A DNA stretch of 64,000 nucleotides from positions 15,545,001-15,609,000 of the forward strand of contig NC_061779.1 of NCBI RefSeq assembly GCF_022458985.1, given 5' to 3'. Origin of the DNA: Mugil cephalus. Lineage: Eukaryota > Chordata > Actinopteri > Mugiliformes > Mugilidae. Of this stretch, positions 1 through 64,000 are shown in pieces; position 1 is the first letter of the stretch, and every line of letters starts with the position of its first letter. The notes under the pieces were generated by a model, which was not told the origin of the DNA, ran no database searches, and saw only the letters and a list, made by a program, of their open reading frames with translations. The position numbers were made by a program, and so were the translations under genes.

Positions 1-390
1 ACTTCCCCTTCTGGGGGTGTCCTGTGGTGTCTGGTAATAGGATGTTATAAGCGGGGGCTTTTGGTTCCTGTGGGTTGAGGGGAGGGGGCTCCGTGGATCA
101 TCCCACAGATACTTGATCAGTTTGGGATCTAGTGAATTTGAAGGCCAGATCAAAACCTTGTTCATGGTTTTCTAGTTGTTGCTAAATCCTTTTTGTGTGT
201 ACCTGTGTCAGACTGCATCCTGCTGCCATCAAGGAGTGTCACTGCTATGAGTTGGGGGTGCCTGGTCTGGTCTAGGTGGGTGGTACATGTCTAAGTAACG
301 TCCATATGAATGTCAGGCCCAGAGGTTTCGCAAAAGATTGTCACAAGATGGTCCTGTCAGTGGTTTTAATGTTATGGCTGATCAGTTTAA
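1..390 (-). mobile_element. Tc1/mariner DNA transposon relic
   Basis: The C-terminal half of a Tc1-type transposase runs on the minus strand. Its translation includes WPSNSLDP followed by YLWD, matching the family motif WPPNSPDLNPIEHLWD around the last catalytic residue of the DDE domain. The right end, about 366-385, reads ttttaatgttatggctgatc, the familiar terminal inverted repeat of a common fish Tc1 family. The N-terminal half of the transposase is missing, so the reading jumps from mid-protein straight to the terminal repeat. The left end lies outside the window. This is an inactive, internally deleted copy sitting in an intron of the gene that follows. Confidence 0.85.
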
Positions 391-444
391 ATCACCAAAT
401 GTTCACACCGACTGGAACATCAGACCTCTTTCAATGTTGGGCAG

Positions 445-1176
445 GTGGGACTGAGTGCAAAAAGGAAAAGATGGAGTCAGCGTTGTCAGCAGAGAACGTC
501 CGTCTCAGAGAAGAGCTGGACAGGATTCGCCAGCAGCCGCTCGTTACACAGCAGCCAGCGCAGGTACTCCTTAAATGTTACACTGAGACATTCAGGACAG
601 CTTTCAGAGACGGTTTGTGTGGTGGGAAAATAGTGTAAAGAGTCTTGATTCCATTTGTCTGAAGGCGTATGTCGCAAAATACCATCGAAATGATGTCTCA
701 AACTAATCCTCATCCTGTCCCCTTCACACAAAACAGTCACTACCACTCAAGGACAAACTGAGTTTACTAAATAAACTGGAGAAGGCTGAGGCAAGAGTCC
801 AAACCCTGGAAGCTCAGGTGAAATATCTAAATAACTAGAGAATCTTGCATTAGTTAATATTTAATTACTGACCAGTTTAGCATTTCTAATTAAGTGCATG
901 CTTTTTTCTTTGCTTGCATTTATGTAGCTGGAGGAGAATGCAAAAGTCTGGGGGAGACAAAAACAAGAAATGTTGACCAAGCTGAGCGAGCACAGGCACG
1001 GCTTTGTCCGAACATCCACCACGATCCTTCATAACGTTCCTCTGGTCAGTTACCAGTAAGCACCGCATGAAGTTAGTTAGTGAAAGGATTTAAAAGTTTT
1101 CCTCCTTTACTTCTTCTAGAGGGACGTGTCAGATTCATTACATCGCCAAAGAAGAAAACAGAAACCAGTAAAGTGA
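445..1176 (+). CDS. ccdc33: 3' end of a coiled-coil protein gene, probably CCDC33
   Basis: Four terminal exons are visible: 445-563, 737-817, 928-1044 and 1120-1176, joined by GT-AG introns that keep one frame to a TGA. The encoded tail is about 124 residues. It is heptad-rich (ENVRLREELDRIRQQ, then LNKLEKAEARVQTLEAQ), typical of a coiled coil, and ends in a basic stretch (RQRRKQKPVK). The 5' part lies outside the window, beyond the Tc1 relic. I do not recognise the sequence itself. The name rests on synteny, because human CCDC33 lies next to CYP11A1 on 15q24. An ATTAAA at 1276-1281 is a plausible polyadenylation signal. The start of the first listed exon (AG at 443-444) is the least certain boundary. 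Confidence 0.55.
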
Positions 1177-1645
1177 CGACTGAAGCGTTGACTCAAATCA
1201 GACCACACACACACACACTTTCTTCTTTTTTATGACTGTGTTATTTTAATATAAGAATATGGAATACAATGACATATTAAAACGTACACTTTGTGTTGGT
1301 TATATTGTTTATTAGTTTATACAGATGAGGACGTTTCAAAGCTACTATACAGGTACTACACAGCTCTTCAGTATATTGTACTCAACTACATTTCAAAATT
1401 AATCAAATGGCTCACTAAGCAACGTAAAACACACATACTTCCTGTGTTCACTCGTTATGAAATCACTAGGTAAGGTGAGGTAACAGTTTCATAAACATCT
1501 TTTTCTTTCCTCATTTTTTTTTCTTGCCTCCAAACTTGGAAGATTTTGTTTAGCATAAATATCGTGGTGCCCTTTTAAAATTAACTGAGATGAAGGGCTA
1601 CAAAAAATGAGCTTCACTCACTACAGCTGTCTCTCCAACGTGACG

Positions 1646-4107
1646 TTATCGACTAGCTTGTAGAGGTTTCAGAGTCAGCATTATGGGCTTGTCTGGCAAG
1701 AGAATGAGCTCAAAGGTAGTTTGCACATCCACATGGCGCTGCTTCTCCACTCTGAAGTTCTCCAGCATCTGCAAAGGCCACGCAACCGGTTAATTTGATG
1801 CGCAAATGCCACAGATAATTTGGTCAAACTTCTTCTTTTGGTCTACACTTCTCACATGGATAAGGAAGATCTGCATCTCTGTCTCCGCTATCCGTCGTCC
1901 TAAACACTGACGGGGGCCGAAGCCGAAGCCCAGGCTTTTGAAGTACTGCGACTCCGTCCTCAGCCAGCGAGAGGGCTGGTACTGCTCCGGGCGAAAAAAC
2001 ACCTTGGGGTCCCTCCCCATTGCGTACAATCCCAACTGTACCAGAGTCTAAACAAAAAATATACAAAAGCACACACACACACACACAAAAGTGTATTACT
2101 GTCAAGTGCTCTTGCTCAGTTTCTATAAAAACATCAAAATATAATTACCACATTTAGTGCCTAACACTTACCCCGGCCGGGATGTGGTAGTTTTGAATAA
2201 TTATATCTTCTGCTATGTACCTCTGCAAGCTCACAGCAACCGGATGTAACCTGAGGCATTAAAGGAAACATCAATGTTGTTAATGAACTGAGAGAATCAA
2301 AACGTATGTCATTTATGGGGGGAAAAAAAAGTTTGAAAAATGTGAAAAAAGTTTATGTCAGATTGGTTCTGGTGCATCTGTACAACAGAATTGACCAAAC
2401 AGAAAGTGATGAATAATTCCTTCACCTCAGTGTTTCCTTCAGAGCCCCTTTAACCAAAGGTATCCGCTTCAGCATCTCCTGCATGTCCCCCTGGCTTTCT
2501 GCCCGAGCTGCAGCCACTTCCGCCCTCAGCTCCTCCTGGAGGTTGGGCTGTCTGGCTAACTCGTACAACGTCCACAGCAGCGTTATAGAAGTCTACAACA
2601 CATTAAAAAAAAAAAAAAGAATAAAGCAACTGAAATAAGTCACAAAATCAGAAATATTATTTTGTTTTTCTCACTGTGTCTACTCCTCCAGCCATTAGCT
2701 CAGTGATGCTGGCCTTGATGTCTTCAATGGACAGCTTGTCCAACATGAGTAGGCTAGCCAGGACTCCTGGGTACTTCTTTGGATTGCTCGTCTCCTGGCG
2801 TAACTGTCTGTAGATGTTCTGGATGCAGCGGTCCGCTGACGGACCACAAGAATATAAAGATTTTCACTCTACAATATCAACACCGTACTTCAAATGTGAA
2901 TCTCACACATCTTTACCCTGGTTGAATATCCCATCCCAAGCCTCCACGTGGTCCCGCCACACCTTCGCTCCAATCTGCCTCAACAGTTTGGGAGGTATGT
3001 ACAGCATGGGTGAGGTAGTCCTGAACATGAGGGTGATGCAGTCAATGAAATGTTGAGCCTCGGGGTCGATGTAATCCAGCATCAAACCCAGACGCTCGCC
3101 GTACAGCACGGCGCCCACCGCTGTGTGTAAACATGAGACAGAGATAAGAAAAAATGAGTGCCACCTGCACAAATTAAGGTCTCTGAAACATAAATAAAGA
3201 TACGTGACTGTCTTACATTCTAATGCGTATTTAAAGAGTTCTTGAGAGAGGTCAGTGGTCCATTTGTTCTGGCCACTTCGTGTTATTTTCTTGTGAACTC
3301 TGGCCACAAAATCCTGGCCCACCTCATCCAGCAGAGGCACAAAGTTTTCCAGCATTTTCAAGGAAATCACCTCCTTGTTGAGGATCACGCGGTTTGTCCT
3401 CCAGTCTTCTCCGTTCCTGTGGGCAGGTAAGTTATTCATCTGAAACCATGTAGGTGGACGCAAACATAACGGAATACACACAGCACCTACTTTAGTAAAA
3501 CTCCATATTTGCGATTTCTGTAGTCTCTGTAAGATGTCCACGCTTCGACTTTCAGCCTTTTAGGATAATGGCCTTCAGCTTTGAACAGGATGGCTGCATC
3601 CTCAGGGTTGATGATATTCACACTTTCATAATGTCCTATCTTTTCCCTGACACGAGAAAGCACAAGCGTATGTAATATCAGCTGCATATTTTTAGAATAT
3701 TTGACCTTGTGGAGCCACAAATGTTTTTCATCAACAAAATAACTTCATACCAATGACATCAAGGTCTTATGTTATGTTTAATAATTTTCCTCACAGAACT
3801 TTGTTCTCTTTTAGATATCGCCTCTTCTCTTGTACCTGTAAATGGGTCCAAAAGTGTTGAAGTTCTGCGCCATGATGCGGTGAAGGTTTCTGAAACCATC
3901 CAGTTTCCAGAAATTGTACAAGTTGGCCACGCCATTCTTCCACAGTCCAGGAATCTCATCGAAAGGCCGGACTATGCTGCCACTTTCTGAGTACGCCTGT
4001 CTGATCATCGGCATGCTGCTGCTGCAACGCACACCGATGGGCGTCAGATCTTCTATCCAGGACAGGGGTAGTGTCGCTGGGCCGCGCCAAATACTCCACC
4101 GGGCCAT
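1646..4107 (-). CDS. cyp11a1: Cholesterol side-chain cleavage P450 (P450scc)
   Basis: This mitochondrial cytochrome P450 converts cholesterol to pregnenolone, the first step of steroid hormone synthesis, taking electrons from adrenodoxin. Nine exons in transcript order: 3836-4107, 3491-3646, 3217-3416, 2917-3120, 2675-2835, 2426-2592, 2172-2250, 1856-2047, 1646-1768. All phases agree and give 517 residues, close to the family's usual 520. Visible motifs are a basic N-terminus (MARWSIWRG) suited to mitochondrial import, I-helix AGGVDT at residues 326-331, K-helix ETLR at 384-387, and the heme loop FGFGPRQC with ligand Cys461. I chose the ATG at 4107; the frame is open for 25 further codons upstream but has no ATG there. 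STOML1 ends only about 380 bp upstream on the same strand. The 3' end faces CCDC33, with an AATAAA on the minus strand near 1311. Confidence 0.95.
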
Positions 4108-4234
4108 CTCGATGATAAAAACTCTCAATCTGTAGCACTTTCTACAGCTGCTCTGACTCTCTCTCAGGGCCGTCTGGTGCAAAAGTAGGAGGCAGGAGGC
4201 TGGTCTACAGAGTCAGCCCCCCTTGTTTTTCTGA

Positions 4235-4243
4235 TCAAGGTTC
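4235..4243 (+). promoter_or_regulatory. Possible SF-1 (NR5A1)-like half site upstream of cyp11a1
   Basis: TCAAGGTTC matches the SF-1 consensus YCAAGGYCA at seven of nine positions and lies about 130 bp upstream of the cyp11a1 ATG, on the opposite strand. SF-1 is the established activator of CYP11A1 promoters in vertebrates. A single imperfect short match can easily be chance. Confidence 0.25.
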
Positions 4244-4257
4244 TCCAGTGGAATTTA

Positions 4258-4302
4258 ACAGTTTAACGTTTGAGCTGCACTGTAGCTCAAACGTTAAACT
4301 GT
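4258..4302. repeat. Perfect inverted repeat: 19-bp arms, 7-base loop
   Basis: The arms 4258-4276 and 4284-4302 are exact reverse complements (acagtttaacgtttgagct), separated by gcactgt. It lies about 150 bp upstream of the cyp11a1 start codon and about 180 bp past the STOML1 stop, in a gap of roughly 380 bp. The arms contain AACGTT. No target-site duplication or transposon ends were seen around it. Confidence 0.9.
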
Positions 4303-4483
4303 AATAAATAAGTAATAAATGTTTGAATTCAAAGGAGCTCTGTGGAACTTCATTGTTTGTACATTGTCTTTAATTTATGAAAAATTACAAACACATAAAA
4401 TGCAGTCAATTCAGTAATGCATACAATTAAAAGTGGAGATTACAGTTAAACGTGAAGATTTAATAAATACCAATAAAAATCTA

Positions 4484-7110
4484 CTACGGAGGTGTTTCTT
4501 TAAGCAGCTTTATGAGTTCTTCCAGCTTCATGGCAGTCTTAACGTCTCCCTGGATTTTAAGTCTGCCACTGGCGTAAGCGGCAAATGGTCGTAGTCCACC
4601 CTGGAACATGGCCAGAAGGTCACAGTCACTCATGCTCAGAATCACATCTGGCTCTCGACACAATGGCCCTGCTCCAGCTGCACCACAGCCTACACAACAC
4701 ACGCACACAGGAGTGATGAGGAGGATTGAGTTTGATTTATGTAACTGTGTGTTTGTTTCTATTTGGCACAAATATTTAAGCAGACAGATTTAGCATAACT
4801 TGTATTGAATCTCGAAAGCTCTTATAACTGTGGCATCCAGTACCTTGGCTCAAATCCACATAGTAACTGTGCTGCTGTCCGTCTCCTGAGCTGATGTCGA
4901 ACTGGAAACAGGCCCCAACCTGGTGGACCAAAGATTCAGACAGCAGCAGTTTGACCGCACTGAGCAGCTCTTCAACAGAACCTGGCGTGGTGACGGTGGT
5001 CTCGAGCCCACCGCTGAGCTCGTCTGTAAAGGTTACACGGTCCCCTGAAGAGAAAGATGCAGACATTACAGCATATTTTATTGTAACAAGCCTATTTCCT
5101 AAAAGACATTATGATTTGCACAGTAGATGAAACACGACTTGTTCTAGTTGACTATATAGCACATATGCAAGGTGTAATTTATTTGCATTCTTGTCCACTG
5201 TCATGCCTTTAACCACCTGTTAATGCACCTGTGCTTTTCTTACTGCAGCAAGTTGCCGGAAAATGGTTAATCGGTGTCTGATTCACAGCTGTGAGTGTTT
5301 GACCTCACCTTGGGGAGATTGCGAGATGCCACTGTGGTTCATAAAGTGCATGGCCAACTGTTGAATGGGGCCAGTGAGGCCTTCAAGTCCAGGTACAGAG
5401 GGAGGCATGATGAGGGGTCCAGAGGGGCCTTCCTCTGGGGCTTTCAGCAGAGAACCGAGAGTAAGTTCTACCCTATCCACTTCTAGCCCCCATGGATGAG
5501 TCATCTCATTTATGTCTATCTGTGGAGAGGAGAGAACCAATGTGAGCATGAAGTGATACAGTGAAAAGCCAGCAGAGAGTAGTGTTAATGTGGTCTCACC
5601 CCGAGATATTCCCCTAGCTTCATTGTCTCAGTTTGGATTTCCCTCACAGTCTTCTTCACCAGACTGTGGGTCAAAGCTTTGTGTGCCGTCATCCTGGTGG
5701 AGGCATTCAAATCCTGGACTGACACCACCGACATGACTGGGTTCCAGATCCTGAACTGGATGTCTGCTCCCACTAACAACAAGCCGCCATCCCGAGTGGT
5801 CACCTTTAGTAGAATTATATTAGCGGAATTTAGTTAAAGATTAAGAATACAGAAACATCTCTGAGCAGTCTGGATTTCGTAATGGAGTCAGGACTGAAAG
5901 GCTAAGCCATTCAGCCAGTATTCAGTTTCATGTATTTCATATGTGTTTCTTTTTTTCAAAAGGCTTATATAGACATGGCTGTGAGACTTTTCAGACTTCT
6001 CCAACGTCTGACTACTCCTTCCAGTTTCTTGCTGATCAACAAAATAAAACATACACAACTAATGGAAATTATATTACTTGGTAAGTTTATAAGACACTAT
6101 GGATACAATGTACTGATTGCATATGTGATCATTCTAAACTATTTCAACACAATCAGAGACCAAGAGACATTATCAAACAGATCTAAAAAATAAACTACTG
6201 GAGAGTGTCACAGAATTTAAGGACTCCAGCATTTTGTTCATTCCAACAGTGTTAACCATGTGCAGCACCTGGGACTGGTCCTGCACATCAACTACATGGA
6301 GGTTTACCTGGCAAGGTGGGATGTTGAAAGCACGGGTGCGCAGGTCTACCTTCTGCCATTTATCGATGAGGGGCAGTACAAGGACAATACCAGGGCCCTT
6401 CGGAGGACAAACTCGACCCAGACGGAAGACAACGATCCTCTGGTAGTTTGGCACCGTCTGAGTATAAAATTTGTTGTTGGTTTTTATTTTCAGCAGGTGA
6501 GTTGTGATACTGTGGATGTAACTACTCAGATAATTTCATCTTACTTTCAGAACAAACCACCCTGTTATTGGAAAGGTTACGAAGGTGCAGATATAAACGA
6601 GGGAGATGACGATCAGGTTGCAAATCCAGGACAGCCATCCTTGGGAGGTGTCTTAAAGAAAAGAAACAGGAAGTGGGAAGTGTATTTTCTTCTTATGTAA
6701 TTCAGAGAACACTATATTGAGTAGTATATATTATTATGGTATTTTAATACATTCTTTAGGTTCATTGTTATGTTTAAATCTGTGCAAATGTGTACAGAGT
6801 TGCTCTTTTGTGGGACATTTATCGTTTTATTGTATTTTGAGGATGATTTGTGTAAATTCAAAATTACTAATAATAATTTAATAAAAACATGACCAATTCG
6901 AAACACCCTATCTATAAAACGCGTGCTATACTTCATGTCAGCGTGTTACCTACCAGTGAAGTCGTTTTCAGAAACATTAGGGATGTAGTCAAAGGAAAGT
7001 CCTTTGTGGTAGCTGGTCCTAGTGAAGCTGTCAGAGTCCACAAACAAACCAGGAGTCCGGGAAGTAGCGGAGTCCCTCTGAGGAAGAGGCTGATACGACT
7101 TGCTAAACAT
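4484..7110 (-). CDS. stoml1: Stomatin-like protein 1 (SPFH plus SCP2 domains)
   Basis: STOML1 is a membrane-hairpin SPFH protein with a C-terminal sterol carrier (SCP2) domain, known in mammals from late endosomes, where it is linked to cholesterol transfer. Seven exons in transcript order: 6954-7110, 6545-6651, 6308-6457, 5600-5803, 5309-5519, 4844-5044, 4484-4689. Phases close to 411 residues (human 398). The N-terminal region holds an aromatic, Tyr-based tail (SKSYQPLPQ). Next come one hydrophobic segment (WICNLIVISLVYICTF) and the stomatin core (VVFRLGR, VDLRTRAFNIPPC, GADIQFRIWNPV, NASTRMTAH). The SCP2 domain follows (VGACFQFDI, YYVDLSQG, AAYASGRLKIQGDVKTAMK). The start is the first ATG of the exon at 7110. 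Its order beside CYP11A1 fits human 15q24 content. Confidence 0.93.
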
Positions 7111-8607
7111 TGTTGCGTAAAATAACTATTATTTGTTACTTAAAGCAACTCCATATTATTAATCTGTCTCAGTTGCAGTTGTTGTTAGGACCTTTTGAGG
7201 TAAATAAAGTCGTTTCAGCGCGTTATATTAGCCCATCGTACTATTTATAACGGTAGTAAAACACTTCCGTGTTTTGTCGCATCTCTTCTTCGTGGAGTTT
7301 TATCAGCTGATTCTCTTCCGTAAATGTGCTCACTGTCCCCACCACACGGTAGAGCAGCCAAACTGCAACTAAAGCTGCAGAGCAAAGTGGTGTCTGATCC
7401 ACGAAGGGGCAGTGTCCCTCCACTTCACGTCAGTCATTGTCCCAGTCAACGTCTCAAATGCTTAAAGCATGTCCTCCTCTTCTCTGTCCTAAATATCATC
7501 ATCATCATTATTTGAATATTTACAAAACTTGAACTGAGCCCTCGGTTTGATTTAATCCAGTGACCTGGTTGATAACATTCGTTTGCGAGCCAGATGACTT
7601 TGGTTAACAGGCTAATAGCGCCACCATCTGATCAGTTCTTGCTGTGATGGTCCTCCTTTATAATGTATAATTTTACATATAATCTAACTTTGGATTTGTG
7701 TCCTCAAGCAAGGCACACATCCTCCATTGGGATTCCCACTGAAAGTTGCAGATATTTGTGCTCGCAGTTATTTTTATAGTTCTATTTTGCTCAATTCTTC
7801 ATCTGCTCTTCCTGTTGTCTCTTCTTAATCACACACACAATATGAAAAAAGTGACAACTATATGTTAATTATTTTATATTCAAGTAAGCTCTTAGAATAT
7901 TATTCTATTGCTGTGGTACAAAAGTATACAATATATATACGGATACAGATTTTTTTTTTTTTTTGATATGATATGATATGATATGATATGAGTTATGATA
8001 TGAATGATATGACTGACATACACAGCATCTAATACGTATCGGATTAAAGAAATTACTGGAAATGATTATTCTTGAAATAATTCAACACACACAAAGCTTC
8101 TGTATTTGTTTTTATTTTAAATCCACATATTTTTTTAGTTGTTATATGGTATAATAAAAAACAGAAACAATAGTTCCAGTGCAACTCAGGACCTTTACTA
8201 CAGAATGATTATGTAAGTCTGGGGTTAACAGAACTGAAATATGTATAAAGTATATGCTTGATTTTAACTGAGGAAAAGAAGTATTTTGTCAGAATGCTCT
8301 ATTTGTTTTTGACATTTTGACTTGTCACAGCAGGAAAGGAACAGGTTAACGCTAACGATGACCTCTCTGACCTCTTAAAGTGCCTCAATGAACGAGGTAG
8401 ACACTGAATCGGCATGCACATTACCAGCGCCCTGAAACAGAAGCAGCAACATTCACCCAGTCATAACGATGGCCTTTATTTGTGTCTGTGGTTTAACCGC
8501 AGTGACATGTCAAAAAGTCTTCAGCGACTAAGACCCGCTAGGTTGAATGTGAAAGAAATCATCAGCAGAAAACGTGTTGCTTGCCAGCAGCTTCCCCTCG
8601 TGCTTGC
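7111..8607. other. Intergenic gap between stoml1 and nr2e3
   Basis: No convincing coding sequence on either strand. The right-most kilobase or so is likely NR2E3 3'UTR; a minus-strand AATAAA lies near 8471. Immediately upstream of stoml1, around 7262-7272, acttccgtgtt is an ETS-like promoter motif. An A/T-rich microsatellite lies at about 7951-8015. The rest is ordinary A/T-rich DNA in which I see no structure. Confidence 0.6.
7951..8015. repeat. Poly-T followed by a (TGATA)n microsatellite
   Basis: A run of about 16 T is followed by several tandem copies of the pentamer tgata, then degenerate copies with small insertions to about 8015. It is a simple sequence repeat. Confidence 0.9.
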
Positions 8608-10761
8608 TCAGTTTTTGAACATGTCGCACAGCAGCTTTTCCATGGGTGTGTTGCCAATGGTCTTGTGAAAGAACAGCTGCTCTATTTTCACAGAACTCAC
8701 GAAGTGGAGGGACGGCAGAAGAAGTAACAGTCTCCCAAACCTTGTTGGAGAAGAATTAAAGAGAGTGATTTTTTAATTTTTTTTTCTGTTTTGTCATCCA
8801 TGTGACCAACTTCACACCAAAGGAAGGCTTAGTATAATCACCTGGTGCTCTGGCTGGGGTATACTGAATGGATGTGCTGGCCCAACAGCACCTGGGACTG
8901 GTCCTGCAGATTCTCCACCTGCTCTGGGTCTTTGAGGCTGCGTGTCTCTGCACATGAGAGCAAAAAACATCAGACACCGGTTACATGATTAAGTCAACAC
9001 ACTGAAGATCACTGCTCAACGTATAATCGCTCACCTGGCTTGAACAATACAATGGCCTTCAGGCAAGCAAACTCAGTCGGGTCAACGGCCAGGGCCTTGA
9101 AGCGACTGAAGACCTCCTCCAGGATCTGCAGGTCAGCCGTGGGAGGACCGCTCTTGTTCTGCTCTTTGGGGGAAAGGTCTGGCAGCGACAGGAGAGGACA
9201 GCTCTTCATGGGCATGAACCACTGGATGGCGCACAGGAGGAACATCTCACTCCACGATTCCTCAAGAAGAATCACCTGATGATGATGCAGAATTACGTGT
9301 CAGTACTCTCACACGTGATTCGTGTAGGTGTAAACCGGTTCGGGAAGTAAAAAACCGAACCACATGTCAGTCAGCCTCACCTGGTCCCGAAACGGCAGGT
9401 GAGCAAAAACAGGCAGATTTTTGGCCCATTTGACTGACATGAAGAGGAGACGCGCCGACGTCTCGTATACACTCTCTGAGCAGCCGGAGGTGTAGGGTGA
9501 CATCTGACAGTCAAAGGGAGTCTGATCCCTCTCTGAATCGTTTGTTGTCACGTCAATATTCTCCTCCACTGCCGAAGAAGAGATTCAGGCAACTGTTAAG
9601 ACTGCTAGGACTCCAATCTTGTTCGATTTAAAGGCATTACAATCTAAAAAAAACACACACTCAATACCAACCCAACCAGTAAAATCTATTCGTCAAGACA
9701 GATGTGGATATCCACACCCATTTCACTTACCGTCCTCGGGCTCCAGCTTCGCGCACGTCTCTGCAGTCAGCAGGCTGACCATAAAGCGGTGGTTGGTGTT
9801 CGGGTTGCTGCAGGGTTGTATGGAGGTAGAGGTGGTGACAGATGAGGTGACCTGAGGTCTGCAAATGACTGACGCATAGTTGTCAGAGGATTTGAGTTCC
9901 TCTGTGGTGGCCAGGTGCTCCTTCTTAGTGTCCACGCTTAGGGAGTCTAGACTGACGTGTGCAGTGCTCCGAGGCTGACGCTCATTCTGCACAGCTGCCA
10001 AAAACACAGGGTATAAATAATATGTCATCCGAAAAACAGCAGCTTTAGATAATTTTTCCCCACCTTGTGCATTTTAATCTAAATGAACTGAAATCTAATC
10101 TCCTGTCAGAGCTGTCTCACCATCTTTGTTCATGCCAGCTTGGAGACACTTCTTTAATCGACAAGCTTGGCACTGGTTCCGATGAGCCTTGTCAACAGGA
10201 CACCGCCCGGTTCCAGCCTGACACCTACGACGTTAACGGCAGAAACAATTTAGACTCATCAAGCATTCAAATCCGTACAGTGATTTCGATTCCACTCAGC
10301 CTCTTGCTCACCTGTAGATGAGTCGACGTCTCACACTTCTCTTGAAGAAGCCACTGCAGCCGTTGCAGGCGTATATGCCGTAGTGTTTGCCGCTACTCAA
10401 GTCAGAGCAGACTTTACAAAGCAGGCCTTGGCCAAGTGCTTTGCGTGGACCTCTTTCTGCAGAGACCAGATAACAGAAATTAATACTTGGGGCTATTGTA
10501 GATTATTTTAAGCTTGAGTCTACACTTAACTGTACAGATAAATGTTTCTTTAACTAATTTAATATGGATTTTTGCAACTTTTTCAAATAATGCAAATCAT
10601 AAACCTGATACCGAAGGTTACTTTTATTTACTGCCAATACTGGCTTCATAACATATTTGTACAGCAATTAATGGCCCACCTGCTTGAGTTCCATCTGTGC
10701 TTGGATGAGTGAAGTCGCTGGAGTTGTCTGATGAAATCATTTTCATCTCATGGTCCTCCAT
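8608..10761 (-). CDS. nr2e3: Photoreceptor-specific nuclear receptor
   Basis: NR2E3 is an orphan nuclear receptor that represses cone genes and supports rod genes in developing photoreceptors. Eight exons in transcript order: 10680-10761, 10312-10456, 10121-10224, 9731-9994, 9381-9568, 9035-9275, 8842-8947, 8608-8740. All phases agree, giving 420 residues (human 410). The DNA-binding domain starts near residue 41 (CKVC, then [20 protein letters not shown]). The second finger and extension follow ([35 protein letters not shown]). The ligand-binding domain has [16 protein letters not shown] and ends with the characteristic [18 protein letters not shown]. The chosen ATG (MEDHEMKM) begins a short N-terminus that resembles the human one in length but not sequence. 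Exon 2 could also accept a splice from candidate exons further upstream (see findings). Confidence 0.95.
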
Positions 10762-10988
10762 TTTTAGCTCAGTCTCCGTAATTTTCGAATAATGCAATGA
10801 ATAAATAAATCTAGATAAATTAAAGGATGACTCCCACAAGTGTTTCTTCTTGTATAATCAATGTTTCTTTGTTGTTATCGTCCTGCATCAACGCGTCAGC
10901 AAAAAACAATTCTACCAAAATCTTTTAAAAAATATGTCAAATTTGAAGTTCTCTCCACTGGCTGACTTAAAGATCCTTTACAGTTCAC

Positions 10989-11119
10989 CTTCAGTGATCT
11001 GGATCCACTGCTGATAGTTGCCGCTGATGTAGCATGAGGTCAGTGGAGTTACAGCTCGTCTTCCTCTTTCTTTCTCGCCGCCAGAATGAGTGTGAGAGCT
11101 TGAGTCGTCTGGGGGCTTT
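10989..11119 (-). other. Exon-like block upstream of nr2e3 (exon B)
   Basis: Read on the minus strand, it begins after a strong acceptor (cttgtcttcctccag) and ends at a GAAG/gtgaac donor. One frame is open throughout and looks protein-like (TPLTSCYISGNYQQW). That frame ends with one spare base, the same phase as nr2e3 exon 1, so it could splice to nr2e3 exon 2. A second frame, in phase with exon A, runs open to a TGA two bases before the donor. I do not recognise either peptide. Confidence 0.3.
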
Positions 11120-11572
11120 CTGGAGGAAGACAAGGAGATTAGCACAGGGCGCTGTGTAAGCAAATGCTGATTTGTCATCCTCTTAATCTTTACTGTCTAT
11201 AAGGGTAAATCAATCAGTCACACCTCTTACGGGCACTAACTATGTTCAAAGAAGAGAAAAGCAAGAGGCAGCACCCTCCCAGCCGCAGTGCTATCAAACA
11301 TCGGTTGGCAAGTAACATGATAATGCTCCCATAACTGTAGCAGTAATCTTTCATTCCCAGTTTATATCCACTTATTACCAAAGATTTTGAAAAAAAAAAA
11401 CAACATAATTTTACATCTTTGATTGGTTTCTCTGTTGTCCACAACTGATCTCAGTACTTTCAAGAACAGAGAATATCCCATTTTTTACTTTAATGCCAGC
11501 TGATGTATGAATTGTGATATGTTGAATATTAACCAAAGGATTCGTATCAGTGCCGTTATATACATAACTTAC

Positions 11573-11713
11573 GGCTGCACTCCTCCTATGATACTTTGCA
11601 GACGCCACTCCATAATTCTTTTTCACAGGAGACACTTTCTTTTGAGTTGTCACAGTAGAAAAATGAAGGCTCCTTTCTTGTGGTTGTGCATGTGCGTGGT
11701 CATCATGATTCAT
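11573..11713 (-). other. Exon-like block upstream of nr2e3 (exon A)
   Basis: The minus strand has an ATG at 11713 followed by 47 open codons (starting MNHDDHAHAQPQERS) and a consensus donor, GCAGCC/gtaagt. The end phase is zero. The peptide is hydrophilic and unlike anything I recognise. It could be the first exon of a small gene or a distal 5' exon of nr2e3. Chance occurrence is quite possible. Confidence 0.3.
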
Positions 11714-12609
11714 CACAACGCCAATTCAGGTTTTTGACGTCGACTGCTCTTGGCAGCCAACAACTACGTGATTAGTGGGGGCTAATTGTCCCACTCCTGG
11801 CCCGCATATGTTTGTGCCCTTCATGTTTACGGGGCCGTCTTACTGCTACAGTTAAGACATTCCCTCTGTGCCATATTGGGACTGTCAGTGACGCTAATGG
11901 CCTCAGGAGAATACAGCCACCCCAAATCAGCAAAGTAGCTTAACAATCCATGAAATGTGGTCTCCCTGCTCGGAGGGGGTCGCGAAAGAGGGTGGTGAGA
12001 AGAAAAACAATTAGCACAGAGATTGAAAGAGCAGTAACAAGTTGACCCTTAATTCCATTCTTCTGCCATATGGTGGCCGCTCTCTGAAACCCCCTTCTGC
12101 CTAATTAGCGACCCACGTACAGTTTAGAGTTAACAGATCTCGCAAAACAGATTGCCTCTCGTCTCTTTCATACGTATGACATAGCGAGTGGCCACCAAAA
12201 AAAAAAAAAATAATATACAAATATGCTCGATATCATCTATACTCAGCATGCACATGGGCGGTACCATGTTTTTAATTTGATGAAACTAACAAAGACACTA
12301 AAGGACACTGATGCCTGGTCTGTCCACAGATCGAATTCTATCATGTCTCTAATCCTTATTAAGTCACTCTTGATCTTAAGAGGCCAACTTAGTATTAAAA
12401 ACAGAAGGTTTTTTGTTGGTCTAAACTGGTGTATAAAAGGATCAGTGACCGCGGGACGTCCACTTCATGGCCGGGTCATTCCACTCAGAGCCTGTGCTGT
12501 CTGAAACTGAAACCGCTTTAGATTTCCCCAGAGCCTCCAATAGTTGCCATTGTCCACGTACATAAAAGTAATACGTGTGTAATTTATTTCATATTGCGCA
12601 GCTTAATCG

Positions 12610-12850
12610 CAATATGCACTCACTTGCCAAAACATTAGGTACACTAGTAAAAAACGAAAGCATTCTAATGCAACGTTCCTGCACTAAATTGTTCATTTTA
12701 TGGAAAACCCAGGTCAGTACATGGAAAATATAGTTTGTGGTGCTGTTAAACTGGACTGATATAAAGACAACAATGTTTCTGTTATTTAGCCTAGGCCTCT
12801 GGCTAAAACGGGGTTGCCAAAATAGCAGAAACGTGTCAGTACAATGCAAT
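12610..12850. repeat. Interspersed repeat remnant, MITE-like
   Basis: The stretch begins cacttgccaaaacattaggt, which I recognise as the edge of a dispersed fish element, and ends in a tacaatgcaatacaattcaa run of the same family. The edges are uncertain and no target-site duplication was resolved. Confidence 0.4.
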
Positions 12851-14329
12851 ACAATTCAATAGTTGTACAAACCACAGCCTCCAAAATGAAAACACACTTC
12901 AATCAACAGTTCTCTCACTTAGTTTAAATAAATGCTGAATAACCTTCATATATATTTGAATACCTTTCTATTCTCTAGTGCACCCAATGCACCCTAACTT
13001 AACGTGTTTTCTTTACTCACCCGTTTAGTATTTCCTGTTGCGTCTGATATTCTTTGTGGCCTGCATCATTATTATTATAATTTAATTTTAATTAACTGTA
13101 TTTCCCTCATGTTTGTATGTTTTTTCTGCTGCATTTATTTGCAGGCCTCCCTGTTTTGTCCTCAGTTAAATGTGATCTGTTACGTTCACTGTTTGACTGG
13201 CGTTGTGTTTTATGAGGCTGTTCTTACAGTTACTGGCTGCAGCTAGTGAATGGACATGTCACAATGGAAATATTAAACCGGGTCACATTAAACAGAAAGG
13301 TCAGATTATATATTATATGAATGTCAGTGTGTTTGCAGTTACGCTGCACTTTGATTTCAGTACATATTTGCACTCTAAACCCATATCTTGGGGCTGAAAT
13401 GCATATTTGCACTGACCTAAGCAGAGCTCAGTATGATAATCTGAGACAAACCAGATTACGTAACACAGGTGTCATTCACATGCGTTTTGTTCTTCATTTT
13501 CTTCTGTGAGTTGACAGGAAATTCACACCTCTTTTAGTAGAAAACTGACTGGTTGGACGTTTCTGGCAATTTCAGTCAAGATTGCTCATAATACATATGC
13601 ATTTTTAATATATATGCCACCTAAGTGAGCATGTAAATGGAGATTTCCATGACCCTGAAAGTTCCTACATCTGTTTGTGTTGAAGTGCTGCTTTCAGGTT
13701 TTGTCTGCCAGGAATAACTGTCGTGTTTCCTTCACTTTCCAGCCCTGCGATTGTCGTGCAGATACAGCTCAATCTTTAGCAGCATGCTGCCATGAGCCAG
13801 CTGGGTGATTATGTATTTAGTGGAAACTTTAATGATGACGAAGCCATGGACTGATTGGAGACACGTCACCGATAAAACCCTGGCTCAGTTGCTTGTCAGA
13901 TCAAATAGATCAGCTGTTCATTACTTTAACCCTTAAATGCACGGGAAATTTTTTTGCAGGAGTAAGGTCGCCGTTACCTTTCTGTGCTGCGTTCGCGCCC
14001 GATGCCTTTTCGCTCTAGTCTGCTGCAGTGCCCAGACCACTGAAGGCATGTGCACTGCAGCAGACACACATGTGCTGGACATTATTTTACTGTCCTTCAG
14101 AGGATGCCCTTGAACGCTAGTTGACAAATCTATGCACCAGTCTAAGCAGCTTTTTGATATAATCTCTTTGAATGTCAGCTATTGTCAAAGAGTGAGATTA
14201 ACTTTTAAAGTGGCTGCCGTTCTCTTTATGCTCAGAGAGTTGCCTTAGAAGAAGAAGAAGGTTGCTAAAGTATACTCTATCTAATGACGTATTTTTGTTT
14301 TTGTATTTCAACCATGGCCTTTCAATACA

Positions 14330-14400
14330 AAATCCTAATCAGAATCAGAATACTGTGTTAATCCTTACAGGAAATTATTTGAAATAATACAAGTTTAAAA
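14330..14400 (-). repeat. Non-LTR retroelement 3' tail fragment
   Basis: Read on the minus strand, aatttcctgtaaggattaac then tattctgattctgattagga matches the common fish 3' tail of the type 'aatttcc..gggattaataaagtattctgattctga'. Only the tail is recognisable. Confidence 0.45.
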
Positions 14401-16558
14401 CATTGGTAAACCAAATGGCATGGAGATTGGACACTACAACAGTTTTTTGTGTGCATCTGAAATATAAAATGAACTATCCCCGGAATGTAAGAAATACTCC
14501 ATCCATTCAGATAATCATATTTCTGCCTGGTAACACCGCACTCAGCACGTCCGCTTGATTCCAAGTGGCTGCAGAGAGCGCTAAACCAAGCTTGCTTTGT
14601 TAAGCTTTGTTATGTTCAGTTCAGCATTTCTTGTGGTCCCTTCCAAGTCAGATGAAGTAGAGGGATTGAGGCGTCAGCACAATGGCCACCAAGGATTGCC
14701 CCGCCTTGCCATCTGCTGCCATTACTGTAATCCACACAATGGGGAAAACCAGTTGTCTCAGTCCACATCGGAGACGTGTCAGCTCAACTCGACAGGTGAC
14801 TTAACATCACAGACAGTTATTATGAAATCCATGTTAATCCTGACACAAAAAATAAAGGGGCAAATTTAAATAAGAAACTCTGATTCTTTGTCAGAGATTC
14901 GAGCGAATGTTCAACTATATAGTCTGTAAAGTTATGGGTGTGATGTTATCTAATCAGACGATTTTGTTCTGTCGTGGCTTGTGATACTTTCATTAAATAC
15001 TAAAAACAAACCCAGTATGCCCCATACCCCTACTGTGTATGACATACTTGTTTAATAATGAAAGTTGGCAATATGATAAAGGTAACACAGTTTAAGAATT
15101 TAAAAGCATTGTTAGTGATCACAACAGGTCACAAAAGAGCAAACAACAAACCACAGTCTTTAAATGTTTTTATTTTTAATGCTTAACACAGTCTGACCAT
15201 TATGGAAGAGTATTAGAGCCACCCATGAAAAACAAAAATAGAGAAAGTAGATTTTTTGTTTTTTTCCATCATGCACTTCGAGTGTTCCCTGGTTGGTCTC
15301 CAGAGGGAGACAGAAACCTTTTTGCTTTTTCATGAAAGTGTGACGACAGAAAATAGAGCTGATCTGAGTTGAGTAAAGGAGTTGGATATGCTGTGTGGGT
15401 GAGATCTGAAGATTGGCTTAGGCAGTGCACTGCACCGGGCCTTGTCACTTCAATATGTTATTTAATGGATTGTGTTTTTTGGCCTTGGTGTTTGCAGGAA
15501 ATTTTACTAACAGCATTTTTTTTTTATCCTTGCTCAATGGAGACCAATGAACAAAATGTTTTCTTTAAAACGTATTATATTGTGAAGATATTGTTAAGTT
15601 GCAGGTGTCTTCACAAACAATCCTCCACTTTTTAGGTTTTAGATCCTGATCAACTCCTCTTGCACTTGTTGATAAGGATGTGTTCACCAAGGTTGTGAAT
15701 TTAGACCAACTCAGCCAGCCAGTAATGCAGTCCCCTCATTTTATTGTGGCATCACAATAAAATGTTTTCAAAATGTCTTTGGTGTCTGAACACCCTTGGA
15801 GCCTTGGTTAGTGGAAGGGTCTCTTAAGTCCGAGTCTTCCAAAGGAATCTTTTGAACAGAATATCGTCAAGGCTCAAGGTAGCTAGTTATTTCTTTCTTT
15901 CTTCCTTCCTAATAGAAGTAATGATCTTCTTTGTTGTTGCTGTCGAGGCACCACCAATCCTTAGAATGGACACTTGTGTACTTTTCTTGAAACAGATCTT
16001 CTCAAATCCTTCTTCATTCAAACAAACATGAACCTTTTCATACTAAATTGATTTATTTTTAGTTTTTCTGTCATTTTCCTGGCCAATATTTGTTAATATG
16101 GCTCTAAATGTGTCTTATTATCTTTCATATAGTTTTGATTATACTGGGACTCTGGCATATTTTTTACTCAGAATAACTGGCAAAAAAACAATAAAACAAA
16201 ACAAATAAAAACCCACCATGATTTTATTACATTTCAGTGCAAAAGTGCAACTACAGCATACTGACAGTGTTCATGTTCATATTAATTCTTCTTGATTTTG
16301 CAACCACTAAATAAAATGTAACATTACGTTACATTGATATATGCAGCATATTCTGAATAAAAAATAAAACAAAAATCATCATTCACAGTCATTACAAAAA
16401 TGAAAAAAGCAAAAGGTAGATTATCATACACATCCCTGAGAAAACAATGTGTAGATACACTTCACTGAAAACTGAAAACCGATTTTGAATTTGAAAGACT
16501 TAACACCATCTTAGAAACACCACACGGCAACTGTGAGCCGTCAACCCAACCGGATTCT

Positions 16559-19500
16559 TCAGATACCTTGGTACTCGTACTTGCAGTGGCCGACAAAAAG
16601 AGGCTCAGCCCGGATGCCACGCCTGAACAGAAAGTGAAGCCCAGGCATCAGTATATAGTGGTCACACATCATGAGTGACAGACAGTATTGTTAAAAGGTC
16701 TGACTAGACTCGGTTAGGTACCTCAGGAGCTGGCATCGGAAGTCTTGCAATCGAGGAAACGCATCTTTCACACTGGTGGTCTGCTTCTCATCACTCCACA
16801 GTCTCTCTGCAGCAGCACTTGCCCTTGGCCTGGAATTTGTGATGCAGAGAGAGGTTGCTTTGAATAACTGACTGTTGCTGTCCTTATTAATTATGATTTA
16901 CAATGTGAGCATTTCAGAGGTCTTTCTAATCTCGTACCAAAGACGTGGACTGAGGTTGGTGGCATCTACGTACTCCCCCCACATGCAGACTTCACCTCCA
17001 ATCACCAGCTTCTTCTGTTCCTCAGTACCTGAGAGGGCATGGGGACAAGATTTGTGTTTAAAACATCACAAGATACAATTCAAGATTGGCTGTAATGTGT
17101 TCACCACCACAAATTCACCACACCACTTCAAGTCAAAACTGAGCAAATCAGCGTTTTCACCCATGTCTCTAAGTGGGATGCTCCACCAGTAGCTCCCATC
17201 ACCAGATAAGAAACATTACTGCATATAACTGAGCTGAGTTATAACAGGTTGTGATATGAGAGGACCATGCACACACCAGAAAAGTTCTGCGGCTGCACTG
17301 TGTAGTAGTTGCGCCAGTCCTGACCATAGGAAATGTGGTTGATGTACCAAGGGGCGGCCAGCAGGACCCTCTTCCCAGCTTGGGTGATCTTACTGAGCTC
17401 CTCCTGATACTTAGCTGGGACACCCTTCCAGATGTGCAGCACTGTGTCCTTAGGAATCTGAGCAGAGTGACAAACACTACCGTGTTGGACTTCTGAGTAT
17501 TTGTACAAGTTAAGTTATTTACTGTGAGAATTAGATATTTCAGAAATAGGTCATGTACTGTATGTAAAGCATCCTTGATGAGCTTTTGTAAAGTCATGGT
17601 TTGCAGAATTTCATTCCCTCAGATTTACTCATCTTGGTGACATAGTACCGCATGATTGAAATGACTGCTAATAGCTAGTCTGGGAAGTCCACATGTGGCT
17701 GAGGAGTGGACCACAATCGGGCCATTGTTAGAGATGAGCAAGAGCATTTTTACAATCTGGGAAAGCACTGAGCTCAGTGTGCACAGAAAGCGATAAGAAC
17801 TGAAAGTTGTTTTTTTTCAAGTTTTCATTCATTCCTTCATAATAGAAATATCAACATGTATGACAACAAGCTACAGTAAGTCCTGAAGTGTATTAATATT
17901 TAAGTCATCTGCACCATCTTAAAGACAAAGCATAACTTGCTAACTACTTCCAATAAACAAAGGGCAATTAAGCCACACAACCGGAAACACTACCAGCTGG
18001 TGTAGCAAGGATCACACTTCCTGAAGCCAACAGAGTAACACCATCGCCATCTGGTGGTAATGCTACAAAGCCCAACGACACAGCAACACAGCAATTGGTT
18101 CAAGTTCAACCGGGCACAGCACACAGTTTTTGTTTTCTAACCCTTGAAGGCGAGGGGCCACACAGTGTAGTAGCGGGCCCAGTTGTGCGTGGGTCCTGGC
18201 AGGTCCAAATACCACGGAGAGGCCAGAATCACCTTGAGCCCTGCTTTGGCCACCCTGCGCACTTCACACAGGTAACAGCCCTCTTTCCACACCTCCACCA
18301 CTGACAGAGAACTGCGCTGCAACACAAGTCCTATAGACTATCAGACTCGTATAGACTAGTTGCGTTATGCGTTAGCGTGGTGCTATCAGACAACACTGTG
18401 GGTTTGTGCAAACCACTAACTCTGCTGAGGGTAAAATGAAACAGTCAAATACAAAATGCATGTGACATTATACATAGTGTGGACTACTAACTAACTAACT
18501 AACAGCTTAGTGTTTAGATGAAGGATGGAAGAGAACTAATTTTCTCCTTAAAACTATTTTAAAAACTTGGTTTCTTTGCCATTTTTTAATCATACATCAA
18601 ACTTTACACAGTCCTCGACATTTCTTTAGATCAGGAGTCTTCAACGTTTTTGAGGCCAAGGATCCCAAACTGATGGAGAGATTAACCCCCTACCTACTAT
18701 ATGTGTTCTATATTAAACTAGTGCTATTTATAAATATACATTATTAATATTATTATTATCATTTTGCATTCAATATTAAGCTATCCCTTATCCCTTTACT
18801 GAAATGTGTTGGATTCATGTTAATGTGTAATTAAAGAAATTTAAATATGTGGGGATAAATTAAAAAAAATATATATGTATGTAAAAATGTCCCATCAACC
18901 AAAGATTCACGACCCCCCTGCAGCACCTCCGCAGACCTCCTAAGGGTCACGGACCCCCTGTTGAAGACCTATGCTTTACATGTCTTTAGAAACTTAAACT
19001 TCACTGGTGTAGCTTGAACACATCTCGTGCTGCAATGAAACAAAAAATGTCAAAATCTCAAAGAGTTCAAATTACGAAAACGTAAATAGGCTTATCTATA
19101 CAAATAAATGTCATGCACTTGCACAGGAACATTTCTAATCATAACCCATGAATTTATGCTTACACACAAAAAGAAAGAAGACATTTCACAGAACATGCTG
19201 TACGTGTTGTCTGTTGGCGTGTACTTACTCTTTCATGGTAGTCAAAAACATCCTGCCACACAATAGACGTCTTGTTGAGAGCCGAAGTGATGTTCACAAT
19301 GCTGGAATTACATTAATACATTAATGTGTTGAGTTATCAATTTCTGAGCCTTTCTTGTTCCTGTTTACGACAACCTACCTCTCCATGTAGAACGCTTCCA
19401 GTTTGGTGAAGTCTACTCCAAATCCCATCTTACGCATGAACGCTTGGATATCGGGGTTGGATCTCCTACGGAAACGAGCAGCGACAGGTTTTTACCTTTG

Positions 19501-22305
19501 TCATTGTGCTGATTGTGTAAGCACATTGTTCAGAGGCTTAAACTTATTTAGTTGAAATATTACTTTGAAAGGTTTTATATAGATTTCTCATCCCCTTATT
19601 TCATTATTGTATCCTATTGTTGTATTGTATTGTATTGTATTGTAATGCATTGTGTTGCTTTCTATTCAAAACAGCAGAACTAGTCATAGTCACTTACAAA
19701 ACAAGAAAATCCAGTTGAGATGATTAATTGTCACATGTCAACCTACCAGCAGGTAAAGTCAACCTCGTCCCCTCCTAAATGGATGTAGGAATCAGGAAAC
19801 AACGAGGTCACTTCCTTGAACAGGGTCGTCATGAACGCGTAGGTGGAAGGCAGTATTGGATTAACGGGACCAAAGGTTCCCGATGGGGTGCCCCCTCGGT
19901 AGCAGGGAGTCAACAGGTCAGGCTTCCCTAAAAGAAACGGTGATGAAAATTTAGTTCCCCATTTAAGATAAGAGAAAGTAATTTATCACATAGTCGGGAA
20001 ATTCTGTCCGTTGAGTGCAGATCCTGCTAATGTACCCATTTTTTTACAGATAAGCAGTGAGTCAAGCTTTGGCAAATATAATATTACCTTTTATAGTCAT
20101 GAATAACTGTAAGTTCTGCAAGTTACTTTTGTTGAACCAAACCTGGCATTCTGCCACATACTTTAAGATCAAAATGCTAAAATGAATTGGGGTGAAATAG
20201 TTTATTGATGAATGCTGGATTTTACCTTTTCCCCACGACTGGGTGTGGCCTGGTGAATCAAACTCAGGAAGGACTCTTATTCCCCGCATCCTGGCGTGTG
20301 AGATCACTCTCCTCACATCTGACTGTGTGTAGATGTGAGTCATCGGATGGAAAGCCCCCTGAACCAGAGCCAGAAGCCAATATCAGGGTGGATGGTACTT
20401 TTCAGACTTTTCCTACCTCATGACTCCACAAGCAGTAGACCTACTAGTTAAAAACTCTGGACACATAACGACCAACTGTATCTCATAAAATGCTGATAAC
20501 ACTAGAAATATTAGGGAAACTATAATAAATCTGCAGAGTCACCATGGATACATATTACGCAAATCATACTCCACAGCTCTGTTCACATACCTTACTGGAA
20601 AGGTCTGGAAAGGTTCTGCTCTGGTATGGGAAGGAAGGGTCATCCACAATGTGCCAGTGAAACACATTGAATTTACTGTAGGCCATTGCATCCTAACGAG
20701 AAACATGTGTAAATACCAGAGAACAAGTATGACCTATGAAACAGAAAGCTGGAGTTTAGTGATCATTACCAGAGTTTTTAAAATGGCCCCCACTGGTAAA
20801 TAGTGACGCGAGGTGTCCAACAAAATCCCTCTGAACTGAAACCGGGGGAAGTCTTCGATCTCAGTCTTATTGACAAAATACTAAAGGAAGAAAAATGTCA
20901 GAAAAAAACAACAACAACAACAAGAACTCATTAATCAAACACCAACTCCAGATGTTCATACAGTAATTACTTCAGAAAGCATCTTGAGTTTGAGCGTTTG
21001 AGAAAAATCTTACTCACTGTGCCATAATCACCCTGATACACCAACTGACTGAAGGATTCCAGGCCTGTGTTTAGTCGGGGGATATATAAAATAATCAGCA
21101 AGCAGCATTTATATGTACACACATCAGAGTGTAACACTGAGAGCAGTTATCAGCTATGTGGCAGAACAAGAAAACCATGTCAAGCTTTCGACACTAGAGT
21201 CAGGTGGCGGTTAACATGCTGCGCTTTTCTTCACATGCGCTTTTCAAAAGCGTTGGGTAACAATCACCTCTAAGAGCCCCCCACACAGTATCTGCCTTCA
21301 GAGATGCCTGTCCAGCAGAGACACTCAGACTGTCTGGAAAACAAACAGCAGAAAGTTAGATAATGCACGAAGCCCTGCCTACTTAAAACACAACATTACT
21401 CACTCTAACCCATGGTTCCCTGTGTGGCTATACTTACATCTCTCAGATGAGTCCTCGTTTGGGTAACTCTCACAGTCACCGTGGTCAACTGAGACTGTGA
21501 CGATAAATGGTTTATCCACACTGAATCGCAGCACACCATCTGCTGCTGGGCATAAAAGTTGAATAGTTACTGAAGTAGCTGGTCGTTTTTCAACATGAAA
21601 ACGTATGAATATTAAATGTATTATTCTACTAGTATTGGTATTTCTGAAAACACAAACACGAAGCTGTGTTACTGTGGTCCATTGTCACTGTGGGCTTTTG
21701 AAGTTGGTGGGCCTATAGGATGGCTGATTGATGAACTGCTGTCTCTACAAAGCCCATTGATCCATTTTAAATGGCAGCATGACAAACAGAGCATTCAAAA
21801 CAAAACCACAGCGAGCGCTTTGCTCTCCATTTATGGGCATTTATAGTACTGACAGATTATCTGCTCCTACGACCACAGTAGAGTCTATGAAGTCAAGTTT
21901 TGACAAGTCAATTGGTACAACTTCCCGTACAAGTATCTGTACAACTATGTCCTGGTCCGACTTAACTACGAATGGTCCTTTTTAGATGTGAAATGTTTTT
22001 GGTTTTTACCGTGACTTGTACTTCACAGTACAAGTGCAGTACTTACAAGGAAAAATAAGAGAAAAGTATCTCTTGAACGCCTCGTCCAGCACAGAGCAGC
22101 CCTCCTGTGTGGCTGACTGTCTTCCGTAGCCGAAGTAGAAAGTCCGGGGATTCAGTGGGTATCGCTCCGTCGAGGAGGTGAAACTTTGCGGCAGTGGCCA
22201 CACTCCCTCCGCCGTGTGCAGGCCAAGTTGGAGGATAATTAATAGTAGCAAATTGTGATTTAGACGAGCGTGTCGCCCAGAACTTACTGTTAAAACGAGC
22301 TCCAT
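16559..22305 (-). CDS. hexa: Beta-hexosaminidase subunit alpha, with two alternative versions of exon 11
   Basis: This lysosomal GH20 enzyme removes terminal N-acetylhexosamine; with the beta subunit it degrades GM2 ganglioside. Exons in transcript order: 22047-22305, 21438-21545, 21268-21333, 21018-21064, 20770-20880, 20591-20692, 20226-20358, 19747-19927, 19379-19465, 19229-19301, then either 18142-18316 (11a) or 17277-17457 (11b), then 16938-17028, 16722-16829, 16559-16622. The product is 536 residues with 11b and 534 with 11a (human 529). Visible parts are a signal peptide ([17 protein letters not shown]), the catalytic pair in HLGGDEVDF (Asp329, Glu330), several NXT/S sites and the active-site loop CMWGEYVD. 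The ends of the two 11th exons share phase, so they are predicted to be mutually exclusive. Exon 11b has the more canonical sequence. The gene is divergent from ARIH1. Confidence 0.94.
17277..17457 (-). other. hexa: hexa exon 11b, alpha-type active-site exon
   Basis: The exon is 181 bp, starts in phase 0 and ends with one spare base. It encodes 60 full codons, beginning [10 protein letters not shown] and including [18 protein letters not shown]. Trp399 and Tyr427 correspond to human alpha Trp392 and Tyr421. The Asn429-His430 pair sits where the alpha subunit has Asn423-Arg424, residues that admit the acidic sugars of GM2. The acceptor is good (tcactctgctcag); the donor (TCTG/gtgtgtgc) is weak. 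It is close to the canonical sequence of vertebrate HEXA and HEXB. Confidence 0.9.
18142..18316 (-). other. hexa: hexa exon 11a, duplicated beta-type active-site exon
   Basis: The exon is 175 bp, phase 0 to 1, the same as 11b, and is open throughout. It encodes 58 full codons, beginning [13 protein letters not shown] and including [18 protein letters not shown]. It is plainly homologous to 11b but diverged. It keeps the Trp (399) and Tyr (425) of the active site and carries Asp-Leu, the pair found in the human beta subunit (Asp452-Leu453). The ISYG motif that usually follows is replaced by PGPT. The acceptor is good (cttgtgttgcag); the donor (AAGG/gttaga) is weak. Because 175 is not a multiple of three, including both copies shifts the frame. 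Confidence 0.85.
18632..18973. mobile_element. hAT-like MITE (non-autonomous DNA transposon)
   Basis: The ends are imperfect inverted repeats: CAGGAGTCTTCAAC at the left and the reverse complement of CATAGGTCTTCAAC at the right. Both ends share an inner 'aggccaaggatccc' / 'gggtccgtgacc' type block. The element is flanked by ctttagat (18624-18631) and ctttacat (18974-18981), an 8-bp target duplication with one mismatch, as expected for hAT transposons. It is about 342 bp, has no coding sequence, and lies in hexa intron 10, upstream of exon 11a. Confidence 0.8.
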
Positions 22306-22366
22306 GCCGGCCACTGTAGTAGCGACGATAGCTTGTTTGTGTGTGTCAGGTGCTAACGAGCAACCA

Positions 22367-22376
22367 GTCACATGAC
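22367..22376. promoter_or_regulatory. CLEAR-like TFEB/MITF E-box upstream of hexa
   Basis: GTCACATGAC lies 62 bp upstream of the hexa ATG, embedded in ccagtcacatgactgg. It differs at one base from the CLEAR consensus GTCACGTGAC, bound by TFEB-family factors that coordinate lysosomal genes. HEXA is an established member of that network in mammals, so the position and gene agree. Confidence 0.6.
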
Positions 22377-22483
22377 TGGGGCCACTTCTTTGTGTCATTT
22401 TTATTTATTTTATGTTTTGTTTTTCATTTATGTAATGGTTATCTGCTAATTATTTCTTTACTGATTCATTTGAATTTGTGTTA

Positions 22484-22556
22484 CTATTATTGTTGTTACT
22501 ATTATTATTATAATAATTATTATTGTTATTATTATTATTGTTGTAGTTATTATAGT
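22484..22556. repeat. (ATT)n-type microsatellite
   Basis: A degenerate run of att/tta/gtt triplets, simple sequence, between hexa and arih1. Confidence 0.8.
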
Positions 22557-23156
22557 AAAATTTGAAGTCAATTGTAGGCTACATGCAGTATGCATCCATT
22601 TTTAGAATTTTTATAGTGTTTAACAAAACTACTACGCCTGAGTTAGGTCAGGCATTTGAAGCAAAAATAAAAGGGGCAATAATTTTTTTTTAATTAGCTT
22701 AGATGCTAACTTGCCTACACGTTTTACAGACTCAAAGCATTTGGCAGTTGGCCTTAATTTTATGAAGGGGAAGTAGTCTGCTTTAGTGACTTGCCGGTAA
22801 CGTTTGGCACAAATTTATTTAACACGTTGGGTTATCATTTGCAACATTTTTAAAACATTTATAAACCTTTGTTGACTGCGTCTTTTACACGTCTGAAACG
22901 TCCAGGTGAAAAGAAAAGTTTTTTGTTATAATATTTTTTATCTTCATGCTCAGTAGTCCGTCTGACGTAAGGCCGTCGTCAGTTGGTGACGCTGAGTCTC
23001 TTTGTTGGCTTAGCAGCGGCGACGTTTTGTTGTTATTTTCGCTGCAGCTGAAAAACAGGCTCGGATAATTTTGGCTTTCGTATTGTTCCGCAATCAGCAT
23101 TTCACACACTCTAGACCTCTCGGTTTGTGTGTCACGGGCTGATAATCACCCTAGGA

Positions 23157-26100
23157 ATGGACTCAGACGAGGGTTATAACTATGATTACGACGACGAGGA
23201 GGAAGAATGTAGCGAGGACAGCAACGAAGAGGAGCCCGAGGACGACACCCTGGAGCTCGGAGAGGTGGAGTTGGTCGATCCCGTGGTGGCCGGTGGGGAG
23301 CGAGACGAGTGCAGCGAGACTGGCGGAGGGGGCCACGGCCCTGGCGAGGAAGAGGAGGAGGACTACCGCTTCGAGGTTTTGACTGCCGAGCAGATCCTCC
23401 AGCATATGGTGGAGTGTATCAGGGAGGTCAACGAGGTCATCCAGGTAGGTATTCTGGTATGTCAGCGTCAGGAAAGACCGGGGTCCAGGCTTGTGGGAAG
23501 CATAAACAGGCCATGGACGTTAGCTCAACTGTTAGCATTGTAGGAGTAGTTTACTTGCTGGAAGTTGACAGTTCACAACAGTCATAAGATCAGTGTTGGA
23601 CCAAAACAGATTAATGTAGAAATAGCTCTCTTCTGCTGTGCACAATTTGAAACGAATGTATGGACAACGTGTGCTCTGTACATTGAGATATCAATTTCAT
23701 TAGGAGTTTTGTTCCAGGAAGTAGTCTAATCCAAGTTGAGAAGTTGGCAGTACCGTCTGCTAAGCTAACGTTAGCTCGCTAAGCTAACCACCTAGCCAAC
23801 TGAAACCGTTAGCTCACCTTAACGCCTCTGGTTCTAGAATTAGATATGACATTAAGATCCAGCACTAGCTGGACGATAGTCGGACTATTTTAACCCATCC
23901 ACCAAAACATGACATGACAAATATGATAAAATTAACGATAATCTTATTTTAATGTTGGACCAAAGGCTTGGCCATCGAGTTGGTTAGCAAATTTTCATCC
24001 TATTTCAGTTACGTTAATGTTAACAAGCATTTAAATGATCCCCAACAAAGTCGGGATAGATCACATGGAGATGTTGAAATTGGCACGGTTTGTTGTAGAT
24101 TACATTTATCCGGGGAAACACGGCGTAGCTCTTCGTCTTAACCTAACGTTAACTTGGGCCTCCATTTCCTTTCACGTAGCTTCACTTGGGCATAGATTAA
24201 AATGGAAAGTGGTCTTGATAGACCTGCAGCTTCGGGCTTTTGAGAAAGGGCGTTGTATTTTTGTGAAACATCATTGCACTGTTTCACCGTAAACATGCCT
24301 TAAAACGGGAATTGATCAAATTTCACCAAGTTATTCCTGTACAGCCGCATGGCAGTTGTTTCTACAGCAGAAGCAACATGGGGATTGTTCTAAAAATAGT
24401 ATTTAGGTATAGCCACTTAATTTTACGGTTTTTATAGCCCCTACTAGTATATGTTCAAAGTGAATTTATACATGTTTTCTAACCTAAAGTTTTGAATGTA
24501 GAGTACATTATAGTAGAATAGTTGCCTTCACTTGAATGTACTTTTCTTGTAAATGTCTCCACATGTCAGGAGTGATGGTTTTGCCTGGCCTCTGAAGATG
24601 CTTCAGGGTAATGTTGCAACTGACTGGTGCCTTTTTTTCATGTAGCGACTTCTTATCCTGTCAAAAACAGAACAGGTTAAGCTTGCATGAAGTTTACGCA
24701 TCGTATTACTGAGAGACATTTCTTTTGTCGCACATTGATATCAGTGAGTATAGATCAAATACCAATCAGTATAACTCTCCCCGCCAACTTCAGAATTAAT
24801 ATGCCACTAAATCAGGACCTATCTAGAACTTAACAGTATAACCTCTGTGAAGTTAAAATGTACGGCATGGCTTGTGTAGAGTTTGTTATTTTTAACTGGT
24901 GTTACCTTATAAACAGAAAATATGGTAAATCTACCGTCTTTAGTCTTGTTTCATTGATAGCTGTGCCATGATTTGTTCTTTTGAGGAATATCCTGTTTTA
25001 ACTGTATGATTTAACACAGGAACCATTATACCAAGTATTATTTAAGCCACATCACTGAAAGTTGTATTATTTGATTATTGCGCCGCTATTGACCTAGGGA
25101 TTCCTTTTTATAAATCACAGTGAAAGGAGTAAAATAATAATTGATTGTGTCAACAAGTTACATGCAGACATTTCCCTTATCTAATCTTGTACTAGCTGAG
25201 GACAACCCAAAGTTCCTGCCTTAAACAGTGGTATAATGGCACTGACCTATATTGTACTATCTACTGTATCTACAGCACACTGCTGGTTCGCCATCATACC
25301 TTTTTCAAAATGGGTTACAACGTATGCTTGCACTTTAGCATGTTTCTGAAACTGATGCATGACTCAGGTTTTCTAGATATCATGGTGCATGCATTAAATG
25401 CCTGCGGCTAACACTTTCAGTTTTCACTCTGCTCATTAAACGTCTAATGGCTAAAAGACATTTTGAGTGAAAGTCATCGTTGTTAATCTACAAAATCACA
25501 CCCGTTCCTTGTCCCCTCTGTGACCAGCATGTCAGAGTGCCCCAATGAGACCAGGGAGTGTCAACCAATCATAAGTGTTTCTCCAGTTTCACTGTGTGTC
25601 TCTCCCAATTAGCCAGTTCCCAGTGGTATTTAACCACACAACATGATGACGGCAACGAACATTTAAGCAACACTCCAGTGGCAACTGTGTGATGTTGTAG
25701 CTGGCGATGCTTGGCCATTGTATAGCTTTCTCACTCTTGGTGTGAACATAGAATTCATTCATATCAATGTGGTGACTTCAGCAACCACAGGAAAGGACCT
25801 AAATCATACTTTACTATTTGTACATAAACCTATTCTGCTTTTTTATCTAGTGTTGTTTTGTTAGCAGTTTAGAGGCAGGGTACATTTATATGATTTGTTT
25901 TTTTTTTATGTTATATTGTTGTATCAATTAAAAGAAAACTGGGAACATCCTGTTACATTTCATTAGCCATCTTTTCTTATGACGCCAATACCAGTGCAAT
26001 ATTTTTTAATAGCTAATAATGAAGCTTCAGAGCTGCTGTCACACAAAACGCTTAAATTCTGTAAATTGCACCTGTCACTTTCAGTTTTCTTCCTTTAGCT

Positions 26101-29100
26101 TAAACTAATGCCACATAGCTGATAGGTCTCAATTACATTCAAGATACTAAGTGTTGCTCATCTGTGTTACTCTTGACCCATTTGTCTTTATGGCACACTG
26201 CTTAGATTTGTACAGTTATGTACTATCAACCCATGATAGTTTAGGCCGATGTATTTCATTAAATTGTATCAACATTTTTGCTTGTGAAAAGGCTGCAGTC
26301 TTGGCAAAACAAATGGAAATGTACTGTCCCCTTAGCTGTCTACTCTGTGGACATTAAAAAAAAAACTCAAACTAATTTTTAGTGTAATTCAATTCCATTG
26401 TACAGCCCTGCTGTGAATACAACCTTTTGTGAATAATTTCCTTTTCAGTTGATGTCAGACATGGGTTCATTTAAATTTGTGGTAGTGTGGTTTTTCAGGT
26501 AGTTTTTGTTAGCGCTCAGTAAATGATACTGAATCTGCGGCTATTTTGAGATGGTTCTGTTTTAATTGGCAATTTTGGTCATTTGTTAATCTGAAACCAC
26601 AAACTAGGAGTCAAAGATATATTTTATTTAAAGAGATTTCAAGTTATAAATTGTTATAGTTAACACTGACTAGTACTTAATTGTAAAACTCAGATTTATT
26701 TCTGACCAACAATTTCTTCATCCTTTAGAATCCTGCAACAATAACACGCATCCTTCTCAGTCACTTCAACTGGGATAAAGAAAAGCTCATGGAAAGGTAA
26801 TAATGTTCAACTATTCTCTTTATTTGAATTGAGCCAATTGGTTTGTTTGCTTTTTTTTTTTTTACACTGATTGTTTCACACTCCCTTTTTGTTTTTGTTT
26901 ATTCAAACAGGTATTTTGATGGTAATCTGGACAAGCTTTTCTCCGAGTGTCATGTCATTAACCCAAGCAAGAAGCCTCGGATCCGTCCTCCAATCAACAC
27001 TAGATCATCGGCACAGGACATGCCATGCCAGATCTGCTATCTGAACTTCCCCAACTCAGTGAGTCACATAATAACTGTTGCATTGTTCTGTTCCAGTTGA
27101 ATGTGGGTTCAGTGAAGATGTTGATAGGGATTTTGTTATAATTGTCCAGTACAGCAGTGCTGCCTTGCCTCAATAACAATATAGCGATTATAGACACATT
27201 TTATCTTGTACAATTTGAAGAAGGTCCTAACTGATGCGTTGATTAAATCCATAATGTGTAGGTTGCTTTTTTCAGACTGTACGAACAGTATGGAGAGAAA
27301 AGGTAGAGTTTATATATTCTCATAACTGCTATAACTAAAGGTATAACCCTCCAAAGACTGTGAAGGTGAATTAAGCGAGGTTAATGAAAGGCCCGTAATT
27401 TAATGTCAGTTCAAAGGTTCAGCTATATTTTTAAGATACCAGAAATAAAGCAGTAGTTGAGCACACAAAATTATCAGGTATTAATTATCTGTGAGTATCA
27501 GTTGTTTTGTTAAAAAAAATCTTCCTTTTTCCTGAGAATGGCTTCCCTCTGAAAGTCATGGCTGGTCACCAAAGAATGTAAATAATAAATATTTCATTCA
27601 TGATTCCAATTGAGACAAGTTGCTTCTCTCTTTCAGTACTTTACAGGCCTGGAGTGTGGACACAAGTTCTGCATGCAGTGCTGGGGAGATTACCTGACCA
27701 CCAAAATCATAGAAGAAGGAATGGGACAGGTACCTACTATCCATTTATTCACTGATTATAGTTAAAGCTGCCCTCAGACAGCAAGTGGCAACATCTATAT
27801 TTTCTATTTTGAATCTGCGGTAGCACGTCACATAACTACACCCAGCAGCTTGCAGTTTCCTCCAGTCCTGGCCCTCCATCCAGATACTCCAGAAAGCTCC
27901 CATTAAATGAGCTTCTGGGTCGTTTCCCCCCTGTAGCTTCTGTGGTTGCCATGAGCACACAGCAGGCCGTGGGAGCGAGTTGAAAAAGTTGAACTATGAT
28001 GAGCTCTTGTTTAAATAGAAGTGGACGTAGCATCTGGGACGTAAAGGTGAAGCCAATGCGGAAGTGCTGTAAACCTGCTGTCTTTTTAATAACCAACGGG
28101 GGACAGCTCCACTGGTGGCAAAAAGAAGTCAGACTGTATAGAAGTCTATGAAAAAAGGACCCTACTTCAGCTGTCCTGCCCAAATCAAGACATTTCCCAA
28201 CTGAAATTCATGCAAATGGCAACCACTCTGTGTCTGGAGTATTTTAATAACTGTCTGACCGATAATTTGCCTCCTGTGTTGTCTTTTCAGACGATTTCTT
28301 GTCCTGCTCATAGTTGTGACATTTTGGTTGATGACAACACAGTCATGTGAGTATCCACTCGTGCATATGTTTGTTTCATGTTACACATTGGTCTGCAATA
28401 ATCGGCATATGTGGCAATAGATGTGACTGATCCATCTTGGCAAGGAAAGTGTCAGATGTTTGTAACAATGTATAAGGTTCACTTCTGGAAGGCGTTCTTT
28501 TTTTCACAACACTGGTACATCTCCAGTGTTATGATCTGTTTGATCTTGAAGTTGGTTCGAGCTCTTTAGAAATTCAAAAGAAATAACTCAGTAAGCATGG
28601 ACACTAATCTCTTGTAACAGCTCTTAAGCTGACAGTAATTGTCTTAACCTACATTCTGATGCCAGCTAGCAAGAGACCTAACAGTGGCAACGTGTCCCCC
28701 TCTTACTATTTAATTTCAGCATGTGTGTTATCTCTTAGTTGGTGGCTCTCACAGAATCTGTTGGATTTGTGTTGATGAAGCGCTTAAATAGTTACGTTAG
28801 TGAACACATTGATATAAACACTATAATGTTTTCTTATATATTATGCCTCAGTCAGCTACTCAAGAAAACTTTGTCTTTCTTGCGTTGTTCATTGGGAGGT
28901 ATGCACTGACTAGGAAGTCACCCATTTTGTGTAATGAAGGCTAATGAATGATTTGGTTTTCTCCATAGGCGCCTCATTACAGATTCCAGAGTGAAGTTGA
29001 AGTACCAGCATTTAATTACAAATAGTTTTGTAGAGGTAAGATTAGAGATGATTTCTTCTTAGTAGTGTTTGAAATGGAAATAAAGACATTGCACTATAAT

Positions 29101-32100
29101 GTGTGGTGCTACGTTATCTTGCATGATTCATTGTACTAACTAAAAAAATGTATTTCATTGCTCCTTTAAGTGCAATCGACTGTTAAAGTGGTGCCCTGCA
29201 CCAGACTGCCATCACGTCGTCAAAGTCCAGTACCCAGATGCCAAGCCAGTGAGGTGCAAGTGTGGCCGTCAGTTCTGGTGAGAGAGCTCGGTTATACTGC
29301 TGCAAACTGACGGCAAATGTTGACTGTAAAGACAGATAATAGGATTTCATGTGAGTTGGGTTTGAAATGGCTCCTGTCGTTGCAGCTTCAACTGTGGAGA
29401 GAATTGGCATGACCCAGTCAAGTGCAAGGTATGATGAGAGTTGTTTTATCACCTTCCAGATACATGAAGCTTTGCATTTAGGCTCTAAAGTACAATTCTG
29501 TGAAGATTAACATCTGTTGTCAACGCGGTTCTTTTAATGTAGTGGCTGAGAAAATGGATTAAGAAATGTGATGATGACAGTGAAACCTCCAACTGGATTG
29601 CAGCGAATACCAAGGTATGGAATCAGTTAGTTTTTCCAGCTTTTTAGACTTTGTGTATTATGAGATAAATAATACAAAGGTCACATGTTTAATCTGTGGA
29701 ACTGCTGATACATTTTATTGCATATTTGCATGTTAATTGTAGATCAGGATACATTGACCCAATAAAAGCTGTTCTGTTTTGAATGATATTATACTGACCT
29801 CAGGCCATCCTGCCTTTAATCTGTCTCCTGCCTCTTCTTTATGGTCATTCTTATTGGCTTTGATCATAGTATATCACATTATACAACAAATACTCTCCTT
29901 CCCTTGGCAGGAGTGTCCAAAATGCCATGTGACCATTGAGAAAGACGGTGGCTGCAATCATATGGTTTGTCGGAACCAGAACTGCAAAGCAGAGTTCTGC
30001 TGGGTCTGTCTGGGTCCGTGGGAACCTCATGGCTCAGCCTGGTAAGAAGCAACAGTTCACTCCTCACGTCCACACGATCCGCTCGTCTCATGTTTCAGCT
30101 TTGCTCTGACTCACTGTTTCACTGAAAGTATTTCAGGATCAACTGATCTTCAGTAATCACAGTTGATTTGTGTAGTTTCGTTGAATGTTTGCTCTGTGGG
30201 TGTATTTGAATGTGTCAGTCCTTAATGCCTTTTACCCCAACTCTGACTCATTTCAAATGTAAGTATACCAGGTCTCACACCAAAGCCTTTGTCTCTCATT
30301 TTGATTCATTTTTGTCACGCTTCATTATAAAATTAAAGCTTTGGCTACTGCTCACTATCCTGATGATCGACACTTAAGAATGTGTAAATGAAAACCTCTA
30401 CGTAATCATGTGGCGCAACAGGGCAGATTCATCATACCCTGCCCCTCCTCAGGAGTTATGTTGAACAGTTGTTTACCCAAAGTCTGTGGCAAATGAAACG
30501 TAGCATTACGAAACTGATATTAGGTCAGCTGGCAGTCACAGTATACTGACATTTATACACACTCCAGTGAGACAAAAAAAAAAACAACACATGATGCTTA
30601 AAGTTTTTGGAGCCAGGCCACGCAGCCTTTTCCTGTGAACATTGCAGTTTACAGTCAGTTCTGATGGTATGTTGGAACGTACTTCCACCAGTCTTATTTG
30701 AAAACATTGTTGGTGTTTTTTAACATTTCAGGTACAACTGCAATCGCTACAACGAGGATGATGCCAAGGCAGCCAGAGATGCCCAAGAGGTAATTCACCG
30801 AATTGACATCTTCACAATGTTTGCATGTCGCTTTATATTTCTGGAAATAACACATGATGGCGCAGTATTTATTTTTGCCCACTTCTTGGTCAAGATGCCA
30901 CAGTCGCTGGAGGTGCCGGGATTTACATATTAAGAACAATGACTCAAACAAATGCAAGTTCCATTTAGCATTCTTAAAGAAGTAGTAAAATATTTGATTA
31001 GAACCCCCCCCCCCTCGACAAACATAGATGACAATTTAGACGGGTCAGTACATGTTGCTGCTGATCCACTGAACCCGGAGATGTACATTCTGCTCCAAGC
31101 AGAGGTGAGTGGGCTCAATTTAAAGCCAGGTCCATTGTCTGTGTGCAGCGCTCCAGGGCAGCCTTGCAGAGGTACCTGTTCTACTGCAACCGCTACATGA
31201 ACCACATGCAGAGTCTGCGCTTTGAGCACAAGCTCTATGCTCAGGTCAAGCAGAAGATGGAGGAGATGCAGCAGCACAACATGTCCTGGATTGAGGTGCA
31301 GTTTCTGAAGAAGGCTGTGGATGTGCTGTGCCAGTGCCGCTCCACACTCATGTTCACCTACGTCTTTGCCTTCTACCTCAAGAAGAACAACCAGTCCATT
31401 ATTTTTGAGGTATGATTTAAGAGACTTTTTGGAAATAATAATAGTTATTATTATTACAAATACATTCGCAAAACAGATTGAAGTCCAGGCTTTATTGAGC
31501 CTGTGCACGATGTTGTTGTTTGTTACTCACGGCAAAGTGACATTTCTGTACTACCTGCTGACTACTACGTCACTAAAACTGGGGACACACTAGACAACTT
31601 TTACATCTTTACAAATTTGGAAAAGACGTGGTGGACAAACTAACAGACTGGCTTCAGCAGGTTTTTGAAACGACTGAAACACTGGGGATCACAGACTACG
31701 TGATTTGTCAAACGAACTAAAACCAAAAGAACACATCAAACACTGGCGGTATATGCACTGAAACCAGCATTATTTAAGCACTCGTACCACAACTCTCCTC
31801 CATTTCTGTGGTCCAGGTCGACTTTGTCGCATCTCTCCCGCTTTCGCTGTGTTGTGTTGATATTGCCACTACTTCCCGTCGTCTTCTGATGCTGTTTCCT
31901 CTGTCCCACCCTCTCTTTTCCATCGGCTGTTGGCAGCAGTTGTTTGCAGTTGGGTCAGTAATCGGTTCATACTACAGAGTTGGTTCCAGATTCAGCACCA
32001 AAACATGTTTATTTGACTTTGACAGAGGTCAGGTCGTGTCTGTCCTCCTCACACCTACAGATTTATTTTGCCAACTACCCACGGTGACAGTCCCCAACTA

Positions 32101-32771
32101 GTGCAGACTTTGGGTAAAATCTGGCAAAAAATCTTGCGGCGTGTCCTCAGCTTTAGGTATTTCTGTTCAGATTGTGGGTTGTGTGAATGGAAACCAAAAA
32201 AAAAAAAAAAAAAAAAGCCTTGAATGCTAGTTCATCTCTGAAGCTCCTCAGTGGGTAGGTACCCGTGGGGAGTCTCCACAGTTACAAGCACCTTTAGTCG
32301 CTCTTGATTTTTGATTGAAGGGACTGGAATTAAATTATCCCATCCTTCTTCTGGACTGAGCTTTGCTTTAGGCAGGATTTTCAATAGATTAAAGGCCAAG
32401 ATCGCGGGTGAGTAATTTCTTTTTCTTTTAATCTATGCTGTGGCACTGAGTAATTTTGGTCATCTTGTCTTTGTTCAACAGAACAACCAGGCAGACCTGG
32501 AAAATGCCACTGAGGTGCTGTCAGGCTACCTAGAGCGGGACATCTCCCAGGATTCCTTGCAGGACATCAAGCAGAAAGTACAAGATAAGTACAGGTTGGT
32601 GAAAGAATTCTAATGCTCTCTCCCACGCTTAAGTTTGAGTGTTCTTGGACCCTAAAAAAATGTTTTGTGTGTGTGTGTGTGTGTAGATACTGTGAGAGCA
32701 GGCGAAGAGTGCTGCTACAGCACGTGCATGAAGGCTATGAGAAGGACCTGTGGGAGTACATTGAGGATTGA
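23157..32771 (+). CDS. arih1: RBR E3 ubiquitin ligase ARIH1 (HHARI)
   Basis: ARIH1 is a RING-between-RING ligase activated by neddylated cullin-RING ligases, where it adds the first ubiquitin to substrates. Fourteen exons: 23157-23444, 26729-26796, 26911-27058, 27637-27729, 28291-28346, 28969-29035, 29171-29277, 29386-29428, 29543-29614, 29911-30041, 30732-30789, 31149-31409, 32482-32594, 32687-32771. Phases close to 529 residues. The human protein is 557, and the 28-residue shortfall lies in the acidic, Gly-rich N-terminus, which here is Asp/Glu-rich ([13 protein letters not shown]). In order come a UBA-like region (about residues 75-125), RING1 from Cys158 (PCQICYLNF), IBR, and Rcat with catalytic Cys329 in [10 protein letters not shown]. 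The Ariadne domain follows ([19 protein letters not shown]), ending [11 protein letters not shown]. The start is the ATG of MDSDEGYNY; the frame is open for ten more codons upstream. Confidence 0.97.
23445..26728 (+). other. arih1 intron 1
   Basis: A 3.3 kb intron of ordinary composition. I found no exon-like open frame, no recognisable transposon and no strong motif. As the first intron of a broadly expressed gene it may hold regulatory DNA, but nothing in the sequence proves this. Confidence 0.6.
27770..28215. repeat. Dispersed repeat in arih1 intron 4
   Basis: The stretch around 28080-28170 (gacagctccactggtggcaa, then agactgtatagaagtctatg and aaggaccctacttc) matches a widely dispersed non-autonomous element I recognise from percomorph fish genomes. 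The upstream part (about 27780-28010) looks like part of the same or an adjoining repeat. Edges are approximate and no terminal repeats were resolved. Confidence 0.45.
31574..32155. mobile_element. TA-flanked MITE in arih1 intron 12
   Basis: The left end taaaactggggacacactag and the reverse complement of the right end (taaagctgaggacacgccgc) match at about 14 of 20 positions, giving imperfect terminal inverted repeats. Both ends abut a TA, consistent with the TA target preference of the Tc1/mariner superfamily. It is about 580 bp and shows no transposase. Confidence 0.55.
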
Positions 32772-34205
32772 GGACACGTCCCAATGCAACGGACTCTTGA
32801 GTATCTTGACAAACTAGAGCGCTGATGCAATTTAACAGGGCAGCACGGGCCTTCTGCCGCCTCTCCTTTGGCAAACCAACCACTTTTGCATCATTTTTCC
32901 TGGATTTGTTTAACAAAATCTTCAAAGTAAATTATATTTAAATAAAAGGTAGAGTAATAAAAAGAAAGTGTACTACAGTATTGTTAGCAACAGAGTGGAG
33001 TCTTGAGAAAGCAGAAAATCCATCTTAAGCAAATACATCCTTCTGGCTTTTATTGTAATACCTCCCCTGAACTATCTTATTTTCCTCTGTTTTTTGCTTG
33101 TGAATCTTATCCGTTTTGATTTTTGACTTTTGTTTTTCCCATTAGTGTGCAAATGTTTTCAACACAGCTTTAATTGTCCTGGCCGTGTCTGCAATATGTG
33201 GTGAGATCCTTGTCTGGGTGGCTGAATGCTCATAAGCTGATTGCAAAGGGGCAAAGACATTTCAGGGGGGAAAAGAAGAAAAAAAAAAACATAAAAAAGA
33301 ACAAAATAGCAAGTCTGTATTTTTCAATTTGTAAATAGTCCATATGCATGGGAGTTAAAAGAGCAAGAGTGGCACGTGTTTGCATAATTTTGAAATTTTT
33401 AAATATTTATTCTTCACCAACATTGAAAAAGGTGTACTTTTGCCACGCAGATCGAGTCCGTTCTCTCCCTCCTTAGACTGTGGGAGTTGTTTGGCAATAA
33501 AGTATTCGTCCTATCATCCCCTGTCTCTTCAGAGCAGTGCACAAGTTACAGCTTATCAGTAACTCTAAATGGGGACTGATAGAAAGAATCTCTCTTAGTT
33601 GCCAAGCAATCAGATAAAGGACTCAGTGGAAGTGCACTATTGGGATAGAAAACCAAGAGCAGAGAACGTTTTCCAGGTCGAGGTAAGGTAGAACGCACCG
33701 GCCCTGTGTCCCTCTATGCTAACCTTTTGCTGTACCCTCTTAGTTGTTTTTAGAGGTGTTTAACATTTAAGAACATTACTAATTATTTGCAAGAGCCAAA
33801 CTGAGTGACATTCACTCTTCTTTTTTTTTTTTTTTTTTTTTTCTTGTTTTCCTCTCTTTCCTGACGTGGCTTGGGGTAGCCCTCTTAAAGCTCAGCTTGC
33901 ACCTTGGGAATTGAATGAGGGTAATAGAATGTACTGACAGCACAGCTTCGCAGTGCTGCTAATTGGGCTCGATCACTGTCAAACAGGGTCTGGCATTTGC
34001 ATCACTCTTGCAGGGAACGATTGGACGGCATGAGGCCGACAGTGGCAGCGCCTCTTTGAAGAGATCTCTTGCCTCGCAGCGAGACCGAAACATTGCTTTA
34101 AACCAAGCTGCGCAGATGGACTTGCGTGATCCTTAAGCAGACGAGGAATATAGGGCAAACTTCTAAAGGTTATAGGAGTGTTGTTGTTTTTTTTTTTCTT
34201 TTCTT

Positions 34206-34238
<33 letters not shown>

Positions 34239-34630
34239 CGCTGTTATGCTTTTGCATTAAAGACTGTATTTTTCGCACACGGGTTGAGGTTTCAACATTG
34301 AAATGTCAGTACCCCGCCAGGTTTTTGCATTGTTCTGTGTGGTGGTTGCTCTGGATGTCAAGCTCTCTGCTTGTGAATGCTCGTTCATGTCTCTCGAGAC
34401 GTGGTGGTCTTCACGGGATTGGCTGGTGGGGGACGTGATTATACAGGCACTATTGCAAGTCAGAAGATGACACCAAAGTGTCAGCCATCATTAAAACACA
34501 TCCTTTGCCCCAATTTCAGATCTTTGGGGAATTCTCTCCCAAATGCTTCTTCTGTGTTAAAACTTATTATTTTATCCTAGCAAATTATAAACTGTATTGT
34601 TTATTTGAATAAATGTCATAAGAAATCTCA
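32772..34630 (+). other. arih1 3'UTR with candidate poly(A) signals
   Basis: Downstream of the stop are AATAAA hexamers at 32941-32946, 33496-33501 and 34608-34613. Long 3'UTRs with several poly(A) sites are usual for ARIH1. T-runs occur at about 33820-33842 and 34189-34236. No coding sequence was seen. Confidence 0.55.
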
Positions 34631-36497
34631 TTTTTGGGAGTACTGTGTGAGTCATTAGAGTAGGTCCAGTCTCAAGTGTAATTATTACTCGAACATCCAA
34701 GATGCATTTCTGCGCTGTGTGTTTTGCAGTTTAGAGTACTACTACAGACCTTGGCAGAGCTGTGTCTTCCAGGATAGCAAAATAACTTTATGCTAACTTT
34801 CATGATTAACTTTGATTCTGGCTAAAAATGTTAAGCTTTTTTTTTTTTTTTTGCACCAGGTTTACTTGCACATTGTACGATGCAGAACAGGTGGTTGTTT
34901 GTATGATGTCAGTTTTGAATTAATTTTGTCCCTGAAGTCAGAAAACTGATAATGACACAAGGAGATTGGATGGAGGATAGGCTATTTTTTTTATTATTAT
35001 TTCTTTCTCTAAGCTGTCCTGCAGTAACACCAGCTCTAGCTGTGATCATTAGGCTAACGTGCTCCCCAGGGCTCTCTCTGTTTTCATTGTGTCTGCTGGT
35101 GGTTCATGAACATTTCAACTTAAGTTTTGAAGTAACAGAAGCAGCTACTTACATTAAATGGAGACATCCAAAAACTTTTAATACTTTTCTACATATCTTT
35201 TCTTTATGCTATTAAAGGTGTTTTATTTCCTATTAGTGTAAAAAAAAAAAATGTGAGGGGGGGAAAAATAGATGTCTGTTTTGGAGAAAATATTAAAGTG
35301 CAAAATGTTGCAAACATCCTTCTGGCATGGGTGGTTGTTTGATAATGGACACAATGTTTATTGTGGTACCTACCATTTTCATTACCAAAAAAAAAAAAGC
35401 CTTGCCACTATGTGATACTCCTTAAACCGTGTCCTTAAAAAAATAAATAACCACATTATAGTAGAATTACCAACAATACACTTTAAGAGGAAATGTGTAA
35501 CTTTACCTTCTGCCACCAGGTGGAGACAACCAACCTGTATACGTTATACATTTTCTTATCTTACAATATACAAAACTGCCCAGTTTTATCATTAACATGA
35601 CCCTCACCGTGATATTTATGGCACAGTATTCCCAACTGTGGGCTGACAGATATACACCCAGATTCTACAATGGCATCGGTAACAAGCTCAAGATTGAATT
35701 GATTCTATTTAAAGAGTTGTTAACGAGGGGTGGAAGTAAATCGCTGGCACAGATAAGGCGACACAATGACGTGAATGAAAGACATTTATTAAGACAGTAG
35801 TGAGGCAAATATTAACAATCGGCAGAAGTTTAAGAAAAATCATGGAAAATTAAAATATGGTTTGAGGTTCAGTCGTAGAAGTTAGTGGAAAAAAAAATGC
35901 ACCATCACGTTGGGACATATCTCAGCGTGTCATTTATAGAGCTTCGGGTTCACCAGCTAACACCAGTGGCAGTCATCAGCATATGTGTCTGGCACTGTCT
36001 GACAGTGAAACATAAAAAAAAAAAAAAAAAAGGTCAATTGCTTACAATGATATAAAACAATATCTACCGGTCACTGAATTCAGTCTGAATTATACTTTTT
36101 TTTTGCTCAAATTGGATCAAGGTAACTTTAAAAATATATATATATAAATACAAAACTCCGTAGTTTTTTATGTTGGTTTAAGAATTAAAAACAGTGACGA
36201 TAAGGCATTTCTTTTACATAAAAAAAAAAAACAAAAAAAAACAAGCCAGTGTGGGTCAAACTTGATAAGAGTTTTAAAAAGTACACAGAGGAAAAAAGAG
36301 CTCTTCCCTTAAAGTAAGCACTAAGTGACAAGGAATGTTTGGGTGATTTCATCAGAACAAAAAAAAAAAAATGTAGTTCCACTTCATTCTTGGCGAGGCC
36401 CGACATATGTCACTGAAGTGACAGAGCCCGGTCCCCGCACACAGACCAGACCAGGGTGTCCAAAAACAAAAACTGGCATAGCGTCCATGTGCAGGAG
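34631..36497. other. Gap between arih1 and C15orf39 3' ends
   Basis: A tail-to-tail gap. The right part is probably C15orf39 3'UTR, with a minus-strand AATAAA near 35785. Short A or T runs are frequent (35239, 36015, 36215, 36360). Around 35490-35545 (aactttaccttctgccacca) resembles a short dispersed repeat. No gene is supported. Confidence 0.5.
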
Positions 36498-39400
36498 TCA
36501 CTCTTCAATTCTGAGCCAGCCTTTTTTATAGTCTATCAGTAGCTCTAGGTAGTACTTCCACTCTGGCTCACTGTCATACCGGACCTCAAATATAGTCTTT
36601 AAGGGGTTGGTGTGAGCCTCGTGGATGCGCAGCACCTCTCCTCTGTACCACACCTCTGATTTGTCGTCCTCCTCGTACAGATGGTGGATCGTCTTTCCCA
36701 CCAGGTCCGGGTAGTAGAACCTCATGGCCCGGCGCGCCCTCTGGACGGCTGAGCGCAGGACCCACCTCCTCCTGTGTTCGGCGCTGTGGCAGGCGGACAA
36801 ATAGGGACAGTATTTAATCTTCAGGAGCGATTTTCTTTTGGCCGAGCTGCTAAGGGGTCTCAGAGCACGACAGAAGCTCCCCGTCCTCTGCCACCTGTCG
36901 GTCACTTTGGGCGTCCTCCTGTGAAGGTCCCCCTCGCCGCCGTCGGTTTGCGAGAGCGAGGGGTCGGCGAACGGCACCGAATCCGACACTGCTTGGTAAC
37001 GAGACTTTTTCCGGTTGAGGCCCTCACTGAACATCCTCCTCAGTTTGAGGATCATGCCCGTGCAGCTCTTGGCTCTGACCTGAGGTTTGGCCGGAGCGAG
37101 AGGCTGCAGCCCGGGGGGCTCCTCGGATTCTGCGTCGCTGGGAGACAAAGACAGCTCGTCCAACGCCAAAGGACACGTCCACGAATTCTCCAAGGTTTTG
37201 CTTTGTGGACTGAGCGAACGGTCGGCTCCTCTGCCGTCCTCGGCCCCGCGGGGCTCTTGGGAACCCCAGCTTTTCTCTATAAATGTGCTCAGAACGCCTT
37301 CAACTATTGTGTTTTCTACGCCACCCGCCTCTTCTTCATCTGACAGGCCGCTGTCTAGAAACGTACGCCTCGAGCTGCTCCTCACTCTGCTCTTTGTTCT
37401 ATTCGCGTCAAAATGCAATTGTGCTTCCTCGTCCTTCGGAAGTGTCTGTGGGTGTGATTCCGAGCAGGAGCCGGCAGAGGCTGCCGTGTCCCGGCTGTCA
37501 GACGCTTCAGAGCCTCCGTCTCGCTCTTTGTTTTCAGGAGCCATATCTAATCCTGCAACACAGGGGACACGGCCGTCAGGAGAGGTCAAAACATAGAGAG
37601 GGAATGTGCCGTGTGAATCAGGTTGGTGGAGAGATCATAGAATTTAGTGATTGAGGAAATATTAGATACAAGTGGTGAGCAAGTCAGGGAAAAAAAGGCC
37701 TGTTGCACTGTAATATGCAGGATAGTACAGCAGCCTTCCTCTTTTAGGTACATTACAAACCACTCCCAATGAAGGCTTATTTCCAGGTACTTTCCCCACA
37801 ACCAATGGACCCAGCAGTTTCCTCAATGCTATCATGATTATGTCATCTTCTGTCTTGCGTGGTCATCTGCTGACTCCGCTGTGAAGTATCTGCACTTATT
37901 AGTGTGAATTTCCGTTTGGTGAGTAACAACCATTATACTGGTGTTGTCACATGAAAGTCATAAAACATACTACAGGATTTATGTTAAAAATAAAAACGCA
38001 ACTAACTGATGAACCTTGTTTCCCTACAGGTGATTCCTAAGAGGCGAGCTAACCCCACAACACCCCAACTGCAGGTTGACGGATAGACACTCACAGAGCC
38101 CTCATTCAGCAAACAGGAACAATAAGAAACTATCCTATTAATGTCAGCTGACACGTGGTGATTGGACAGCATGATCCTCCACCATGAAACACCCTTTCAG
38201 CGGAGACAGAAGAAAAGGCTGTGGGAGTAAACACGGAGGCTGGGGCGAAGAGTCAGCTGCTACAGGAGATGCAACAGCGGGTGAGGCAGGAGAAACGCTC
38301 AGACGCCGAAATCAAGTGCTCCGAAATCATGTGGACTGATAACAACGTCAGCAGCGAGCGGAAATTCAATCAAGCCCAGTTCAGTAAGCAGATGCATGTG
38401 CTAGGAGGAATAATAGCCGTCGGAACACAAAGTGAAGTAAAAAGTCAGGTACTGGAGGGACGGGTCTTGGGATGTTCTACAAAAAAAAAAAAAGAAAAAA
38501 AAAAGAAAAGGCAACAAAATGTTCAACAAATCCCATGAAAAGACCAAAAAAATCAAAAAAGAAAAAAAAAAAAGCATTTCGTGTGCACCCAAAGCCTGAT
38601 ATAACCTGATTAACGGGATTGACAATATCCTTCATTATGATGAATATGTAGTTTTCCAGTCAAATGCACATCCTCCTTCCTGGAGTGGGGAAAAATGTGC
38701 ATTAGCATGTAACGAAAAAAAAACCCCTGCTGTTTATTACCGTTTAGTTTTATAAACTACAGCTGTAGTATGTGGTCAAATGTCACTAGGTCCTTCTTCA
38801 AAACTAGATATTTCTTGCCCCTTTTTAAGATATAAGCCATCAGTGGGAACAAAGGAGTGAGTAGCCTTAGCCTTTCACCCTTAAACACACATGAAGATTA
38901 AATAGTAACACAATCCCAGGTCAATAAAGATTTAGTGCCACTCTCTCCCTCTCTCTCTGGTTAAAGAGCACATACGTGGATTTTTGTTGCACACCTCAGA
39001 ACACAAACTTTCGTCCCTGGTACCCCCCCCTCCACCTTCTCTTGAAAGGTCAGGAAGGTAACAAATTCACGAGGGAGTTTTTAATTTTTCCACAAGCAGC
39101 CCGACTCTGTGTGCTTCCCTCCACCCACTAGCGACAGGTAATCATGCAGCTTCTTGTGAGTTCCTTATTTTAGTTTAGCAGACAGGTTCTTTTGCTTTAA
39201 AAAAATCAGGAAAACAAAGCAAAGAAGTGGTGAGATCGAGGGTCAGCATAAAAGATTAAATATACCTGGACTCTCTTTTGGACGTCAGGTGAGGTTGATT
39301 CTGTAAAAAATAAATGGATTTTATATTGAATAATTATTCTTTACTATGATGCAGAAGGGCCAGTAAGGCAGAAAACATGACCACCCCAAGAACTGCTTGA

Positions 39401-42400
39401 GGGCAATGCTACAGAAAATATAATGCTTTGGAATAAAAATGTTGAAGAACCATCAAATCACACGGTGCACCCGAAGGGGATTTTCATGATCTGCAAACTA
39501 AGGCAAGAAGCACTGTTTGGTGGTCATGTTACTAAAATCACGTGGTCAAAGTATCAAACTAGGTGCTGGATCTTTAAAGGAAAACTGAGAAACTGAGACT
39601 CTGCTCAACTACCTGAAACAATATCATGAATTAAAACACATTTTCAAGCCTTCGGTTTACATGGGCATCTGTACACAAGGGCGATATCCATTCATTTCCT
39701 GCCACCTTCATGAACATGTGTTTACTTGCAGCACAGGTCAAATAAGGTGCCCAGTAATGCCTCAGGAGGGGTGATTAGCACACCTGTCAACAACACCTGT
39801 CATTTGGAAAGTCTGGCATGGAAGTGCCAATAGGTCAAACTACAGTATGCAATTCCAGATGTGGAAGAAGAACTAAAAGGCTTTGTAACCAACATTACAT
39901 CACTGCAATTCCCCTTTTACTAGAAAAAAAAACCAAACACTTTCTGTTTTAAACACACTACTGTGCTTTTAGTACGTCTGAAGTGAACACATACTCACCC
40001 AGATGCTGACAGACGCAGGTGTAATACAAAAGGTTGACCACGTCCACGTAGATGTCCGGCAGGTGTTTGAGGGACATCAGCCTCCTGAGCTTGGAGGAGA
40101 AGGCTCGTTTGTGGAGCTGGATGAGGATCTTCTCCTCGGACAGCGTCGTGGGCCGCAGCTCCACTTTGTGCTCCTGCAGGACCTGGTCGATGAAGCTGCC
40201 CTGGACCATCGGGAACAGCAGCTCCTTTATCACGAGCATAGGTAGAAACACGGCTCCCGCCCGCATGACATGGGGAAAAGGACAGCGCTCCTGGGTGGTG
40301 TACTCTCTCAACCTCTCGAGGACCTTGTTGAGGGCCGACTTAATCTCCTCATTGAGCCACGTCTCTCTGACTTTTACCCCCAGCATGCAGGACACTTTCT
40401 GGACTTTGGATGACGAGGACGCAGGTTCAATAATTTTCAGCTGAGACAACCACTTTTTGAGGCCCTGCTCTGAAGAGGCTGACACAGATTTGGATATTAG
40501 CTTGCAGAACGACTGGTGCAGCTCAATGAAGTGCTTGCGAACTGGCAGCTGGATCTCTTGCTTTGGTACGGATTCGGCCACCGGCTGTGCGGGTGGCTCC
40601 TCAGGGGGTGCAGCAGAACCGCAACGTTTGATAACGGGGATAATTATTTTGTAGGTTGAAAGTTTAAGAGACTGGGGAGGAATGTTTCTGAAACTATGTT
40701 TGTTCTCTGCTTGTAGCTGAGATGGAGTACTCGATTCGGGTTGAATGGTGTCTGTGTGTTGGTGCGGCGTACTCGTGTCATCCTGAGACGGTTTAGACTC
40801 TTCAGAAGTGTCCGTTTCACCCGTTACCGGGGACTTACTTTCAGATTCAACAGATTCACGCTTCTCTGTCAACGACGTGGGCTCGCTGTCCGGTGGAACC
40901 GTCGCATCAAGCTCTTTTTTGAGTGTCACTATGCTGCAGTCATTTTGGCTAACCCGAGCCTCCACAGAGTTGTTGATATCTGATGGATCTACTTTCTCCA
41001 CCTTAATATGTTTAGGTCCAGTGACGTCTACAACAGTCTTATCTGTCTGGCCGTCTGATGGACTGATTTCTTTGGAAACTAGACAGACCGCAGGCTGCTG
41101 GTCACATCGGTCTGACCTCTTCTCCTTGCCGTCTGGCCTGGCTTTGACGTCATGCTGCACAGAAGACTGGACGGCTCTGTGAGGGATTCTGCCTGGAAAT
41201 AACACTCCAGAGGCCTGCAGGTATGCTTGGTATGGTGCCAGGCTGAAGACCGTGTCAATAACTGGCATAGGAGGGGAGTAATTTTTAATTCCTACTTTGA
41301 CATTCTCCTTTTCCAGCCGCTGTTGTTTTTTAGCGGGCTCCACTTCATATAAATCCATATCCTCCTTTTTTACTTTGACAGGTGGAGATGAGTGAGAAAC
41401 GCTTCTTTTCAGGGACTCTTTCTGAACAGGGGTTCCAAAGCTTGACACAGAGCCACCGTGTTTACTTTCTGTTGCGACAGCCGGGGAATAAAGAATTTTT
41501 CTGAGATTAGGTGCAGCTGCATGGATTCGATCTGAAATGCGATTGGGGGACTGGGGCGGCCATGCTGCCGGGGAAACAGGAATGCTTTTTGGCTGTTTCG
41601 GGCAAGTCACTTGGGCTTCGCGGGAGGAATAGTCCAGGATTCTGTCCATGCTCAAGCCAGCTGGTGGAATGACAGGGGGGTCTGCGTGCAGGTTGGCGAG
41701 TGGAGGAAAAAATCTGCTAATTTGTATGTTGGATGGTGAGACGCCAGGTTGGCTCAGGCGTCTGCTAGGGCTGGCGTGGTCCACACGCAGATACGGCGAG
41801 GAACTATGTGGCTGATCAACATGGAGGCCGGGGTTAGGTTTGTCCTTAGAAGCCATGGGGTGACTCACATGTTGTCTGGATTGCGAAACATTTACGTGAC
41901 CAGAGTGATAACTAGACGGTGAATGTTGCCTTTTTAGAGGGGCTCTTATTTGGCTTGCATTTAAATTAAATCTTGGAACCGAATAGTATTGATAGTCAAA
42001 GCCCTGCAGAAAGGAATGATTTGGCAACATTTCACCGCTAGGCAAAGGAATTTCAGCATGAAGCGGATGAGGCACTATGTAATGCTCCCGAGGATTTGAG
42101 ATTGCATGTTTATGGATAACAGGCACATCTTCTCTCTGCTTACAGCCACTATCTTTACACCGTGTCCTGTTTTCTACCTCCACATTTGCCTGAGGGTAGT
42201 AAAACACTGGGTGCTGCGCTAGCTGGCCATATTTGGACATGGGAGAATGTTCCTGATAAACCTCTGAGGTCATATGCTCATATGTTGGATGGGAGGGGTA
42301 TAGGCTGGGGTAGCCTCTGGGGGATGTCTGTAAAGGCTGGCCGTGCTCACTTAAAGAGCCAAACAGTGCGCGAGTCGGTGTGCAGGGGTAGCGGCTGTAG

Positions 42401-43185
42401 TTTGGCTCAATCATACCAGGCAGAGTCCTTGCCCTACCTGGGCTGTACGCCTCCACAGCCATCCTCTTCAGTCGGTCTGCACTTGGCTCAAACTGTAAGC
42501 CTCTCTGTTGCCGCAGTGCATCCTCTGCCTTCCTCTGAATAGGCAGCCTTTCGGTGTACTGACCATCAGTCTGCATCCAATCGTGCTCATACACAGTGTT
42601 CGGTATCCTGGGAGAGCCATGTTCCAGGCTGTATCTGTGTCCCGTCAGGCAACCCAGTTCACTACAGCAGGGGTTACGTCCATACACCGGCTTAGGAATC
42701 GCCAGGTAAACCGACTTTTCCGAATGGGTAGACGAATTCTGACCTCCAGTTTTTTTGACCGCTGCTGATGCGGAGGCCGACGGACTTCTGTTCTCAGGAC
42801 TTTTTGTGTATAGCACAAAGCCCTGTTTTAGCGGCGTGTGGCGCTTGGCCGAAGAATGGGAATGGCCCTCTTCTGAAAAACTGCCGTCCTGCCTGTGAAT
42901 TGTGTGGTTTTTCCCTTCCACAGCAGAGACGCGATTCATAGGACTCGCGCTACCCAGCACAGACGTCTCCGGCCTGGTCCAAACAGGGGTGAACGCTGCC
43001 CGCTCTCTTCCTCTGGGGTCGTAAGTAAAGCAGGCTCCGTTGTACCGCAGCGTCTCCTTACCCAGGAAGTCAGGCGTGCTTTGTGGTTTGGACAGTCCCG
43101 CAGGTGACATCGTCCCATCGAATAGTGGCATCTTGCTTCGGAACGCTGGGTCGGCGAGGGTCTGCATCGAGTCACTGCTCATCAT
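36498..43185 (-). CDS. c15orf39: C15orf39 ortholog with a C-terminal spindlin-like exon
   Basis: The function is not established. Two coding exons, 39999-43185 and 36498-37552, join in phase (CTG G / GA TTA GAT) to give 1413 residues. The first exon ends at a consensus donor (CTGG/gtgagtatg), and the second starts after ttgcag. The long first part is mostly disordered and Ser/Pro-rich. Blocks shared with human C15orf39 include PPMPVIDTVFSLAPY (about residues 636-650) and CPFPHV..RAG followed by VLQEHKVELRPTTLSEE (about 965-1010), ending LKHLPDIY. The second exon adds a Ser-rich linker, a basic stretch (KSLLKIKYCPYL) and a spin/Ssty-type repeat at about 1345-1412 (VGKTIHHLYEEDD, YYLELLIDYKKGWLRIEE). 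The human protein is 1047 residues and, as I recall it, lacks this domain. An intervening exon in 37553-39998 cannot be excluded. Confidence 0.88.
37553..39998 (-). other. C15orf39 intron between the two coding exons
   Basis: About 2.4 kb. It contains A-rich runs around 38480-38575 and a purine-rich open frame at 38221-38538 on the plus strand that I do not believe is a gene. No additional exon with good splice sites was found on the minus strand. Confidence 0.5.
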
Positions 43186-43224
43186 ATCATAACTTTTGAT
43201 GGTTCACCGATGTAGCTCCAAAAC

Positions 43225-46200
43225 CTATGAACACAAAAACAATTAGGACACATCATGAGACACTTAAAGAGGCATTGGTTTGATTATCTTGACTAAACTC
43301 CCTCCTCAGACACTTGATACGACAGCAGGGCAAAAATAAATAAAGTATAATAAATAAAGTAATAAATAAAGATAGCCTCACAAATGATGACTCTAAAAGC
43401 TTATCACACACATTATCAGCCCTTATCAGCTAATGCTCATGAATGTTGAACAAAACAAATGGTAAAGAAGGTATTGTCAGAGGGCTATGCGAAGGGGAAT
43501 TTATGCAAAGAATCCCAGTGAACTACAAACACTTAAAACAAACACATTTTTCTGCAGGCAGACAGTGAGACAGACAACATGTTGCAATAAACAACAATAG
43601 TTCTTCTTTTACAATCTCCGGCCCTATTTGTTTTCAGAGGTGACGTAATAGCCACATATGACTGAGAACAGTCTTCCCTGAAGTAATGAGTCAGTACAAA
43701 AATGAGAAATCGCAATGTGACAAATGAGATATTGCAATTCGTTTGTGCCGTATTCGACGGATTGTGGTTTTCGGGCGCCCTCACATCTAAACCATTTGGC
43801 ATCGCCTCTGTCAGCAAACGGCAGACGAAGTGGACACAGAGTTTCTATTCTGCATTTCTTAATGCGAACCTGCAGTTGTACCACAGTTCCCTTTTCACAT
43901 ACTTTTTCACTGTTTGGGGCATTTGCAGCTTCTTCTGAGTCAAAAAAAACACACAAAAAAAAAAAAAAAAAAAAAACAGCAGAAGCAGAATCAGCAGAGT
44001 ATTTTAAAGAACTGGCTAAAAATGTCTTTTTTGTGTGTAACCAGCTGCCCACGAGCAAAGACGACACCCAGTTAAATATTATAAATGACGAGAAACAACG
44101 TTAAAGTTGATCATTTGATCAGCTTCAAGATTCAAGATTATTTATTGTCATTTTTCACTGTGTACCTGCACGCAGAAGTGTTGTTTCTCGTCAGTGGTGT
44201 GTAGCTAAAGGGGGGGGGGGGTTTCTTGGATGCCTTTCAGCTGATGCTTGCGTACCTTCTCCCTGAGGGCAGTAGGGACAAGATGTGACGGGAGGGACGA
44301 TGTGAGTCTCTAATGATGAAGATGGCTTTATGGATGCAGCGCTGCTCGTATATTTCCAACAAACAGGGATCAGCGCTGATGATCTTGCAAGTCTATACAC
44401 TTACAAGACACTGCTATGCAACATGTGCCTCTTTGACCCATTGCTGGTCTGCACCTCAGGCAGGCAGACAGGATGGCTGGCTGCCTGCCTGCCTCCCTTT
44501 GTCAAACAATGCTGCAAGTGTTTTGTGACAGTGACCATAACGGTCATGTAAAGCACTAGGGGAAAACGGACTAGACGTCATACTCCGTTCCCTTGAGAAG
44601 TGTGATCACGCAGTCTGAAATGTCATGCTGTTAAATTTAAAATATGCAACACTGTGGTTAAGAAACGCAAAAAAAAAGAAAAAAATGGAAGATGTTTTTA
44701 AGAGATTGGCCCCGGCCCCGGAGATCCACAAATAATCCACTGCTCTGCCTCTGACAAAAAGGATACACGTCGAAGCTGCATTAGACATCTGGCGTGTTTA
44801 AAAAATGATAAACGAACAGCCCGCGTAAGAGACGGAAAACCCAGATACCCGCACATGTGAGAGCTGGGACGTTCGGCTTGGGGGAAAAGACTAAAAAAGA
44901 CTAAAAAAAAAAAAAATACCCGCTCCCCTTGAATTTACCCCTTTCATGGTAATGTTTACGCCCGCTCAACCCATGAACCTGGCATTTCCAATGGGCCCTT
45001 GAAAGCAGCACCATGCAACAGCTGGAGCAGAACACAACTTCATGGTGGACCTAGATAAAATGAAAAAATATCTATTTTGATATTGATCTCCTGTCCACAT
45101 TACTCCATCTAAACCTGCCGCCTCTCGTCAGTGTGCAAAATTATAGCATATGCCAGTATATTTTTAAACAGTCTGTATCCAGTCTGGTGAACCCAGGTAT
45201 CAAACTGTACAAACTGTAACAGAATGAAATGAGAATAATGTCTGAGATGCATCTGCAGGCTGCGCGGGTGGGGGGGGCAAAGAACTGATCCTCAACTGTA
45301 ACCTGACACATGGCGTTATTAAGTGCTCATCCAGGTTCATGACAGCCAGTACACAGCCCTGCAGTGCAAACAGATGTTATCAGCTCCTCATCCTGTTGAC
45401 ACCTTTCAGGCAAGTGGTACCTACAGAGCTATGCTTTATCTGCGTACAGCGAGGAGACATGCGGTTTGTGTACAAGAGGAAACTGCGCAGAGGTGTTTTC
45501 AACGGACTGAAAGCCACACTCTTGTCAAGTTGGTGTGGGTGCTCGCGTGTGTGTGTCCTCCCACTCCCGTGATGTATAGGGCAAGGTTGATGGAGAGCGT
45601 GACTTCCGAAACTCAAACCGTCTCAGAGCTCCAAACCACGCGAGAAAAGTGTCAACACGCTAAAGATTCACTTCACTCCGGCGAGTCTGATAATCATTAA
45701 CGATATGTTCGTTAACCAATTAGTCTGACAGGTCAAGGGATGTGGGGAGAATATGTCACCATGTTAAAATGACATATGTATTATATATATACACATAAAC
45801 AAAATGAATATGCATACATATAAAATACATTTCGATTTCCGCCTACTTTTTATTCCGCCAATAAAAACGACTCACGTCCACACATAAAAACGGAACTTTA
45901 AAAAAAAAGAAAAAAAAAAAAAAGGTTCACAGCCTTCACAGCCTCTCTGGACATCGGAGCAGACAGTAATGCGCATATATTTGCTTCCCGGGAGGAACAT
46001 GGAAACTGTCAATACTTGATATCCTGTCTGCACGAACGGCCAAAAATAGTAGGATGGAAATCTAACAATTTACGCGTTCCCATAACGCGCCCCACGCAGG
46101 TTGCGAAAGCGTTAGTCAAAAACCACAGCAGAAAACTAAAACCGCACTGTGGCAAAGTACAATAACGAGTATTCAAGCCTTCAACAAAAACTGAGGATGC

Positions 46201-46390
46201 AGGAGGACGGCGGCTGTGTGGAATGCTTTCACATTATCTGTTGAGCTCCAAGAGGACACTCGGATAAACTACTAAAAAAAATAATAATAATAATAATAAA
46301 AAAACTTTTCATTGACTTTATTTATTTCTACATTCTGCACAACAATCTGCTGTCAATGAGCGACACTGAGAGGTGGATAAGTTTGCTTAC
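43225..46390 (-). other. C15orf39 intron 1 (between 5'UTR exon and coding exon)
   Basis: The coding exon begins after a tag acceptor at 43225-43227, and a consensus donor closes the upstream non-coding exon at 46391. The intron holds a LINE 3' fragment, poly-A runs (about 43950-43976, 44909-44920 and 45899-45923) and an A/T-rich stretch near 45780. No coding exon was found. Confidence 0.6.
44120..44400 (-). mobile_element. LINE 3' fragment (L2/Rex-like clade)
   Basis: Minus-strand translation gives LEIYEQRCIHKAIFII and then HILSLLPSGRRYASIS. This matches the C-terminus of fish non-LTR reverse transcriptases of the type 'LPSLqdIYeqRc..KA..II.D.sHPs..lf.LLPSGRRYrsi'. The end, about 44120-44150, reads tgacaataaataatcttgaa followed by tcttgaagc, the usual short-repeat tail of this family. 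Only about 280 bp remain, 5'-truncated as is normal for LINEs. Confidence 0.8.
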
Positions 46391-46615
46391 CTCGCCGCTG
46401 GGACAAATGAATCCACAGCGTCTCCATGAAAGACAACTTCAGAGGCTGGAATCTGTCCACCCGGATGCGCCGCGATCGGCACCAAACGGAACGAAGCGAG
46501 TGCCCCGGGCAAAAGGTCGGCGTGCGTCTGGCCAGGGCTCCACGAGGCTTTTGGAGAAGTTAACAAACCGAAGAAAAGACAAAAGCGAGGAGGAGGATGG
46601 TCTTTGATCAATAGG
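46391..46615 (-). other. Predicted 5' non-coding exon and start region of C15orf39
   Basis: The minus strand ends in a strong donor (GGCGAG/gtaagc) at 46391. The region is G/C- and CpG-rich compared with its surroundings, as expected at a promoter. The right edge (transcription start) is a guess. It contains one ATG (46427) that opens a short upstream ORF. Confidence 0.5.
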
Positions 46616-49600
46616 CGGAGTCACGCCCTGCGTCTATTCACGGCTCATTTTCTACACATGTGATGTTTTCCTGCTGGTGACTTTCTCGCCTTCTCTTCTT
46701 TTTCTTCTTTCTTTTAAATTTAATTATTTTTATTCTTGCGTGGCTTGTATCACAACGGCAACTTCTGCCGCCGCCGCCACCTAAATTGAACTCAAGAGTC
46801 ACGTTTGTTTCCACTGTCAGATAACGCAAGTGTGCGCTATTGATTTTTTCTCGGGTTCACGCCTCCCTCCGTTTCCCAAATCCGAGTTTCCTTACACCTA
46901 TCTGACAGTCTTTCGCGGAATTGAAGCGCTCGTCATCAAAGAAAAAAAAAAGAAGAAGGAGAAGAAGAGGAAGCTCGGATATATTTCACTGCGTGAACAG
47001 CAACATAAGAAATCGAGTTAAAACATTTAACATTTTTTCTTTTTAAAAATCCCACCACTTCCTCTCCTCTTCGTGTCGCCAACAGTTTTGGCCAAGGTTT
47101 ATATAATCCGATGATTTTTTATTTTTTTTTACAATCAAGTGAACTACGGCCCGCATTCCTGGCTCGTGGCTTCCTTCCGCGCAGGTTTGGCTCGAGCGTG
47201 GGGAGGAAAAGTTGTATTGATATGGAACAAGAAAATTTGGCACAAGAGTGTGTTTTAATGGCTGGTGACAGATGAGCTGTGGGGTGAAGCAACGGCTCCA
47301 ATGAGGTGCAGAGAAAACGAAAGATATTCTCTCTCTCTCTCTCTCTTTTTTTAACGAGGACTCAACTTGCCGTATGTAAATAGATTACACAGACAAAAAC
47401 ATGGCTCTGGATTTTATCACAGCGTTGCCGTTTGTTGACCTCGCCATAGTAGTTAATGATTGACTACAGTTAACCAAAGTTAAAATCAGGTCAGTTATTA
47501 CCTAAGGCTGACCGTTTCCTCTTGTCTTTTATCGTGCCCCATATTTTACCTTACAATCACTTTGCTCACTCGGCATTAGTGCCAGTAGGGTAGTAATAAT
47601 AGCAGCGCGTCATTCTGCTGCTCGGTGCTTTGGAAACTAATCGCATCCACTGAACCCGAATTCTTCCACTCTCGCTCGATTTATGCTGTGAATGAGTTAA
47701 TTTCTCGCTGCACTTGCATCATACCTGTCCCCCTTCACCCGTGAGCCGCAGTCTAATTTACGTGTCCCTTGGGCCTGTCACAGTTTGGTCTAGACAAGTA
47801 TGGATGGCTTCTATCACTCCCGGGGACCCGGCGCGGGTAAAGAGATGCTCACCAGGAGGTTTGACCGGGGGAAGGAGGCAGGGATGTTTTTGTGCCCCCA
47901 CGGAGCGCTCTCGACATTCGCGCTCCCCCATTTCCAGTTACCATGGCATCACAGCTCCAGGCTAACCAACACAAGGCATCAAGGGGCAAAACAGGCACCT
48001 TCAAACACACAAGATAAAAAAAAACAAAATAAAGGATGCATTAAAACATACATTACTGCACTCAGTTGTGAGACTCACAAAGTGGCTTTGTTATAATGGA
48101 GGCCCCGTCTGTGAATGATTACACAGAGAATGATTGGCCTGGTTCTAGATTTCGTTCCAAGTCGTCTGCTGTCTCTTTATCACCTGATAACTGTATATAT
48201 AGCTGCAGCAGTCATGCATAGGTAATGTTTTTTTTTTTTTCCCTCTGTGAACCTCATTCTGTTAAATATAGGCTGCACGGGACATATGATTCATATTACT
48301 CGTATACACATTAAACTCAAGGATCCTCGAAGATTCATTCAACAAAAAATATGTAAATGGTAAACATGAATTTAACAGGCATGCGAGCGAATCCATGTTG
48401 TGTTTACCACTTTGAAGCATGTCAGAGTCTATACAGTGACTTGTGGTGACACGGGGAGCAGAGCAGGTAATCTCTCAGGATGCAGGGTGTGATGAAACAG
48501 TCTTGAATGTTCCCAGAGGCCGGCAATACGCGTCGAGCCAAGAGACCAGTTGAGTTGCATCAGGCACAGAAGCTGCACATGTGCACAGATAATGACACAC
48601 ACGATTTATGGTTAACTCGTGGGGTAATGTATTGAGTGCTGTAGGCGCATGCAAGTTATCTTTTAACGCGCTTATGAATTCTTGATGGACTTGATGATGT
48701 TGTGGTTCAGTACGGAAAATAAAAGTTTTTAAAAGGAATTATGGGGAGCTGGGATCAAATTCATGTGTGCATGCAACACATGGTGTAGTCTATGGTCCTG
48801 TTCCCGTCCCTCTTTCTGTTTCTGGGTTTACCAGCTGTCTATAACAACTTTACCACCGATAATAATATCTCTGTATAATCAAATATCCTCCACTGCCATG
48901 GCTCCCAGGGGTTTGGACATGTTTGGTTAATGCATCCGTTATCACCAAGCAATATTTCCTTCCTTCACATTTATTTAATTCTATATAGTCCATACCAGCT
49001 GTCGGGTGTAAAATACCAGATGTAAGGAGACAATATTTCTTTTAATTTAATTTGTTTAAAATTGTGGAGTGAGATAAGAAACCGTATATAAGGAGAGCGT
49101 TGGAGCTGAATGGTGGGGGATTCTACAATTGGCACCACAGCCTCCCTCAGATTCGGTCTTTTGAATTTTTTTTAAATGGAGGATAAGTCTTGTCACCGGT
49201 GATCACTTCTTTTTATTGATGCATTGATGCACAACAGTGGCAAATAAAATTGCTTTGACTGTAAAGTAGATGGTGAAGAAAAACAACAGGGACCTCGTTC
49301 CTTCTCTTGATCTCATTTAAGCCACACAATGCAAAGCAGCAACAATTATCCATATATACCTGTTGTACTCGTTTCAAGTTGAATGTACATTGTGTACCGT
49401 ACTGTGAGTGAAAGTAGCACTGAATTCCATCACCGCTGGCAAATTTAAAGCCGTACTTTCTTATTGTTGACATGTTTATCATCTTTATCATTTGATATTT
49501 TCATTTACATGTTGTAACTCAAGACTTGTTGTACTTGTATGTTCGTTGTGTGGTCAGTTGACTGTGGGTGTTTCTGGTTGTCGGATTGTTGCTGGATTAA

Positions 49601-50856
49601 ATAAAGCTACCAATATTTGAAGGTGGCGAGTATAAAGTAGCGATGGACTAAAAGAAGTTCGAGCCTTGGAATACGATTCAAACCATCAGTAATGTGAGGG
49701 CGTTTTACGTGGTAAGGAGACCTTACGCTGAGAAATCAAACCGTCCTCTCGAGTTGCACATGTTGACCGTGTGGGGAGGGCAGCCACATAATGTGTCATG
49801 AGTTGGTATGCTGCAGGGTCAGTCTCATATAGACTCCATGCTGGGTATACGTGTTTTTATTATGCGTTACTCTTGCATATACACAAAACAAAGAAGTCCG
49901 CTTCCACTACTGTTTGGGAGACATCTTTTGATAAGCATGCACTGGAGTGGCAGCAGGGAAAAATAGTTTTGTCTCGGAAAGTTCACCTTTGATTATTTCA
50001 CAACGCCTCCAAAGGCATCCTATCATGTTATTTGGTCATAGTTGTGAGAACACGCTGTTCACTCCCATTGAGTGCACCTGCAGGTTGCTCACTCCTCCAG
50101 GGTGTAGTCAAGGCTGCGGTGATACGCCCCATGTCAGTGTGGCTGATGTAATGTTGCTGTGGCCTCATTAAGAGAATCACGCAGCGGCAGCCAATGGCAG
50201 GCAGACAGGTTATGGCTCAGGGAAGGATGCTTTTCGCTGGGGGAGCCACTCAGGTGGCTCCATGTGCCGCAACCTCGACAGCTCAACAGTGACGCTGCCG
50301 CTTGTCATTTGCAAGTCAAATTCCATCCGATCCAGCGCTACTGGATTTAGTGGGAACCGAGATAAATCGAGATAAATTCGAACCATCTGGAAAGATAGTA
50401 AAAAAAAACAAAAGCTCAAGTGTCTGCGTGATCATTGTCACGCACAGGAGTAGAAATATCAGCGTTGGGAGATGTATGGAGAATATTCACATCGACATTG
50501 TTATCAGTGATGCATGTGACCTTACAGAGGCATCGCAGTTGTTAACTTTATAGCTTATAAAGTAACTTTATAGTAGCTGATTTAGTTAGAAATCTTGGTT
50601 TCCCATGAAATAGGTAGTCTGAAACACTTTGTGGTATTCCTGCAAAATTGTAGCACTGGAGGGGAAGCATACCTCAAAGATTGCTACATTCAAGGTCCTT
50701 TCAGGCTGTTACAACTAAGACAGCTGTTACCGACTGAAATGTGGTTTCTCTTGTCTGTCTTCGCTGGACACAATCCAGACATTTCACTTTGTCGGGAGAT
50801 GGAGGATTGTCACAGAGGTAAACATGTCCAACACTAATGTTATCAATGCCCCCCTT

Positions 50857-50912
<56 letters not shown>

Positions 50913-52413
50913 TTATGACCTTTGGTACTTGGAGCAATGGTTATAAAATGTTTGGTAACTCTTGAAAGCTTCTGAAATAGATAAGCCATTTAAACACTAG
51001 AATTATATATTATATATATTTTACTATACAAATAGGTATTGACACCCATACCAGAGTTTACTGAGAGTTTAACCCTGTAGGCACCACGATGATATCTAAA
51101 TATTCAAATCCAGTGCTGCTTCAAATAGTGATTGTTTTCTCTTAACACTACATGAAGCGCGGAATTCACCGAATGATGGAGATCTAATCTCACGATCTAA
51201 ACTCACTGTGGTTTTAATTCCTATCCACTGCTTGTCCAGTGTTGAGGAAAAAAGTAAGAAAGATTTGAGGTTTCTAGTGAACTACCAGCTTATCATTTAA
51301 TGTAAATGGCAAAAGGGCACAGCAGCCTGAGCCATGGATGGCCCACATGAAGTTAAAGACACAGGCAGTACACAAAGCACGGGGCGCAAGGCCACAGTCT
51401 GAAAAGACACAATTTTTTTTTCCCTCTATGAAAAAGACACCTATTATGGCATGGAAGACACGGGTATTTCCAGATTGAATAATAACAGTTTTTTTTTTTT
51501 TTTGGTTTTTGTAAGTTAATGAAGAACTAATGTGTAAGAGAAGATGCACAACACTGAGAGGCACAGGCTAATATCTGGCCCTACACCTCTACCTCAATTT
51601 TACTTCGACACCAGTTCCATCAGCAAACTAAGCTTGTCACGCATTCCAGGATTTACAATCTCCTTCTTGACCTTCATTCATAGTTTGTATTTGACCATCA
51701 ATATTATGCCCGTATCTGACGTGTCATTATCCACATGACGGTATCTAACGTTTACTCAGCTGATATTTGACACAAAATAAACAGGCACAAGTAAATTGTG
51801 AGGACGTTTTTTCAATGACATACAAATGGAACACGTCATTAAACAAGTTTGTCAAACTTTCTTTGCCAAATGCAAAAAAAAAAAAAAAAAAAAAAAAAAA
51901 ACAACAAGGAAGAGATTACAATACAATGGACACGTTTGTGCTGGCGGCTGTACACACACAAGTGCATGCCTGTAGGCAGAAAACAAGAGCAGACGTTTTC
52001 ATTCTCACTGATATTCATTAAATAAACGTGTTTAGTATCATTCCATCCCTGCAGAAAAGGTGACAAAGCCATCTGATGTTTTTTCTTAAACATACTACCA
52101 TCAATGTGTTATTTTTTTGTTTTTTTGCCAGCTCATCTGGCCCCAGAAGTTGCAGGTGATCAAATTCTTAAAAAATTACACCAGGTGTTTGTTAGGATAA
52201 AGGTGCTCCACCCTAACAGGTGCAACAATACTAACAAAGGAGTCAGGGAGATATCAGTCAGTAATGATCTGTACACTTATTATTTGTAAAACAGGTGTAA
52301 GCTGGTGCGTGAGTCGACCGTGGGTGTGTGGGGCAAAGCTGGAAACTGAATGGAAGCCATCACATTTATTCAGTTTTGGCATTTGATGCGGAAAGAGCGG
52401 TATAATGTTCTGT
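46616..52413. other. Intergenic gap between C15orf39 and ppcdc
   Basis: The first 1.3 kb beyond C15orf39 is fairly CpG-rich, then the gap becomes A/T-rich. It holds a CT-rich run (about 47329-47352), poly-T (48229-48242), a (CA)n array (about 50858-50911) and a poly-A run (51873-51901). Open frames such as 47800-48096 have no supporting splice sites or recognisable motifs. The last 150 bp or so are probably ppcdc 3'UTR, with minus-strand AATAAA near 52363. Confidence 0.55.
50858..50911. repeat. (CA)n microsatellite
   Basis: About 26 uninterrupted ac dinucleotides, a simple repeat likely to be length-polymorphic. Confidence 0.97.
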
Positions 52414-55400
52414 TCACGTTTCCTGAGATGACTCTTCTGGCTTCTGGAGATACTGTCCGACAACACTTACAATAGTTGATACCTCCGCCATGGCGCCTTT
52501 ACCTACAGCAAAGGAAAGAAATTATTAGAATTTTGCTATTTAACTGTTTAACTAGAGTTAAATACAACCATTTTTATACACAGTCCCTTATTTTCTGGGG
52601 TTCAAAAGCAGTTGAACAAATTCACATAATCATAAATAAATGTTCCATCCTCTGCAGGTATTGACTGCCCGACATCTGAAATCCATGGACATCACCAGAG
52701 AATGGGCATCCCTTGCGAGGGCCTTTACTGCAGCTGTCTTCTTTTTGTTTGTGGAATTTTTCTGTTCTCAGTTTAGTCCTGAGCAAGTAAAAATGCACAC
52801 ATTCATTGCTGCGTTGCTTTCACAGAACGTTTTTGGTCCATCTCCAGCTTGAAGCATCGGCCAATCCCCTCAGCTTCATGTGGATAAATCTGAGAAGGCC
52901 GCACATCACTATTGTGGAAGAAAACATATGAGCCGTAGAATGCTTAACCTCATGTTTAATATGTTGAGCTGTGCATTCACTGATCATTTCACTCTGTTGC
53001 TGTTGAAGAGGTTCAATGCCACAAGTCATCTAAGCCCCCAGCTCAACGGGCTTTCAATAGATGTGTAATTGCCAGAACTCTACATCAAGACAATATGTGT
53101 TACAGTGGCAACTTGTACTATTCTGTTAGAGCCTATTATTCCATGTCCATCTCTTTGATGCACACTGTGATCTGTGGGATGAAAAATTCAGGTGGGAAGC
53201 ACATGATTTTATTGGTTGTTCTGACGGTATAGAGCATAGAAGCCATATCTCAGTTAATTGTGAGGTCATCATATCTCCTGCATCAGGATGACCTGACTTG
53301 GGTCACACAGTGACTGAGGAAGTCCCCATTGATAAGTAAAAGCTTTTGATAGCTGGCTGAAACGTCTTGCCAGATGGCCTCACAGTGGAGCTGTGAGAGA
53401 GGAGTCCTGTGGTATACCGCCTACAGTCCGACCCAACAGTTAATAACGTTTCAGTTTCACAACCAAGAAACACTGCAAGTCGTGGTTGCTATGGTGTTTG
53501 TATGGGGTTTATTTCCTTCCTTTCTCCTCATGTACATGATATTTTTGCAACTTGTGAGAGCGAAACTTAGTCGACTACCACATGTGAGTGTTGGGGGAAG
53601 GCCCCTTACCTTGGTATCACGAAAACAAATCACAGACAAAAGAATTCTGAGAGACTCTCAATATAATCTACCAACTCCAGGAAGTTCTGGTCCAACATCA
53701 TATTCTAAAATTTGAGCTTTATTACATCACTGATCTGAGTTTCATCTGTCCAACAAATGCTGCTCCAGCTCTATTTGCTTTTTGTTTGTTTGTTCGTCAA
53801 AGTCTAATCTGGCCTTTTGGTTTTTGAGGTTTATGACTGCTTTGTACCATGTGGCGAACCATTTGAGCTCCTAAAGTCTTCCCTTTATTGTAGGTTTGAA
53901 TAATGAAACTTCTACCTCTTGGAGAGTATGATGAGTTGTTTTGTGCTTTTTATTTAGCATGGGAAGAATCCTGAAATCATCCACCACTGTTGCCTTCTAT
54001 GGACACCCTGGTCTCATAATGTTGGTGAGCTCATTGGCACACTATTTATTTTATTTATTTATTTTTATGTCTGAAACTGTCAATTTGTCCTGAGGATCAC
54101 TTCAATTGACAGCCCTTTTGAACACATGTTGCGAGTCCACAGCAACACATGTGTAATTCCTACACCCTTTAAGTCAACATGTAAACTAAACTAGCTAAAA
54201 TAATTTAAAAATGGGCCGCTGTAAATCTGAGCTCGGCCACCTGCAGGATTTGATCAACTAAAATGTTTTCCGTGTATAGCAGCTAAAGGTCTAATAATTT
54301 AGACAATGAAATTCAGGTGACCTTAGGTTCACTGACCGTCATTACATATTGTGCATGTGACAGTAGAATGGGCTTGATCTTAAGTGAAGTATTTCCACAC
54401 ACTTGATGAACCGCTGCTAGTTTTTATACCTCAGTATTTTATTGTATTCAAATACCGGACTGCTATGATGACCTAATTTCCCTTTGGGGATGAATAAAGT
54501 AATCATCAACCAATCTAGTTGGCTGACCCACTGGGTTCCTCACCTGTCTTCTAGTTGACTTCCTGCTTAAAGTGTCACAGCGCAGCAGTAAAGTCGAATA
54601 GCCATTGCAACCACCAATGTACGCTGCATGTATTTAATCATTTTAATCAATACCTGGCCATTCTGGTCGTCTTCTGGTGTACGTAATGGTCAGATTTTGC
54701 TTGAAATTAACAATGTGATATCCAAAGAAAAGACAAAAAACTAGGCTGAAACAAAGGCAGCTGGACTTATGGTTTTAACTCATCCAATGCTACTTGGATG
54801 AATGTAAAAAGTCTTCTAGGAAACCCAACAAGTCCATTTGCCTTTGTTTTAACTGTAGTTTTTGGATAAACCGTGGCCAAGATGACTGTTGTAGGACAAC
54901 TCCACAACTCCCTTCAGGTTATTGGGGGGAGAAAAGATATTTACCTATCACTTAAACTGTTTCCATGGAGATGCTAATTAATTTTTCCGGTTCCCAGCAC
55001 AGAAGTGATAAAAACATCACGTCGACAGATACCAGCACCACACAGGGACAGATAACACTGACTGATCATAAATCGGACATTCCTGAGAATCTGTTTAGAC
55101 TTTTAAATGTATTACTGCAAGTAAGACTGTTATAGTTAGAAGTACAGAGCTTTATTCATCCAAATATAATGCTTTTCCTTTCTTCTTTGTTTTATTAGTC
55201 TCATACTGTTAGTCATCATAGCTACTGTGGCAAAGACTAACTTTACTTTTACCCTTTTCCTTCTTCTCTCTAAGTAACTTCATCTTTTTTCGTTCGTCAT
55301 TTTTGTCTTTTCCCGCCTATTGTCATATTGTTCTTATAATCATTTATCCTACTTGTTTTTTTTCTAGCCACGTTGAACCACATAACTTATTTTCTATAAC

Positions 55401-58169
55401 AATTATGGCAGTCAAGCATTCAAGGTAGGCTCCTATCCTCCATCCTCCATGCTGCTTTAAGCAGATTTGATGTCACATAGCAATTTAATCAATTTTAATC
55501 CATCAATGAATGCTCCATTCTCATCCTCTTTCTCATTCAAACTACTTGTCACTATTACCAAACCAACTCATTAATTTTATTATTCTGCTAAGCTTCTTCA
55601 TTATTCATCAATTGTTTTGTAGGACTTTTCACTTAAGCCGTTGTCAGAAAATGTCCTTTTGAGACGGAAAAAGACAATCACTCACTGTATTAAGATCTTA
55701 GACTTCAGATAATGAGACTGATCTACTATTAATCAATGAATTCAATTACAATATTTTTCTTCCGTCAAAGTGCAATTATCATACAAAAAGGTTTAAAAAC
55801 TTAATTCCCCTACACTGAGACCTTTATTATTCAAGCACATCTTAAGGCAGAAGTAGTTATCTGAACACTTGAAGGCTGATTTGATACTGCCAAGCTTCGA
55901 CAGTTCAGTTAGTTGCAGCATTCACAATTTGGTCTAATTATAAAAATAAAATATTTCCCAGAAGGTAAAAAAAGAGAGAAAGGTTCAACTTGAGGGCAGG
56001 CTTGCCACTGAGAAAACGTTCCTAAAATATTTCAGCTGATGTCAGTCTCTGGGGCGGATCGTAGTCTAAAGTACAGGTTCTTAGAAAACAAGCTAATATG
56101 TGTTTGTCTACAACCTGTTATTCGAAGGACTGTCTGAAGATAGAATCCTTAAAACAAAACAAAACAACAACAAAAAAAAAAAAAAACACGTGCGGTGGTA
56201 TCAACCCCCAGCTTGGTCGGTATTTGCCATTTCCTTTGATTCATTTCAGTCTTTTACTCTATGGTTAAGTTTGTTCTGGAGCTGAGGTCAACTAATCAGG
56301 AAGTGAACTCTTTTAAGAATAAATGAAGAGTAGGCCTTGAATTTTATCTTTAGTCCCACAGTATGTGGCTGAGGAGTTAATGGCTCGGACTCTGCTTGTT
56401 CTCGCCCTTATAAACTTACTTGCTGCTTCTCTTGGTATTACAATTCTGTCACTGTAATGTTTTTGGTTCTTGGCCAAACTAACAATTGAACAGGGAGAAT
56501 AATCAGTAATAAAAGTATTTAGTTTCAGCTCTTTTCTAATTGTTCTGCATTCTGAGATTTAATGCAGTGAAAGTAAATACTGGTAGATGTGAAATATTTT
56601 TAGTTTTTCCTGGCATTAAAACCTACCTTCATCTCCACACACTAGTTTCTTTGCAATGCAAGGGATTTCCACATATCCAAACTCTTTCAACTTGGACACT
56701 TGCTGGGCAGTAATAGGATGTTGCCACATAGCTGTGTTCATTGCGGGGCAGAAAAGGAGAGGTCGGGTGGTATCCCAGGCCCTTACCACACATGTCTGCA
56801 AAGGACAAATACTGTTCAACTCCAAAAGTATTTCAGAGAAACTGTGTAACAAATTACAATCTGAACATCAAACAAACAACAGTTTCATGCTCTCACCAGC
56901 AGATTGTCACAAATGCCATTAGCAATCTTTCCAAGAGTGTTGGCATCAAGGGGAGCAATGACGAAGAGGTCTGCCCAGCGCCTTAGCTCAATGTGTAGGA
57001 CAGGATCAGATCTCTGTGTCCACAGCTAAAGGAGAGATACCATTTTTTTCACATTTTAAATACTAGCCCTTCGGTTAATACTAGGATTTGAGTGAACTTC
57101 ATTATTACCTCCCACTCGTCCTCGTCACTGTAGATTTTGACTGAGACCTCTGCAGGATTGTAGAAGTGCTTGGCATGCTCTGTAGTGACCACTCTTACAT
57201 CCACCTAAAGTGCAAAACAAGACAGTGATGTCCACAGGCTGTTTTGTTACAGTGCTAAATACATGGAAAACTAATATACCTACAGCTGGCACACAGAACA
57301 CCTTAGCGGCAGTAAAAAGTTTTAATGACCCGTGTCTGTATTATCTGTATTACGTGACATTACTACAGATAGTGTCGTTGCAGATAACCCTACAGCAGCA
57401 TTTTGGTGAGAGATTATGTCCTCCTGCTCAAATGTAGCTTGACAATGATCCAAATGTAGCTATGCACGTGTCTGTAAAACAAAATGTATCTGTGTCAAGT
57501 TCGAGGGTTTAGCTAGATCAGTATGTCTGCCAATGAGACACAGCTGCGCCTCATTGTTTAGGACTGCAGTCATAACACTGCGTTGATTGAATGTATTAAA
57601 ACACTGCCCCAAATAGTCCCACCCCTGTTTAGTCACTTCTATTTTTCCCTTTGTCCTTAGGCTGTGTAACATTTCACCTGCTGATTATGTTAAGTCATGG
57701 CTACTGGGTAAACTGAAGCCACTGTTTACTTAGTCTCATTTCATGCATTTGTCAGCCTTTTATTTCATTCACTCTGGTAGGCTTGAAATGAGGAGGATTA
57801 TATGAAAATAAAATTAATTAATTAAAAAAAGCTTTAATAACAGGATTATGCTGCGGGGAGTTTACGTTGCTGTCTAACATCCCCACCTTGTGGTAAAGGT
57901 GAACTCATGCACACTAGGGCAGGTAAAGTATTCATTAACGTGCGTAGGAGCAAGTAACTAATAACAACATAAAAACATAAACAAACATAAACAACATAAA
58001 AAAATCTTTGTATGAAGCGGCTCACCCCAGGGAGTTGAAGGAGGTGAGAGACCAAAGGAGGTAGTTTCAAGGCTGCCACGCTCCCCGTTACGCCAACAAG
58101 AACACGAAATGCCCCAGAAGATTCCAACAAATCAGACTTTAGACATGAGACGCGGTCCTCTGCCTGCAT
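52414..58169 (-). CDS. ppcdc: Phosphopantothenoylcysteine decarboxylase
   Basis: PPCDC is a flavin (FMN) enzyme that decarboxylates 4'-phosphopantothenoylcysteine to 4'-phosphopantetheine, the third step of coenzyme A synthesis, in the cytosol as a trimer. Five exons in transcript order: 58026-58169, 57109-57204, 56897-57025, 56627-56795, 52414-52502. Phases close to 208 residues (human 204). Motifs are the FMN-binding start [23 protein letters not shown] with the active-site-region His (58), [28 protein letters not shown] (140-147) and KKLVCGDEG with Cys176 of the substrate-recognition clamp. The last exon is small ([10 protein letters not shown] near its start) and lies 4.1 kb away, across an intron invaded by a Tc1 element. 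The gene is divergent from HACD3. Confidence 0.95.
52640..54180 (-). mobile_element. Decayed Tc1/mariner transposon in ppcdc intron 4
   Basis: Transposase homology runs on the minus strand, N-terminus at the right. Near 54126 it reads [10 protein letters not shown]. Near 53960-54020 it reads ELTNIMRPG then KATVVDD, matching the Tc1 'RPGRPRKTTVVDD' linker. Near 53720-53760 it reads WTDETQI, the family's second-aspartate motif. The transposase C-terminal part is recognisable at about 52655-52920. In-frame stops and small indels show a dead copy. The middle (about 52930-53640) does not align to the family by eye and may be diverged or inserted DNA. Confidence 0.8.
54181..56626 (-). other. Remainder of ppcdc intron 4
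   Basis: A/T-rich intron. Around 54425-54512, tttccctttggggatgaata followed by aagta resembles the 3' tail of fish non-LTR retroelements on the plus strand. A short poly-A run lies at 56170-56187. No coding signal was seen. Confidence 0.5.
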
Positions 58170-58430
58170 GCTGCCACTTCTCTATGAGGAGGTCGACAAG
58201 TTACAGTGTTCAGTTCCTGCGGACATCTTCCACTTCCGTAAATATTCGCAACGAACCAATCAGAGAGGCGTCTTGTGCACGAGCACGTCGTTACGCCGAC
58301 GGTGGACGAGCGCGCAGAATATTCTGGGTTTATTATTTGCTAATAGCTTCCAGGGCAGTTAGCATGAAGAGAGGGGACTTCATTCATTCCTGTTAACTCA
58401 AGTCTGGGTTTTGTTTCAGTCAAAGCAACG
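58170..58430. promoter_or_regulatory. Bidirectional promoter of ppcdc and hacd3
   Basis: The two start codons are 261 bp apart in head-to-head orientation. The interval is CpG-rich around 58260-58320, has a CCAAT box (ccaatcag, 58256-58263) and an ETS-type cacttccg near 58230, and no TATA box. A ttgtttcag acceptor at 58411-58419 suggests that hacd3 may have a short 5' non-coding exon here. Confidence 0.65.
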
Positions 58431-61400
58431 ATGCCACTCACACCTCTCGTTTACTGGGCTCAACGCCACGAAGAAATTTACCTGCGAGTGGAGCTAACAG
58501 ACGCTCAGGTGAGTATTAAACCTGCCCCCCACCCCCTACCGTCTGCTCGCACTTTCCTGCTGTCAGAGAACTATTTTAACCCAACGCGAATAAATATTTA
58601 ACAATGCAAATGACGGCTGCGGGTAGACGGCCAGACGGCTGCACAGTTTGCATATCTAGAGAGATAAACAGAGAGATCATTACACAGATAGTCGATCTGT
58701 ACAAAGCCCTCTGTTAAGGCCTGTCAGCACGGGCCAACCGTGACCCACCAAACCTGTTGGTGAATTAGTGATGGCGTGTGTGTACAATTTCAGGGGATCG
58801 TTTTCAGTAATCCAGGTCATGGCATATCCCAAAAAAAAAAACACCTGGACTTGTTGTCACCTAAGTAGCTTCTGCAGGTCTAAACGACTGGTGGGGAATT
58901 TACTGACATGACTAGACCAGACACCCACCTGTAAAAGGAGGAGTTTGTTTTGATCCAGTGTGATGGGCAAAGACTCCAAGAATCAAAGTGTGGAGGAGGA
59001 TGTGTGAAAGGTTTTTGGGGACAGGTGTTAAGACTCCGTTGTAAGTGGCTGATAAATCTCAGCCCATCCCCCTTGTCCAGAAAGGGTTTAACCAATTAGA
59101 TAAAGATGCTTCCCTTCACTCCTCTTTCAAACCATGGCTAAAATGTGTCAGGTGTAGGTGGACTCCTCTCAAAGAGCGATGCATTTATGCAGGGGTGATT
59201 TTTCTCGATGCACTCGAAGTTTGTGCATTGCTCGGTGACCTCCTGGGAGTCCTGCCTCAGAAGAACTAGGAACTAGGATTTTCTTTGTCTCAGCTTTGCC
59301 CTATATATATTCATTTATTATTTATTTATCTTTTGCACGGTCATGAGTTAATAATCACAGGAATACCCTCTGGCCTGGAACAGCAGCAGGGGAGGAGTGT
59401 AATGTTATCAGCTCGCCCTGCAGATGGGATTATAAAGAGTTGTGTATGTCACATTGCCCCAAACACCAGTCTGCAGAGAGAAACTTCAAACTTTAGTTCA
59501 CTTTTAGGCAACACAAAGATTCTTCAAATAGCACTAGACTAATTATTATTCAGTACAGACTAACAGGAAGAAGATTATTTTCGGGGCGGAGACTGTGTTA
59601 ACTGACTCATTTCCTTGATAGTTTTCTTCTTGGAGGGAAATAGTTCTGGTTGGTAATTAATTCGTTTCTACTTTAGATTTCTTATAATCACATTTGCTTA
59701 ACTTCTCTTAACTTATCAGTCTTTTAAATGGCATCTGCGTAGCAGTTTTGTTCACAGGAAGTAAAAGGATCCTTGAATACATAGTCTCTAAGAGGAAGTA
59801 AAGCTTATCATCTGCCTGTCTTTCTTTTTTGCAGAATATTGACGTCCATGTGCATGAAAACGTCCTTCACTTTCGAGGTAACATTAATTCGTTATTTAAC
59901 GTGCGTTTAGCTGTGAAACTATTTTTTGAAAGCGGGTGTGATTTGTGATATTTCTTGGTGTTTTGTGTGCAGCTCAGGGGCACGGTGCAAAAGGGCAGAA
60001 TGAATACCAGTTCAGCCTGGAGTTTCTTTCACCAGTAAAGTCAGAGGTATGCTTTGAATTTCAAACCGTTCATAAACACCTGCCACTCCTTGCTCGCCGC
60101 TACCTTTCCCTTGTTTATGAATATGCTCATTACATGCATCTGCGTGCCCAGGTGAGCCACAGGTCCACGCAGCGGCAGGTGAACGTTACCGTGCGGAAAG
60201 GCCAGCGAGGCTGGTGGGAGAGACTGACGGTACAGGAGCGTAAACCGGTCTTCCTGGCGCCAGACTTTGACCGCTGGCTGGACGAGTCAGACGCCGAGAT
60301 GGAGATCCGGGAAAAGGTGGGACCAAATGCACAACATGATGCACGCAGCACCTGCTTTGAAATAACACACCAAAAAGGGATTGCAGCATTTCAGTGATAC
60401 CCAATATGTTTGAGCCAGAAGGTGCAGAGGTTAGGACCAGATAATAGTCTGTACCTCTTTAATTTAACCTATAACTAAGTTCTTGCAATCTACGGAGTCT
60501 CTTTTAAGTCAAAAACTCACAGGAGAAAAATCAAAAATATGACTGGAGATGTTCGAAGTTTGATGCACGCAGAGTTTTAGCCTTAAAAAGAAACACAACT
60601 GGGTTTCTGGAAGCCATGCAAGTTCAGACCGATTTCATGGCGTTGTGCTTGTCCTTTTATACAAGTTAGTGCTTCATTAACATACGGGTTAGTGCTTGAC
60701 TTGCTGCCAAAAACTAGATCCTTTTGATTATGTCATTCTCTACCAGGTTGTTGATTTCTTTCCCTGATGACAACCTTCCACATGAAGAATTAAAATCCAG
60801 TCAAAGCGTGCCTCTCCGTTCATCACATCCATATTGTTGCCACTTTTTACGTACCCGTCATCCATCACTTTGTCACATTTATGGCGGGTTGGCGGCTGCT
60901 TGCCTGTTATTCTTGTGGACTGTTCGTAAAGTTCACTTGAAGTTCACCGCTGTGTGCTGCATCTGCATGTGTCCTTTTCCCTTCTGCCCAACTATAGTGG
61001 TAAAATATGTTTAAACCTTGAGAATATAATGTTTAATATCGTAAGCAAAGTGTTAATTCAATCAAAGCTTTCAAAATCATGATTTTTTTTTCCTCGACAA
61101 AGATAGACAGGATAAAGAATTAAGTTGGTTTGTTCACTTTTAAAGGAGGAGAAAAGGAACAGGCTGAAGGCTTCAAGAGATAAAGAAACAGGTGAGTGAA
61201 TACTGGTAATAAGAATCAAAATAATTACAACTGGACAGTCAAGACATTGAAACTTGATTTTTTTGGGTTCTTTTGTGTCCAACATCTAACAGTTATGTGA
61301 ATATCTTTGACATGGATAAGCCCCCTAACGATTTCATGTTCATTTGAAATATTTCAGGGTTTCTGAGCCTGAAAACAGGATTTTTGTTCATTTACAACCT

Positions 61401-62641
61401 GGTACAGTTTCTCGGATTTTCATGGATCTTCGTCAACATGACCGTGCGCCTCTTTATCTTTGGCCAAGGTGAGAAAAGTCTTTCTTCCCCCCCCCCCCCA
61501 TTGATCTGTCATCTCACAAAAACGTGTTTAAGAAGTGTCATTCTTAAAACTTGTTGCAGATTCACTCTACGACACGTTTCACACGATAGCGGACATGATG
61601 TTCTTCTGCCAGATCCTGGCAGCAGTGGAGGTCCTCAATGCAGCTTTTGGTATAGTCCGGACGGGTGTTATTCCGACTCTCATACAGGTATGGGATGTTC
61701 CTGTGTCTGGCTTTTAAGTATGTATGTATGGAGTATTTCTCAGTGCTTCTTTGTTTGTGCACCAGGTGGTTGGAAGGAATTTTATCCTCTTCATCATTTT
61801 TGGTAGTTTGGAGGAAATGCACCACAAGCCTGTCGTGTTCTTTGTTTTCTACCTGTGGAGCGCTATTGAGATCTTTAGGTACGTACGAAGCTTCACAGTA
61901 AACAATCACGTGTTTCATAAGCAGCCAACGTTCTTCGAATTAAACCAAACATCTGAGGAATTGATGATAGATTTTTTTACACAATTTTGTAAACAGTTTG
62001 AGCTAAAATCTGTTCCCTCAGAAACATCTAAGCTGTAAAAGAACAATTAAGGCTGTAAACCGAATGTAAACCCAATCACTGCATTACCTCATCAAGAGTA
62101 AGTATGCATTCAGCCTTTCTCCTAATTTCAGGTATCCGTTTTACATGCTGGGCTGCTTCAATACTGAGTGGAAAACCCTCACATGGCTGCGGTACACGAT
62201 CTGGATGCCATTGTATCCTTTAGGCGTTTTAGCTGAAGGTACGATCGGTTTACTTGTCTCTGAATTAACTCTTAATTCTCGACGTAAAAGTACTAAAATG
62301 TGTAATCTCTGAATCACCCTGCAGCTGTTGCGGTGATACAATCCATTCCCATCTTTGACGAAACTAAACTCCTGAGTATTCCTCTCCCGAAATCCATCGG
62401 CACCTCCGTCAGCTTCTCGTACTTCCTGCACATCTACCTTGTTCTCATGTTTTTGGGTAAGTTGTTGAGACACCACATCTCGATCTGCTGACACTGTATG
62501 TTCAAATGTCACGATTTGTGTTCTGATATCGATCTTTTTTTTTTTTTTTTTTTTTTTTTTACAGGGCTCTTTACCAACTTTCGGCACTTGTACAAGCAGA
62601 GGAGCAAGCGCTTCCGAACCAAAAAGCGCAAAGCAAACTGA
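58431..62641 (+). CDS. hacd3: Very-long-chain 3-hydroxyacyl-CoA dehydratase 3
   Basis: HACD3 is an ER membrane enzyme that dehydrates 3-hydroxyacyl-CoA in the very-long-chain fatty acid elongation cycle. Eleven exons: 58431-58508, 59835-59877, 59973-60046, 60152-60316, 61146-61191, 61358-61468, 61560-61687, 61766-61878, 62132-62238, 62325-62456, 62565-62641. Phases close to 357 residues (human 362). An N-terminal CS/p23-like domain (about residues 5-95, YWAQRHEEIYLRVEL, NVLHFRAQ) distinguishes HACD3 from HACD1/2. A charged helix follows (EEKRNRLKASRDKE), then six or so membrane segments. The catalytic Tyr281 and Glu288 lie in LYPLGVLAE, with the same spacing as yeast Phs1 Tyr149/Glu156. The basic C-terminus (RSKRFRTKKRKAN) carries an ER-retention-type lysine motif. 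The intron 10 acceptor is preceded by a T run of about 26. Confidence 0.96.
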
Positions 62642-62778
62642 GACTGAGCGTCGACAGCTTTCGTCGAACGCCTTCGCTGCCTGCTTGGAAACATCTTAAA
62701 CGATCACCGTGTTCCAAAACCCTGCTCTGGTGACATCAGTTCAGGTTTTATCATGCAGTCATCTTTAACACGTTTCTC

Positions 62779-62784
62779 AATAAA
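62779..62784 (+). terminator. hacd3 poly(A) signal
   Basis: AATAAA about 140 bp after the stop. It is the nearest candidate; a second lies near 63246. Confidence 0.6.
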
Positions 62785-63452
62785 ATGGCTTCCTCTTTCG
62801 TTAACACCCAACAGATGATGCAGTTTTTCATCATTGCACAACAGTCACGTTTGCTTATATACCAGACAGTAGCTGCTGTAAGCCATCGAAAGTGATGTTC
62901 CGTGTGACACTGTATTACTTTTTATTTTGTTTCAAACCACTGATAATTTTGACTTTGTTTGCATTGAAACATTCAGCGTTTCGTCATTTCAAAGAGGGTT
63001 ACTGGTGCGTGAATGAAGAACTTAACAATATCCTTGAACGCTTGGTTATTATTCTGGATTTCTGAACCGTTCCACAAAGCTCAGGGAAAATCCTCCTGCT
63101 AAAATACAGAAAGCTTTTTGTGTCCCTTAAGCTCAACAATAACCTTTGTTGGTTTCCCACTCTGCTGTTTTATTGTTTTGAAAGTCACAGTAACAATAAC
63201 AGTCGTTTCACTGGTTTCCTGTAAATGTGACACCTATCTGACACTGAATAAAAATGAAATTTAACTCTGTTTAGTATGTGAAAAAGACGATGCAACAAAA
63301 CATGTAAAAAAAAAAAAAAGTATGTACACGCCAACATTCTTTGAATTAATTTACACTCGAAGTAGCCCCTTTCTTCAACAACAGTCAGGATACATCCCCG
63401 CTGACTGGCCGAGGCTGCTGGGTATTAGTCCATTCATACCAATTCATTTGGC

Positions 63453-63838
63453 TCAACTGGAGAAGTCGGTGTACATGGGAGCAATGTTGTGATCGAAGGC
63501 AGCGTACTGCGAGTCGCCCGTGCTGGCTAGTTTGAGTTGCTGAGCAGCGTGCGAGAGCTGGAAGGCGGCGTCAGGATGGGCCGAGTCTGGCAACAGGGTG
63601 CACTCTCTCTCCAGCAGGTCGGCCACTCCCTTCAGGAGCTCCCAGAAACCGAAAGCCAAAGCAGCCTTCCGCAGACGATTCAGCTCCTGATAGATTCAAA
63701 TAATTAAAAAAAAAAATGTTTAAAAAATGGAACCATTTATTCATAGGTTGGAGCCATTTCAGCTAAACTTACTTTATAGAAGGTCTGAGTTTTGTCTGGC
63801 AATTTCCTGGCATTCCTCAAGATCTTCTGGACATCCGT
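63453..63838 (-). CDS. ints14: Integrator complex subunit 14, last two coding exons
   Basis: INTS14 (VWA9) forms a module of the Integrator complex with INTS13 and INTS10 and binds nucleic acids near transcription sites. Two exons are visible: 63773-63838 (TDVQKILRNARKLPDKTQ) and 63453-63686 (ELNRLRKAALAFGF, then GVADLLERECTLLP and HPDAAFQLSHAAQQLKLAS), ending in a stop. Both are in phase 0. The match to the human C-terminus is very close residue by residue, with a slightly shorter tail ending MYTDFSS. The rest of the gene, including the VWA domain, lies beyond the right edge. It is convergent with HACD3. Confidence 0.95.
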
Positions 63839-64000
63839 CTGCACGGTGACAAGCATCAATAAATCAGTGATGACAAGGAAGTGATGGTTATCATTCAAGA
63901 AATTCTTAGCGGTCAGTTAAGGCGCTGACTGTACATCTGAATAAGCATTGTGTTAAGACGGTGTTATGTTTGAAAAAGGAAAGAACAGGATGTTGTCATG

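Follow-up and report, generated by a model that had tools for sequence, protein, structure and literature searches.

Both hexosaminidase genes of Mugil cephalus, hexa and hexb, contain two homologous copies of exon 11 in tandem, alike between the genes in lengths, order, phase and types of specificity residue. In either gene the reading frame survives only when a single copy is used. The remainder of the protein places fish hexa with human HEXA and fish hexb with human HEXB, each human protein containing one exon type. We consider it probable that this pair, predicted to be mutually exclusive, predates the HEXA/HEXB duplication, was kept twice in the fish and was split between the human genes. 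The case bears on two human disease genes, since defects of HEXA and HEXB underlie Tay-Sachs and Sandhoff disease.

The hexa gene carries two tandem copies of exon 11

The window analyzed is a stretch of 64,000 nt of contig 10, in which hexa lies on the minus strand:

16559..22305, minus strand: hexa coding region, exons 1 to 14 and the extra exon 11
19229..19301, minus strand: exon 10, ending in phase 0, with the exon 11 pair on its 3' flank
18142..18316, minus strand: exon 11a, 175 nt, beta-type copy reading WYLDL, without an IPV-type loop, AG/GT borders
17458..18141, minus strand: intron separating 11a from 11b, 684 nt, GC 0.40
17277..17457, minus strand: exon 11b, 181 nt, alpha-type copy reading WYINH, loop two codons longer, AG/GT borders
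16938..17028, minus strand: exon 12, starting in phase 1, downstream neighbor of 11b

Two homologous exons of 175 and 181 nt had been predicted to lie in tandem between the same flanking exons, and we found them there, at 18142-18316 and 17277-17457. Both start in phase 0, end with one spare base and are open throughout, again as predicted, and their borders are AG/GT, as are those of exons 10 and 12 and the other internal borders of hexa. The frame argument held as well: inclusion of both copies, or of neither, breaks the frame and places a stop 375 nt (both) or 175 nt (neither) before the last exon junction. With 11a alone the coding sequence runs to the normal stop over 1629 nt, and with 11b alone over 1635 nt.

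In a PDB search, the hexa-11a peptide matched human HEXB (E 1e-11) and HEXA (E 2.6e-07), a homology far above chance, and the hexa-11b peptide matched HEXA (E 6.8e-17). The 11b form of the protein, searched against the window, recovers 11a at 37% identity (E 8e-8), and in a tblastn of hexa against the window (E up to 0.1) exon 11 was the only hexa exon present twice. The Glyco_hydro_20 domain was present in the two of the four hexa and hexb isoforms that were scanned (301 bits in the hexa-11a form, 312 bits in the hexb-11b form); NCBIfam gave no match for either hexa exon 11 peptide.

The two copies differ at the substrate specificity residues

According to extracts of PMC3587417, action on charged substrates depends mainly on whether a subunit has the N423-R424 of alpha or the D452-L453 of beta, and beta does not encode the IPV loop found in alpha. 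The same extracts state that an importance for GM2 activator binding was borne out experimentally for the GSEP loop but not for the IPV loop. Both the Asn/Asp pair and the IPV difference fall within exon 11. The corresponding codons in hexa are:

18200..18205, minus strand: 11a codons for Asp-Leu, corresponding in the alignment to D452-L453 of human beta
17335..17340, minus strand: 11b codons for Asn-His, corresponding in the alignment to N423-R424 of human alpha, with His for Arg

The original prediction compared 11a (WYLDL) with human beta, and the closest solved structure is indeed HEXB, at 48 bits against 34 for HEXA. Its comparison of 11b with human alpha stood in part: the copy reads WYINH and has the expected Asn, but His occupies the Arg424 position and the margin over beta is slight (63.6 bits for HEXA, 62.5 for the engineered beta subunit 5bro_A and 58.7-60.1 for wild-type HEXB). 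A His at this position would be largely charged at lysosomal pH.

A second gene, hexb, carries the same pair

We searched the genome (635 Mb, 24 contigs) with the GH20 domain; ten candidates were scored, and the six exon matches came from hexa (three) and from contig 19 (three). The contig 19 gene is hexb: in the tree of the protein outside exon 11, the grouping of fish hexa with human HEXA and of this gene with HEXB was ahead of the next arrangement by 27.8 lnL, and both remaining arrangements were rejected (AU 0.0003 and 0.0007). When the genome was searched with the hexa-11a peptide, four candidates were scored and all four matched, being the exon 11 pairs of hexa and hexb. The hexb copies, at locus L007, are in the same order as those of hexa:

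L007 5938-6112: hexb exon 11a, 175 nt, WYLDY, AG/GT borders, upstream of 11b as in hexa
L007 7399-7579: hexb exon 11b, 181 nt, WYLNR, AG/GT borders

The pairs of the two genes thus have in common their lengths (175/181), order, phase and residue types. The human alpha pair, Asn then Arg, is present in hexb-11b (NR), and hexa-11b has Asn-His; the human beta pair, Asp then Leu, is present in hexa-11a (DL), and hexb-11a has Asp-Tyr. At the IPV loop, the 11a exons of the two genes lack two codons that the 11b exons have, and over this stretch they match human beta in length. With either exon 11 singly, hexb is open to its normal stop; with both, a stop falls 321 nt before the last junction, and with neither, 172 nt before it. 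Since both or neither means a premature stop, only mRNAs with a single copy would be productive.

Because hexb carries the same pair, the event is likely to be old and to concern both genes. This modifies the proposal that hexa splicing acts as an alpha/beta switch. As proposed, the structure of the exons is that of alternatives and their specificity residues are different, but the arrangement is not peculiar to hexa, and a clean switch in this gene is doubtful because its 11a lacks the Tyr that completes the active site of the partner subunit. The cleaner switch would be that of hexb, which we regard as the stronger case.

Exon type and gene history in the exon 11 tree

We evaluated all 105 topologies of six exon 11 sequences (the four fish exons, human HEXA and human HEXB) under four models. 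The split by exon type, {hexa-11a, hexb-11a, human B} against {hexa-11b, hexb-11b, human A}, received a relative-likelihood weight of 0.70-0.88 (0.695 with LG, 0.883 with LG+G4, 0.874 with JTT+G4 and 0.876 with WAG+G4) and an ultrafast bootstrap of 67. The gene-wise split received 0.003-0.009 over the four models, and trees uniting hexb-11a with hexb-11b received 0.026-0.121. The AU test did not reject the gene-wise grouping of exon 11 (p 0.29-0.41), and the quartet of the four fish exons was undecided (0.39 lnL).

A comparison of single sites points in the same direction as the exon-type split for one of the two pairings. When hexa-11a and hexb-11b are set against the human pair, five sites cross the genes and three follow them, compared with 3 and 20 outside exon 11 (438 gap-free columns; Fisher p 0.013). 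For hexa-11b and hexb-11a, no site crosses and three follow the genes. We conclude that an ancestral origin of the pair is likely rather than proven, with the shared lengths and residue states weighing as much as the tree.

Bacterial outgroups were considered for polarizing the Asp/Asn position and set aside, as the seven loci of one scan align too poorly there; one of them, L018, reads YFDY. In viral contigs, 10 stretches fit a pattern and none was a relative.

Exon 11a of hexa has an altered loop

Alignment of the exon 11 peptides revealed a feature absent from the original prediction:

18182..18199, minus strand: PGPTHN of hexa 11a in place of ISYGQD, with loss of the Tyr456 equivalent (alignment with the five other sequences)

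The other five sequences read ISYG, then Q or P, then D. Tyr456 is described in extracts of PMC4449183 and PMC2492878 as completing the active site of the partner subunit; it is replaced by Pro in hexa-11a and kept in the other three fish exons. Overall, the other five sequences agree at 19 columns, of which 7 are changed in hexa-11a, and these changes are concentrated in the loop (5/5 columns, against 2/14 elsewhere; hypergeometric p 0.0018). A subunit made with hexa-11a would probably combine a beta-like pocket with a failure to complete the site of its partner, and the exon may be either specialized or declining. Origin of PGPTHN by a compensated frameshift was weak at best as an explanation: shifted-register matches of 6-7 bases recur in 74, 180 and 231 of 2000 shuffles.

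Among the four fish exons, dS ranges from 0.94 to 1.77 and dN from 0.33 to 0.77, with dN below dS in all six pairs. The ratio is lowest in the hexb pair (0.33/1.49) and highest in the hexa pair (0.77/0.94, about 0.8). GC3 is 71-74% in all four exons, and the six surrounding introns have a GC of 35-43%; the 43/58 GC third positions of hexa-11a have a probability of 1.4e-07 under a third-position GC of 0.40. Identity of hexa-11a to hexb-11a is 40% (23/58), compared with about 17% identity to the starting sequence expected in simulation after one substitution per site of free drift. These values leave room for a recent loss of constraint on hexa-11a.

Splice sites and predicted splicing

To score the splice sites, we derived a small matrix from the remaining exons of hexa and hexb, which supply 24 donors and 24 acceptors. 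In hexa, the donor/acceptor scores are 8.1/5.2 for 11b and 4.1/0.6 for 11a; in hexb, they are 6.9/4.6 for 11a and 2.5/2.3 for 11b. All four exons score within the reference range, the hexa-11a acceptor being near the bottom of it (reference acceptors 0.1-10.2). The stronger sites in each fish gene are those of the exon type carried by its human orthologue. This pattern would fit genes that are part-way to fixed roles and, from so small a matrix, is suggestive only.

Exclusivity could rest on the reading frame and the decay of double products, combined with regulated choice. A short motif near exon 11b of hexa stands out:

17266..17271, minus strand: TGCATG, five bases into the intron after hexa 11b

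We take this to be an RBFOX-type hexamer; the three hexb introns examined contain no TGCATG. UG-rich sequence follows both 11b donors, GTGTGTGCATG in hexa (window 17266-17276) and GTTTGTGTGCG in hexb (L007 7580-7590), and these stretches are possible candidate sites for UG-binding splicing factors.

A pairing stem common to both genes was also considered and rejected, as the one inverted pair in the hexa region and the eight in the hexb region include none at corresponding places. Within hexb, 20 of the 23 bases at L007 6019-6041, a stretch of exon 11a, are complementary to L007 7121-7143 in the intron upstream of 11b, a value reached by none of 100 shuffled introns. This pairing could hide 11a in a stem, and no counterpart was found in hexa. 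At the level of the gene, extracts of PMC8933327, on the reef fish Acanthochromis polyacanthus in a heatwave, list hexb among the differentially spliced genes, which number 21 in the February-March comparison.

A predicted natural counterpart of engineered hybrid subunits

Spliced with 11b, fish hexb would encode a beta backbone with a WYLNR pocket, the longer loop, and a GSTP loop close to the GSEP of alpha. The GSTP (GSxP) loop is encoded in exon 8, outside the exon 11 pair. The best PDB match of hexb-11b is 5bro_A (68.8 bits, among eight distinct sequences with E up to 0.001), an engineered human beta subunit whose alignment shows GSEP and WYLNR in a beta backbone. With its beta backbone, WYLNR and GSTP loop, the hexb-11b form resembles engineered beta-based hybrids, namely 5bro_A, H1 (PMC3587417, extracts) and Mod2B (PMC11698352, extracts). 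Unlike them, it is natural and presumably chosen by splicing, with an activity that is predicted.

The charge-specificity difference is given in PMC3587417, in the same extracts, as one reason why the beta homodimer cannot replace a missing alpha subunit, and beta-backbone subunits with an alpha-type pocket, which the fish pair would provide in natural form, are what therapy designs aim for. In that work, beta-based hybrids gained MUGS activity, and H1 and H2 formed homodimers that did not hydrolyze GM2 with the activator; Mod2B is presented in PMC11698352 as a modified beta subunit forming a homodimer with HexA function. Given these results, activity on sulfated substrates would be the firmer prediction for the hexb-11b form.

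Exon 8 of fish hexb (L007 5056-5236) has the alpha-like loop where human beta has RQNKLDSFGPINP, and the beta form of this loop may hence have arisen later, on the way to humans.

Probable origin of the pair and alternative explanations

In the scenario that we infer, exon 11 of an ancestral vertebrate lysosomal hexosaminidase gene would already have been a mutually exclusive tandem pair before the HEXA/HEXB duplication. Its upstream copy, 11a, would give a beta-type pocket for neutral sugars, marked by a short loop and by Asp at position 452. Its downstream copy, 11b, would give an alpha-type pocket for charged sugars, in which Asn is joined by a basic residue and the loop has two more residues. 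The fish genes would still splice both exons in vivo. On the human line, 11a would have been lost from HEXA and 11b from HEXB, fixing alpha and beta specificity in separate genes. If the pair is ancestral, the alpha/beta difference would have been sorted from a pre-existing splicing choice and not evolved after duplication. About a fuller version we are evenly divided: that the ancestral gene made both subunit types by exon choice, that the fish makes four types from two genes, with the alpha-pocket form of hexb perhaps acting as a single-gene homodimer on charged substrates, in the manner of the beta-based hybrids designed for Tay-Sachs therapy, and that the human division is one of reciprocal loss.

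The main competitor of an ancestral pair is that exon 11 was duplicated separately in hexa and hexb, or homogenized within each gene, with Asp/Asn and the loop length arising twice under similar selection. Among the fish exons, similarity is highest between the two hexb copies (35/58 residues identical, 60%), each of which is less similar to its hexa counterpart, and hexb-11b is overall nearer to wild-type human beta (63.1-64.7 bits) than to alpha (59.6-59.7). Both observations would also be expected from intragenic conversion or a separate duplication in hexb, and the undecided fish quartet and the survival of the gene grouping in the AU test fit as well. However, the same exon, order, 175/181 lengths and residue differences would be needed twice, and gene-type trees carry a weight below 0.01; we judge separate duplication or homogenization unlikely. 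Misplacement of a piece of hexb in hexa, or a similar assembly artefact, found no support and is exceedingly improbable: copies are only 31-50% identical in residues across the genes, each gene has its own pair on a different contig, and neither the window nor L007 contains an N.

Two further explanations concern the use of the exons. Compatible with an ancestral pair, and in our view a serious contender though somewhat short of an even chance, is that hexa-11a is a relic, hexa being spliced almost only with 11b and both exons being used only by hexb. Its weak acceptor (0.6), the loss of the ISYG loop and Tyr456, and the longest branch of the exon 11 tree (1.57) all fit a relic. Moreover, in simulation a 58-codon frame stays open with a probability of 0.30 at 0.2 neutral substitutions per site, so that the open frame of hexa-11a is weak evidence of use. 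Against this stand its canonical borders and open frame, the retained WYLD, a GC3 of 43/58 beside surrounding introns of 0.35-0.43 GC, and the clustering of its changes at otherwise invariant sites in one loop, which looks like remodelling rather than even decay. Alternatively, the second exon might mainly lower expression, with double inclusion or skipping yielding substrates of nonsense-mediated decay, as the premature stops of hexa and hexb, 172-375 nt ahead of the final junction, would permit. Yet a poison exon needs no catalytic-domain sequence with specificity residues, and WYL, ISYGQDW and the open frame have all been preserved in each hexb copy, which leaves this explanation improbable.

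Comparison with known mutually exclusive exons

The sorting of mutually exclusive exons between paralogues is a known kind of event. Extracts of PMC9741552 describe such pairs after gene duplication in CACNA1C/D versus CACNA1F/S and in FYN versus SRC, YES1, FGR and FRK. As in hexa and hexb, these are adjacent homologous exons of the same phase. They are used one at a time and, as we propose for the hexosaminidases, the pair was kept in some paralogues and split between others. Unlike those cases, the hexa/hexb pair exchanges a segment in which a lysosomal enzyme has its specificity residues, its usage is predicted from sequence, and its division would explain a pair of human disease genes.

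Exons 4a/4b of OGDH (PMC7969005, extracts) likewise form a vertebrate mutually exclusive pair that changes a property of an enzyme. In OGDH, distant branch points limit the length of the intron and so keep the two exons apart in the mRNA; the intervening introns of hexa and hexb measure 684 and 1286 nt, and the AG nearest upstream of the 11b acceptor lies 17 nt (hexa) and 59 nt (hexb) away. With AGs this near and introns this long, enforcement of the OGDH kind is not favored.

According to extracts of PMC2492878, vertebrate HEXA and HEXB genes universally have 14 exons, and the HEXA/HEXB duplication took place in the vertebrate ancestor, after the tunicate split. Compared with these 14-exon genes, fish hexa and hexb each have an additional alternative exon. 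That study used the longest of the predicted splice variants, so an alternative exon could have been missed. HEXA and HEXB do not appear, by term counts, in the main texts of PMC5740500 and PMC9741552, which treat human mutually exclusive exons. In the titles and abstract openings of an open-access library, among the matches listed, we found no description of a HEXA/HEXB exon 11 pair.

Surroundings of the exon pair

An interspersed repeat occupies window 18620-18980 in the intron before hexa 11a; the best 40 of 4239 genome candidates were scored and all matched. A stretch of 118 columns of it also matches the intron between 11a and 11b of hexb (L007 6694-6804, 79%), as an ordinary repeat. The hexa gene, starting at 22305, stands head to head with a plus-strand gene at 23157, presumably arih1-like, with 852 bases between them. 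At 10100-10480, the minus strand of the window contains exons of a nuclear receptor DNA-binding domain, which we take to be nr2e3-like.
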